Part shown: positions 1-44,083 of the stretch, piece after piece
Layout: each line of letters opens with the position of its first letter
How positions within the stretch are numbered: the first letter of the stretch is position 1
Assembly: GCA_018267065.1 (NCBI GenBank)
Contig: JAFDZG010000068.1
Span: 1 to 44,083, forward strand
Direction of reading: 5' to 3'
DNA length: 44,083 nucleotides
Origin: Bacteroidota bacterium
Lineage (GTDB): Bacteria > Bacteroidota > Bacteroidia > Flavobacteriales_F > PHOS-HE28
Translations under genes and position numbers: made by a program
The notes under the pieces: model-generated
Told to the model about the DNA's origin: nothing
Database searches by the model: none
What the model saw: the letters and a program-made list of their open reading frames with translations, nothing else

Positions 1-58
1 GCACCGCATCTTTGCGCCTGCGGCGCTGAAGGTTTCCAGAGCGTACGCCACCACAACC

Positions 59-1600
59 ATGAGTACCAACGAGGACAAGTTGAAGACCCTGATCGGCCAT
101 GCCAAAGAGTATGGCTTCGTGTTCCAAAGCAGCGAGATCTACGACGGCCTGAGCGCCACGTACGATTACGGCCCCTACGGCGTAGAGCTGAAGAACAACA
201 TCCGCCGCTACTGGTGGGAGGCCATGACCAAGCTCAACGAGAACATCGTGGGCCTGGACGCCGCCATCTTCATGCACCCCACCACCTGGAAGGCCAGCGG
301 ACACGTGGACGCCTTCAACGACCCCTTGATCGACAACAAGGACAGCAAGAAACGCTACCGGGCCGACGTGCTGCTGGAAGAGCACATCGCCAAGTACGCC
401 GACAAGATCGAGAAGGAGGTGGAGAAGGGGAAGAAGAAGTTCGGCGATGCCTTCGATGAAGCGCAGTTCCGCGCCACCAACCCCAACGTGAAGCGCGCAC
501 AGGAACGCATCGATGCGGTGGAAGGCCGCATGAAGACCGCACTGGAAGCGAATGACCTCGTGGCCCTGCGCCAACTGATCATCGACGAGGAGATCAAGTG
601 CCCCATCAGCGGCACGGCCAACTGGACCGAGGTGCGGCAGTTCAACCTGATGTTCGGCACCGAGCTGGGCAGCGTAAGCGGCGAAAGCAGCACCATCTAC
701 CTGCGGCCGGAGACGGCACAAGGCATCTTCGTAAACTTCCTGAACGTGCAGAAAAGCGCGCGCATGAAGATCCCCTTCGGCATCGCGCAAACCGGCAAGG
801 CCTTCCGCAACGAGATCGTGGCGCGGCAGTTCATCTTCCGCATGCGCGAGTTCGAGCAGATGGAGATGCAGTTCTTCATCAAGCCGGGCACCCAGCAGGA
901 GTGGTACGCCCACTGGAAGGAGAAGCGCATGGCCTGGCACCGCGCACTGGGCCTGCCTGCGGAGAACTACCGCTTCCACGACCACATCAAGCTGGCGCAC
1001 TACGCCGACGCGGCCTGCGACATCGAATTCAAGTTCCCCATGGGCTTCAAGGAGCTCGAGGGCATCCACAGCCGCACCGATTTCGACCTCGGCAACCACG
1101 AGAAGTTCAGCGGCAAGAAGCTGCGCTACTTCGACACGGAGACCAACGAGAGCTATGTGCCCTACGTGCTGGAAACCTCCATCGGCCTGGACCGCATGTT
1201 CCTGGCGGTGCTCAGTGCGGCCTTCCAGGTGGAGCAACTGGAGAATGGCGAAACGCGCGATGTGCTGCGCATCCCCGCTCCGTTGGCCCCGGTGAAGGTG
1301 GCCGTGCTGCCGCTGATCAAGAAGGACGGCCTGCCGGAAAAGGCCCGCGCCATCATCGACGGGCTGAAGCTGGACCTGAACTGCCAGTACGACGAGAAGG
1401 ACAGCATCGGCAAGCGCTACCGCCGCCAGGACGCCATCGGCACGCCGTACTGCATCACCGTGGACCACGAAACGCTGAACGACGGCACGGTGACCATTCG
1501 CGAACGCGACAGCATGCGGCAGGAGCGCGTGCCCGTGGAACATGTGGGCCGCATCGTGGGTGACATGGTGGACCTGAGGGGGCTGCTGCGGAAGTTATAG
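59..1600 (+). CDS. glyS: Glycine--tRNA ligase, single-subunit class II type
   Basis: Charges tRNA-Gly with glycine in the cytoplasm using ATP. The 513-residue product is the homodimeric (eukaryote/archaeal-like) class II form, not the alpha2beta2 form. Visible landmarks are RPETAQG near residue 215 and FRNEI near 248 (motif 2 region), EQMEMQFF shortly after, and the motif 3 block ETSIGLDR near 371. An anticodon-binding domain runs from about 406 to the end (APVKVAVLPL, then GTPYCITVDHE and VTIRERDS). Length is normal for the family and the gene is complete. The ATG at 59 is preceded by only 58 bases of the window, so its promoter is not visible. The next gene on this strand is unrelated secreted cargo after a 149-base gap. 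Confidence 0.97.
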   Translation: MSTNEDKLKTLIGHAKEYGFVFQSSEIYDGLSATYDYGPYGVELKNNIRRYWWEAMTKLNENIVGLDAAIFMHPTTWKASGHVDAFNDPLIDNKDSKKRYRADVLLEEHIAKYADKIEKEVEKGKKKFGDAFDEAQFRATNPNVKRAQERIDAVEGRMKTALEANDLVALRQLIIDEEIKCPISGTANWTEVRQFNLMFGTELGSVSGESSTIYLRPETAQGIFVNFLNVQKSARMKIPFGIAQTGKAFRNEIVARQFIFRMREFEQMEMQFFIKPGTQQEWYAHWKEKRMAWHRALGLPAENYRFHDHIKLAHYADAACDIEFKFPMGFKELEGIHSRTDFDLGNHEKFSGKKLRYFDTETNESYVPYVLETSIGLDRMFLAVLSAAFQVEQLENGETRDVLRIPAPLAPVKVAVLPLIKKDGLPEKARAIIDGLKLDLNCQYDEKDSIGKRYRRQDAIGTPYCITVDHETLNDGTVTIRERDSMRQERVPVEHVGRIVGDMVDLRGLLRKL

Positions 1601-1717
1601 TTCCAACGGAGCCGTAAAAGGGCCGTGCACAATTGCGTTGCACCGCGCTCTTGTCCCGTTCCGGGGCCAGGCACTACCGTTCCTGCATTGTTGGTATTGG
1701 CCCTTGGGGCCTGCAGG

Positions 1718-1725
1718 TACCTTCG
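1718..1725 (+). promoter_or_regulatory. Candidate -7 box (TACCTTCG) for the T9SS gene at 1750
   Basis: TACCTTCG lies 25 bases before the ATG at 1750, with a TTG at 1697-1699 spaced 18 bases upstream. This fits the Bacteroidota TTG-N17-23-TANNTTTG promoter with C in place of the third T. The same TACCTTCG sits 21 bases before the ATG at 38260. Confidence 0.5.
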
Positions 1726-1749
1726 GAACAGCCAACAACAATTGCAGCC

Positions 1750-3561
1750 ATGAAAAACCCTTACGCATTGGTCCTTGCGATCGCCGTGTTCAGCCCTGCT
1801 TTGGCTGCCGCCCAATACGCAACAAACACGTTGAACATCAATGACGTGGAAGCCCTCTTCCATGCCAACGGCCTTGTCAGTGAGAATTATTCAATGACCG
1901 TGCCGGGCTCACCTGGCTACTTTGTTCCCAATCCGGGCACCGGCACCGGCCCTTCACCCTTGTTTGCCGGGAACTTGTGGGTAGGCGGACTGGATTCCGC
2001 CGGTATGTTGCACCTGGCGGCTGAACGGTTTGAGCAAGAAGGCATGGATTGGTTCCCCGGGCCGTTGGGCACCAATGCCGGCATCTCAGGGCCCACCATG
2101 CTCGCCTACGATCAACTATGGAAGGTCAACCGCTCGGACGTGCTCCAACAGATCGCTTACTTCAACTGCCTTGCCGATCCGAACTGCGATGAGCAAGCTG
2201 AATTCCCCGGCTACACCGTGCCTGCCTATTTCCATTCATGGCCGGCGCATGGCGATCAGGCCCTGGGCCAGGCACTCAACCTTGCCGACTTCTACGACTA
2301 CGACCAGGATGGCCTGTATAACCCCGACAACGGCGATGCGCCCTGTGTGCCGGGCGACCAGGCCCTCTTTTCCATTTTCAACGACAACCTGGAGGCCCAC
2401 GGTGAGAGCGCGGGGCATCCCATCGGTTTGGAAGTCCAGTTCACCCCGTTCGCGTACAACAGCAGCAACGCCGCAGTGGACCAGACCGTTTTCATCCGCT
2501 ACCGCATCATCAACAGGGGCGCGTTGACCTTGCACGACACCTACATCGGCCTGTGGAATGATTTTGACATTGGCGGCGCCACCGACGACTACGTGCAATG
2601 CGATGTGGGCCGAAGCCTTTTCTACGGGTTCAATGGCGACCTGATGGATGAAGACGCCAATGGGCAACTGGGCTATGGTGCCAACCCGCCGGCCTTCGGT
2701 GAAGTGATCCTGCAAGGCCCGCACATGGACGCCGACGGCGTGGACAACACGGATGTGAACAGCCTCCCTGGTTACAACGGCACGGGATTCAACGATGGCA
2801 TCGCGGACAATGAGCACCTCGGCATGGGCCACTTCGTTTACTTCAACAATGAAGTGGGAGCAACGGGAGACCCGGATTTTGGCCAGGATTACTACAACTA
2901 CCTGGAGGGGCATTGGAAGGATGGTACGCCATTCACCTACAGCGGCACCGGCTATTCCACGGACAGCACTGCCATTCCCACCGACTTCATGTTTCCCGGA
3001 AATAGTGACCCCTTGGGCGTGGGAACCGGCGGAATCGTGATGCCCGCATGGAGCGAAATAACGGAAGGGAACACGCCCGGGGACCGGCGGGGATTGGCAA
3101 CCATGGGCCCCTTCACGCTCCTTCCCGGCCAGCAGGAGGATATTGTGGTGGCCTACGTGTTTACCCGCGCCATGAGCGGAGGCGTGGAGCCCAGTGTACA
3201 AGCGTTGAAGAACAACACGGACAGCGTTCGTGCCTTCGCCAGGACCATTCCGGGCCTCTTGGACGGATCGGGTTCCGCTTGCGACCAATTGCCAACCGCC
3301 ATTGCCCGGCATTCGGCGGCAACCGGCGGGCTGCGCCTCTTCCCCATCCCCGCCACGGACCAGCTCCATGTGGTGCTGCCCGGCAGCCTGCATGATGCTG
3401 ATGCATCGGTATTCGATGGGCAAGGCAGGCTGGTGCTTCAACAAGCGATCAAGGCCAACAGCCATGTATTGAACACGCAAGCCTTGGCCCCGGGCGTGTA
3501 CATGCTGCGGGTGCGGGCCGGTGAAAAGGAAATCGGGCGCCGGTTCTCCATTGCCCGTTGA
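1750..3561 (+). CDS. Secreted protein with T9SS type A sorting domain
   Basis: A 603-residue exported protein of unknown function. It starts MKNPYALVLAIAVFSPALAA, a Sec signal peptide with cleavage likely after AAA/AQ. A longer reading from a TTG at 1633 exists, but the signal peptide and promoter position favour the ATG at 1750. The middle is rich in Asp, Gly and aromatic residues, with phrases such as DFYDYDQDGLYNPDNGDAP and FIRYRIINRGALTLHDTYIG, typical of large adhesin-like cell-surface proteins of this phylum. The last ~80 residues (LRLFPIPATDQLHVVLPG through LAPGVYMLRVRAGEKEIGRR) form a beta-rich type IX secretion sorting domain, so the protein should cross the outer membrane by T9SS and be anchored or released. 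No enzymatic motif is recognised. Confidence 0.85.
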   Translation: MKNPYALVLAIAVFSPALAAAQYATNTLNINDVEALFHANGLVSENYSMTVPGSPGYFVPNPGTGTGPSPLFAGNLWVGGLDSAGMLHLAAERFEQEGMDWFPGPLGTNAGISGPTMLAYDQLWKVNRSDVLQQIAYFNCLADPNCDEQAEFPGYTVPAYFHSWPAHGDQALGQALNLADFYDYDQDGLYNPDNGDAPCVPGDQALFSIFNDNLEAHGESAGHPIGLEVQFTPFAYNSSNAAVDQTVFIRYRIINRGALTLHDTYIGLWNDFDIGGATDDYVQCDVGRSLFYGFNGDLMDEDANGQLGYGANPPAFGEVILQGPHMDADGVDNTDVNSLPGYNGTGFNDGIADNEHLGMGHFVYFNNEVGATGDPDFGQDYYNYLEGHWKDGTPFTYSGTGYSTDSTAIPTDFMFPGNSDPLGVGTGGIVMPAWSEITEGNTPGDRRGLATMGPFTLLPGQQEDIVVAYVFTRAMSGGVEPSVQALKNNTDSVRAFARTIPGLLDGSGSACDQLPTAIARHSAATGGLRLFPIPATDQLHVVLPGSLHDADASVFDGQGRLVLQQAIKANSHVLNTQALAPGVYMLRVRAGEKEIGRRFSIAR

Positions 3562-3593
3562 CCTGGTCCTACCCGGATTATGCAGCAGCTGAA

Positions 3594-3738
3594 GTAGCGA
3601 ACCTGCCTGACGGTAGGCCGGAGCCGGAAACGCACAGGCATTTTCGTGACGAAAGCGGGGCCACGTTCCCGGTGAGGAACGAAAATGCGTGAAACGCACT
3701 GAGGCAAAGCGTTTCCGGGTCGTAGTAGTCGGGCTACT
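3594..3738. ncRNA. Nested perfect inverted-repeat element, possible structured RNA or mobile hairpin
   Basis: Within the gap between two secreted-protein genes, ccggaaacgc (3624-3633) pairs perfectly with gcgtttccgg (3709-3718). Nested inside, gcattttcgt (3638-3647) pairs perfectly with acgaaaatgc (3679-3688), and gttcc/ggaac (3665-3669/3676-3680) forms an inner hairpin. A competing pairing aaacgc (3692-3697) with gcgttt (3709-3714) would exclude the outer stem. Outer arms gtagc (3594-3598) and gctac (3733-3737) and a small agtag/ctact hairpin close the right side. Two independent 10-bp perfect stems in a ~95-base span argue for selection or a mobile origin. It ends 91 bases before the next ATG. 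No RNA family is recognised and the strand is unknown. Confidence 0.5.
3602..3617. repeat. Short imperfect palindrome of the CCTGCC family
   Basis: cctgcctgacggtagg folds as a 6-bp stem (one G-T pair) with a tgac loop. It resembles the longer palindromes at 4754, 5165 and 42116 and sits at the left side of the nested hairpin element. Confidence 0.45.
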
Positions 3739-3828
3739 GCATGTTCCGGGGCCTAGCCGCGCTGCGGAAAAAGATCGATCCCATTTCGCGCATGCACAAC
3801 TTACCTTCACTGCCTGAATCCGAGATCC

Positions 3829-4551
3829 ATGAAGAGAACCGTACCCGTGCTGTTTGCCGCGCTTGTGTCGGCATCGGCAATTGCACAAACGTGGACTGTC
3901 GGCGTTCCGGTAGCGTACAAGTGGAGCCAGGCCACCTACTACGGCCAATCATGCTCCCCCGGTGCGGACCAGAACATTTACTTCACGGCACCAAATGTGT
4001 CCGGCGTGCAGTACGTGGCCATTGTTGATGCCGTGAGCCCGGCTGCCACCAACTTGGTATCGCCCGGCGGCACCGCACCCTTGAACGTGGGGGATACGGT
4101 GCCATTGGTCTCCGGCGCGCCTAATTCGGTGTTTTTTCCCTCCGGCTCAGGCAACATGACCCTCAGCTTTTGGGCCATTGGAACGCCCACCACCGCAGGG
4201 CAGTCCTATCCGTGCTCTTTCAGCGATTTCTGGATCTCCAACATGATGTTCTGCCCGGAGGGATTGTCCTTGACCGTTCCGGCCTCCTGCACCGTGCAGC
4301 AAGGAACTGCCGGGATCAGCGCCGTGGCGGCCAGCGGGCCTTCAATCAGCTTCCCCTCCGCAGCCAACGGTTGGACGATCTCGATTTCCGCCAGTTCCTA
4401 CACATCGGCCAAGGTGCTGGACATCACCGGAAGGACCATCACGCGGAAGTTCCCGGCAAATTTGTCCGGGTTCCCGGATGGCATCTACCTCGTGCAAGCC
4501 ACCCGCCCGGATGGAACAGCCTCCACCCATCGCTTCGTGCTTTCGCGCTAA
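3829..4551 (+). CDS. Secreted protein with T9SS type A sorting domain
   Basis: A 240-residue exported protein. The N-terminus MKRTVPVLFAALVSASAIAQ is a signal peptide. The middle (about residues 21-165) is Gly/Ser/Pro/Thr rich with NIYFTAPNVSGVQYVAIVD and has no enzymatic motif. The C-terminal ~75 residues (ISFPSAANGWTISISASS, then AKVLDITGRTITRKFPANL, FPDGIYLVQATRPDG, HRFVLSR) match the T9SS type A sorting fold, including the conserved VLDITGR turn and the GIYLVQ strand. The ATG is supported by the signal peptide and by TACCTTCA 19 bases upstream. It follows the structured intergenic element. The function is unknown; small T9SS cargo of this kind is usually surface exposed. Confidence 0.8.
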   Translation: MKRTVPVLFAALVSASAIAQTWTVGVPVAYKWSQATYYGQSCSPGADQNIYFTAPNVSGVQYVAIVDAVSPAATNLVSPGGTAPLNVGDTVPLVSGAPNSVFFPSGSGNMTLSFWAIGTPTTAGQSYPCSFSDFWISNMMFCPEGLSLTVPASCTVQQGTAGISAVAASGPSISFPSAANGWTISISASSYTSAKVLDITGRTITRKFPANLSGFPDGIYLVQATRPDGTASTHRFVLSR

Positions 4552-4616
4552 TCCAGCCACACAGCAGGTTTGAACGTTGCGGATACGGAGTCCACAACTC
4601 GTCCATACTGCCTACA

Positions 4617-4738
4617 AAGTGCTGCTCATTGAACCGCATGCGGACCGGCCTGCCGCCCGCAAACGCGAAAAATTCCTCAAGTCGGGTGCAGGCAAGGAAT
4701 TTTTGAGGGAACTTCGCGCCCGCAACACCTACCCAGGT
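4617..4738 (+). pseudogene. Truncated duplicate of the GIY-YIG nuclease gene (3' half only)
   Basis: From aagtgctgctcattgaacc at 4617 this segment is nearly identical to the 3' half of the intact nuclease gene (from 4942), including the region encoding DRPAARKREKFLKSGAGKEF. The N-terminal GIY-YIG catalytic half is missing: upstream sequence (4577-4616) is unrelated. The copy runs directly into a tRNA-Leu 5' end, as the intact copy does, so a nuclease-plus-tRNA unit was tandemly duplicated (offset 325-328 bases) and the left copy decayed. Confidence 0.85.
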
Positions 4739-4800
4739 GGCGGAATTGGTAGACCTGCCTGCCGGCAGGCAGGCGCGCTGCTGGCTCAAGCCCCGGAGTT
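4731..4800 (+). pseudogene. tRNA-Leu remnant interrupted by a palindrome in the D-loop
   Basis: acccaggtggcggaattggt plus aga (4731-4753) equals the acceptor strand, D-stem and D-loop of the intact tRNA-Leu at 5059 with one change. At the point where the intact tRNA continues with cgcgctgg, this copy has the perfect 20-base palindrome at 4754-4773, then cgcgctg. An anticodon-arm-like stretch (ctggctcaagccccgg) follows with poor pairing, and no T-arm is found before the nuclease start at 4806. It cannot fold as a tRNA. Confidence 0.7.
4754..4773. repeat. Perfect 20-bp palindrome CCTGCCTGCCGGCAGGCAGG
   Basis: The sequence is its own reverse complement. It interrupts the D-loop of a tRNA-Leu remnant with no visible target duplication. 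Together with flanks aga on the left and cgcgctgc on the right it matches 42113-42143 over about 31 bases with four differences, and the right half plus flank recurs at 18750-18770. Confidence 0.85.
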
Positions 4801-4805
4801 GATCA

Positions 4806-5105
4806 ATGGTCTGCTTTGTTTACGCACTCTACAGCCTTTCAAGGGATTACATTTATGTGGGCCTCTCCAATAACACGGACCGGCGAATAGATGAACATCA
4901 ACGCGGCAAAGAGCCTACTACCCGGCCCTACCGCCCTTTTGAAGTGCTGCTCATTGAACCGTATGCGGACCGGCCTGCCGCCCGTAAACGCGAAAAATTC
5001 CTCAAGTCGGGTGCAGGCAAGGAATTTTTGAGGGAACTTCGCGCCTCCATCCAAACCTACCCAGGTGGCGGAATCGGTAGACGCGCTGGTCTCAAACACC
5101 AGTGA
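4806..5105 (+). CDS. GIY-YIG nuclease family protein overlapping tRNA-Leu
   Basis: A 99-residue single-domain GIY-YIG protein of the small UvrC-N-like/homing-type family. The domain starts VCFVYALYSLSRDYIYVGLS (GIY and YIG replaced by VYA and YVG, as is common in this subfamily), followed by NNTDRRIDEHQRG with the conserved Arg. A Glu comes after YRPF, and the signature DRPAARKREKFLKSG is present. The natural end is expected soon after EFLREL; instead the frame runs through the acceptor and D-arm of tRNA-Leu and stops at 5103-5105 inside the anticodon stem, a 47-base overlap. Its function in these bacteria is unknown. A duplicated truncated copy lies immediately upstream, so it probably behaves as a selfish or tRNA-linked element. 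Confidence 0.8.
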   Translation: MVCFVYALYSLSRDYIYVGLSNNTDRRIDEHQRGKEPTTRPYRPFEVLLIEPYADRPAARKREKFLKSGAGKEFLRELRASIQTYPGGGIGRRAGLKHQ

Positions 5106-5140
5106 TGAAAGTCGTGCGGGTTCGACTCCCGCCCTGGGTA
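5059..5140 (+). tRNA. tRNA-Leu (anticodon CAA)
   Basis: A complete class II tRNA. Acceptor strands are acccagg (5059-5065) and cctgggt (5133-5139) with discriminator A. The D-stem is gcg/cgc (5068-5070/5082-5084). The anticodon stem ctggt/accag surrounds loop ctcaaac, giving anticodon CAA at 5093-5095, which reads UUG. A 13-base variable arm follows, then T-stem gcggg/cccgc with loop ttcgact. CCA is not encoded. The 5' half overlaps the 3' end of the GIY-YIG gene. Partial copies of the same tRNA lie on both sides. Confidence 0.95.
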
Positions 5141-5159
5141 CTCACCTAGTATGGTATCG

Positions 5160-5203
5160 GCGGGCCTGCCTGCCGAAGGCAGGTTCGAGTCCCGCCCTGG
5201 GTA
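5160..5203 (+). pseudogene. 3' fragment of tRNA-Leu interrupted by a palindrome in the T-arm
   Basis: gcggg (5160-5164), ttcgagt and cccgc (5184-5195), and cctgggt plus A (5196-5203) reproduce the T-arm, 3' acceptor strand and discriminator of the intact tRNA-Leu. Between the T-stem 5' strand and the T-loop sits a 19-base near-palindrome (5165-5183). No D-arm or anticodon arm is visible upstream (5141-5159), so this is a partial copy. Confidence 0.75.
5165..5183. repeat. 19-base palindromic repeat inside tRNA-Leu T-arm remnant
   Basis: cctgcctgccgaaggcagg is an 8-bp stem (cctgcctg region against ggcagg) around cgaa. It shares the left arm with the 4754 palindrome and is inserted precisely at the T-stem/T-loop junction. 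Confidence 0.75.
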
Positions 5204-5208
5204 CTTTC

Positions 5209-5244
5209 CGATCAGATGATCGGGCGATCAGATGATCAGATGAT
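5209..5244. repeat. Short tandem repeat of CGATCAGATGAT
   Basis: cgatcagatgat occurs at 5209-5220 and 5225-5236, followed by cagatgat at 5237-5244, just after the tRNA fragment and before the deaminase start. It contains overlapping GATC sites. No function is inferred. Confidence 0.6.
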
Positions 5245-5270
5245 GGAGCCGAAGTCGCTCCGGTCGCCCC

Positions 5271-5720
5271 ATGCAACAGGATTCCCTGACCTACACCGAC
5301 CCCGCCAAGCAGGCACGGTACGACTTGGCCTACATGAAAATGGCCTTGGAGTGGGCCAAGCTCAGCCATTGCAACAGGAAAAAGGTGGGGGCACTGCTGG
5401 TAAAGGACGGCATGATCATCAGCGACGGCTACAACGGTACGCCATCCGGATTTCCGAATGATTGCGAAGATGCAGCGGGCTTGACGCACTGGTACGTGCT
5501 CCACGCGGAGGCCAATGCCATCATGAAGGTGGCCCGAAGCACCAACAATGCGCGCAGTGCAACGCTTTACCTCACGCACAGCCCTTGCAAGGATTGCAGC
5601 AAGCTCATCCTGCAGGCAGGCATCAAGCGGTTGGTTTATCTCGACCCATACAAGGACACCGCCGGCCTGGACCTGCTGGAAAAAGGCGGTGTGCTTATCC
5701 ATAAGATCCCGGGCAGGTGA
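5271..5720 (+). CDS. dCMP/cytidine deaminase family protein (ComEB-like)
   Basis: A 149-residue zinc-dependent deaminase, most likely converting dCMP to dUMP for thymidylate synthesis. The zinc site is explicit: HAEANAI gives ligand His78 and proton-shuttle Glu80, and SPCKDCSK gives Cys106 and Cys109. GYNGTPSGFPN is the dCMP-deaminase substrate loop and separates it from tRNA adenosine deaminases. The length fits the family. Its stop overlaps the GTG start of the protease gene (GTGA), so the two are probably co-translated. The ATG at 5271 is the first in frame that leaves a normal N-terminus; the upstream region holds tRNA remnants and short repeats but no clear promoter. Confidence 0.92.
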   Translation: MQQDSLTYTDPAKQARYDLAYMKMALEWAKLSHCNRKKVGALLVKDGMIISDGYNGTPSGFPNDCEDAAGLTHWYVLHAEANAIMKVARSTNNARSATLYLTHSPCKDCSKLILQAGIKRLVYLDPYKDTAGLDLLEKGGVLIHKIPGR

Positions 5721-7342
5721 ACAACAACCAGAACAATAAACGGACATTGGCGGTGTTTTTCCCACTGCTGCTTGGCATCGCCTTGGGTGCTGGATACCTG
5801 TTGGGCAACGGCATGGGCACCCACGGGGGCCAAGTTGGGTTCTTGGACCCAGGCCGAACATCGCCCGGCACCAAGTTGCAACGGGTGCTGGACCTGATCG
5901 ACCAGCAATACGTGGACACGGTGCAGGAAGGCAAATTGGTGGATGAAGTGCTGCAGAACATGCTGCAACAGCTCGATCCGCACAGTTACTACATCCCCGC
6001 CTCGGAGCTGCAGGCAGCCCAAGAACCCTTGGAGGGCAGCTTCATGGGCATCGGCGTGGAGTTCTCCATCCAGCACGATTCCATCGTGGTGATCGCCACC
6101 ATTGAAGGCGGGCCCAGCGAAGCAAAGGGCATTCGGGCCGGCGACAGGCTGATCCGTGCAGACTCCATTTCGCTGACAGGGCCGGAGGTGAACAACGACA
6201 TGGTGATGAAAGCCCTGCGCGGGCCTGCCGGCACCAAGGTCACAGTGGGCGTGGCGCGGCGTGGAAACAAACCGTTCCAAGTCACCATCACCCGCGGGCC
6301 CATTCCCATCAACTCCTTGGCGGTGGCGCTATTGGACAGCACCGGAACCGGCTATGTAAAGCTAAGCCGCTTCGCGCGCACCACCCACGATGAATTCGTG
6401 AAGGCCACGACCGACTTGAAGGCCCAAGGCATGAAACGCCTGGTGCTCGACCTGCGCGGCAACGGTGGCGGCTACCTCAACGCGGCCATCGGCGTGTGCG
6501 AGGAACTGCTGCCCAAGGGAACAGAGATCGTGTACACCGAAGGGCGCGCCTCCCCCCGCCAAGATTACAAGGCGGACGGGGATGGCTCCCTGGTGGACAT
6601 GCCGTTGGCCGTGCTGATCGATGAAGGCTCAGCCTCGGCCAGCGAGATCGTGGCCGGTGCCATGCAGGACAATGACCGCGCCGTGATCGTGGGCCGCCGC
6701 TCCTTCGGCAAGGGCCTGGTGCAGGAGGAGATCGACCTGCGGGACAACAGCGCCGTACGCATTACCACGGCACGGTACTACACCCCCAGCGGGCGCTGCA
6801 TCCAGAAACCCTATGGAAAAGGGATCGACTACAAGGACGACCTGGAGGAACGGTACATCCATGGGGAACTGCTGAACATCGACAGCATCCGGCTGGATTC
6901 ATCAGAAGCCTATAAGACCAAAAAGGGGCGCACCGTTTATGGCGGTGGCGGCATCATGCCGGACATTTTCGTTCCCGCCGATACCACCGACAATTCCGAA
7001 TACCTCAGCGAACTGTTCTTTTCCGGCGCGCTGAACCAGTTTTCCTTTGATCTTGCCGACAGGCACCGCTCCATGTTGAAGCAATATGGAGACCTTCGAA
7101 AATTCAACGCCAACTACCGGATCGGGCAGGACCAACTGCAAGCATTGGCCCGTGAAGCCAAGACCATGGGCGTACCTGAAGACCCCAAGGGGCTATTGCG
7201 CTCCGCTTCACAGATCAGCCTGCGGATCAAGGCCGGGGTGGCGCGGAACATCTGGGGGGACAAGGGCTACTACAGCGTATTACTTGGCAGTGACCGCATC
7301 TACGAACGCGCCAGGGCCGCGCTGGTGAACGGGGTGCTTTGA
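5717..7342 (+). CDS. S41 family C-terminal processing protease with PDZ domain
   Basis: A periplasmic, membrane-anchored serine protease of the CtpA/Tsp type, 541 residues. An N-terminal membrane segment or uncleaved signal (LAVFFPLLLGIALGAGYLLG) is followed by a PDZ domain at about residues 95-185 (MGIGVEFSI, then GGPSEAKGIRAGDRLI). The peptidase core carries DEGSASASE with catalytic Ser307 and SFGKGLVQ with catalytic Lys332; the 25-residue spacing equals that of E. coli Tsp. YYTPSGRCIQ follows, as in family members. The C-terminal ~150 residues are helical. The start is GTG at 5717, overlapping the deaminase stop by four bases. It degrades or trims envelope proteins; a specific substrate cannot be read from the sequence. 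Confidence 0.95.
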   Translation: MNNNQNNKRTLAVFFPLLLGIALGAGYLLGNGMGTHGGQVGFLDPGRTSPGTKLQRVLDLIDQQYVDTVQEGKLVDEVLQNMLQQLDPHSYYIPASELQAAQEPLEGSFMGIGVEFSIQHDSIVVIATIEGGPSEAKGIRAGDRLIRADSISLTGPEVNNDMVMKALRGPAGTKVTVGVARRGNKPFQVTITRGPIPINSLAVALLDSTGTGYVKLSRFARTTHDEFVKATTDLKAQGMKRLVLDLRGNGGGYLNAAIGVCEELLPKGTEIVYTEGRASPRQDYKADGDGSLVDMPLAVLIDEGSASASEIVAGAMQDNDRAVIVGRRSFGKGLVQEEIDLRDNSAVRITTARYYTPSGRCIQKPYGKGIDYKDDLEERYIHGELLNIDSIRLDSSEAYKTKKGRTVYGGGGIMPDIFVPADTTDNSEYLSELFFSGALNQFSFDLADRHRSMLKQYGDLRKFNANYRIGQDQLQALAREAKTMGVPEDPKGLLRSASQISLRIKAGVARNIWGDKGYYSVLLGSDRIYERARAALVNGVL

Positions 7343-7382
7343 CCCCTGCGCTGCATGGCATTGTTTTCAGTGCCGGCAACCG

Positions 7383-7415
7383 GGGTAAAAAAGAAAGGGA
7401 GCCTTGCGGCCCCCT
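7383..7415 (-). terminator. Rho-independent terminator for the Ala-rich lipoprotein gene
   Basis: On the minus strand agggggcc (7415-7408) and ggctccct (7403-7396) form an 8-bp stem with a gcaa loop, followed by a T-rich run ttcttttttac. It lies 22 bases past the stop codon at 7437. Confidence 0.85.
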
Positions 7416-7436
7416 GTTCTCTTTGTTCGGTCGGAA

Positions 7437-7730
7437 TTACTTCGTGGCGGACTTGGCAGCTTCAGCAGCCTTGTCAACAGCCTTGTTGGCGGCGTTGGCG
7501 GCAGCGTCAACGGTGGTGCCAACGGCAGCCTTGGCGGAATCAACCACGGCACCAGCGGTGCTGTCCACGGTGGCAGCAGCGGCCTTGGCATCTTCCTGGG
7601 CCTTGTTCAACATTTGGGCAGCGCTGTCCTTGGCGGCGTCCATCGTTGATGCGGCATTTTCCTCGACATTGCCGCCGCAGGCCACGAAAAGGGCAGCGGT
7701 GGTGGCGAGCATTGCGAACTTCCTGATCAT
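7437..7730 (-). CDS. Small alanine-rich lipoprotein
   Basis: A 97-residue predicted lipoprotein. MIRKFAMLATTAALFVACGG is a lipoprotein signal with lipobox FVAC and lipidated Cys18. The rest is Ala/Asp/Lys rich with heptad-like repeats (AKDSAAQMLNKAQEDAKAAA, AKAAVGTTVDAAANAANKAV), predicted to be amphipathic helix resembling LEA/apolipoprotein or Lpp-like proteins. The gene stands alone between two plus-strand genes, with its own -7 box 30 bases upstream and a strong terminator downstream. A role in envelope or stress protection is only a guess. Low-complexity proteins like this are hard to assign by homology. Confidence 0.85.
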   Translation of the reverse strand: MIRKFAMLATTAALFVACGGNVEENAASTMDAAKDSAAQMLNKAQEDAKAAAATVDSTAGAVVDSAKAAVGTTVDAAANAANKAVDKAAEAAKSATK

Positions 7731-7759
7731 CCTTGTTGTTTTTTTGGTGAAAGTGGCCG

Positions 7760-7767
7760 CAAATGTA
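7760..7767 (-). promoter_or_regulatory. -7 box TACATTTG of the Ala-rich lipoprotein gene
   Basis: On the minus strand TACATTTG is a full match to TANNTTTG, 29 bases before the ATG at 7730, giving a predicted leader of about 22 bases. No TTG is found at the expected -33 position. Confidence 0.6.
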
Positions 7768-7855
7768 GTGGGATTCCGGTCTTTCGGAAAAAAAATGTTA
7801 CCGTCTCGCTTAATTTGCGCCTTCGTTCGTCTAACCTGCTAAAAAGCCCTATAGA

Positions 7856-8464
7856 ATGCCCTTTCAACTCCCACCTCTCCCCTACGCCTTCAACGCGCTG
7901 GAACCCCACATCGATGCCCGCACCATGGAGATCCACCATGGCAAGCACCACCAAGGGTACGTGAACAACCTGAACAAGGCCATTGAAGGCACGCCTTTGG
8001 ACGGAAAATCCATCGAGGAGATCCTCAAAGGTTTGGACATGAAGAACATGGCCGTCCGCAACAACGGCGGTGGCCATTACAACCACAGCCTGTTCTGGTC
8101 CGTGATGGCGCCCAATGCCGGTGGTGCACCGTCCGGCGAGCTCGGAAATGCCATCCAGCGTGACCTTGGCGGCTTTGATGCCTTCAAGGAAAAGTTTGAG
8201 CAGGCCGCAGCCACCCGTTTCGGAAGCGGTTGGGCATGGCTCTGCGCGCACAAGGGAGGCAAGCTGGAGGTCTGCTCCACGCCCAACCAGGACAATCCGC
8301 TCATGCCGGAATACAGCCACTGCGGCACGTCCATCCTGGGCGTTGATGTATGGGAACACGCCTACTACCTCCACTACCAGAACCGCCGCCCAGACTACCT
8401 GAAGGCTTGGTGGAACGTGGTGGATTGGAACGCGGTGGCCAAGCGCTACGCGGCTGCCAAGTAG
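7856..8464 (+). CDS. Superoxide dismutase, Fe/Mn type
   Basis: Converts superoxide to O2 and H2O2. The 202-residue protein has the complete Fe/Mn-SOD fold: an N-terminal helical hairpin with ligand His27 ([10 protein letters not shown]), ligand His77 in NHSLFW, and Asp164 and His168 in [16 protein letters not shown] and the C-terminal [11 protein letters not shown] are also typical. The sequence alone does not settle iron versus manganese. There is no signal peptide, so it is cytoplasmic. A GC-rich terminator follows, so it is probably monocistronic. A weak ttaatttg sits 38 bases before the start. Confidence 0.96.
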
Positions 8465-8484
8465 GCAAATAGGTCCATCAAACG

Positions 8485-8525
8485 GCGGGCGGCCTCCAAG
8501 CAGGGGCCGCCCGCTTACTTTTGGT
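8485..8525 (+). terminator. Rho-independent terminator after superoxide dismutase
   Basis: gcgggcggcc (8485-8494) pairs perfectly with ggccgcccgc (8505-8514), a 10-bp GC stem, followed by ttacttttgg. The T-rich tail is also the -7 box of the next gene. Confidence 0.85.
8516..8523 (+). promoter_or_regulatory. -7 box TACTTTTG for the TM2 gene, overlapping a terminator tail
   Basis: A perfect TANNTTTG match ends four bases before the ATG at 8528. Transcription would start at or next to the ATG, giving a leaderless message. No -33 TTG is visible because that position lies within the terminator stem. Confidence 0.5.
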
Positions 8526-8527
8526 CC

Positions 8528-8929
8528 ATGCTGCACCGCTTTCCCGCATTGGCCGCGAGTGCACTGCTTGTTCTGCTATTGGCCAGCAATTGCACCGCAG
8601 CCGGACCCTTCCAAGATCCCGCGCGCAGTATTGCCGAGGAGATCAGCAACCTGCCTCTTCCACCGGAAGGCATCAACAAGAAGGAACCTCAACGATTGGT
8701 TGCGGCCGGCCTTGCCTTGACATTGGGAGCCTTCGGCGCCCACCGCTTGTATTTGGGCACGGATGCCAAGGTGCCCATCATCTACGGGCTGACCTTTGGC
8801 GGATTTGGCGTGCTGACACTGATCGACCTCGGACAGATCCTCTTCACGAAAGACCTGCATTCCTTCCGGAACAACAACCAGGTCTTCATGTGGGGCAAGG
8901 GCCGCACGGCGGAACTCACTCCACCGTAA
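8528..8929 (+). CDS. TM2 domain membrane protein
   Basis: A 133-residue protein with an N-terminal signal/hydrophobic segment (LAASALLVLLLASNCTAA). A TM2 domain lies at about residues 57-110: two hydrophobic helices with the signature GAFGAHRLYLGT between them and the closing LTLIDLGQIL. TM2 proteins are small membrane proteins of unknown function, widespread in Bacteroidota. The last 14 bases overlap the 3' end of glmS on the other strand (convergent genes). The ATG is close behind the superoxide dismutase terminator and a -7 box. Confidence 0.85.
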   Translation: MLHRFPALAASALLVLLLASNCTAAGPFQDPARSIAEEISNLPLPPEGINKKEPQRLVAAGLALTLGAFGAHRLYLGTDAKVPIIYGLTFGGFGVLTLIDLGQILFTKDLHSFRNNNQVFMWGKGRTAELTPP

Positions 8930-10760
8930 CGCTCTTGGCAAGGTTCCGCGGCTGGTCCACGTTGCAACCGCGCATCACCGCGATGTGGTAGCTGAGCAAT
9001 TGCAGGGGCACCACCGCCAACAACGGCACCAAGGCATCCGGTGATGCCGGTATCTCAATGCTGTGGTCCGCGATCCCCTGCACCGTGGTGTCACCCTCGG
9101 TAACAATGGCGATCACCTTGCCCTTGCGGGCCTTCACCTCCTGGATGTTGCTCACCACCTTTTCATAGCTGGCGCCCTTGGTGGCGATCACGATCACGGG
9201 CATCTCCTCATCGATCAGGGCGATGGGTCCGTGCTTCATCTCCGCGGCCGGATAGCCTTCCGCGTGGATGTAGCTGATCTCCTTCAGCTTCAGGGCGCCT
9301 TCCAACGCCACGGGGAACGAATAGCCGCGGCCCAAGTAGAGCGCGTTGCGCGCATCCTTGTAGATGTCCGCGATGTACTTCACCTGGGCCTCGGATTTCA
9401 GCACTTTTTCCACTTTCGAGGGGATGGCGTCCAGTTCCACCAAAAGTTCCTGGAAGCGCGCGCCATCAACGGTGCCCTTGCGGTGGCCGATCATCAGGGC
9501 CATCAGCGTAAGCAGCGTTACCTGCGCGGTGAAGGCCTTGGTGCTGGCCACACCGATCTCCGGGCCTGCGTGGGTGTAGGATCCCGCGTGGGTGACCCTC
9601 GCAATGCTGCTGCCCACCACGTTGCAGATGCCGATGATGGTGGCGCCGCGCCCCTTCGCCAGCTCGATCGCCGCCAACGTGTCCGCGGTCTCTCCGCTCT
9701 GGCTGATGGCGATCACGATGTCCCCTTCATTGATCACGGGGTTGCGGTAGCGGAATTCGCTGGCGTACTCCACCTCCACCGGTATCCGCGCAAATTCCTC
9801 AAAGAGGTATTCCCCCACCATGCCTGCATGCCAGCTGGTGCCGCAGGCCACGATCAGGATGCGCTTGGCATTGACCATGCGCTGCTCATAGTCCTTGATC
9901 CCGCCCAGCACCACTTGCCCTTGGGCCAAGTTCAGGCGGCCCCGCATGGAATCACGGATGCTGCGCGGCTGTTCATTGATCTCCTTGAGCATGAAGTGCT
10001 CGTAGCCGCCCTTCTCCAACGCTTCCAATTGGATCCCCAAGGCCTGCACGGACGGGCTCTTTTCCTGGTTCCGGATGTTGCGGATCCGCAGGCCGTGCCC
10101 GCGCTCAATGATCGCGATCTCGCCATCCTCCATGTACACCACGTTGCGTGTGTGCTCCACGATGGGCGTGGCATCGCTGGCCAGGTAGTGGTCGCCGTCC
10201 TCGCCGATTCCGATCACCAACGGGCTGCTCTTGCGCGCGGCCACCAGCAGGTCCGGTGCCTTGGAATCCAACACCACAATGGCATATGCGCCCACCACAT
10301 GGCCCAAGGCCAGCCGCACGGATTCCGCCAGGTCCGTGCCTTCCGTGCGCTGAATGTCATCGATCAGGTGCACCAGCACCTCCGTGTCCGTCTCGCTCTT
10401 GAACGTGTAGCCGCGGCTGATCAGTTCTTCCTTCAGCGTGGCGTAGTTCTCAATGATCCCATTGTGGATCAGCGCCAATTCCCCGTTCTGGGAGGTATGC
10501 GGGTGTGCGTTCACATCATTGGGCTCGCCATGGGTGGCCCAGCGCGTATGGCCAATGCCGATGGTTCCCTTCATCGGGTTCCCGTCCACGTGGGCCTCCA
10601 GGTCGCTTACCTTGCCCTTGCGCTTCTTCACAAGCAGCTTCCCCTTGTCGATGACCGCTACTCCGGCGCTGTCATAGCCCCGGTATTCAAGGCGCTTAAG
10701 GCCGTTGATCAAGAGGGGATAAGCCTGCTTGCTCCCCACGTATCCCACAATGCCGCACAT
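8916..10760 (-). CDS. glmS: Glutamine--fructose-6-phosphate aminotransferase (isomerizing)
   Basis: Makes glucosamine-6-phosphate from fructose-6-phosphate and glutamine, the first step to UDP-GlcNAc for peptidoglycan and LPS. The 614-residue protein begins MCGIVGYVG with Cys2 as the amidotransferase nucleophile, followed by RLEYRGYDSAG and GHTRWATHG. Two SIS sugar-isomerase domains follow (VACGTSWHAG, SQSGETADTL; LGRGYSFPVALEGALKLKEI). The C-terminus PRNLAKSVTVE is the conserved family ending with its Lys. The gene is the third of a leftward operon, 10 bases after the DUF4270 stop. No ribozyme-like leader is expected here because it is internal to the operon. Confidence 0.97.
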   Translation of the reverse strand: MCGIVGYVGSKQAYPLLINGLKRLEYRGYDSAGVAVIDKGKLLVKKRKGKVSDLEAHVDGNPMKGTIGIGHTRWATHGEPNDVNAHPHTSQNGELALIHNGIIENYATLKEELISRGYTFKSETDTEVLVHLIDDIQRTEGTDLAESVRLALGHVVGAYAIVVLDSKAPDLLVAARKSSPLVIGIGEDGDHYLASDATPIVEHTRNVVYMEDGEIAIIERGHGLRIRNIRNQEKSPSVQALGIQLEALEKGGYEHFMLKEINEQPRSIRDSMRGRLNLAQGQVVLGGIKDYEQRMVNAKRILIVACGTSWHAGMVGEYLFEEFARIPVEVEYASEFRYRNPVINEGDIVIAISQSGETADTLAAIELAKGRGATIIGICNVVGSSIARVTHAGSYTHAGPEIGVASTKAFTAQVTLLTLMALMIGHRKGTVDGARFQELLVELDAIPSKVEKVLKSEAQVKYIADIYKDARNALYLGRGYSFPVALEGALKLKEISYIHAEGYPAAEMKHGPIALIDEEMPVIVIATKGASYEKVVSNIQEVKARKGKVIAIVTEGDTTVQGIADHSIEIPASPDALVPLLAVVPLQLLSYHIAVMRGCNVDQPRNLAKSVTVE

Positions 10761-10769
10761 GGTTTCCGC

Positions 10770-12116
10770 TCAATAAGTGGTGAAGGTAAGCACCAGTTGC
10801 ATGGGGCGATCGGTTGCCTGCGGGCCGTTCAGCACGGCCCGGTTCACCGAAACCCCGTTGCTGCCCGCTACCAGGGACAAGCCCGTATTGGCATACGTGC
10901 CGTTCAATACGCCCTGTACCCAGCGCGTCAGGTTCAACCGGTACTCCTTGTTCGTAGCATCATACAAGCCGCCCACTTGCCCCTGGCCCGCGATCTGGTC
11001 CGGAACCAGCAGGTCGCTGCCCGTATCCGATTTGCGGAAGGCGAAGATCTGCCCGGGAGGTACGTACGTGGCATGAAAATCCCCGTCTACGGGCACCACC
11101 AGTTCCGCCTTGGCCAAGGCGTGCAGGGATGCTGCGGCATAGTTGCCCAAATTCGGGAAACGCACCTCGGTGCGCATGCCGCCCAAGGCTTGGATGTACG
11201 TGGCTGTTTGGCCCAACGTGCTGTCCGCAAGCGCCTCCGCCACCCCGGGCACCGAAGCTTGGGAACGTTCAAACCTGACGGCCGTGTAGCGGGCACTGCT
11301 GGTACCGACAACAAAATCAAATGCCGAGCTGGTACCGGCGCCATTGTGATAGTACAGGGTCATCTTGGAGGACCCGTCCAGCAGGTTGAGGCGCCACACG
11401 CCACCTTGCAACGGAGCCTGCCCGGTGTTGTCCGCCACTACATACAGCCCTTTGAAGTAGGCCAGGAAGGCGGTGTTGTCCACCATTGTGGCTTGCCCCC
11501 ACTGCGTCAGTAGCTCGGTGCCCAGCGCGGGGTCCAGCGGAATACGGACCTGGGGGTCCAGGGTATCCCCGCCGATCACGGGGCCCACCGTTGGCGAGGG
11601 AGTGAAAAGGCCGGTGCCGCTTTGCACCAGATCAATGCCATCCGTGGCCGGTTGGCGGTTGCTGTAGTAGATGGAGTCGGTGGAAAGGTCCCCGGCCAAA
11701 CGGTAAACCCGGATCTGTTGCGGGTCCAGATCGCCATACACCGGGTCCGTTGGGAAATAGGCCAGTGCCAGGATCAGCGAGTCGCACACCAATGTGGGGT
11801 CCGCTGGCCCCACATTGTTCAGGCTGAGGCGCAGCTGTGTGGCAGTGCCGGTGGCCACCAGCCCGAACCGGTCGTCCACGTAACTGCCTATTTCGTTGGT
11901 GGAAAGCGCACTGGTCCGTATGGAATCGTCCAAGCGGGGCCACGCCAAGATGCGCGTGGTATCAATGCGCACGGTTCCCAGCGTGTCGGCAGGGTCCAGC
12001 ACGGACAAACCCAGGTCGTCCTCGGGCTTTTTACAGCCGGGGGCCAGCAACAGGCCCAGCAAACATGCGCCCGCAATGGCGGACCGCACGGGAAAATCGC
12101 GAATTACGGTTTTCAC
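10770..12116 (-). CDS. DUF4270 family lipoprotein
   Basis: A predicted outer-membrane lipoprotein of 448 residues from a GTG at 12116; a TTG at 12128 would add four residues. The N-terminus ends in LLGLLLAPGCKK, a lipobox with lipidated Cys. The mature part is beta-rich with YVDDRFGLVATGTATQLRLSL and a repeated layout of Ser/Thr-rich strands, ending AVLNGPQATDRPMQLVLTFTTY. It matches DUF4270 proteins, which in Bacteroidota are typically encoded between a stand-alone glycogen-synthase domain and glmS. The start overlaps or abuts the upstream stop at 12121, so translation is coupled. The molecular function of DUF4270 is unknown; the neighbourhood suggests a cell-envelope sugar link. Confidence 0.85.
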   Translation of the reverse strand: MKTVIRDFPVRSAIAGACLLGLLLAPGCKKPEDDLGLSVLDPADTLGTVRIDTTRILAWPRLDDSIRTSALSTNEIGSYVDDRFGLVATGTATQLRLSLNNVGPADPTLVCDSLILALAYFPTDPVYGDLDPQQIRVYRLAGDLSTDSIYYSNRQPATDGIDLVQSGTGLFTPSPTVGPVIGGDTLDPQVRIPLDPALGTELLTQWGQATMVDNTAFLAYFKGLYVVADNTGQAPLQGGVWRLNLLDGSSKMTLYYHNGAGTSSAFDFVVGTSSARYTAVRFERSQASVPGVAEALADSTLGQTATYIQALGGMRTEVRFPNLGNYAAASLHALAKAELVVPVDGDFHATYVPPGQIFAFRKSDTGSDLLVPDQIAGQGQVGGLYDATNKEYRLNLTRWVQGVLNGTYANTGLSLVAGSNGVSVNRAVLNGPQATDRPMQLVLTFTTY

Positions 12117-12120
12117 GGGG

Positions 12121-12945
12121 TCACACAAGTGCTTCCTCCATCACTCCCTGAAAGAACTCCAAATGGGCGTTCAGGCGCTCATCCGCATCTTCGGTATAGG
12201 CCAGCACGGGCTTTTCAACCGCCTTCACCGCATTCTCCAGGGAGCGGCTCAGCTTCGGGCTGCCCTTTACCACGGCATCGCTCATGCCCATGGCAAACTT
12301 CAGCAGGTCGTCCGTGGTGGATTTGCCCAAGCCTTTCAGCAGGTTCTTGTCAAAACCTTCCAAGGCCAATTTCTTGGGGAGTTCCTTGTCCAACTGCTCG
12401 CACTTCTCGTCGTACGCGCTGAAAACGATCTTGGCATCCTCGAAGTGCGGGTCATCATTGAAGAAATGGCGCACGTAAAGTGGAATGAAGGCCGTCATCC
12501 AACCATGGCAGTGGATGATGTCCGGGCGCCAGCCCAGTTTGCGCACTGTTTCCAGCACGCCCCGGCAGAAGAAGAGCGCACGCTCGTCATTGTCCGTGAA
12601 GAAATTCTCATCGTCGTCCTCCACCATGGCCTTGCGCTTGAAGTACTCCTCATTGTCGATGAAGTACACCTGCATGCGCGCACTGGGCACGCTGGCCACC
12701 TTGATCAGCAGGGCATGGTCCGTATCGTTGATGATGAGGTTCATCCCGCTGAGCCGGATCACCTCGTGCAACTGGTGCCTGCGCTCATTGATGCTGCCAA
12801 ACTTGGGCATGAACACCCGGATCTCATTCCCTTTCTCCAGGAACCCTTGCGGCAACTGGCGGGCGGCCTTCGCCATGCCTGCTCCATCCGTGAAAGGGTG
12901 GATGTACTGGGACACGGTGAGGACCTTCGCGTTTTTCAAGCTCAT
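12121..12945 (-). CDS. Stand-alone glycogen/starch synthase N-terminal (GT5) domain protein
   Basis: A 274-residue protein matching only the N-terminal Rossmann domain of GT5 glycogen synthases. Landmarks are KVLTVSQYIHPFTDGAGMAK near residue 10, GNEIRVFMPKFGSINERRHQ, the acceptor-domain YFIDNEEYFKRK, and DIIHCHGWMTAFIPLYVRHF. The C-terminal nucleotide-sugar-binding half is absent, so it may not be a working synthase by itself. This short form is known from Bacteroidota and keeps the same neighbours. A reading from 13029 would add 28 residues, but the promoter at 12971-13001 places the message start near 12964, so MSLKNAKVL at 12945 is preferred. First gene of the glmS operon, divergent from panC. 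Confidence 0.85.
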   Translation of the reverse strand: MSLKNAKVLTVSQYIHPFTDGAGMAKAARQLPQGFLEKGNEIRVFMPKFGSINERRHQLHEVIRLSGMNLIINDTDHALLIKVASVPSARMQVYFIDNEEYFKRKAMVEDDDENFFTDNDERALFFCRGVLETVRKLGWRPDIIHCHGWMTAFIPLYVRHFFNDDPHFEDAKIVFSAYDEKCEQLDKELPKKLALEGFDKNLLKGLGKSTTDDLLKFAMGMSDAVVKGSPKLSRSLENAVKAVEKPVLAYTEDADERLNAHLEFFQGVMEEALV

Positions 12946-12970
12946 GTTCAGGAAACTCGGATTGGTCCCA

Positions 12971-13001
12971 CAAAAGTATAGACAAATTCCGCGATTTTCA
13001 A
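12971..13001 (-). promoter_or_regulatory. Promoter TTG-N20-TACTTTTG of the glgA-like/DUF4270/glmS operon
   Basis: Reading the minus strand, TTG (13001-12999) is followed by exactly 20 bases and TACTTTTG (12978-12971), a full match to the Bacteroidota primary sigma consensus. The ATG at 12945 lies 26 bases downstream, giving a leader of about 19 bases. Confidence 0.75.
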
Positions 13002-13037
13002 GCCTAAGCGTAGTTTGGCCCCCTTTCAACGGGCCTT

Positions 13038-13883
13038 TTGGAACTCCTCTCCCACCCTCCCCAGTCTGCCTTATGGTCCGCTGAACAGCGGCGCGGAGGC
13101 CGCCGTACCGGCTTCGTGCCCACCATGGGAGCGCTGCACGCAGGGCACATTGCCTTGGTGAAGGCCGCCCGTGAGCGCTGCGACCGGGTGGTGGCCAGCG
13201 TGTTTGTAAACCCGTTGCAATTCAACGACAAGCAGGACCTGATCCATTACCCGCGCCGCCCGGAGGAAGACGGCCGCATGCTTCAGGAAGCCGGCTGCGA
13301 CATGCTCTTCATGCCCAAGGCCGAAGATCTTTTCAGCGGCTTTTCCCCGCATGAATATGACCTGAACGGACTGGACAGCGTGATGGAAGGCGCCTCCAGG
13401 CCAGGCCATTTCCAAGGAGTGGTGAACGTGGTGGAGCGGCTTTTCCACTATGTACGGCCCGACATGGCCTTTTTCGGCGAGAAAGACCGCCAGCAATTGG
13501 CCGTGATCAACCATGTGGCCACGGCCAGGCACTGGCCGGTCCGCATCATCCCACATCCCATCGTGCGTGCGGAGGACGGCCTGGCGCTCAGTTCACGCAA
13601 CCAGAGGCTTTCCCCGGAACAGCGGCAATTGGCACCATTGCTTTTCAAAGCGCTCCAAGCGGTGCGCTCCGCGGCATTCCGCCGCAGTGTGGATGATGCG
13701 CGCCAAGCAGGCCTCAGGGTGCTGGCCGGTGCCGGGGAGGTGCAATTGGACTACCTCACCATTGCACGGCCCGAAAACCTGCAGCCGTTGGCCACTTGGG
13801 AAGGCGTGGACAAAGCCGTGGCCTTCATAGCTGCGCAGGTGGGCCCGGTGCGATTGATCGACAACATGGAGCTTGGCCGGTAA
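13038..13883 (+). CDS. panC: Pantothenate synthetase (pantoate--beta-alanine ligase)
   Basis: Joins pantoate and beta-alanine with ATP to make pantothenate, the coenzyme A precursor. The 281-residue protein shows the HIGH-type site TMGALHAGH at residues 29-37, FVNPLQFN, the pantoate-binding FGEKDRQQL, and the KMSKS-like LSSRN near 184. The start is uncertain: no ATG lies upstream in frame, and the TTG at 13038 gives the family's usual ~28 residues before VPTMG. The gene diverges from the glgA-like operon across 92 bases and leads panC-panD-flippase-rfaE2-radA. Placing panC next to panD couples the ligase with the supplier of beta-alanine. Confidence 0.93.
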   Translation: MELLSHPPQSALWSAEQRRGGRRTGFVPTMGALHAGHIALVKAARERCDRVVASVFVNPLQFNDKQDLIHYPRRPEEDGRMLQEAGCDMLFMPKAEDLFSGFSPHEYDLNGLDSVMEGASRPGHFQGVVNVVERLFHYVRPDMAFFGEKDRQQLAVINHVATARHWPVRIIPHPIVRAEDGLALSSRNQRLSPEQRQLAPLLFKALQAVRSAAFRRSVDDARQAGLRVLAGAGEVQLDYLTIARPENLQPLATWEGVDKAVAFIAAQVGPVRLIDNMELGR

Positions 13884-13926
13884 TTTTGCCGCCCCGCGCG
13901 CCCCAAAGCCCGGACATTCCCATTCC

Positions 13927-14280
13927 ATGACCATTGAAGTTCTCCGCGCCAAGCTACACCGGATCACCATCACCGAGGCGAACGTAGATTACATCGGCAG
14001 CATCACCCTGGACCGCGACCTGGTGGAAGCTGCCGGGCTGGTGGAAGGCGAGAAGGTGCATGTGCTGAACGTGAACAACGGCAACCGCCTGGTGACCTAT
14101 GTGATACTGGGCGAGCGCGGCACCGGCCAAGTGTGCCTGAACGGACCGGCCGCCCTGCGCGCCACCGTGGGCGATGTGGTGATCGTGGTGGCCTACGCGC
14201 ACATGACCCTTGACGAAGCCAAGCAATTCCAGCCCACGGTGGTTTTCCCGGACGAGCGGACCAACAAGCTGCACCCGTGA
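13927..14280 (+). CDS. panD: Aspartate 1-decarboxylase
   Basis: Makes beta-alanine from aspartate for PanC. The 117-residue pyruvoyl enzyme is made as a proenzyme that cleaves itself between Gly24 and Ser25 in YIGSITLD, turning Ser25 into the pyruvoyl group. TYVILGERGTG, LNGPAALRATVGD and VVIVVAYAHM are standard family segments. The ATG at 13927 gives the normal N-terminus MTIEVLRAKLHRITITEANV; a longer frame from 13873 overlaps panC and is less likely. The stop overlaps the GTG start of the next gene (GTGA). Confidence 0.96.
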   Translation: MTIEVLRAKLHRITITEANVDYIGSITLDRDLVEAAGLVEGEKVHVLNVNNGNRLVTYVILGERGTGQVCLNGPAALRATVGDVVIVVAYAHMTLDEAKQFQPTVVFPDERTNKLHP

Positions 14281-15296
14281 AACACGCCCTGACAACGGCC
14301 TTGAAGGTTGGCGTGCCATTGGCCATCGGGGTGTGGCTTGTGTTCTACTTCTACGATGCCTTGGACGGAAAGCAGCGCGAAGAACTGTTTGCCGCATTCC
14401 GCCAAGCGGACATGCGCTGGATGGGCTTGGCCACCCTGATCGGCTGGCTCTCGCACGTCAGCAGGTCGTGGCGCTGGCGCTACATCCTGGAACCGCTGGG
14501 GTACAAACCGGGCTTCTGGAACTGCTACCACGCCGTGATGGCCGGTTATTTCATGAACCTCTTCATCCCGCGCGCCGGAGAGGCCAGCCGCGCACTTTCG
14601 CTGTACCGAACGGAGAAGGTCCCTTTTGAACAAGGCTTCGGCACCATCATGGCGGAGCGCGCGGTGGACCTATTGATGCTGCTGGGCATTGCCGGCTGCA
14701 CCGTGCTGTTGCAGTTGGAAAAACTGGACCTTTTCAAGGAGCGCATCGCGGCATTCCGGTCCACGCAGGGCCCCGCCGCCGAAGGTGGCAGCCCGTGGGG
14801 AATTTGGATCGCCATTGCCATTGGCTTGCTCCTGCTGGCCGGGGCCTACCTGCTGGCCACCCGCCCGAACCTAAGGGCACGGCTCCGCGACCTGCTCCAA
14901 GGTTTTGGCCAAGGACTGCGGTCCGTGTTCCGCACCAAGGACCGCGCAGGCTTCATCCTGCACACCCTGTTGATCTGGGCTGCCTACGTGGGCATGTTCC
15001 AGTTGGGCTTTTATGCCTTGCCCGAAACGGCCGGCGTTCCTTTTGCAGGTATCCTGGCTGGCTTTGTGGCTGGCGCGATCGGCATCGTGCTGGTGCAAGG
15101 CGGCATCGGCGTTTATCCCGCGTTCGTGGCGCTCATTGTCAGCATTTACATGGCCGCACCGGCCGGCGGGGGCTACATCCGCCCGGAAGCCTTGGCCATG
15201 GGCTGGCTGCTGTGGGTGGCGCAAACGCTCATGTTGATCGTTCTTGGCGGGCTGTCGCTACTTTTACTCACCCTGAAACGCCCCGTCACGCCATGA
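14277..15296 (+). CDS. Flippase-like / lysylphosphatidylglycerol synthase TM-region family protein
   Basis: An integral membrane protein of 339 residues with about eight hydrophobic segments (for example VPLAIGVWLVFYFYDAL, MGLATLIGWLSHVSRSWRWR, IAIAIGLLLLAGAYLLA, LLWVAQTLMLIVLGGLSLLL). The conserved pieces of the UPF0104/LPG-synthase membrane domain are present: AMAERAVD-like IMAERAVDLLMLL, GYFMNLFIPRAGEASRA and ILAGFVAGAIGIVLVQGGIGVYPA. No GNAT-like synthase domain is attached, so lysine transfer is not implied. Such proteins are suspected lipid flippases. The start is a GTG coupled to panD, and the stop overlaps the rfaE2 start (ATGA). Confidence 0.88.
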   Translation: MKHALTTALKVGVPLAIGVWLVFYFYDALDGKQREELFAAFRQADMRWMGLATLIGWLSHVSRSWRWRYILEPLGYKPGFWNCYHAVMAGYFMNLFIPRAGEASRALSLYRTEKVPFEQGFGTIMAERAVDLLMLLGIAGCTVLLQLEKLDLFKERIAAFRSTQGPAAEGGSPWGIWIAIAIGLLLLAGAYLLATRPNLRARLRDLLQGFGQGLRSVFRTKDRAGFILHTLLIWAAYVGMFQLGFYALPETAGVPFAGILAGFVAGAIGIVLVQGGIGVYPAFVALIVSIYMAAPAGGGYIRPEALAMGWLLWVAQTLMLIVLGGLSLLLLTLKRPVTP

Positions 15297-15784
15297 ACGA
15301 ACCACCTGCCTCCCGCATCTTGGACCTGGTGGGCGCACAGCGCATGGCGCACGTGTGGCGCCTGAAAAGCGACCGCATCGTGTTCACCAACGGCGTGTTC
15401 GACATCCTGCACCGGGGCCATGCCACTTATTTGGAACAGGCGGCTGCCTTGGGGCACCGGCTCATTGTGGGCGTGAACAGCGATGCCAGCGTGAAGCGCT
15501 TGGGCAAGGGGAGCGACCGTCCATTGAACCCGGAAGCCGACCGTGCCGCTGTGATCGCCGCGCTGCGCTGCGTGGATGCCGTGGTGATCTTCGGGGAAGA
15601 CACCCCTTTGGGGCTGATCCAAGCCATCGGGCCGGACGTGCTGGCAAAAGGCGGCGACTGGACAGTGGATCAGATCGTGGGCGGGGAATACGTGAAGGGA
15701 TACGGCGGCCAGGTGGTCTCCATCCCCTTGGTGCAAGGCCTTTCCACCACGGCGCTCGTGGAGCGCATCCGGCATGGCGGCTAA
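15293..15784 (+). CDS. rfaE2: D-glycero-beta-D-manno-heptose 1-phosphate adenylyltransferase
   Basis: Transfers AMP to heptose-1-phosphate to make ADP-heptose for LPS core. The 163-residue protein equals the C-terminal cytidylyltransferase-type domain of HldE; the kinase domain is absent, as in the split RfaE2 form. NGVFDILHRGH carries the HxGH nucleotidyl-transfer motif (His40, His43), with GVNSDASVKRLGKG and RPLNPEADRAAVIAAL following. LAKGGDWTVDQIVGG and QGLSTTALVERI are typical of the family. The start overlaps the upstream stop, and the 3' end overlaps radA by 11 bases, so the five genes form one tightly packed operon. Confidence 0.94.
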   Translation: MNEPPASRILDLVGAQRMAHVWRLKSDRIVFTNGVFDILHRGHATYLEQAAALGHRLIVGVNSDASVKRLGKGSDRPLNPEADRAAVIAALRCVDAVVIFGEDTPLGLIQAIGPDVLAKGGDWTVDQIVGGEYVKGYGGQVVSIPLVQGLSTTALVERIRHGG

Positions 15785-17153
15785 GGTCCGTTCCCAATTC
15801 GTGTGCGGCAACTGCGGCACCGCCTATGCCCAATGGATGGGCCAATGCGGCAACTGCAAACAGTGGAACACCCTGGTGGAAGAAGTGCGCGACCGCGTGG
15901 AGGAACGGCGCGGCACGCCCGCCAGCCTGCGCCAGCGCGACCAGCGGCCCGTGGCCATGGCGGAGATCAGCGCCGAGGACGGGCCCCGCATCCTGCTGGG
16001 CGACCGTGAGCTGGACCGTGTGCTGGGCGGCGGCATCGTGCCCGGGTCGTTGATCCTGATCGGCGGCGACCCCGGCATCGGCAAAAGCACCCTGATGCTG
16101 CAGGCCGCCCTGCGCTCCCCAGGGCTCACCACGCTGTACATCAGCGGCGAGGAAAGTGCCCAGCAGGTGAAGATGCGCGGCGAACGGCTCGTGGCGGACC
16201 AAGGAGCCGCACCGGGTGAATCCTGCTTCATCCTTACCGAGACCAACACGCAGCACATCTTTCGGCAGATCGAGGAACTGCAGCCCGACCTGGTGGTGGT
16301 GGACAGCATCCAGACCCTGCACACAGCGGCACTCGACGGCAGTCCGGGCAGCGTGGGCCAAGTGCGGGAATGCACCAGTGAGCTGATGCGCTTCGCCAAA
16401 GGCATGAACATCCCCATGGTGCTCATTGGCCACATCACCAAGGACGGTGCCATTGCAGGGCCGAAAGTGCTGGAGCACATGGTGGATTGCGTGCTTCAGT
16501 TTGAAGGCGACCGCAACCACGCCTACCGCCTGCTGCGCCCCCTGAAGAACCGCTTCGGCAGCACCAACGAACTGGGCATCTACGAGATGCGGGGCAGTGG
16601 GCTGGCCATTGTGGAAGACCCCAGCCAAGTGTTGCTGGGCGACCGCGGACCCCGGCCCAGCGGTGTGTGCGTGGCCGCCACGCTGGAAGGGATGCGCCCG
16701 TTGTTGGTGGAAGTGCAGGCCCTGGTAAGCTCCGCGGTCTACGGCACACCGCAGCGCAGCGCCACCGGCTTCGACCTGCGCCGCATGAACATGCTGCTGG
16801 CCGTGCTGGAAAAGCGGTGTGGCTTTCGCTTGGGCCAGAAGGACGTGTTCCTGAACCTGGCCGGCGGCTTCCGCGTGGAGGAACCCGCCATCGACCTGGC
16901 CGTGGTATGCGCGGTGCTGGGCAGCAATGCCGACATTCCCGTGCCCATGGACTGTTGTTTTGCCGGGGAAGTGGGCTTGACCGGCGAGGTGAGGCCCGTT
17001 ACCCGCACCGAACAGCGCATCGCCGAAGCCTCGAAGCTGGGCTTTTCCAGGATATTTGTGCCGAAGGGCACCAAAGGCTTGCCAAAAAGCGGCCCCATCG
17101 AGGTGGTGCCCGTGGGGAGGGTGGATGAAGTGCTGGGCCAGTTGTTCGGCTAA
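15774..17153 (+). CDS. radA: DNA repair protein RadA
   Basis: A RecA-like ATPase that drives branch migration during recombinational repair. The 459-residue protein has, in order: an N-terminal C4 zinc finger (Cys11, Cys14, Cys25, Cys28), Walker A GGDPGIGKST near residue 97, and Walker B VVVDSIQT. The RadA-specific KNRFGSTNE near 256 and a C-terminal Lon-protease-like domain (LNLAGGFRVEEPAIDLAVV, CFAGEVGLTGEVRPV) complete it. Length and domain order are normal. It is the last gene of the panC operon. The next 190 bases hold no supported gene on this strand. Confidence 0.97.
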   Translation: MAAKVRSQFVCGNCGTAYAQWMGQCGNCKQWNTLVEEVRDRVEERRGTPASLRQRDQRPVAMAEISAEDGPRILLGDRELDRVLGGGIVPGSLILIGGDPGIGKSTLMLQAALRSPGLTTLYISGEESAQQVKMRGERLVADQGAAPGESCFILTETNTQHIFRQIEELQPDLVVVDSIQTLHTAALDGSPGSVGQVRECTSELMRFAKGMNIPMVLIGHITKDGAIAGPKVLEHMVDCVLQFEGDRNHAYRLLRPLKNRFGSTNELGIYEMRGSGLAIVEDPSQVLLGDRGPRPSGVCVAATLEGMRPLLVEVQALVSSAVYGTPQRSATGFDLRRMNMLLAVLEKRCGFRLGQKDVFLNLAGGFRVEEPAIDLAVVCAVLGSNADIPVPMDCCFAGEVGLTGEVRPVTRTEQRIAEASKLGFSRIFVPKGTKGLPKSGPIEVVPVGRVDEVLGQLFG

Positions 17154-17299
17154 GCCGGATCAACGCCGGGAAGGCACTGCCCCACGGCGTTTGTCCATAA
17201 CCAGCACGTAACGGATCTCCCGTTGATGCATGTCCGTGGAATGGGAAACCAGCAAGTGCCGAAGCCCGTCGCCGGCCTTGCCGCTGAACGCCGTACACA

Positions 17300-17324
17300 C
17301 CAAGCAAACCCCGCCGAAGCGGGG
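17300..17324 (-). terminator. UUCG hairpin terminator downstream of the small gene at 17345
   Basis: On the minus strand ccccgc-ttcg-gcggg plus g (17324-17309) is a perfect 6-bp stem with the very stable TTCG loop, followed by tttgcttgg. The T run is short, so termination strength is uncertain. Confidence 0.55.
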
Positions 17325-17344
17325 CACGGCTGAATTCGTTTGCA

Positions 17345-17608
17345 TCAAACTGCCTTGCGCAATTGGATCGGTTGCACCATGGACCGTTCACCGTCCAGTA
17401 CCATCAACACCAGGTCCCGTTCCCGGAGGTCCGCCAAGCGGATCCGCGTCACGGGCCCCTTCACCTCCCCGGTCACCAAAATGTTGCCGTCGTTGGTGCA
17501 AAGATCAAAGAGCGCATCCGCCGTGCCCGGCTCATAGTCGAACATCAGCAGTTGCTCCAAGCGATCGACGCGGACGCGCAATTCACCGGTTTGTTCCCTG
17601 TTGCCCAT
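17345..17608 (-). CDS. Small protein resembling a solitary T9SS sorting domain
   Basis: An 87-residue protein from the ATG at 17608. The segment TADALFDLCTNDGNILVTGE, then VTRIRLADLRERDLVLMVLDG and VQPIQLRKAV, has the strand-turn layout of the T9SS type A sorting domain (paired strands, a DL-x5-LVLMV strand, and a final IQLRK). However, there is no signal peptide and no cargo domain. The resemblance is by eye and may only reflect a similar beta-sandwich. A 7-bp inverted repeat (gcgtgga/tccacgc, 17612-17618/17628-17634) lies just upstream of the start, and a UUCG hairpin lies just downstream. Function unknown. Confidence 0.55.
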   Translation of the reverse strand: MGNREQTGELRVRVDRLEQLLMFDYEPGTADALFDLCTNDGNILVTGEVKGPVTRIRLADLRERDLVLMVLDGERSMVQPIQLRKAV

Positions 17609-17960
17609 GGTGCGTGGAATTTGATGCTCCACGCTGCTACGAAGCACAAGGAAAAATGTTCCGGTCAGATGCGTGGCTCAGTTCCCCAGATCATTGAAGA
17701 TCCAGTTCGGCATGGTTGCGGGGAGGGTAAGCCTGCGGTTCATGGCATGTGTTTTTTTATGCAACACGAAACTAACGCAGGCCCGCAGCGGCGCGCCCGC
17801 AAGAACGAGCAACGGTGCATTCCCGGCCATCAATGGGGTCCCGGGCCATGGGCGGAAATCCTGGTCCGATCTTCCTTCCGTTGGCCTGAACCTACCGTTC
17901 GTGGCTTTGCCAGCCCCGCCGCTGCATACCTTGGCCTACCTTCCCGGCAAACGAAGAACG
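17609..17960. other. 352-base intergenic region between divergent genes
   Basis: No supported gene. It holds an inverted repeat gcgtgga/tccacgc (17612-17634) near the leftward gene, and two -7-like boxes, TACCTTGG (17927-17934) and TACCTTCC (17937-17944), 17-27 bases before the response-regulator start. The rest shows nothing recognisable. Confidence 0.6.
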
Positions 17961-18719
17961 ATGGCCATGCGCGCACTGATCGTGGATGATGAGGCGGACG
18001 CCCGTGACAACCTGCGCCTGATGCTGGAGGAACACTGCCCTGAAGTGACCGTGGTCGGTATGGCAGCCAGCGCCGAAGCGGCCCGCGACCTGATCGCAAC
18101 GGAAGATCCCGATGCCCTCTTCCTGGACATCAAAATGCCCGGCGAGGACGGCTTCTCCCTGCTGCGCTCACTTCCGCTGCCGCACATTCCGGTGATCTTC
18201 ACCACGGCGTATGACGAGTATGCGCTGCGCGCCTTCAAGGAAAATGCCTTGGACTATTTGGAAAAGCCGATCGATCCGGAGGAGTTGGAACGCGCCGTGG
18301 GCAAGCTGGCCCGGTTGCTGGGCGACCCCGGGGAAATGATGCGGCGCGGAGACAGCCTGCAGTCCCTGATGAGCGACCCTGCCTCACCGTTGAGCACCCG
18401 CATGGCCGTTCCCAGCAGGGACGGCCTGGTGTTGCTGCGCCATGAGGACATCCTGTACCTGGAGGCCAGCGACAGCTACACGGTGGTGCATGTCAAGGAC
18501 GGCAAGCGGACCATCAGCAGCAAGCACATCCGGGTGTTCGAAACAAACCTGGACCCCAAGAAATTCTTCCGTGTGCACAAGTCTTACATCATCAATTTGG
18601 AGCATTTGCGAAGCTTCAGCCGGAGCGAGGGCAACATGGCGGTGCTGGACAACGGCGCACTGGTCCCCGTGAGCCGGCGCCGCCTGCCCGAACTGCTGGC
18701 GATGATCAACACCTTTTGA
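17961..18719 (+). CDS. LytTR-family DNA-binding response regulator
   Basis: A 252-residue transcription regulator. Residues 1-120 are a receiver domain: acidic pocket DDE at 9-11, phosphoacceptor Asp56 in LFLDIKMPGEDG, FTTAYDEYALRAF, and the conserved Lys in YLEKPID. Residues ~145-250 are a LytTR DNA-binding domain (ILYLEASDSYTVVHVKDG, KKFFRVHKSYIINLEH, VPVSRRR). A second in-frame ATG at 17967 is possible. The last bases overlap the kinase gene start (TTGA), so regulator and kinase are translated together and are almost certainly cognate partners. The target genes are not evident. Confidence 0.95.
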   Translation: MAMRALIVDDEADARDNLRLMLEEHCPEVTVVGMAASAEAARDLIATEDPDALFLDIKMPGEDGFSLLRSLPLPHIPVIFTTAYDEYALRAFKENALDYLEKPIDPEELERAVGKLARLLGDPGEMMRRGDSLQSLMSDPASPLSTRMAVPSRDGLVLLRHEDILYLEASDSYTVVHVKDGKRTISSKHIRVFETNLDPKKFFRVHKSYIINLEHLRSFSRSEGNMAVLDNGALVPVSRRRLPELLAMINTF

Positions 18720-21700
18720 CCGTGGTGCACAACAGGCGGGAAGCCGATGGCCGGCAGGCAGGCGCGCTGCGCCAACTGCTTATGGCGGCACTGATCTTGG
18801 TGCTCCCCCCGTTGCACGCACAGCAATACGGGTTCACCGTGTTCGGCCCGCGCGATGGCCTTGCCCAAAGCCAGGTGCGGTGCATGGCCCAGGATAAAAG
18901 CGGCTACCTCTGGTTCGGCACGCTGGGCGGCGCCAGCCGCTTTGATGGGCTTGACTTCACCAACTTCGGCCTGCGCAACGGCCTGCCGGATGCGCAGGTG
19001 AACGCGATCCTCGCCGCCAAGGACGGCACAGTTTGGCTGGGCTGCGGGCCCTTTCTCGTCCACTTTGACGGAAGGACCATGCACAACGTGGCCTTGCCGG
19101 CCATCAAGCCGGAAAGCCGCATCCTCGCCCTGGCGGAAGGAAGCGACGGCACCCTCTATGCAGGCACCGACGGTGCCGGGCTGCTCCAGGTGCAGCACGG
19201 GAAAGCCACGCCCGCCACAGGTTGGCCCGTGGACACGGCCACATCCGTTCGCGCCCTTCTGGCCCTGCCCGGCGGTGATCTGGTGGCGGGGCTGCGGAAC
19301 GGCTTGCTCCGCCACAATGCCAAAGGTTGGTCCACCATGGCAGTGCCGTTCACCGCGCCGGTAAGCGCATTGGCGGTTGCCCCGGACGGGGCAATTTGGG
19401 CGGGCACCTACGGCGATGGTGCTTGGCGTTTGGGTCCTGATGGCACTTCAACGGCGTACAACGAAAAAAACGGGTTGCTGCAGAACAACGTGCGCTCCCT
19501 GCTCATCGACCGCCGGGGGCGGCTTTGGGCCGGCACCAAGTTCGGCGCGAACCTGTTGGAGGAGGGGCGCCTGCGGACTTTCACCGTGCACCAAGGCATG
19601 CCAAACGACAATGTGTGGAGCTTGTTCCAGGACGATGGCGGAGGAATCTGGATAGGCACTGACGGCGCCGGCGTGCTGCGCTATGCGGGCGCCTCCTTTG
19701 TGACCTACACCGTCACAGAAGGCCTGTGCAGCGACCTGGTGATGTGCCTTGCGGGCGACCGGCAAGGCGACCTGTGGCTTGGCACGTATGGCAACGGCGT
19801 ATGCCGGATGGACGGCATGGCACAAGTGAACACGCTGGACGGGCTGCCCAACAACACCGTTTGGAGTGCTTTGGAGGACACCGACGGCTCGCTCTGGTTC
19901 GGCACAAGCGACGGGCTGTGCCACATCCTCAATGGCGTGGTGGTCCCGCTGGATTCCGCACAGCAGCTCCGCGGGCAACGTGTGCTCGCCTTGTACCGCG
20001 ACCCTTCAGGCACCTTGTGGTGCGGCACCCGCGACGGTGTATTCCTGATCCATGGCGACGGAACCGTGGAACTGCGGCAAGCGATGAACGGCTCCCCTTT
20101 GCGCGGTGTGCGCAACATCCGCAGCGGTGCCGGCGGCAGCATCTGGCTGGCATCCGACCTGGGCGCCGTGCACATTGCCCCGGATGGAACGGCCAAGCTG
20201 TTCACCACCAAGGACGGGTTGAGCCACAACACGGTGTTCTGCCTGGAATTCGATGCCCAAGGGCGCACTTGGATGGGCACGTCCAACGGGTTGACCTGCT
20301 ACGACAAGGGCCATTTTACGCGGGTCGACCTTGGCGAGGACTTCGGCTCCAATTACGTAGGCCTGCTGGTGAAGGACAGCGGAAATTCGCTCTGGGCCGG
20401 CACGAACAACGGGCTCTTCCAGTTCAACCCGGACAGCCTGCTGGCCAACCCTGCATCCGCACGGCACATCACGGAAGAGGACGGCCTGCGCGGGCTGGAA
20501 TGCAATCTCAACGCCGGCTTCCTGGACGGCGCGGGGCGCTTGTTCTTCGGCACCAATGCAGGCTTGGTGCTGCACGACCCCGCCAAGCCCTCCCTGCGCT
20601 CGGACCCGCCGGCCCCCGTAACCCACATCACAGGCATCAGCAGTTTCATGGTGCCCATTCCGGGTTCGGACAGTTTGGGCATCGGTGCAGGGCCCACGGT
20701 TCCGCTGGAGGTGGCCTACAGGAAAAACCACCTGACCTTCAACTACACCGCCATTGCCCTCACCAACGGTCGCCATGTGCGCTTTCAATACCGCTTGGAC
20801 GGCTTTGACGCGGACTGGCTGCCCGCCACCGAAGCGCGTTTTGCCAGCTATTCCAACTTGCCGCATGGCCGCTACACCTTTGAGGTCCGCGCCGCCGACC
20901 GCAGGGGGCGTTGGGGGCCTGAAGCACGCATCGCGTTCAACATCACCCCGCCTTTTTGGCTTCGGTGGTGGTTCTTTGGCCTGTGCGCGTTGGCCCTGGC
21001 AGGCATGTTGGCGGGCATTGCCCGCTTCCGCGCGTTGCGCCGGGCACGGGCCGAGAAAACACGCACCTTGATCCTGCGCTCGCGGATGTTGCAGCTTGAA
21101 CAACAGGCCCTGAACGCCAACATGAACCGGCACTTCATCTTCAACGCCCTGAACAGCATCCAGTACAGCATCAATCGGCAGGACCGTGCCATGGCGAACA
21201 AATACCTCACCAGTTTCGCCAAGTTGATCCGCAAGAACTTGGATGCCAGTGAAAGCGACACCACCACCTTGGCCGAAGAGCTTGCCCGCCTGGAACTGTA
21301 CCTGGTGCTGGAGCACATGCGGTTCAAGGACAAATTCCAGTATGCGATCACCGTATCGCCCGGCGTGGACACCCAAGCGGTGAAGATCCCCGCAATGATG
21401 CTGCAACCCTACGTGGAAAACAGCATTTGGCACGGCATTCTGCCCCTGGCGCGCCCGGGGCGGGTGGAAATCAGCGTGGACCGTACCACCGAAGGCCGCA
21501 CAAGGGTGCGCGTAACGGACGATGGCATTGGCATCGACCAAAGCGTGGGCCGCAAGAACGGCGGGGAAAACGACCACATTTCCCGCGGCATAGAGATCAC
21601 CAAAGGACGGGCGGACGTACTGCGCAAGCTGAATTTGGCGGACATCCGCATACAAGGACCGGAACAACTGGGCGGGGCCCATGGCAGCCAAGGCACCCAG

Positions 21701-21769
21701 GTGATCATCGACCTGCCTTCCGGGTCGCCAATTGCCAACCAGGCACCGGATTTGCATTCCGCGCATTGA
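18716..21769 (+). CDS. Sensor histidine kinase with two-component beta-propeller and Y_Y_Y domains
   Basis: A 1017-residue membrane kinase partnered with the upstream LytTR regulator. After a signal peptide (ending LVLPPLHAQ) come about 12 propeller repeats with the W-x-G-T signature (LWFGTLGG, IWAGTYGDG, IWIGTDGAG, LWLGTYGNG, LWAGTNNG). They build a periplasmic sensor to about residue 650, followed by a Y_Y_Y domain (FQYRLDGFDADW, LPHGRYTFEVRA) and one transmembrane helix near 745-770. The cytoplasmic part is the LytS type: phosphorylated His806 in NRHFIFNALNSIQ, N-box QPYVENSIWHG and G-box DDGIGID. The start is a TTG overlapping the regulator stop; the in-frame ATG at 18782 would leave a signal peptide without positive charge. 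Part of a palindromic repeat (18750-18762) lies in the N-terminal coding region. Confidence 0.93.
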   Translation: MTVVHNRREADGRQAGALRQLLMAALILVLPPLHAQQYGFTVFGPRDGLAQSQVRCMAQDKSGYLWFGTLGGASRFDGLDFTNFGLRNGLPDAQVNAILAAKDGTVWLGCGPFLVHFDGRTMHNVALPAIKPESRILALAEGSDGTLYAGTDGAGLLQVQHGKATPATGWPVDTATSVRALLALPGGDLVAGLRNGLLRHNAKGWSTMAVPFTAPVSALAVAPDGAIWAGTYGDGAWRLGPDGTSTAYNEKNGLLQNNVRSLLIDRRGRLWAGTKFGANLLEEGRLRTFTVHQGMPNDNVWSLFQDDGGGIWIGTDGAGVLRYAGASFVTYTVTEGLCSDLVMCLAGDRQGDLWLGTYGNGVCRMDGMAQVNTLDGLPNNTVWSALEDTDGSLWFGTSDGLCHILNGVVVPLDSAQQLRGQRVLALYRDPSGTLWCGTRDGVFLIHGDGTVELRQAMNGSPLRGVRNIRSGAGGSIWLASDLGAVHIAPDGTAKLFTTKDGLSHNTVFCLEFDAQGRTWMGTSNGLTCYDKGHFTRVDLGEDFGSNYVGLLVKDSGNSLWAGTNNGLFQFNPDSLLANPASARHITEEDGLRGLECNLNAGFLDGAGRLFFGTNAGLVLHDPAKPSLRSDPPAPVTHITGISSFMVPIPGSDSLGIGAGPTVPLEVAYRKNHLTFNYTAIALTNGRHVRFQYRLDGFDADWLPATEARFASYSNLPHGRYTFEVRAADRRGRWGPEARIAFNITPPFWLRWWFFGLCALALAGMLAGIARFRALRRARAEKTRTLILRSRMLQLEQQALNANMNRHFIFNALNSIQYSINRQDRAMANKYLTSFAKLIRKNLDASESDTTTLAEELARLELYLVLEHMRFKDKFQYAITVSPGVDTQAVKIPAMMLQPYVENSIWHGILPLARPGRVEISVDRTTEGRTRVRVTDDGIGIDQSVGRKNGGENDHISRGIEITKGRADVLRKLNLADIRIQGPEQLGGAHGSQGTQVIIDLPSGSPIANQAPDLHSAH
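18750..18770. repeat. Half palindrome plus flank of the CCTGCC repeat family in kinase N-terminus
   Basis: gccggcaggcagg (18750-18762) followed by cgcgctgc repeats the right arm and flank of the 4754 palindrome. It encodes GRQAGAL in the n-region of the kinase signal peptide. Confidence 0.6.
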
Positions 21770-21782
21770 TCGCTTACATTTG
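21752..21782 (+). promoter_or_regulatory. Promoter TTG-N20-TACATTTG, giving a leaderless message
   Basis: TTG at 21752-21754, 20 bases, then TACATTTG at 21775-21782 match the consensus fully. The ATG at 21789 is at the expected transcription start, about seven bases after the box. The promoter lies inside and just after the kinase 3' end. Confidence 0.7.
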
Positions 21783-21788
21783 TTCCGC

Positions 21789-22046
21789 ATGTTGTCCCCT
21801 TTGCGCACATCATCCCTGTTCCTCCCGGCATTGGCAGCACTGTTGTTGCTCATGGCCACGGGGTGTGCCAAGGAAGAAGTGGTGGCACCGTGTGCCGCAC
21901 ACAACACGGCAAAGCAGGAAGTGAGGCCGGGCCAAGGCAATGGCAATGGAACCGTGGACACGGGGAACGGCACGAATGGAAACTCCCCCATCACGGATGA
22001 TGGGGACGACATTGGTGACAACGAGCGCACTTCCTCGCCGAAATAG
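21789..22046 (+). CDS. Small lipoprotein, Gly/Asn- and Asp-rich
   Basis: An 85-residue predicted lipoprotein. MLSPLRTSSLFLPALAALLL ends in the lipobox MATGC, with Cys near residue 27 followed by AKEE. The mature part is low complexity: QGNGNGTVDTGNGTNGNS, then an acidic DDGDDIGDNE tail. This suggests a flexible, solvent-exposed, possibly cation-binding chain. A longer frame from 21732 is ruled out by the promoter, which ends at 21782. It follows the kinase by 19 bases but has its own promoter and a strong terminator, so it is probably an independent single-gene unit. Function unknown. Confidence 0.75.
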   Translation: MLSPLRTSSLFLPALAALLLLMATGCAKEEVVAPCAAHNTAKQEVRPGQGNGNGTVDTGNGTNGNSPITDDGDDIGDNERTSSPK

Positions 22047-22064
22047 ACGCCGCTATTTTCAAGG

Positions 22065-22093
22065 ATGAAAGCCCGGACAACCGGGCTTTTTCA
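22065..22093 (+). terminator. Rho-independent terminator after the small lipoprotein
   Basis: aagcccgg (22069-22076), loop acaa, ccgggctt (22081-22088), then ttttcat. Flanking gatga/tcat pairs could extend the stem. It lies 22 bases past the stop. Confidence 0.9.
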
Positions 22094-22196
22094 TGCCCTT
22101 ATTTGCCGTTGCTGCACCGCATCGCACCGTTCCCCGCACTGGCAATACTGGGAGGGCCGGAAGTACCCCATCTTCCGGAAACGAACCCCCGTTGCC

Positions 22197-23786
22197 ATGC
22201 CCAGCCAGCCCCAAGACCACGTTTACCGGTTGATCCATACCATGACGCGGGCCGAAAAGCGCTACTTCAAGGTGTACTGCGCCCGCCACATTTCCAACGG
22301 GCAAGGCATCCACACGGAACTCTTCGATGCCATTGGGGGCATGGCGCAGTACGATGAACAAGCACTGCGCCGCCAATTTCCGGGAGCCGCCTTCATGCGC
22401 CGGTTCCCCATTACCAAGCGCCGCCTGTATGAAGCGCTGCTGAACAGCCTGGACGCCTTCCATGCCGAGAATTCAGCAGAAGACAAATTGCGGCGCCTGC
22501 TTCACCATGTGGAAGTGCTGTTCAGCAAGGCACTCTATGCAGATGCCTCCAAGGTGCTGGGCAGCGCACGCAGCTTGGCCCGGGCCAATGACAAACAAGC
22601 CCTGCTGCTGCAGGTGACCGAATGGGAACGGCGGATCATGGAACGCGGCAACTATGCGGACGTTACGGACGCCGACCTGCGGGACCGTGCGGAAAAAGTG
22701 GATGGCCTGATGCTGGAATGGCAAGAGATGGAACAACTCTGGCGGATCAAAAGCAGCATCTTCCGGTTGATCTACCGCAGCGGACAAGCTCCCGGACCAC
22801 GGGAAATGGCAGCGGTGGAAATCTTGTCCCAGGAACCCCTGCTTGCCAAGAACGCCGCCCTGCGATCGATCCGGGCCCGGTTCCTGCACCACCACGTGCG
22901 CAGTGCGCTGGCCTATGCACGCAATGACTTGAAGGCATGCGAAAAGGAATTGACCGCATGCGCAAGCCTGATCCAGGCCGAAGAGGCCCAATTCCGCTCC
23001 GAACCCGACCTGTCCTTGGGCGTAATGGGCAACCTGGCACATGTGCGCATGCGCCTTGGCCGCCATGAGGAGGCCTTGGACGGATTCCGTGAATTCCGCA
23101 AGTTGCCATTGATGCTGTCCACGGCTCCAAGCCCGGACCTTCAGATGAAGCTCTTCGTGATGGGCGGCAGTTTGGAGCTTTCCGTGCTATGCACCAAAGG
23201 TGAGTTCATCAAGGCAACGGAACGGCTTGCCGACCTGGAGGAAGGACTGGCCCAATATGGCCCCCGTGCCAGCACGGTGCGCCGGGCCGAATTGGAACTG
23301 CAGGCCGCATATGCCTGCTTTGGCGCGGGCCAGCATGAGCGCGCGCTGCGCTGGTGCAACAGGTTGCTGAACGAACCGGGGATCGAAGCGCACCAAGAGC
23401 TTCACACGCTGGGCCGCATGCTGAACGTGGCCGTTCTAATGGAGCTGGGCAAAACGGCCCTGTTGGACTATGTGGCACGCAACACACGCCGTTTCCACAA
23501 ACAGCATGGTTCCACGTTTGCCATGGAAGCACTGTTGCTGGGACATGCACATGCAATGGCAAAAACGAAGGATGTACCAACGCGGTACGCTCTTTGGTCC
23601 GGACTGGCCGGCCAAATTGCAGCACTGGCGAAGGATGTCAGGGAAGCCACTGTGCTGGACCACATCGATCTGTTGTCCTGGGCACAAGGGCACGCCGATG
23701 ACAGGCCCTTCCACGAGCTTGTAAAAGGCCGGTGGGCGACCAAGGCAATGCCCGGCAAGCCCGCGCGAAGCAAGCATGCCGCCTGA
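22197..23786 (+). CDS. Conserved alpha-helical repeat protein of unknown function
   Basis: A 529-residue, almost entirely helical protein without signal peptide or membrane segment. It begins HVYRLIHTMTRAEKRYFKVY, a start shared by a family of Bacteroidota proteins of similar length. Later parts look like degenerate TPR/helical hairpins: LGVMGNLAHVRMRLGRHEEALDGF, RAELELQAAYACFGAGQHERALRWC and GRMLNVAVLMELGKTALL. The C-terminus is basic. A scaffold or protein-binding role is inferred from the fold only. The ATG at 22197 is the last plausible start before the conserved block; the frame upstream (from 22065) covers the terminator hairpin and is unlikely to be translated. Confidence 0.75.
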   Translation: MPSQPQDHVYRLIHTMTRAEKRYFKVYCARHISNGQGIHTELFDAIGGMAQYDEQALRRQFPGAAFMRRFPITKRRLYEALLNSLDAFHAENSAEDKLRRLLHHVEVLFSKALYADASKVLGSARSLARANDKQALLLQVTEWERRIMERGNYADVTDADLRDRAEKVDGLMLEWQEMEQLWRIKSSIFRLIYRSGQAPGPREMAAVEILSQEPLLAKNAALRSIRARFLHHHVRSALAYARNDLKACEKELTACASLIQAEEAQFRSEPDLSLGVMGNLAHVRMRLGRHEEALDGFREFRKLPLMLSTAPSPDLQMKLFVMGGSLELSVLCTKGEFIKATERLADLEEGLAQYGPRASTVRRAELELQAAYACFGAGQHERALRWCNRLLNEPGIEAHQELHTLGRMLNVAVLMELGKTALLDYVARNTRRFHKQHGSTFAMEALLLGHAHAMAKTKDVPTRYALWSGLAGQIAALAKDVREATVLDHIDLLSWAQGHADDRPFHELVKGRWATKAMPGKPARSKHAA

Positions 23787-23909
23787 CGCGGTTGGTTGAT
23801 GCCACCTGCGCCTTTAGGTAACCTCCAATAAAACCCCATTCCGGCGGCATCGGTGGTTCGCACCATCCTGCGGCAAGCAACATCGTTCGAGGTTATTAAG
23901 AGGCCCCCC

Positions 23910-24051
23910 TTCTATACCGGTCCATCTGCTTGCCCTCTTTCCGGATGAGTTCCCAGCGGAACAAGTTCCGTGGGCCCTGCTACGCAGCTTGTTCCGTATA
24001 TCGACCTCCGAAAATGCTTCATCCCGCTCACGGGAGACCGCAGCGCACCTC
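23910..24051 (-). repeat. Dispersed two-block repeat, copy A
   Basis: Read on the minus strand, block 1 (24051-23999) and block 2 (23957-23910) match 42132-42184 and 42226-42273 at roughly 80% identity with the same ~41-base spacing. Block 1 holds the hairpin tcccg-tgag-cggga. Between the blocks, ggaacaag/cttgttcc forms an 8-bp stem; the other copy has an unrelated sequence there that can also pair (cgcatc/gatacg, one mismatch). The element fills most of the 305 bases between the helical-repeat gene and the mannosidase gene; no gene is supported here. Confidence 0.75.
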
Positions 24052-24091
24052 ATGTCCGGCCTTGAACGCTTAGGTGGTATTTCTTTGCTAC

Positions 24092-26089
24092 ATGCACCGT
24101 TCCGGGACAATACCGCTGACCTACCGTACGCTTTGCTTACCCCTGCTTTTGTGGCTGGGCACAGGGCGTGCCATTGCACAGGGCAGCCATGCAACGCTTT
24201 TCGAAGAATGGTCTTTCCGGCAAGCAGGCACCATCCCATGGCACCCTGCGCAAGTGCCCGGTGAGGTACACACCGACCTGTTGCGCAATGGCCTCATCCC
24301 AGACCCTTACCGCAATTTCAATGCGGACAGCGTGCAATGGGTAGAGGAAAAGGATTGGGAGTACGCCTGCATCATCAATGCCGATGAAGCACTGCTCCAC
24401 AATGAACATGTGGACCTGGTGTTCAAGGGGCTGGACACCTTCGCGGAAGTGTGGTTGAACGATTCGTTATTGGGCAAGGCCAACAACATGTTCCGCACGT
24501 GGGAATGGCCAGTGCGGGAATTGCTGAAACCGGGAGTGAACCGGCTGAAGGTGGTGTTCCGCAGCGCGGTGCGTGAAGGACAAAAGCTGCGGAAAGCATA
24601 CGGCATCAACCTGCCGCACGACAGCGACCCCAGCGCAGTGAGCCCGTATGTGCGCAAGGCCGCCTATCAGTTCGGTTGGGACTTCGCGCCGCGCTTGGTG
24701 GGCTGCGGTATCTGGCAGCCCGTGGAACTGCGCTGTTGGAACGGCGCACGTTTGGGAAGCGTGAAAGTGGAACAGCACTTCACCACGGACAGCATCCGGC
24801 TGGATGTGCAGGTGAATACCGCGGGCAATGCAAGTTTCACCGTCCATTGTTCCTTGGACGGAGTTCCGATCGGTCGGCCTGTGGATGCCGTCCCGTCGGC
24901 GTCCATCACCGTCCATTACACCTTGCCCCGCACCGCCTCGTGGTGGCCCAATGGTTCGGGGAGGCAACCCCTCCACAACCTGTGCGTCGAATTGCGCAGC
25001 CCCGAAGGCCAGCTCTTGGACTCCACCACGCACCGCATCGGCTACCGCAGCGTGGAGCTCCGCCAAGAAACAGACAGTATCGGCCGCTCGTTCACCTTTA
25101 TCATCAACGGCAAGCCCATCTTCATGAAGGGCTGCAACATCGTACCGCCAGATATGTTCCCAAGCCGCGCGGGTGACAGCGCCTGGGTGGCCCTTGTGGC
25201 CCACATGCAACGCGCGCATATCAACATGGTGCGCGTGTGGGCCGGTGGCATCTATCCGCCGGAAGCATTTTACAACGCTTGCGACACGGCGGGCATCCTG
25301 GTGTGGCAGGATTTCATGCTAGCGAACCTGGTGCCTGCGGAAGGGGAATTTTTGGACAACATCACACAGGAGGCAAAAGAGCAGGCGGCGCGCTTCGCGC
25401 TGCACCCCTGTGCTGCGCTGCTCTGCGGCAACAATGAACTGAACGTGGCCTGGAGCAATTGGGGCTGGCAGGACAAGTACAAGCTGCATGGCACTGATTC
25501 AGCCAGGGTAATCCAAAGCAATCGGCGTTTATGGAAGGATGTATTGGGCGGCATTGCAGCCGAAGCCGGTGTACCCTACACCTGGACCAGCGCGTTGAGT
25601 AACTGGGGCAATGCCGCCGGGCTGCGCAGCGGCGACCTCCACTACTGGGGAGTGTGGCACGGCGATGCGGACTTCGCATCCTTCGCCACGAACGTGGGGC
25701 GCTTTGTGAGCGAGTACGGCTTCCAAAGCTGGCCCGACAGCGCTTTGTTGGCGAAGTACATCAATCCCGATCAACTCTACTTGGGCAGCCCCGCGATGCA
25801 ATACCGCCAGCGCAGCTACAAAACGGACAAGCCAACCTGGGAGGCGATCCAACGTGAATTAGGAGAACATCCCAGAACACTTGGGGAATTCATCGAAGCC
25901 AGCCAAGCCGTGCAAGCACTGGCTTATGAAAAGGCGATCCAGGCGCACATTAAAAAGCAGCCCTGGTGCATGGGCACGCTCTTTTGGCAACTGAACGATT
26001 GCTGGCCGGGGCCGAGCTGGAGCTTGGTGGACTACGGGGGGAATTGGAAACCGGGAATGTTCGAAGCGCAACAGTTATTCAGCCGGTGA
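24092..26089 (+). CDS. Glycoside hydrolase family 2 beta-mannosidase-like, C-terminally short
   Basis: A secreted exo-glycosidase, probably releasing mannose (or glucosamine) from beta-linked oligosaccharides. The 665 residues contain a signal peptide (LCLPLLLWLGTGRAIAQ), an N-terminal jelly-roll with VPGEVHTDLLRNGLIPDPYR, and an Ig-like domain. The TIM barrel follows, with acid/base Glu near 449 in CGNNEL and nucleophile Glu near 540 in SEYGFQSW. The chain ends shortly after the barrel-closing LNDCWPGPSWSLVDYGG. Family enzymes are usually about 850 residues because two further beta-sandwich domains follow; these are missing, and no continuation is found in other frames before 26178. The ATG at 24092 is preferred over a GTG at 24074. 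A dispersed repeat ends about 40 bases upstream. Confidence 0.85.
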   Translation: MHRSGTIPLTYRTLCLPLLLWLGTGRAIAQGSHATLFEEWSFRQAGTIPWHPAQVPGEVHTDLLRNGLIPDPYRNFNADSVQWVEEKDWEYACIINADEALLHNEHVDLVFKGLDTFAEVWLNDSLLGKANNMFRTWEWPVRELLKPGVNRLKVVFRSAVREGQKLRKAYGINLPHDSDPSAVSPYVRKAAYQFGWDFAPRLVGCGIWQPVELRCWNGARLGSVKVEQHFTTDSIRLDVQVNTAGNASFTVHCSLDGVPIGRPVDAVPSASITVHYTLPRTASWWPNGSGRQPLHNLCVELRSPEGQLLDSTTHRIGYRSVELRQETDSIGRSFTFIINGKPIFMKGCNIVPPDMFPSRAGDSAWVALVAHMQRAHINMVRVWAGGIYPPEAFYNACDTAGILVWQDFMLANLVPAEGEFLDNITQEAKEQAARFALHPCAALLCGNNELNVAWSNWGWQDKYKLHGTDSARVIQSNRRLWKDVLGGIAAEAGVPYTWTSALSNWGNAAGLRSGDLHYWGVWHGDADFASFATNVGRFVSEYGFQSWPDSALLAKYINPDQLYLGSPAMQYRQRSYKTDKPTWEAIQRELGEHPRTLGEFIEASQAVQALAYEKAIQAHIKKQPWCMGTLFWQLNDCWPGPSWSLVDYGGNWKPGMFEAQQLFSR

Positions 26090-26163
26090 GGGAGGCCCGG
26101 TACGCGCCTATGAACGGCCCGGGATGTTGATGGTTGCCGATCAGCGTACATCCGGGTGGCGGC

Positions 26164-26171
26164 TATTTTTG
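26164..26171 (+). promoter_or_regulatory. -7 box TATTTTTG for the gene at 26179
   Basis: A perfect TANNTTTG match ending seven bases before the ATG at 26179, so the message would be leaderless or nearly so. No -33 TTG is found at 17-23 bases. Confidence 0.55.
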
Positions 26172-26178
26172 CTTCACC

Positions 26179-26727
26179 ATGCATTCATCCACCAGCTTCT
26201 CCAGCCTTGTTCTTGTTTTGGCTTCATTGTTTCCCGCGTTAGCGAAGGCCCAAGCGTCACCTGCCGTGCCGAGTCCGGATGGCTTGTACGTGGGCTTCGG
26301 CTTGGGCCAGGACTTGGGAGGCCTGTATGGTGTGGGCATCTCGTATTGGCCAGCCCCATGGCTATCCGGCTTTGTTGGCGGTGGATGGGCCGTGGTCGAT
26401 TTCAGCTACCAGACCGGACTGCAATTCAGGCTGCCGACCGAAAAGCGGGTTTCGCCCTTTCTGGCCGCCATGTATGGCTACAACGGCGCGATCCACATTA
26501 AAGGCAAGGAAAGCCTGGACGGGATCTATTATGGCCCCACGGTGGGCGGCGGCATCATATTGAAGCAACGCAGCGGCCACAACTATTGGCGGTTCTCCAT
26601 CAATGTCCCCATGCGGTCACAGGAATTCCTGGATGATTGGGAAGCCATCAAGCAGCGGCCGGACGTGGAAGTGAAAGCTGACCTGCTACCGGTGACGATT
26701 GGGGTGGGATTCCACCTGAAGCTTTGA
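26179..26727 (+). CDS. Predicted outer-membrane beta-barrel-like protein
   Basis: A 182-residue exported protein. The signal peptide is MHSSTSFSSLVLVLASLFPA to about AKAQA. The mature part alternates short beta strands rich in Gly and aromatic residues (LYVGFGLGQDLGGLYGVGIS, WLSGFVGGGWAVVDFSY, YYGPTVGGGIILKQ) and ends in a hydrophobic strand TIGVGFHLKL with a terminal Leu, compatible with an eight-strand OmpA/OmpX-like barrel. No specific family is recognised. The ATG is fixed by the signal peptide and the adjacent -7 box. It lies 4 bases from the convergent small gene at 26731. Confidence 0.7.
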   Translation: MHSSTSFSSLVLVLASLFPALAKAQASPAVPSPDGLYVGFGLGQDLGGLYGVGISYWPAPWLSGFVGGGWAVVDFSYQTGLQFRLPTEKRVSPFLAAMYGYNGAIHIKGKESLDGIYYGPTVGGGIILKQRSGHNYWRFSINVPMRSQEFLDDWEAIKQRPDVEVKADLLPVTIGVGFHLKL

Positions 26728-26730
26728 GGG

Positions 26731-26883
26731 CTACGGCTCCAGCCCCACGATCTTGCCGTCCTTGATCACCCACACCTTGGTGCCGTGGATCTTGGCCTGG
26801 CGGCGGGCTTCCTTGGCGGCGCGCTTCAAGGCACGGAGCACAACAAGTGCTTGTTCACTGGGGGCTTTTTGCTTGCCTTTCAT
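26731..26883 (-). CDS. 50-residue putative antitoxin paired with the zeta-like kinase
   Basis: A short basic protein starting MKGKQKAPSEQALVVLRALK and ending in VWVIKDGKIVGLEP. The C-terminal W-x-I-K-D-G-K-I-V motif resembles that of small proteins encoded beside zeta-toxin-like genes in many bacteria, where it is thought to be part of the antidote (recalled family knowledge). The start overlaps the stop of the zeta-like gene (ATGA at 26883-26880), so the two are translationally coupled with the kinase first. Antitoxin-first order is more usual. It is too short for ordinary length cut-offs. Codon use (GC-rich third positions) matches its neighbours. Confidence 0.75.
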   Translation of the reverse strand: MKGKQKAPSEQALVVLRALKRAAKEARRQAKIHGTKVWVIKDGKIVGLEP

Positions 26884-27407
26884 GATCGATGCTCTGACAA
26901 AAGTACGGGAACGGCTCCTGATGCATCATACAACATCCAATGGTCGGCCAAGGCTTGGTAATGATCCCGGAAATTTACCAAGCCCCGATTGAACCGGCGA
27001 AGGATGTCGGATCTGGGTACATCATGGCCACCTTGAAGCACCCGCATGGCCACGCGGTGTACGGCCAGTTTTGGCGAACCCAATTTGAGAAAGATGATCT
27101 GAACATGATATCCCAACCTCTTCCAATCCTGGATTAACTTGACATAGGACTTTCCGCTCAGTGTGCTTTCCAAGGCGAATGATTCCTTGGCCTTGGTCAA
27201 CTTGCCCAGTTCTTCCAATAGGATCCGACCAGCAGCACGAGCCGCACGCTCGGGCATCAACGGTGAAAGGCCGGTGGCGATCAAATCGGCATTGATGAAG
27301 TTGATCATACCAGCCTCCTGCACGAGGTAGCTCCTTGCAAATGTGGTCTTCCCCGCGCCGTTCGGCCCGGCGATGATGATGCAGCGGGGTGCAGGCTTCT
27401 TTGCCAT
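26880..27407 (-). CDS. Zeta toxin family P-loop kinase
   Basis: A 175-residue P-loop protein of the zeta-toxin/AAA_33 type. Walker A is AGPNGAGKTTF (Gly14-Thr22); NADLIATGLSP supplies the family's substrate Asp region, and FALESTLSG is the conserved strand before the second helix. The C-terminal half contains RVLQGGHDVP and ILRRFNRGL, typical of chromosomal short zeta proteins. Zeta toxins phosphorylate UDP-N-acetylglucosamine and poison wall synthesis; whether this short form does so is not known. The ATG at 27407 is preferred over a TTG at 27419, which overlaps a TACCTTGA -7-like box (27423-27416). It is followed by an overlapping small gene. Confidence 0.85.
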   Translation of the reverse strand: MAKKPAPRCIIIAGPNGAGKTTFARSYLVQEAGMINFINADLIATGLSPLMPERAARAAGRILLEELGKLTKAKESFALESTLSGKSYVKLIQDWKRLGYHVQIIFLKLGSPKLAVHRVAMRVLQGGHDVPRSDILRRFNRGLVNFRDHYQALADHWMLYDASGAVPVLLSEHRS

Positions 27408-27584
27408 TAAGGCGTTCAAGGTAGATCTGTTGCGAATGGCCCTTCACTTCATTCCCTGGAGCTCAGCCATCAGGCCCTGCAGGTTGATGGCGCAGGCATC
27501 ATTCGCATATCCCATGCAAATTCAACGCGCCGTGTTAAAATTACAAGGTTGCGGCTCCCACCTGCAGGGGTGGCAATGGACACA

Positions 27585-27628
27585 AATGGACGTTGATGGA
27601 CGCGAAATCGCGTCCATCAACGTCCATT
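27585..27628. repeat. 20-bp perfect hairpin with 4-base loop
   Basis: The arms 27585-27604 and 27609-27628 are exact reverse complements around loop aaat. It lies 19 bases past the dxs stop codon, in the gap before the zeta-like gene on the same strand. No T run follows on either strand. It may end dxs transcription, act as an RNA-stability hairpin, or be a mobile palindrome. The motif tggac recurs three times in the left arm and just before it. Confidence 0.8.
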
Positions 27629-27647
27629 GAAAACCAGGTACCGATAC

Positions 27648-29591
27648 CTACGCCCCCACTCCCACGCTCTTCGAACCTCTCGCCGGTAGTATCTCCTTCA
27701 CGGTGGCAATGAGGGCCTTGTCGTCAAAGCCGCATTCGGTGTAAAGTTCCGGCTGGGTGCCGTGTTCAATGAAGCGGTCGGGGATGCCGAGGCGCTTTAC
27801 CTGGGCCTGGTAGCCGTGGTCGGCCATGAACTCCAGCACGGCGCTGCCCATGCCGCCCATGATGCAGCCGTCCTCGATGGTGACCACGTGCTTGAACTTG
27901 GCAAACACCTCGTGCAAGAGCAGCTCGTCGATGGGCTTGGCGAAGCGCATGTCGTAATGGGCCACGCTGTATCCTTCGGCCTGTAATGCGTCGATGCCCT
28001 TGGCGGCGATGTTGCCGATGTGGCCGATGCTGAGCACGGCGAGGTCATTGCCATTGCGCAGCTTGCGGCCGGTGCCCACCTTGATCTCCTTGAAGGGCGT
28101 TTTCCACTCGGTCATCACGCCTTCGCCGCGCGGGTAGCGGATGCTGAAGGGGCCTTGGTCGGGCAACTGCGCGGTGTACATCAGATTGCGCAGTTCCTCC
28201 TCGTTCATCGGGGCGCTCACAACCATGTTGGGGATGCAGCGGAAGTACGCAATGTCGAACGCGCCGTGGTGGGTGGGGCCGTCTGCGCCGGCGAGGCCGC
28301 CGCGATCGAGGCAGAAGACGACATTAAGGTTTTGCAGGGCCACATCATGCACCACCTGGTCGTAGGCGCGCTGCATGAAAGAGCTGTAGATGTTGCAGAA
28401 GGGCACCATGCCCTGGGTGGCCATGCCTGCGCTGAAGGTGACGGCATGCTGCTCGGCGATGCCCACGTCGAAGGCCCGGTCCGGCATCGCCTTCATCATG
28501 ATGTTCAGTGAACAGCCGCTGGGCATGGCAGGCGTTACACCTATGATCTTGGGGTTCTTCTCGGCCAGCTCCACGATGCTGTGGCCGAAAACATCCTGGT
28601 ATTTGGGCGGCTGGGGGCTCTTGGGCACCACCTTGATGATCTCGCCCGTTTGCTTGTTGAACAGCCCGGGCGCGTGCCACACGGTGGGGCTGCCTTCCTC
28701 GGCGGGCTTGTAGCCCTTGCCCTTCACGGTGATGGTGTGCAGTATCTTGGGGCCGGGGATGTTGCGCAGGTCACGCATCACCGCCACCAAGCGTTCCACG
28801 TCATGGCCGTCCACCGGGCCGAAGTAGCGGAACTTCAGGCTCTCAAAGAGGTTGCTCTGCTTGAGCAGCGAAGCCTTCACGGCATTCTCCACCTTTTGCA
28901 CGATGGACTGGGCGTTGGGCCCGAACTTGCTGAGCTTGCCCAACAAGTTCCACACCTCGTCCTTCACCTTGTTGTAGCTGCGGCTCGTGGTAATGTCGGT
29001 CAGGTAGTCGCGGAGTGCCCCCACGTTGGGGTCGATGCTCATGCAGTTGTCGTTGAGCACCACCAACATGTTCGAACCGATGCCGCCTGCATGGTTGAGG
29101 GCCTCGAAGGCCATGCCGGCGGTCATGGCGCCATCACCGATCACGGCCACCGTGTGCCGATCTTTTTCGCCCTTCAACTTGCTGGCTTCGGCCATGCCGG
29201 TGGCCGCGCCGATGCTGGTGCTGCTGTGGCCCACGCCGAAGGTGTCGTACGGGCTTTCGCTGCGCTTGGGGAAGCCGCTGAGGCCGCCGTGGATGCGGTT
29301 GGTGTGGAAGACTTCGCGCCTTCCGGTGAGGATCTTGTGGCCGTAGGCTTGGTGGCCCACGTCCCACACCAGTTGATCATAGGGTGTGTTGAAGACGTAG
29401 TGCAGGGCCACGGTGAGCTCCACCACGCCGAGGCTGGCGCCGAAGTGGCCGCCCTTCACGCTTACCACATCGATGATGAAGTTGCGCAGCTCCGTGCACA
29501 CCTGCTCCAACTGCGGCCCGGAGAGCTTGCGCAGGTCGGAGGGGGCGTGGATGGTTTCTAAAAGCGGATAGGGGCTGGAGGGGGCGGGCAT
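27648..29591 (-). CDS. dxs: 1-deoxy-D-xylulose-5-phosphate synthase
   Basis: Condenses pyruvate and glyceraldehyde-3-phosphate in the first step of the MEP isoprenoid pathway, using thiamine diphosphate. The 647-residue protein shows [33 protein letters not shown], and the ThDP site [18 protein letters not shown] with a conserved Asn nearby. The pyrimidine domain has [17 protein letters not shown] with its catalytic Glu, followed by the transketolase C-domain. Length is normal. The ATG at 29591 is preferred over an upstream start at 29612 because a -7 box overlaps the latter. The cofactor enzyme gene thiL lies 5 kb away. Confidence 0.97.
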
Positions 29592-29609
29592 GGCCGGGCA
29601 AAGGACGAC

Positions 29610-29617
29610 CAAAGGTA
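29610..29617 (-). promoter_or_regulatory. -7 box TACCTTTG of dxs
   Basis: A perfect TANNTTTG on the minus strand, 18 bases before the ATG at 29591; the leader would be about 12 bases. No clear -33 TTG. Confidence 0.6.
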
Positions 29618-29664
29618 CGGGTACCGGGGAAATCAGGAATGGAGATCATTGTGGCCAACCGGGC

Positions 29665-29994
29665 TCAACACAGTCCTTCCCCAGCTCCCGGCCCGATCTG
29701 ATACTCATGCCCATCATACTTCCCGCCAAAGCGCTTGGCAAACCGTTCATGGACCTCGTACATGCGCTCCAGCGTGTCCGGCCCAACATCGTGCGTCAAG
29801 GACAGGATCAGCCCCCACTCCCTGGTCTTTTCATTTTGTGAGGCACTGCACAGGGTGTAGTCCAGGTCCAACGCCGCCACGATCATGCGGTCCATGTTCT
29901 CCTTCTTGTCGAAGTAGAACCAATAGGTCACCTCGCGCTCCACGCTGTCATCATCATTGCGGAGCATCTCGAATGCCCATTCCCGGTCATCCAT
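29665..29994 (-). CDS. RraB-like (ribonuclease E inhibitor B domain) protein
   Basis: A 109-residue acidic cytoplasmic protein. It starts MDDREWAFEMLRNDDDSVER and has a central VTYWFYFDKKENMDRMIVAA, then WGLILSLTHDVGPDTLERMY and a closing FGGKYDGHEYQ. The layout (two alpha/beta halves and an ending with YDG followed by a bulky residue) matches the RraB/DUF695-like family, whose founding member in E. coli binds RNase E. Whether it acts on an RNase here is unknown. The ATG at 29994 is supported by family length; TACCTTG lies only five bases upstream of it, which would make the message leaderless. A TTG at 30048 is an alternative start. Confidence 0.65.
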   Translation of the reverse strand: MDDREWAFEMLRNDDDSVEREVTYWFYFDKKENMDRMIVAALDLDYTLCSASQNEKTREWGLILSLTHDVGPDTLERMYEVHERFAKRFGGKYDGHEYQIGPGAGEGLC

Positions 29995-30204
29995 GGGTGC
30001 AAGGTAGTTCGTGTTAGTGCTGGCCTGGACCTTGGACTTCCCGATCAAGAGCTTTGCTTAAACGGCCGGCCAAGCACCCCGAAGAATGCGCAACTGCCGG
30101 TAGCAAGAGCGCTCCCTTGCTTTGGTGACGAGATCCACTGAGCTTTGCATACAAGTTTCGGCGCAAGTGGCACAATGCCACAAATTCAAATCAACAGCGA
30201 TCGC

Positions 30205-32592
30205 ATGCATCCACAACTATACCGCTCATGGCGTGCCCAAGGCCATTCAGCCACCTCCAGGCGTACAATTTTCCCGTGCTTGGCCATAGGCGTGTTGTGT
30301 GCCTTGCATGCTCCTGCAATCCTGCACGCACAAGATCTCTCCTGGTCTTTCACGATCGGAGGGACAGGCTATGAGGAAGCCCGCGGCATCGCGGTAGCCC
30401 AAGATGGGCGCATCTACATGACGGGTGAGTTTGAGGACACTGTGAATTTCGCACCCGGAGCGGCCCAAAGCACCATGGTGAGCCAAGGGTATAGCGATGC
30501 CTTCCTGGCCTGCTACACCAATGACGGGAAGTTGCACCATGCCCTGAGCTTTGCCGGCACGGCGAAAAGCCAAGGATACGGAGTGGCCATTGCACCCAAC
30601 GGCACGGTGTACACTACGGGCATCTTCACCGGAACGGTTGACCTGGACCCCGGGCCAGGCATGGCCCTGTATACGAGCGGAGGGCTGTATGATGCATACC
30701 TCTGTGCCCTGAGCCCCGATGGCGGCTTGCTTTGGGCCGGGACGATCGGAGGGCCCGGGAATGAGGAGACCCGCAGCGTGACCACGGATGCCGCAGGCAA
30801 CCTGTACATCGCCGGGGAAATGCACGGGGCCTTCGATGCAGACCCGGGCCCGGATGTGTACATGGTGGACACCCTTGGGTCCTTTGATGCTTTTGTGGCC
30901 AAGTATGGGCCGGACGGTTCATTCCAGTGGGCACACGCCATCGGCGGCACCGGTGATGACAGGGCTTACGATGCCGTGGCACGGCCGGACGGCAGCGTAT
31001 TTGTCACCGGTTACTTTGCCGACACCATGGACATCGACCCTGGAGCGGGCGTGCTGCAGGTGGCTGCACATGGTCAATGGTCTGATGCGTTCCTGGTACA
31101 CTATGATGCCGACGGCAACTTGATCTGGGGCACCGGCATGGGCGGCTACGGCACGGACATTGGCCGGGGCTTGGCGTTGGACAGCACAGGCAATGTGGCC
31201 ATTACGGGGCGCTTTGCCAAAACGGCCTATTTCCGGAACGGGGCAGGGCTGGACAGCTTATCGTGCAGCGGCCCGGATGGCGATGCCGACATTTTCCTGG
31301 CCAAGTATGGTGCCGATGGCTCCCTGGCATGGCTGCGCAGCATTGGAGGTCCGGACAAGAACATGCCGCGTGGTGCGGCGGCCGACCGCGAAGGCAATAT
31401 CCTGGTGACGGGCCGTACCCGTGGCACCGTGGACCTGGATGCCGGGCCGGGAACTTCGTTGCATACGGCCAACGGCGTGTTCGATGCCTTCCTGGTGAAA
31501 TATGGGCCACAAGGAGATTTCATCTGGGGTTTCACGGCCGGGGGAACTTTTCATACACGCGGCCTCAACGTGGCCACCGATGCTGTGGGCAGCGCCTACC
31601 TTACCGGGTGGATCACTGAACCCTTCGACATCGACCCCGGGCTGGACAGCCTGTTGCTGACCAGCGCTGGGAGCATGGATGCCTATTTGGCCAAATTCAG
31701 TGACAACGGGCTCCATGACCTGCGGTTGTCCGTTGACCTGGACAACACCCCTGCTTCCACTGGATGGCACATTGGCGGAGCATTGGGTGGACCAGCCTTG
31801 TTTGCGGGCACGGCGGATCCCTCGGAGGCTGGCCAAACCATCCAACGCCTGTGGCAAGTGCCGGAGGGTTGCTACCGGCTAAGCGTGACAGATACGGACG
31901 GCAATGGCGTGGACCCAGGCGGGTATACGCTCTCTGCCGACAGTGTTCCGTTGATCATTGCCAACGGGGAATTTGGATCGGTGAGCGCTCTGGCCAATGG
32001 CGAAGGGTTTTGCCTGCCTACCGGTGCTGCCTCCTTGGACCCTGCTTCCTGTACCCAAGGCGTGTTTACCCCGGATGATGACCTATTGATCCAGCCCGTG
32101 GGCGGAGCGGGGCAATACACGATTTGGATCTTTGATCCCCACGGTACTTTCTCGGCCACTTCCGAGGTAACATCCACTATCGCGCCTCTTTTCCTGTTGC
32201 CGAACGGTACTCCGAACGGACTTCCGCTGAACATCCGGGTTCGGGCATGGGTAGATGGCATCCCGCAGTCATACGGACCTGCCTGTGTGATCCAGTTTGA
32301 CGGGCTTACCGGTATCACCCCGCCGGCAGCATCCGGGGAAAGTCTTTCCTTGTATCCAAATCCGGCCAAGGAAGGCCAGGTATGGCTTGGAATGGACGGA
32401 CTGCCTGACGGAGCGTGGCCGGTGGAGCTGCGCGATGCCTTGGGCTGCCTTGTAGCGGGGAGGATGGCGCATATAGCCACAGGAAGTGTACCCTGCGCAC
32501 TGCCCCTGCCCCCGTTGCGCGCAGGGGTGTATACGGTGGTCGTACAAGGCCCGCACGGCCCGCTTGTACAGCGCTTGGTGGTCGGAGGGTGA
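30205..32592 (+). CDS. SBBP-type beta-propeller protein with T9SS sorting domain
   Basis: A 795-residue secreted surface protein. A basic n-region and hydrophobic stretch (FPCLAIGVLCALHAPAILHAQ) form the signal peptide. About eight repeats of ~55-60 residues follow to residue ~510, each with G-x-D-x-A-x2-A, a VYxTGxF strand, D-x-DPG-x-G and a DAFLxKY-DG turn; this is the SBBP beta-propeller repeat. A PKD/CUB-like segment comes next, then a T9SS type A sorting domain (LSLYPNPAKEGQVWLG, GVYTVVVQG, QRLVVGG). Starts at 30145 (TTG) and 30175 (ATG) are also open; 30205 gives the shortest signal peptide. The stop codon falls at the left edge of a direct repeat of the thiL 3' end. Confidence 0.85.
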   Translation: MHPQLYRSWRAQGHSATSRRTIFPCLAIGVLCALHAPAILHAQDLSWSFTIGGTGYEEARGIAVAQDGRIYMTGEFEDTVNFAPGAAQSTMVSQGYSDAFLACYTNDGKLHHALSFAGTAKSQGYGVAIAPNGTVYTTGIFTGTVDLDPGPGMALYTSGGLYDAYLCALSPDGGLLWAGTIGGPGNEETRSVTTDAAGNLYIAGEMHGAFDADPGPDVYMVDTLGSFDAFVAKYGPDGSFQWAHAIGGTGDDRAYDAVARPDGSVFVTGYFADTMDIDPGAGVLQVAAHGQWSDAFLVHYDADGNLIWGTGMGGYGTDIGRGLALDSTGNVAITGRFAKTAYFRNGAGLDSLSCSGPDGDADIFLAKYGADGSLAWLRSIGGPDKNMPRGAAADREGNILVTGRTRGTVDLDAGPGTSLHTANGVFDAFLVKYGPQGDFIWGFTAGGTFHTRGLNVATDAVGSAYLTGWITEPFDIDPGLDSLLLTSAGSMDAYLAKFSDNGLHDLRLSVDLDNTPASTGWHIGGALGGPALFAGTADPSEAGQTIQRLWQVPEGCYRLSVTDTDGNGVDPGGYTLSADSVPLIIANGEFGSVSALANGEGFCLPTGAASLDPASCTQGVFTPDDDLLIQPVGGAGQYTIWIFDPHGTFSATSEVTSTIAPLFLLPNGTPNGLPLNIRVRAWVDGIPQSYGPACVIQFDGLTGITPPAASGESLSLYPNPAKEGQVWLGMDGLPDGAWPVELRDALGCLVAGRMAHIATGSVPCALPLPPLRAGVYTVVVQGPHGPLVQRLVVGG

Positions 32593-32701
32593 ACTATCCC
32601 TTCTACCCGTCCCAGCCTTGCGCCTTCAGTTCGTGCTGGCCGCCTTGGCAGCCAATGAGGTTGCAGCTACTGGCCTTGGCCGCGATATGGCTGGTGGCGG
32701 T
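32589..32701 (-). pseudogene. Remnant of a thiL 3' end (left direct repeat)
   Basis: Aligned at a constant 2,232-base offset, 32589-32701 matches the 3' end of thiL at 34821-34933, about 75-80% identical over the first 90 bases. On the minus strand it encodes SHIAAKASSCNLIGCQ and then GGQHELKAQGWDG, equivalent to the ThiL C-terminus. The codon after WDG is TAG where thiL has CTG. Nothing of the rest of thiL is present. The shared sequence continues into the DNA just past the stop (gtgaactatcccttc). Confidence 0.8.
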
Positions 32702-32788
32702 GGGTCTTTTGGGTGCTTGGCATCACCAACCGGCACTGACGTGCGCGAGCGGAAGGCTCCAGCGCCGGAAGCCAAATTCGGCCCCCAA

Positions 32789-33499
32789 TCACTCTGCGGA
32801 CAAGCGCTCAACTTCCAACTTCATGGCATCGACCACCTCCACATTGGCCACTTCGCCGTCCAAGCTGTACACGATGAAGACCTTGCCTCCGAACCGTTCG
32901 GTGAACTCCGCAAAGCTTGCCCGCATGCGATCCGTGGGTGAATAGTTGCCGAAGTTGGCCTTGGCCGTGATCGGCTTTATCTGCAGGCCAAACGCATGCG
33001 TACCGACGTGGCCGAGAAAGTCAATGTCGCCGGCATGGTCCATTTCCGCCTCAGATTCCTCGAAACGGACCGTGGGCAACAGATGCGCCAACTGATCAAA
33101 GACGATCGACTTCTCACGCAGATAACCGTCGTAGGTGCGATTGATGGTGAGGTTGTGGATGTAGTCGATGCAATCCTGCTTGGTGACTTGCTGGAACGCG
33201 GTGGTCCATTCCGGGATCACTACTTCCACGATCTTCTCGTACAGTCTTTCCCCTAGTTCCTTGAGGCTATCCTTCGTAACGCGGGTTGGGAGCTTGGCGG
33301 CGGTGTGCGCATGCGCGAAGAACCATTGTTCCCATTCCCCGATCGTTGCCGGCTGGCATTCACGGATCAGGGACATCACCGCCCCCACTTTTGCCGGCCG
33401 GGTGAGCTGGTAGGTCTGACTCGTGTAGTTGAGCACCTTCTCCTTCTTCCCAAACTCCAACGAATACCGCTTCGGGCTATGCGACGACTTCTTGGGCAT
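32789..33499 (-). CDS. MjaI-like type II restriction endonuclease
   Basis: A 236-residue protein starting MPKKSSHSPKRYSLEFGKK. It has YTSQTYQLTRPAKVGAVMSLI near residues 25-45 and EWEQWFF at 55-61, and ends in a nuclease-like core: acidic EESEAEMDHAGDIDF (Asp158, Asp160), then FGLQIKPIT with Gln173 and Lys175, a D-x13-QxK variant of the PD-(D/E)xK site. The TRP-x2-VG-x-MSLI and IKPIT segments resemble MjaI-family endonucleases (CTAG cutters), an assignment made by memory of the family. The start overlaps the 3' end of the methyltransferase gene by 23 bases, so the pair is an operon with the methyltransferase first, the usual safe order. Confidence 0.7.
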   Translation of the reverse strand: MPKKSSHSPKRYSLEFGKKEKVLNYTSQTYQLTRPAKVGAVMSLIRECQPATIGEWEQWFFAHAHTAAKLPTRVTKDSLKELGERLYEKIVEVVIPEWTTAFQQVTKQDCIDYIHNLTINRTYDGYLREKSIVFDQLAHLLPTVRFEESEAEMDHAGDIDFLGHVGTHAFGLQIKPITAKANFGNYSPTDRMRASFAEFTERFGGKVFIVYSLDGEVANVEVVDAMKLEVERLSAE

Positions 33500-34769
33500 A
33501 GCGCTCAAATCGTTCCTTGTATTTGAATTCGCGGCGTTCGTCCACATCCACAAGCCCCTTCTTGACCAAATGGGCATTGAGGAAGGTCTTGTTCTTCAAA
33601 TAGAGGTAGCACCATAACCGGTCCTGCTCGTCGTGTTTGTCGGCATCATACCGCAGATAGACCCGTTGGCCTTTTGTGGCTTCTTCCAACCAATTCCTGG
33701 CTTCTTCCGTTGCGCCCGCACGTGGTTTCACCCCGATCAGCCGGACAACAAGGTCGTTGCTCAATCGGACGACCTCCGGGGATACCACCTCTTTCACGGT
33801 GAAGTATTCCTCACGTTCGCCGCTGTCCTCCGAAATGCGTGACCCGAAGGTCAACTTGCGCGCATCGATCTTCTTGTCCATGCGGTGCGGGTCTTGGAAC
33901 AGGTAGGGCAACCGGCTCCTCCGTTCCGCCGAAATTTCGGGCTTTGGTCCCTGTTCCTTGAATTCATACTGGCTTCCCGCCAAGTCTACTTGTGAAACAT
34001 TCAGTTTCGTTTTGATCACCGGAATGAACTCCGGGTTGATCTCATAGCCTACTGAGGACCTGCCTAAGTTTCGTGCGGCCAATGCCGTTGTGCCACTACC
34101 CAGGAAGGGGTCCAATACCTTTTCCCCGTGGAAGGAGAACATCTGGATCAAGCGGGCAGGCAATTCTTCCGGAAACATCGCGAGGTGACCCTCCTGCTTG
34201 GCCCCTGCAAAATTCCAATGGCCTGCGAAGTACTGGTTCCACTGCTCCGTGGTCATGGCGGAGCGCTGCTTCTGTTCCACCGTTGGCTTGGGGGCTGCTC
34301 CGATTTTTTTAAAGATGAGGATGAATTCATAGTCGATCTTCAGGATCCCGTTCCTTGGATGTGGGAAACTGCCCATGATCGCAGCCCCTCCGGTGGTGTT
34401 GGTGGTGGTGACCTTCTGCCAGATCACGGCACCCATGTAATCCATGCCGAGCGCTTCGCAGAAACGGATGATCTCGGTGCGAATGGGGATCACCTTGTAG
34501 CGGCCATAATAAACCGTGCGGGCAAATTGGTCGCCAATGTTGATGCACAATCGGCAACCGGGTGAAAGCACGCGATCACACTCCTGCCACACCAAGTTGA
34601 GGTCATTGATGTACTCCTCGTAGCTGCCATGGTACCCGATCTGGTCCTTGGAGCCATAGTCCTTCAATTGCCAGTAGGGCGGCGATGTAACGATCAACTG
34701 GACGGACCCGTCCTGTAGTTGGTCCATGGAACGGCTGTCACCGGTGATGATCGTATGTGTGGTGCTCAT
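33477..34769 (-). CDS. Beta-class DNA methyltransferase (N4-cytosine type) fused to SNase-like domain
   Basis: A 430-residue modification enzyme. Motif IV TSPPYW at residues 28-33 points to N4-cytosine (or N6-adenine) methylation, and the SAM-binding motif I DPFLGSGTT near 220 comes after it, the beta-class order. The target-recognition segment lies between them. Residues ~320-430 form a staphylococcal-nuclease-like (OB-fold) domain: VVRLIGVKPRAG, EARNWLEEATKGQRVYLRYD, DRLWCYLYLKNKTFLNAHLV and KKGLVDVDERREFKYKERF. The catalytic DTPE Glu of true SNases is replaced (GVKPRA), so this domain probably binds DNA rather than cutting it. A TATCTTCG box lies nine bases before the ATG at 34769. It protects DNA from the downstream endonuclease. 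Confidence 0.88.
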   Translation of the reverse strand: MSTTHTIITGDSRSMDQLQDGSVQLIVTSPPYWQLKDYGSKDQIGYHGSYEEYINDLNLVWQECDRVLSPGCRLCINIGDQFARTVYYGRYKVIPIRTEIIRFCEALGMDYMGAVIWQKVTTTNTTGGAAIMGSFPHPRNGILKIDYEFILIFKKIGAAPKPTVEQKQRSAMTTEQWNQYFAGHWNFAGAKQEGHLAMFPEELPARLIQMFSFHGEKVLDPFLGSGTTALAARNLGRSSVGYEINPEFIPVIKTKLNVSQVDLAGSQYEFKEQGPKPEISAERRSRLPYLFQDPHRMDKKIDARKLTFGSRISEDSGEREEYFTVKEVVSPEVVRLSNDLVVRLIGVKPRAGATEEARNWLEEATKGQRVYLRYDADKHDEQDRLWCYLYLKNKTFLNAHLVKKGLVDVDERREFKYKERFERYAQEVVA

Positions 34770-34777
34770 CTGTTGGC

Positions 34778-34785
34778 CGAAGATA
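34778..34785 (-). promoter_or_regulatory. -7 box TATCTTCG of the restriction-modification operon
   Basis: On the minus strand TATCTTCG precedes the methyltransferase ATG by eight bases. It follows the TANNTTCG variant seen at other genes here. No -33 TTG is found. Confidence 0.4.
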
Positions 34786-34820
34786 GGCGCGTTGACGTGT
34801 TCCGAACAGTTGGAGTCAGT

Positions 34821-34933
34821 GTGAACTATCCCTTCAGCCCGTCCCAGCCCTGCGCCTTCAGCTCGTGCAGTCCGCCTTGGCGGTCCACTAAGTGGCAGCC
34901 GCTGGCAGGGTCGGTCATGTGCCCTACCACAGT
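34821..34933. repeat. Right direct repeat: 3' end of intact thiL
   Basis: This segment covers the ThiL C-terminal codons and stop plus five bases beyond. Its diverged partner at 32589-32701 lies on the far side of the restriction-modification genes, 2,232 bases away. Confidence 0.8.
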
Positions 34934-35866
34934 GAAGTGCGGTGATCCCTTGATCTTGTCGTAATCAGATTGGGCTATCGTGAAAAGCAACTCGTAGTCC
35001 TCGCCGCCGTTTAGCGCACACGTACTGGGGTCTAAGTTGAAGTCACGTGCGGCACGGTGGGTTTCCGGTGCGATGGGGATTTTTTCATCATAAAGCTTTA
35101 CACCGAGCTCCGAACGGCGGGCGATGTGCATGGTCTCGCTGGCCAGGCCGTCGCTGATATCGATCATGGCGGTGGGTTTCAACTCCATCTCCTTGAACAG
35201 GGCAATGACATCCTTGCGCGCTTCGGGTTTCAACTGGCGTTGCAGAATGTAGTCGAAGCCGGTGAGGTCCGGTTGCACGTTGGGGTCTTGCTTGAAAACG
35301 GCCTTTTCGCGCTCCAGCACCTGCAGGCCCATGAAGGCGCCGCCGAGGTCGCCGCTCACCACCAGCAGGTCGTTTTCCTTGGCACCGTGGCGGTACACGA
35401 TGTCCTCCTTTTTGGCGGTGCCAATAGCGGTGATTGAGATTACCAGGCCGCTGGTGCTACTGGTCGTATCGCCGCCCACGAGGTCCACGCCGTACGCGTT
35501 GCAGGCGGTGAGCATGCCGGCGTAGAGTTCATCGATGGCTTCCAGCGGAAAGCGGTTGCTTACGGCCAAGGCCACGGTGATCTGGCGCGGCTCGGCGTTC
35601 ATTGCGTACACATCGCTGAGGTTCACCACCACGGCCTTGTAGCCGAGGTGCTTCAATGGCACATAGCCGAGGTCGAAGTGTACGCCCTCCACGAGCATGT
35701 CTGTGGTGACCACCTGGGTGAGGCCCTGCGGGTCGATGACGGCGCAATCATCGCCAATGCCTTGCAGGGAGGAGGGGTTCTTGAGTTCCACTGCCGCCGC
35801 GATGCGGTCGATGAGGCCGAATTCGCCAATGGAGGAAAGCTCGGTGCGCTGGGGCTTGGTTGCCAT
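34826..35866 (-). CDS. thiL: Thiamine-monophosphate kinase
   Basis: Phosphorylates thiamine phosphate to thiamine diphosphate, the cofactor of Dxs and other enzymes. The 346-residue protein shows GEFGLIDRI, the ATP/Mg site GIGDDCAVID, TTDMLVEGVHFDL, and VNLSDVYAMNAEPR. VGGDTTSSTSGLVISITAIG, DISDGLASE and LNGGEDYELLFTI follow. The ATG at 35866 gives MATKPQRTELSSIGEFGLID. A longer reading to 36031 would translate a simple-sequence repeat and is rejected. The extreme C-terminus (GLHELKAQGWDGLKG) is duplicated, decayed, beyond the restriction-modification genes. Confidence 0.96.
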   Translation of the reverse strand: MATKPQRTELSSIGEFGLIDRIAAAVELKNPSSLQGIGDDCAVIDPQGLTQVVTTDMLVEGVHFDLGYVPLKHLGYKAVVVNLSDVYAMNAEPRQITVALAVSNRFPLEAIDELYAGMLTACNAYGVDLVGGDTTSSTSGLVISITAIGTAKKEDIVYRHGAKENDLLVVSGDLGGAFMGLQVLEREKAVFKQDPNVQPDLTGFDYILQRQLKPEARKDVIALFKEMELKPTAMIDISDGLASETMHIARRSELGVKLYDEKIPIAPETHRAARDFNLDPSTCALNGGEDYELLFTIAQSDYDKIKGSPHFTVVGHMTDPASGCHLVDRQGGLHELKAQGWDGLKG

Positions 35867-35890
35867 GGCGCGAAGATCGTGCTTGTTCGT

Positions 35891-35990
35891 AGTCCGGGAA
35901 GACTGGAGTCCTTGGGTCCTGAAGTCTTGACTCTGGAAGTCTTGAGGCCTGGAGTCCGGAAGTCCGGAGTCCGTATGTCGGGAGTCCTGA
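35891..35990. repeat. Imperfect tandem repeat of G(G/A)AGTCC/T units
   Basis: Seven GGAGTC or GAAGTC cores occur at irregular 7-16-base spacing in 100 bases directly upstream of thiL, with linkers such as ctgaagtcttgactct. The rest of 35867-36055 has only degenerate taccaacaactgacaacta-type repeats; no promoter box was found. Confidence 0.7.
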
Positions 35991-36055
35991 GGCCGGAGGT
36001 TGCGGTAGTAGCTGCGCCGGACTACCAACAACTGACAACTACGAACTTCAACCCA

Positions 36056-38113
36056 TCACCAGATCACCACCCGCTCACTATCGGGCACGAGCATGGCACC
36101 TTGGCCGTCGGGGCACCAGGCCTCTTGGAACGGTTTGAACTGGCCCAAGATGGCGTTGATGCGGAAATGGGCCGGGCTATGGGGGTCCAGTTCAGCCAGC
36201 CTGCGTGCCGCTTCGGGAGTGATGTTGGCGCGCCATACCTGCGCCCAGCCGAGGAAGAAGCGCTGCTGCCAGGTGTAGCCGTCGATCTTGGCCGGTTCCG
36301 GCTTGCCCTTCAGCGAACGTTCCAGCGCAGCGTAGGCCAAGGTGACACCACCGAGGTCCGCGATGTTCTCGCCCACGGTCAGCGCTCCTTTTACATGCAC
36401 GCCAGGCAGTACCTCCATGGTGTCGTAATACTTGATCATGCGTTGGGCAAGGGTATCGAAGTTGGCCTTGTCCTGGTCGGTCCACCAGTTCACCAGGTTT
36501 CCGTGGCCGTCGAACTTGGCGCCTTGGTCATCAAAGCCGTGGGTGAGCTCGTGGCCGATCACGGCGATGATGCCGCCGTAGTTGATGGCATCGTCGGCAT
36601 CGGCGTTGAAGAAGGGCGGCTGCAGGATGCCTGCGGGGAACACCACCTCATTGAGCGAGGGGTTGTAGTAGGCGTTGACGGTTTGCGGCGTCATGCCCCA
36701 TTCCTTGGTGTCCACGGGTTTGCCGATGCGCACCAAGTTGTCATTGCTGCGCCATTCGATCAAATTCATGGTGTTCTGGAAAAGGGCATCAGGCTTGATG
36801 TCCACCATGCTGTAATCCTTCCACTGGTCGGGGTAGCCGATCTTGGTGGTGAAGAGGCTGAGCTTCTCCAAGGCTTTCTGCTTGGTTTCCGGGCTCATCC
36901 AAGAGAGTGCCTTGATGTGTTCGCCATACACGGCACGCACGTTCTCGATCATGTCCTCCACCCGCTTGCGCGAGGAGGCCGGGAAGTATTTCTCCGCATA
37001 GAGCTTGCCCAGCGGTTCGCCCAGCAGGTTGTCCGTGGCGCGGAGGGCGCGGAGCTGGCGGGTTTTCTGCTCCTTGGTGCCGCTCATCACGGTGCCATGG
37101 AAGCGGAAGTTTTCCTCGTTCATGGCCTTGGTGAGCACGTTGGCATAGGTGTCCAGCAACTGCCACTTCATCCAGGTTTTCAGCACGGGCAGGGGCGTGG
37201 CGGCGAAATAGGCGGAAGCCTTTTCCACGTAGGTGCGGTCTTCCAACAGCAAGGTGTCGGTGGTGATGCCCATTTTTTGCGCCAGCAGCGTGAGGTCGTA
37301 CTTGGGTGAGAGCTTGGCGAAATCGGCGAAGGCGATCTTCTTGTAAATGTCCGGGTCGCGGCGCTGGATGTTGGTGAGCTGCAGTTTGGCCAGGCCGGTC
37401 TCGAAGGCGAGGATGGCCTGTCCAGGGTTCTGCTCCGGCAAGCCGGCCAGGCTGAACATCTTGTCAACGTGCCCGGTGAACTCCTTGCGGATGTTCACCA
37501 TGGCGCTGTCGGTCTTCTCGTAGTAGCTGCGTTCGCCGAGGCTGAGGCCGTCCTGCCCGCTGTACAGGATGTTCATTTTGCTGTTGTGCATGTCGGCATC
37601 GGCATGCAGGCCCACGAAGCTGGAAACGCCCATGCGCGCATATTCACCGCTGAGGGCGGCCTGTTCCTTGAGGTCCTTCAGCGCATCGATGCGGTCCATC
37701 CAAGGTTTCAACGGGGTGGCGCCAAGCTGTTCCAGTTTGGCGGTGTCCATGTATGAGCGGTAGAAATCGCCCACCAGTTGCGGCGTGGAGCCCTTGGGAG
37801 CCTCCTTGCCCGCCAGCAACGTATCGATGATGCTCTTCACTTTCACCTCCAGGTTTTCCTTGGCCAGGATGCTGAAGGCCCCCCAGCGCGATTCGGTGGA
37901 CGGCACTGGATTCTTCTCCTTCCACGTACCGTTGGCAAACTTGTCGAAGTCGTCGCAGGGCTTAACGGCAGTGTCCATGCCGGCCACGTCGAAGGCGGGC
38001 GTTTGCATTACGGGCTTTGTTTCGGGCATCTTGGGCTTGGAGGTGCAGGCTGCGAGGCTGGCAATTGCCATGATCGCCAGGCTGTGGATCGGAAGGGAGG
38101 TCTTAACGGCCAT
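36056..38113 (-). CDS. M13 family metalloendopeptidase (PepO/neprilysin-like) lipoprotein
   Basis: A 685-residue zinc endopeptidase of oligopeptides. The N-terminus has a lipoprotein signal ending IASLAAC (Cys23), so it is tethered in the envelope. Family start CDDFDKFANGTWKEKNPVPS is followed by a helical N-domain. The zinc site is VIGHELTHGFDDQG (HExxH near residue 518) with the third ligand in GENIADLGGV near 578. The C-terminal YTWQQRFFLGWAQVWR and the substrate-binding HSPAHFRINA are conserved, but the usual terminal Cys-x-x-W is replaced by ERVVIW. The gene is complete, with a perfect TACTTTTG box 26 bases upstream. Confidence 0.95.
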   Translation of the reverse strand: MAVKTSLPIHSLAIMAIASLAACTSKPKMPETKPVMQTPAFDVAGMDTAVKPCDDFDKFANGTWKEKNPVPSTESRWGAFSILAKENLEVKVKSIIDTLLAGKEAPKGSTPQLVGDFYRSYMDTAKLEQLGATPLKPWMDRIDALKDLKEQAALSGEYARMGVSSFVGLHADADMHNSKMNILYSGQDGLSLGERSYYEKTDSAMVNIRKEFTGHVDKMFSLAGLPEQNPGQAILAFETGLAKLQLTNIQRRDPDIYKKIAFADFAKLSPKYDLTLLAQKMGITTDTLLLEDRTYVEKASAYFAATPLPVLKTWMKWQLLDTYANVLTKAMNEENFRFHGTVMSGTKEQKTRQLRALRATDNLLGEPLGKLYAEKYFPASSRKRVEDMIENVRAVYGEHIKALSWMSPETKQKALEKLSLFTTKIGYPDQWKDYSMVDIKPDALFQNTMNLIEWRSNDNLVRIGKPVDTKEWGMTPQTVNAYYNPSLNEVVFPAGILQPPFFNADADDAINYGGIIAVIGHELTHGFDDQGAKFDGHGNLVNWWTDQDKANFDTLAQRMIKYYDTMEVLPGVHVKGALTVGENIADLGGVTLAYAALERSLKGKPEPAKIDGYTWQQRFFLGWAQVWRANITPEAARRLAELDPHSPAHFRINAILGQFKPFQEAWCPDGQGAMLVPDSERVVIW

Positions 38114-38138
38114 GAACGGGTGCGCTTGGATGGGGGCG

Positions 38139-38146
38139 CAAAAGTA
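38139..38146 (-). promoter_or_regulatory. -7 box TACTTTTG of the M13 peptidase gene
   Basis: A perfect TANNTTTG on the minus strand, predicting a ~19-base leader before the ATG at 38113. The nearest upstream TTG has a 14-base spacing, outside the usual range. Confidence 0.6.
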
Positions 38147-38231
38147 TCCGCGGAAAGAAGCAATGGTGCATTGTTGGGATGAACGCAGGCCCCAAGGGAT
38201 GAACGGGGACTGCGGGCCATCGTTGGAGGCC

Positions 38232-38239
38232 TACCTTCG
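38232..38239 (+). promoter_or_regulatory. -7 box TACCTTCG for the gene at 38260
   Basis: Same octamer as at 1718, 20 bases before the ATG; a divergent counterpart to the M13 peptidase promoter 86 bases away. Confidence 0.45.
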
Positions 38240-38259
38240 CGCACCTTTCCCCGCTGAAC

Positions 38260-38697
38260 ATGTACACCGGCCTGAAGCACTTCCATTCCTTCTTCGCCTA
38301 CTTGGTGCTGCTGCTGATCGCGGCGGCCGTGATCAACGCCATCCTGGCCAAAGCCGGTAAGCGGCCGTTTGCCGGCCTGGGCCGCAAGCTGGCCCTTTTG
38401 GGGCTGATCGCCGCACACGTGCAGCTGCTCTTCGGGCTGGTGCTCTACTTTGTTTCACCTGCGGGTTTCAGCAATTTCTCCGGGGCAACCATGGGCAACT
38501 CCACGGCCCGCCTGTACATGCTGGAGCATCCGCTTACCATGATCATCGCGATCGCGCTGGTGACCATCGGCTGGAGCAAGGCGAAGAAGGCCGCTGAAGA
38601 TGGCAAGAAATACGGCACCGTTGCGCTGTGGTACGGCATTGCCCTGGTGTTGATGCTGGCGCGGATCCCTTGGGCGGTGTGGCCCGTGGCGGGATGA
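38260..38697 (+). CDS. Four-helix integral membrane protein
   Basis: A 145-residue protein with four predicted membrane helices: HSFFAYLVLLLIAAAVINAI, LALLGLIAAHVQLLFGLVLY, HPLTMIIAIALVTIGW and VALWYGIALVLMLARIPW. His residues lie in or near three helices (HFHSFF at 7-9, His52 in AAHVQLL, His88 in LEHPL), the kind of layout used for haem ligation in small cytochrome-b-like proteins, but no family signature is certain. Homologues of this size are common in Bacteroidota as uncharacterised membrane proteins. Codon use matches its neighbours. It is divergent from the M13 peptidase and upstream of the DsbA-family gene. Confidence 0.75.
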   Translation: MYTGLKHFHSFFAYLVLLLIAAAVINAILAKAGKRPFAGLGRKLALLGLIAAHVQLLFGLVLYFVSPAGFSNFSGATMGNSTARLYMLEHPLTMIIAIALVTIGWSKAKKAAEDGKKYGTVALWYGIALVLMLARIPWAVWPVAG

Positions 38698-38874
38698 ACA
38701 GCCTTGGTGGGCAATAACTGGCAATCTTTTGCTGAGTACCTCCGGAAGCATCCAAGGCCGGGCATGCGCTCCCAACCGATGATGCAGCATTTGCCTTCAC
38801 GATCGATCCGTGCAACGGTTTCAGCGTTTGCATTGCTGATCGGTTTGCTCACCCATTCACAATCCACTTCACCC

Positions 38875-39792
38875 ATGGAGAAGAACAACCCCATGCTGTG
38901 CGATCCGGACTCTGGCATCTGCGCCGTGCCGGGGCAGGCCGGGGCCACTGGCACGATGTTCAAGGCCTTCACGCCAGTGGCCAAGCCCATCACCGTGCTT
39001 TACTTCACCGACCCCATTTGCAGTGCGTGCTGGTGCGTGGAACCTGCGTTGCGCAAGTTGACCTCCGCGTATGGCGGCTTGATCGACCTGCAAACACACA
39101 TGGGCGGCCTGTTGCCCGGCTGGGAAGGTTTCAATGATGGCGGCATGACCAAGCCGGCGGACATTGCACCCCACTGGGAGGAGATGGGGGCCTACTTCCA
39201 CATGCCGATGCTGGGCGACGTATGGCTGGAGGACCCCCTGATGAGCAGCTACCCGCCGAGCATCGCCTTCAAGGCCGCCGAGCTGCAGGACAAGCAAAGA
39301 TCGCTGGCCTTCTTGCGCCGGTTGCGCGAACTGGTGATCACTGAAAAGAAGAACATCACCAAGTGGCGGGTGATCGCCGGGGCCGCCACGGACGCAGGAT
39401 TGGACACCGCACGCCTGCACGCCGACTTCAATGGCGCCGCGCCAGCGCTCTTTCAGGCGGACCTCACCTTGGCCCGTTCACTGGGCGTGCGCGGCTTCCC
39501 CACTTTTATTTTCACCGATGCCACGGATGCCCGGCAAGTGGTGTACGGCGCCCGCCCCTACGCGAATTTCGAAGCGGCGGTGAAGGCACTGGTGCCGGAT
39601 GCAAACGCTGCCCCGCCGCCTACTGCCCTGGAAGGCTTGTTCGCCCTGCACGCCTCATGGTGCGCGGAAGAGGTGGCCGTGGCGCTTGGCATCACGCATG
39701 AACAGGCGAAGGCGGCACTGCAAGCCGCCGAAGCAAAGGGGGCGTTGGCCGCCGTGCATACGCGCAACGGCAGCGTGTGGCGGCGGAAATAG
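38875..39792 (+). CDS. DsbA-family protein of the ClpXP adaptor SpxH (YjbH) type
   Basis: A 305-residue thioredoxin-fold protein. The block VLYFTDPICSACWCVEPALR contains Cys49 and Cys52. ThMGGLLPGWEGFN, IAPHWEEMGAYFHMPM, VWLEDPLMSSYPPSIAFKA and RGFPTFIF match SpxH/YjbH-like proteins, which feed Spx to ClpXP in Firmicutes; the role in Bacteroidota is not known. A C-terminal ~50-residue tail (ALGITHEQAKAALQAAE, NGSVWRRK) looks like a small helix-turn-helix. The ATG at 38875 gives MEKNNPMLCDP, the start seen in close family members. Longer starts (38704-38785) would add FALLIGLLTHSQS, which looks like a signal peptide, so export is not excluded. Confidence 0.78.
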   Translation: MEKNNPMLCDPDSGICAVPGQAGATGTMFKAFTPVAKPITVLYFTDPICSACWCVEPALRKLTSAYGGLIDLQTHMGGLLPGWEGFNDGGMTKPADIAPHWEEMGAYFHMPMLGDVWLEDPLMSSYPPSIAFKAAELQDKQRSLAFLRRLRELVITEKKNITKWRVIAGAATDAGLDTARLHADFNGAAPALFQADLTLARSLGVRGFPTFIFTDATDARQVVYGARPYANFEAAVKALVPDANAAPPPTALEGLFALHASWCAEEVAVALGITHEQAKAALQAAEAKGALAAVHTRNGSVWRRK

Positions 39793-39810
39793 CGGCTCCG
39801 AAGGCTTGCG

Positions 39811-40944
39811 CTACTTCACCGGCACCAGGTCCATGCCGCACTTGCTGCACTTCGCCGGTCCATTGGAGACTTCTTCCGGGTGCATGGGGCAGACATAGCT
39901 GCCCGCGGCCGCCTTTGCCTTGGGCCGGGCGGCAAAGAAGCGGAACGACAGCCCCACGGTGGTGGTGTTCTGCGAGCCCACTTGCGTGTAGTGCTCGGAG
40001 GTGTTCATGCTTTGGTACAACGGAATGTCGGTGGAGGCGTACAAGGTGAACTTCCCCTTTGTGAAACTGACTTGAGGCGTAAAGAACAACTTTTGGTACC
40101 CTGTGGCTTCGGGGAAGTAGTTGGAAGGTTTTCCGAAGAGGAGGATGCTCTCATTGACCTGCATCCGCTCCGTATCCTCATAGCGAACTTGCAGCGTAAG
40201 GCCGTAATGTTCCATGAAAACGCGGCCCGCGTAAAGCGCCACGCTGGCAAAGTCGCCGAGCTTCTCCCCATTGGGGTTCCACCCTTTCTTGATGTACATG
40301 CCGTTGGCGAACAGCTTTACCTTGGAGCGGCGGAACCCGTGGTGAAGGAAGAGGTTGAAGATGAGGTCCTGGGCGCCGGATGAGAGCTGCACCGCCGTAG
40401 GCTTGGTCAAATAATAGGTTTGCCCGGAGAAGGGCTCGATGTTCCCGACCGAATCGTTGTAGGAACCCAGCGGCACCTTGTAGCCCAAGCCGATGGTAAC
40501 TTCATTGGTGCTCTTGGGCGTTTCCCTGCGGAAGACGTTGTAGCGCGGGAAGATGATGAGGTCTCCCATGCCCTTGGAGGTGAACGTGGTGGCCGGGTTA
40601 TTGTTGAACCCGATCTCCTTCTTCAGCAAATAGTAGCCGTTCTCCAAGGACACCGTGAGGTTCTTGGAAACGCCATAGGCCACCTTGAAGTACTGGTATC
40701 GGCTTTGGAATCCATCGAAGGTGCGTTCGGACACCTGCTTGTCCAGCTTGTAGAACTTGTCGGTATTGATGAACTGAAGGTTGGTGTTCAGTTCCATCTG
40801 CCCTTCCCCGAGCACGCCTTCCGCCGCTCCGCCAACAATGCATGAACTGCTGCCTCCGGCACAGCATTGGGCCAACAGCCCGGAAGCAGGAAAAACAGCC
40901 GCCAGCAGCGGGGCGGTGAGCAGGGCGGGGAAGCTTCTGGTCAT
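39811..40944 (-). CDS. Outer-membrane barrel-like protein with C-terminal heavy-metal-binding domain
   Basis: A 377-residue exported protein. After a signal peptide (LLTAPLLAAVFPASGLLAQ) the mature N-terminus is Cys/Gly rich (CCAGGSSSC). Residues ~45-340 alternate amphipathic beta strands (QYFKVAYGVSKNLTVSLENG, TNEVTIGLGYKVPLGSYN, TTTVGLSFRFF), consistent with a transporter-like outer-membrane barrel. The last ~30 residues form a heavy-metal-binding domain: CPMHPEEVSNGPAKCSKCGM with Cys, His and a CxxC-GM. This domain is usual on copper/silver efflux proteins and rare after a barrel. The ATG at 40944 is chosen by the signal peptide. It lies 65 bases downstream of a secreted CxxC protein gene on the same strand. 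Confidence 0.82.
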   Translation of the reverse strand: MTRSFPALLTAPLLAAVFPASGLLAQCCAGGSSSCIVGGAAEGVLGEGQMELNTNLQFINTDKFYKLDKQVSERTFDGFQSRYQYFKVAYGVSKNLTVSLENGYYLLKKEIGFNNNPATTFTSKGMGDLIIFPRYNVFRRETPKSTNEVTIGLGYKVPLGSYNDSVGNIEPFSGQTYYLTKPTAVQLSSGAQDLIFNLFLHHGFRRSKVKLFANGMYIKKGWNPNGEKLGDFASVALYAGRVFMEHYGLTLQVRYEDTERMQVNESILLFGKPSNYFPEATGYQKLFFTPQVSFTKGKFTLYASTDIPLYQSMNTSEHYTQVGSQNTTTVGLSFRFFAARPKAKAAAGSYVCPMHPEEVSNGPAKCSKCGMDLVPVK

Positions 40945-41009
40945 CGGAAACACTGGTAATGCAGGGATCTTGGGAAGTCGGGGGAAGTTCCCCGCGTACC
41001 CCCCGCAGG

Positions 41010-41804
41010 TCAATGAATGATGGGCAGGTTGAGGGTGGCGCGTTGCTTTCCATCCGTGATCCGCAGCACGTAATTGCCCGCGGGCAGATCCTGCGTGTGC
41101 AGCACATTGCTGTGCTGGCCGCGGGAAAGAATGCCACTGTGGATGTTCTTGGCCAGCTTGCCCGAGATGTCATACAGGCCAACTTCCACCGGTGCGGTTT
41201 GTGGCAAGTTGAAGGTGATGCGTGCCTCATCCGTGGCGGGCACGGGATGGACGGAGAAGCCGGCCGCCAGTTCGTTTTGTTCATCAATGCCCGTAACCGC
41301 AAGGGCCGCGTTGATCGCGTTCTGGAGGGCGGTGGCGTCCACGGTGTTGTCCGCCGTGTAGAACACGGTGTGGTTGCTGCCACCGAGCACCACGATCTTC
41401 GGCATGCCGGAGCCGCCGTAGTCGTTCATGTGTATCGCTGCATTGGAGAAGACCACCGCATTGGCAAGTCCGATGGTGCTTTTCCAGGTGTTCAGTGCAG
41501 TGCAGCTCGTGTTGGCGTAATCATCGCAGAGGTACATGAACACACGGCCCGAATCGGATGCCTGGTAGCTCTGTACCACGTTGTAGGTGGTAAGGGCCGG
41601 GCCCGTGCAGGAGGCACACGGCATCACCCAAGTGATCACGATCACTTTCCCGGCATCCAGCTCGGCGAAAAGGTCGTGCTGGATGTTGTGGCAATCGGTG
41701 CAATTGAAGTTGGTGGCCGTTTGCGCGTTGGCCTGTAGCGTGATCGCGCCCAGTGCAACAGCGAGGAGATGATTCCGGTTTGTGGGCAGCAATGGCAATC
41801 TCAT
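41010..41804 (-). CDS. Secreted thioredoxin-like CxxC protein with T9SS sorting domain
   Basis: A 264-residue exported protein. The signal peptide ends near ITLQANAQ. The mature part begins FNCTDCHNIQHD (Cys35, Cys38, His39, formally a CxxCH) and then IVITWVMPCASC with Cys63 and Cys66, a strand plus CxxC typical of thioredoxin-like folds. MPKIVVLGG, with its cis-Pro-like Pro, supports that fold. The last ~80 residues (FSVHPVPATDEARITFNLPQ, VGLYDISGKLAKNI, LPAGNYVLRI) form a T9SS type A sorting domain. It is probably a surface or outer-membrane-anchored redox or metal-binding protein. It may form an operon with the metal-binding barrel gene downstream. Confidence 0.82.
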   Translation of the reverse strand: MRLPLLPTNRNHLLAVALGAITLQANAQTATNFNCTDCHNIQHDLFAELDAGKVIVITWVMPCASCTGPALTTYNVVQSYQASDSGRVFMYLCDDYANTSCTALNTWKSTIGLANAVVFSNAAIHMNDYGGSGMPKIVVLGGSNHTVFYTADNTVDATALQNAINAALAVTGIDEQNELAAGFSVHPVPATDEARITFNLPQTAPVEVGLYDISGKLAKNIHSGILSRGQHSNVLHTQDLPAGNYVLRITDGKQRATLNLPIIH

Positions 41805-41870
41805 GGAACGATGCTGTTTTACGGTTTTGGGCTTGAACCATTCCCGGTTTTACGCCCATTTTGGCCTTAT

Positions 41871-42081
41871 GGGTGGTTCGAAGTACGTCGCTCCGGCGGC
41901 ACGACCGGGCATGAAGGTTCTTTTGGATGCTCGCCCTCGTTCGCTCATACAGCTCCCGCGAACGGGATGTGCCAGTTGCAGCTCAGCCGGATACTTCATT
42001 CCAGTATCCTCGCTTCGCTGCGCCTTGTCTGGGCGAACGATTGCTTCGCGTGCCATCCGTTCGAGGTACTTCGAGCCACCC
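41871..42081. repeat. Long inverted repeat enclosing about 180 bases
   Basis: gggtggttcgaagtac (41871-41886) and gtacttcgagccaccc (42066-42081) are reverse complements with one mismatch. Inside are ggatact/agtatcc (7-bp perfect stem at about 41989-42009) and tcccgcgaacggga (41954-41967), a third copy of the block-1 hairpin. No gene is supported anywhere in 41805-42400. Confidence 0.7.
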
Positions 42082-42115
42082 TTCTGCCAATTAAACACCC
42101 ACGACCGGCCAAAGA

Positions 42116-42135
42116 CCTGTCTGCCGTCAGGCAGG
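42116..42135. repeat. CCTGCC-family palindrome joined to repeat copy B
   Basis: cctgtctgccgtcaggcagg forms an 8-bp stem with one G-T pair. With flanks it matches the 4754 copy over about 31 bases, and it leads directly into block 1 of the two-block repeat. Confidence 0.7.
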
Positions 42136-42273
42136 TGCGCCGCCATCTCCCGCGAGCGGGATGAGGCATTTCCGGAGGACGATCCACGCATCGCGTTGCT
42201 TAGCGGTGTACAGGGGAGCCGATACGCGGAGAAGTCATCCGGATAGAGGGCAAGCAGGTTGGCTGGTATTGAG
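42132..42273 (+). repeat. Dispersed two-block repeat, copy B
   Basis: Block 1 (42132-42184) and block 2 (42226-42273) match copy A (24051-23999 and 23957-23910, minus strand). Block 1 contains hairpin tcccg-cgag-cggga, and the spacer contains cgcatc and gatacg, which can pair with one mismatch. The gap to the CotH-family stop codon shows nothing else. Confidence 0.75.
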
Positions 42274-42400
42274 CGTCCAAATGGTATTACTGCAAGACTA
42301 CGGCAGGGCGACGGCATTCCGGCTGATCATGATCAGCGGCGCCTGCCAATTGCCGCGTGCTGTTGAAATCCCAAAACGGGCAGGTTTTACCGGAACGGCA

Positions 42401-44083
42401 CTATTCCACCACCACCCGGCCCTTGCCCAGCACCCTTCCCTCCGACCGCAGTGCCCAGATGAACAGACCGGAATGTGGCAATGTGATGGTACGGTCAATG
42501 GGGCCTGGTGGCAGGTCCATTTGTACCACCCTGCGCCCGAGGGCATCGGTGACCACCAGCTGCCGTGGCATCCCGGCCCATGGTCCGCGGAAGCGCACAG
42601 GCCCATCCGTGGGGTTGGGCGTGCAGGACAGCACCGTGGCGAGCTGCGGGCCATGGATGCCTGTTGAGGTACACGTGCCCGGCATGTTGGCGTCCAGCCA
42701 GGTGATGCGCGTGGCGATCCATTGCTTCAGTGTGTCCAGCTCGGCCGGGTAAGTGGTGGCGCAGGGGAACATCTCCGGTGCGGGGCCGCTGACGCCAAGG
42801 ATGGGCCACTTGGCAAAGTGCCGCACTTGTGCATTGGCCACCAGCGCGCCCACACTGTCGATCCACGCATCGATGGCGGGCAACGACAAAGGCCCTTGCC
42901 GCTGCTGTTCCCAGATGCAGCGCAGTTCATTGGCGAAGCTGCTGTCCTGCAACAAGCGCACGTACCAGCCCGTGCCCCAGTTGTCCGTGGGGCAGTCGTT
43001 GACCAGGTGGGCCCAGCCGCTGCCGTCGCCGTTCTCGAACTGGCTGCAGCCCCAGAGGTTCTTCCAGGCCCAATCAAAATCCCACACGGGCCCCGCCTTG
43101 ATCCTTCCACCGTTGCTGTCCTTGTCCTTGTGGAAGTACACGCTCTTCTTGAAGCCGTCGTTGTTGCGCGCCACCTCGTTCACAAGGAAATAGTTGATGA
43201 AGGAAGGCACGTCCAGCCAAGCCCGGTAACCGGTGAGCGGATCGGCGAAATCGGGGCCATAGAGCGCCGTCTCCATGGTGTTCACCGCGCCCTGGATGTA
43301 GGCCTTCTGCTGCGGGGTGATGACATCGGGATCCGGGTATTCGTACAGGAAATGCACGTCGGCACCCGGGTGGCCGATGGGCGAGAAGGCGGACTGGAAA
43401 CTGTTGTCCGGGCTCCACAAGTTCTGCTGCAGGATGTAGCCGCCGGTGAGGTCGTCGCCGCTGTTCTCCGTGGAGTCGAGCTTGGCGATGTCCACGCGGC
43501 CATTGTCGCGCTTGATCTTCTCGCCCAAGAGATAGATGCCGCGGTAGTTGCCGTCCAGCAGCACTTCGCACAGGTGCATGCGCGGGGCGTACTGGCCCAT
43601 GGCGCGGGCCAGGTGCATGGCCAGGGCGTTGCGCACCAGCGAACGGTCGTTCCAGTTGGAGAGCAGCACCCAGTCGTTCTCCTCAGGCATGTCCAACAGG
43701 GGCACGTTGTTGTTGCTGCCGTCGGCGTTGCGCGTTTCCACGCTGTAAGGCTTTTGCGGATAGCCCGCCGAGGTGGCGCCGCGGATGCCGATGCCGATGG
43801 CCCCGTCGTACACGTTGGCGGGATCGGTGATGTGGGTGATGGTGCCAGGCCCGTTGTACTTGATCTGCATCGTTCCCGTCACCTTGCCATCGTAGGGGAT
43901 CTGTTGGCCCAGATCGTCCAGCAGCACGATGGGCAGTTCGGTGCTGTCCAGCTGGATGGTGCCCGGATCGGTGACGCACAGTTGGAAAGCGCCTTGCGCC
44001 CCGCCGTAGCCGAAGGCCTGGATGTAGAGCGTATCGCCGAGGGGCAGTTCATCGGCGTTGGCCATGGAGAAATAGCCCGGGCC
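42401..44083 (-). CDS. CotH-kinase family protein with T9SS sorting domain (5' end outside window)
   Basis: A partial gene: the frame is open to the window edge (GPGYFS before the first internal Met at 44065), so the N-terminus with signal peptide lies beyond 44083. The visible 561 residues start with an end of a beta-sandwich domain (YIQAFGYGGAQGAFQLCVTD). A CotH domain follows: GIRGATSAGYPQKPYSVE, LLSNWNDRSLVRNALA, YRGIYLLGEKIKRDNGRVDI, and the kinase-like metal loop GPVWDFDWAWKN. Bacterial CotH relatives include spore-coat protein kinases; in secreted Bacteroidota proteins activity is untested. The last ~75 residues (LSCTPNPTDGPVRFRG, LVVTDALGRRVVQMDL, SGLFIWALRS) form the T9SS sorting domain. 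Confidence 0.88.
   Translation of the reverse strand, partial: GPGYFSMANADELPLGDTLYIQAFGYGGAQGAFQLCVTDPGTIQLDSTELPIVLLDDLGQQIPYDGKVTGTMQIKYNGPGTITHITDPANVYDGAIGIGIRGATSAGYPQKPYSVETRNADGSNNNVPLLDMPEENDWVLLSNWNDRSLVRNALAMHLARAMGQYAPRMHLCEVLLDGNYRGIYLLGEKIKRDNGRVDIAKLDSTENSGDDLTGGYILQQNLWSPDNSFQSAFSPIGHPGADVHFLYEYPDPDVITPQQKAYIQGAVNTMETALYGPDFADPLTGYRAWLDVPSFINYFLVNEVARNNDGFKKSVYFHKDKDSNGGRIKAGPVWDFDWAWKNLWGCSQFENGDGSGWAHLVNDCPTDNWGTGWYVRLLQDSSFANELRCIWEQQRQGPLSLPAIDAWIDSVGALVANAQVRHFAKWPILGVSGPAPEMFPCATTYPAELDTLKQWIATRITWLDANMPGTCTSTGIHGPQLATVLSCTPNPTDGPVRFRGPWAGMPRQLVVTDALGRRVVQMDLPPGPIDRTITLPHSGLFIWALRSEGRVLGKGRVVVE

Follow-up and report, generated by a model that had tools for sequence, protein, structure and literature searches.

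A candidate selfish GIY-YIG nuclease element in bacterial tRNA genes, accompanied by clade-cognate palindromes

Why should a small GIY-YIG nuclease gene run into a tRNA-Leu gene, and why should parts of both be repeated immediately beside them? The question is raised by positions 4617-5105 of the window, the 44,083-nt stretch of Bacteroidota DNA that constitutes contig C313 of a 3.34-Mb draft genome. The initial annotation described the 3' half of the nuclease gene and the 5' part of the tRNA-Leu as repeated at offsets of 325-328 nt, and this description is confirmed: positions 4617-4720 recur at 4942-5045 (104 nt, 98% identity, offset 325) and positions 4727-4754 at 5055-5082 (28 nt, 96% identity, offset 328). 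A gapped alignment unites both direct repeats with a single 3-nt indel (BLAST E 3e-56), and this alignment together with the repeat identity rules out a chance origin. Two further features extend the earlier description, namely a 20-nt palindrome at 4754-4773 and a third tRNA piece at 5160-5205, which also bears a palindrome. The locus is thus made up, in this order, of a decayed GIY-YIG 3' half, a pseudo-tRNA 5' part with a hairpin, an intact GIY-YIG gene, an intact tRNA gene, and a pseudo-tRNA 3' part with a hairpin (Table 1).

Table 1. Features of the nuclease/tRNA-Leu locus in the window
Feature	Position	Strand	Evidence or remark
Decayed GIY-YIG gene copy, 3' half	4617..4720	+	98% identical to 4942-5045
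Pseudo-tRNA-Leu 5' piece, tRNA positions 1-24	4731..4754	+	95% to intact tRNA
Left hairpin, palindrome CCTGCCTGCCGGCAGGCAGG, D-arm of pseudo-tRNA	4754..4773	.	Perfect 20-nt inverted repeat
Putative decayed anticodon-arm remnant of pseudo-tRNA, leading into nuclease gene start	4773..4795	+	Comparison with G010, and L009
Intact GIY-YIG nuclease ORF, 99 aa; conserved domain about 4806-5048	4806..5105	+	PF01541
Nuclease gene 3' end, probably also tRNA promoter	5020..5058	+	TTTTTGAGGGAACTTCGCGCC replaces TATCTTCGC-type box
Intact tRNA-Leu(CAA)	5059..5141	+	ARAGORN; Rfam RF00005 58.7 bits
Pseudo-tRNA-Leu 3' piece: T-stem 5' strand, hairpin, T-loop to 3' end	5160..5205	+	tRNA 61-83
Right hairpin, palindrome CCTGCCTGCCGAAGGCAGG, T stem-loop junction	5165..5183	.	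Sequence; hairpin at breakpoint
dCMP/cytidine deaminase gene, outside element; marker for empty sites	5271..5720	+	PF00383 E 1.6e-24

The left copy had been read as a unit that simply lost its GIY-YIG half and most of its tRNA. Its nuclease half is indeed decayed; the tRNA piece, however, is more than truncated, as the palindrome interrupts it right after tRNA position 24 and is followed by the anticodon-arm remnant. In genome G010, the counterpart of this remnant is nearly intact and continues directly into the nuclease start codon, and at locus L009 the anticodon-arm remnant matches tRNA positions 24-45. On the right side, the 3' piece repeats the end of the intact tRNA (5116-5142 vs. 5179-5205, 93%), and its 19-nt palindrome, which belongs to a class common to other Leu-type loci, lies precisely between the T-stem and the T-loop. 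As DNA, the left pseudo-tRNA folds no better than shuffled sequences (z 0.67) and the right piece folds better than shuffles (z -2.35). The two pseudo-tRNA pieces enclose about 430 nt with the nuclease and the tRNA as the only contents; we found no integrase gene or cargo and no Y1/HUH tyrosine transposase in this unit, the GIY-YIG gene being its sole protein gene. A group I intron was rejected, since the Rfam scan returned the tRNA and one sub-threshold chance match only, and no intron family. The 3' end of the nuclease gene probably doubles as the tRNA promoter, because it has TTTTTGAGGGAACTTCGCGCC where empty loci have a TATCTTCGC-type box before the tRNA.

The window nuclease matches PF01541 (E 1.8e-11) and combines this domain with the catalytic Tyr, Arg and Glu by which the GIY-YIG superfamily is defined; residues Y6, Y17, G19, R27, and E63 are invariant in 32 relatives. 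AlphaFold predicts one confident GIY-YIG domain of 81 residues (pLDDT 96.7), whose fold is nearest to UPF0213 and Slx1 and less near to I-TevI. No extra DNA-binding region accompanies the domain: the tail of the ORF, beyond about 5048, overlaps the tRNA and merely translates its sequence. None of four proteins tested matched an NCBIfam family, and no sequence match was found in PDB. A phage or plasmid origin was rejected, as phage and plasmid sequences contained no homologue at E 1e-5.

To place this gene among its relatives, we used a genus set of 45 genomes, including 44 genus-mates of the window genome, in which every GIY-YIG gene was listed and the surroundings of most were inspected, as well as a class sample and a sample of named genomes that were picked solely by protein similarity. 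In the genus, 9 to about 150 nt separate the genes of one group of short GIY-YIG proteins from a tRNA gene, which is invariably on the same strand, whereas the other small GIY-YIG subfamilies have no tRNA in the inspected flanks, and neither do 20 UvrC genes (flanks mostly of 1.5-2.5 kb, shorter at contig ends); this separation is partly circular, because the later profile was built from linked proteins. A relative is present in 170 of the 395 genomes of the class sample, where 83 loci were inspected and a tRNA lies within 200 nt at 66 of the 78 informative ones. The named-genome scan, which used only Leu-type proteins as queries, gave 59 loci, nearly all from Bacteroidota, Ignavibacteria, and Patescibacteria, with a tRNA within 200 nt at 48 of 51 informative loci in several phyla; three of the named loci (L275-L277) are genus loci that had already been counted. 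Together the three samples contain 141 loci with the gene within 200 nt of a tRNA (27 genus, 66 class, and 48 named), and the gene and the tRNA share the strand in all of them. Even at the unlinked loci, tRNA pieces are still present in most cases, whereas a tRNA-like piece occurs at 0 of 40 control GIY loci of other subfamilies. A generic clustering of GIY-YIG genes near tRNAs is therefore rejected, as UvrC and the other small subfamilies of the same genomes do not show it. This tabulation of distances strongly supports the expectation that small GIY-YIG genes of this kind lie non-randomly relative to tRNA genes.

The linkage is not a speciality of tRNA-Leu, as the initial annotation had supposed for this lineage: association with tRNA as such holds, but an exclusive association with Leu is rejected, since many tRNA types are occupied and distinct nuclease clades exist for Leu, Met, Val/Pro, Ala, Arg, and others. 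On the tree of 135 linked nucleases, tRNA isotype requires 26 changes vs. 80.1 under shuffling, and none of 200 shuffles was as low; the tree rests on a short alignment with weak deep branches, and the isotype label signal is strong. For instance, a supported branch separates the 19 Met-linked proteins from all others. The Leu clade comprises 46 Leu and 2 Ser loci, includes proteins from Patescibacteria and Ignavibacteria, and covers the isoacceptors CAA, UAA, CAG, GAG, and UAG.

Pseudo-tRNA pieces accompany the nuclease at 127 of 140 linked loci, and at 112 of them a piece lies across the nuclease from the intact tRNA. We distinguish two layouts. Type I, found in the window, consists of a pseudo-5' part, nuclease, intact tRNA, and pseudo-3' part; type II consists of an optional pseudo-5' part, intact tRNA, terminator, nuclease, pseudo-3' part, and a second copy of the terminator. 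The tRNAs are broken at recurrent positions, which are 14, 24, and 61-66 for Leu, 27/28 and 44/45 for Val/Pro/Ala, and 37 and 47-49 for Met. A perfect hairpin is found at 209 of 340 internal breakpoints (61%), compared with 5.5% of positions drawn at random from these loci; the hairpins were chosen for perfect pairing, so that their internal base pairs are not taken as evidence of covariation. The hairpin class follows the nuclease clade: CCTGYC hairpins characterize all 36 Leu-clade loci and all 14 loci of the Arg side, TCCG hairpins all 15 Met loci, and TCCCG hairpins 27 of 30 loci on the Val/Pro/Ala side. Mapped on the nuclease tree, hairpin class requires 4 changes vs. 39.4 in shuffled data (minimum 32). 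This match between clade and class is the strongest sign, and it hints that the nuclease and the hairpin belong together.

Tandem nuclease/tRNA arrays are common and reach 10 nuclease copies. In the largest one (L249 1872-6455), ten almost identical GIY-YIG genes follow one tRNA-Met gene with a period of 457 nt, and the copy number of this array may differ among strains. The window genome itself has a second element of the same kind on contig C258 (L002 461-1153), where one intact and one truncated GIY-YIG gene accompany an intact tRNA-Ala(GGC) and pseudo-tRNA-Ala pieces with TCCCGCAC...GTGCGGGA palindromes.

Did the nuclease and the tRNA arrive together? The dCMP deaminase gene that serves as the downstream marker is present in 43 of 45 genus genomes. 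Inspection of 30 syntenic loci revealed 6 occupied loci, 2 scars, 1 locus ended by a contig edge, and 21 loci with a single tRNA. The latter 21 empty loci, including that of G042, the sister of the window genome, have one clean tRNA with no flanking pieces, although in one of them (G018) a sequence resembling the nuclease 3' end precedes the tRNA. In the two scar genomes (G023 and G043), only the right pseudo-tRNA with its palindrome remains. Occupancy needs 6 changes on the species tree for 6 occupied genomes, i.e., it is unclustered. It follows that the nuclease reached a tRNA gene already in place and is gained or lost repeatedly. Of the two possibilities raised before, that these proteins travel with tRNA-Leu genes or that they target them, targeting fits better, as 21 related genomes have a resident, clean tRNA-Leu/dCMP-deaminase pair. 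Elsewhere, the second copy of the tRNA and of the terminator is near-identical to the one at the same locus; these local terminator copies and the clean resident tRNAs at syntenic positions disfavour import of the tRNA with the element.

Decay is evident as well. Stop codons occur in some of the genus genes, half a gene is left in the window, and nuclease-free pseudo-tRNA scars are found in the window genome, at a tRNA-Pro locus and as a pseudo-tRNA-Val at a contig end, and also in G006 and G041. Homing genes pass through a cycle of invasion, decay, and loss, which the turnover at these tRNA loci resembles.

The palindromes are not confined to the elements. The window genome has 11 sites of the left-hairpin palindrome pattern, and the CCTGCCTNNNGGCAGGCAGG sites of the six occupied genus genomes, as counted from the listed places, number 11, 11, 11, 8, 4, and 1; the two scar genomes have 7 and 6, and the remaining genus genomes 0-2. 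After removal of the element copies, the difference persists (Mann-Whitney p 1.2e-5 for occupied genomes, 3e-7 for occupied plus scar genomes), and phylogenetically independent pairs point in the same direction, 4 to 0, but their number is too small (p 0.125). Across the 395 genomes of the class sample, a nuclease was detected in 170 and the palindrome in 37 of these, compared with 17 of the 225 other genomes (p 5.6e-5). Of the 22 genomes known to encode a Leu/Arg-clade nuclease, 13 carry the palindrome (p 2e-8), with some of the copies inside elements. Some sites show exact insertion. In about a dozen genomes, one coding-type repeat has the sequence CGGATCTTG; in others it is CGGA[20 nt]TCTTG, which corresponds to an exact 20-nt insertion, and a single contig of G001 (C123; L353 1065-1214 and 2408-2569) carries this repeat both with and without the palindrome. 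A six-tRNA array of G007 (contig C20; L337 1480-1747) includes tRNA-His and tRNA-Lys genes whose T-loops contain a CCTGCCTGCC palindrome, placed where the pseudo-tRNA-Leu also carries it. Several palindromes of the window genome (L108, L113-L115, and L117) are embedded in a dispersed repeat that is longer, at about 100 nt (GGTGGCTCGAAGTACCTCGAA...). One class genome, G051, has about 60 copies of a CCTGCCT...GGCAGGCAGG palindrome, far above any other sampled genome.

Several known systems share parts of this arrangement. Phage T6 SegB cuts within tRNA genes, with a preference for the motif RAWTSGAAC, and causes its own tandem amplification together with a tRNA (PMC13096335). On the opposite strand, this motif would read GTTCSAWTY, which in our reading corresponds to the T-loop, and the right palindrome of the window directly precedes TTCGAGTCC in the same loop; this coincidence with the motif leads us to propose homing into tRNA genes. 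The nuclease genes studied here share with SegB of phages T4/T6, a free-standing homing endonuclease, the GIY-YIG catalysis and the position among tRNA genes, the linkage that is seen at all 141 loci; they differ in that SegB is phage-borne and, in the accessible text (PMC13096335), is not reported with pseudo-tRNA or palindrome partners, whereas here a bare 81-residue domain resides in bacterial chromosomes with one clade per tRNA type. REP palindromes with the dedicated nuclease RAYT/TnpA-REP (PMC8266576, PMC2817692) are likewise short and dispersed, and the nuclease gene is flanked by the same palindromes in both systems. RAYT, however, is a Y1/HUH tyrosine transposase, whereas the present system has a GIY-YIG enzyme, its home in tRNA genes, and apparently few dispersed copies; sites number 11 in the window genome and up to about 60 in one class genome, G051. 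Integrative elements with tyrosine integrases likewise insert into tRNA genes, which are known hot spots, and fragments of the tRNA stay behind (PMC9897764); here the unit lacks an integrase and cargo, the tRNA is broken internally, hairpins mark the breakpoints, and an intact copy remains within the unit. The hairpins have their own parallels. Site-specific single-strand GIY-YIG nucleases of Neisseria and others, named Ssn, are small and reportedly paired with repeats near their genes, a feature that the cognate hairpins fit; we know of no tRNA association or pseudo-tRNA scaffold in that group. Rickettsia palindromic elements are short palindromes inserted in genes with the reading frame kept; the insertion into genes is alike, the palindromes described here differ in being 19-20 nt long, and to our knowledge no nuclease is linked to the Rickettsia elements.

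We therefore consider it reasonably probable that the locus represents a small selfish GIY-YIG element residing in tRNA genes, with clade-cognate palindromes and a mode of action that combines SegB-like and REP/RAYT-like working. The nuclease would recognize an extruded hairpin and/or sites within a single type of tRNA, which for Leu would be the D-arm and the T stem-loop junction, and would cut there. Recombinational repair of the homing type would then copy the nuclease gene into the tRNA locus and duplicate the tRNA, and the host presumably survives because one intact tRNA copy is always kept. Broken tRNA copies may acquire hairpins at the cut points, and the same nuclease may scatter the hairpin elsewhere, including tRNA T-loops and coding repeats, so that the cognate hairpins would be either recognition sites or by-products. 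The recurrence of the arrangement with matching enzyme, tRNA, and palindrome types in Bacteroidota and other groups gives it the look of an overlooked selfish element. Several observations count against this explanation. Visual comparison of occupied with empty loci revealed no protective recoding of the intact tRNA beside the nuclease. The predicted bare domain near UPF0213/Slx1 would operate without the extra DNA-binding region of known homing endonucleases. The palindrome occurs in the 17 genomes without a detected nuclease, while its exact pattern is missing from 9 of the 22 genomes with a Leu/Arg-type nuclease, and the independent pairs mentioned above are few.

The alternatives divide these observations differently. 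A plain SegB-like homing endonuclease, with the palindromes as cut-resistant scars or unrelated repeats in unconstrained pseudo-tRNAs, would account for the tRNA linkage, the tandem arrays, and the empty sites and has a close parallel in SegB (PMC13096335); it is nevertheless unlikely, given that hairpin class tracks nuclease clade across phyla (4 changes vs. 39 shuffled) and that dispersed copies are enriched in genomes with Leu-type nucleases. A second alternative is a REP/RAYT-like system, in which single-stranded hairpins are the substrate of the nuclease and palindromes are what it mobilizes, with tRNA genes as no more than favoured landing sites and no homing into tRNA genes as such. Cognate hairpins flanking the gene, hairpins inserted elsewhere, and the precedent of REP palindromes with a dedicated nuclease (PMC8266576, PMC2817692) speak for it, but the specificity of clades for tRNA types across phyla exceeds a mere landing preference and hairpin numbers are low (0-11 in the genus), which makes this reading quite improbable.

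Action at the RNA level would also produce isotype-level specificity: the nuclease could cut one tRNA type, and transcripts of the hairpin-bearing pseudo-tRNAs, which lie beside the gene on the transcribed strand, could serve as decoys or antidote. We regard this as very improbable, since GIY-YIG enzymes are mainly known as DNases (PMC1564403), the pseudo-tRNA fragments vary in extent, and hairpins are also found distant from tRNAs and within coding DNA. Even less credence is due to a host function, by which the nuclease would be kept to increase tRNA gene dosage or to repair tRNA genes; tandem arrays and conserved catalytic residues agree with it, while the usually single intact tRNA per array, the patchy occupancy (6 of 30), the decayed copies, and the scars do not. 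The least credible of all, with a negligible chance, is ordinary local duplication at a tRNA hot spot with nuclease and tRNA unconnected. Such hot spots are known to leave tRNA fragments (PMC9897764), but the 141 same-strand linked loci, with none in the control subfamilies, and the isotype-specific clades with cognate hairpins already contradict it.

Homing nucleases and palindrome-nuclease pairs are already known kinds of systems, and there is a real chance that the system described here is a kind of its own. Partial journal coverage was searched, and no description of this arrangement of tRNA, GIY-YIG gene, and palindrome was found in it. We tentatively propose a new mobile system, in which clades of bare GIY-YIG nucleases, each with its own palindrome and tRNA type, split one tRNA copy, preserve another, and disperse palindromes. 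It is conceivable, if somewhat doubtful, that this system is a GIY-YIG counterpart of REP/RAYT nested in the tRNA genes of Bacteroidota, Ignavibacteria, and Patescibacteria. If the selfish-element explanation is true, a selfish gene persists at tRNA genes through duplication of the very tRNA that it attacks. A large group of small GIY-YIG proteins would thereby gain a concrete partner and target, the dispersed palindromic repeats of these genomes a possible source, and the predicted enzyme-palindrome pairs could serve as site-specific tools. The same explanation would account for a class of tRNA pseudogenes that are likely to mislead annotation. At L029, the tRNA-Leu(cag) called by ARAGORN at 318-391 relative to the nuclease domain is a pseudo-tRNA whose anticodon arm is a palindrome, and pseudo-tRNAs of this type probably produce false tRNA annotations.
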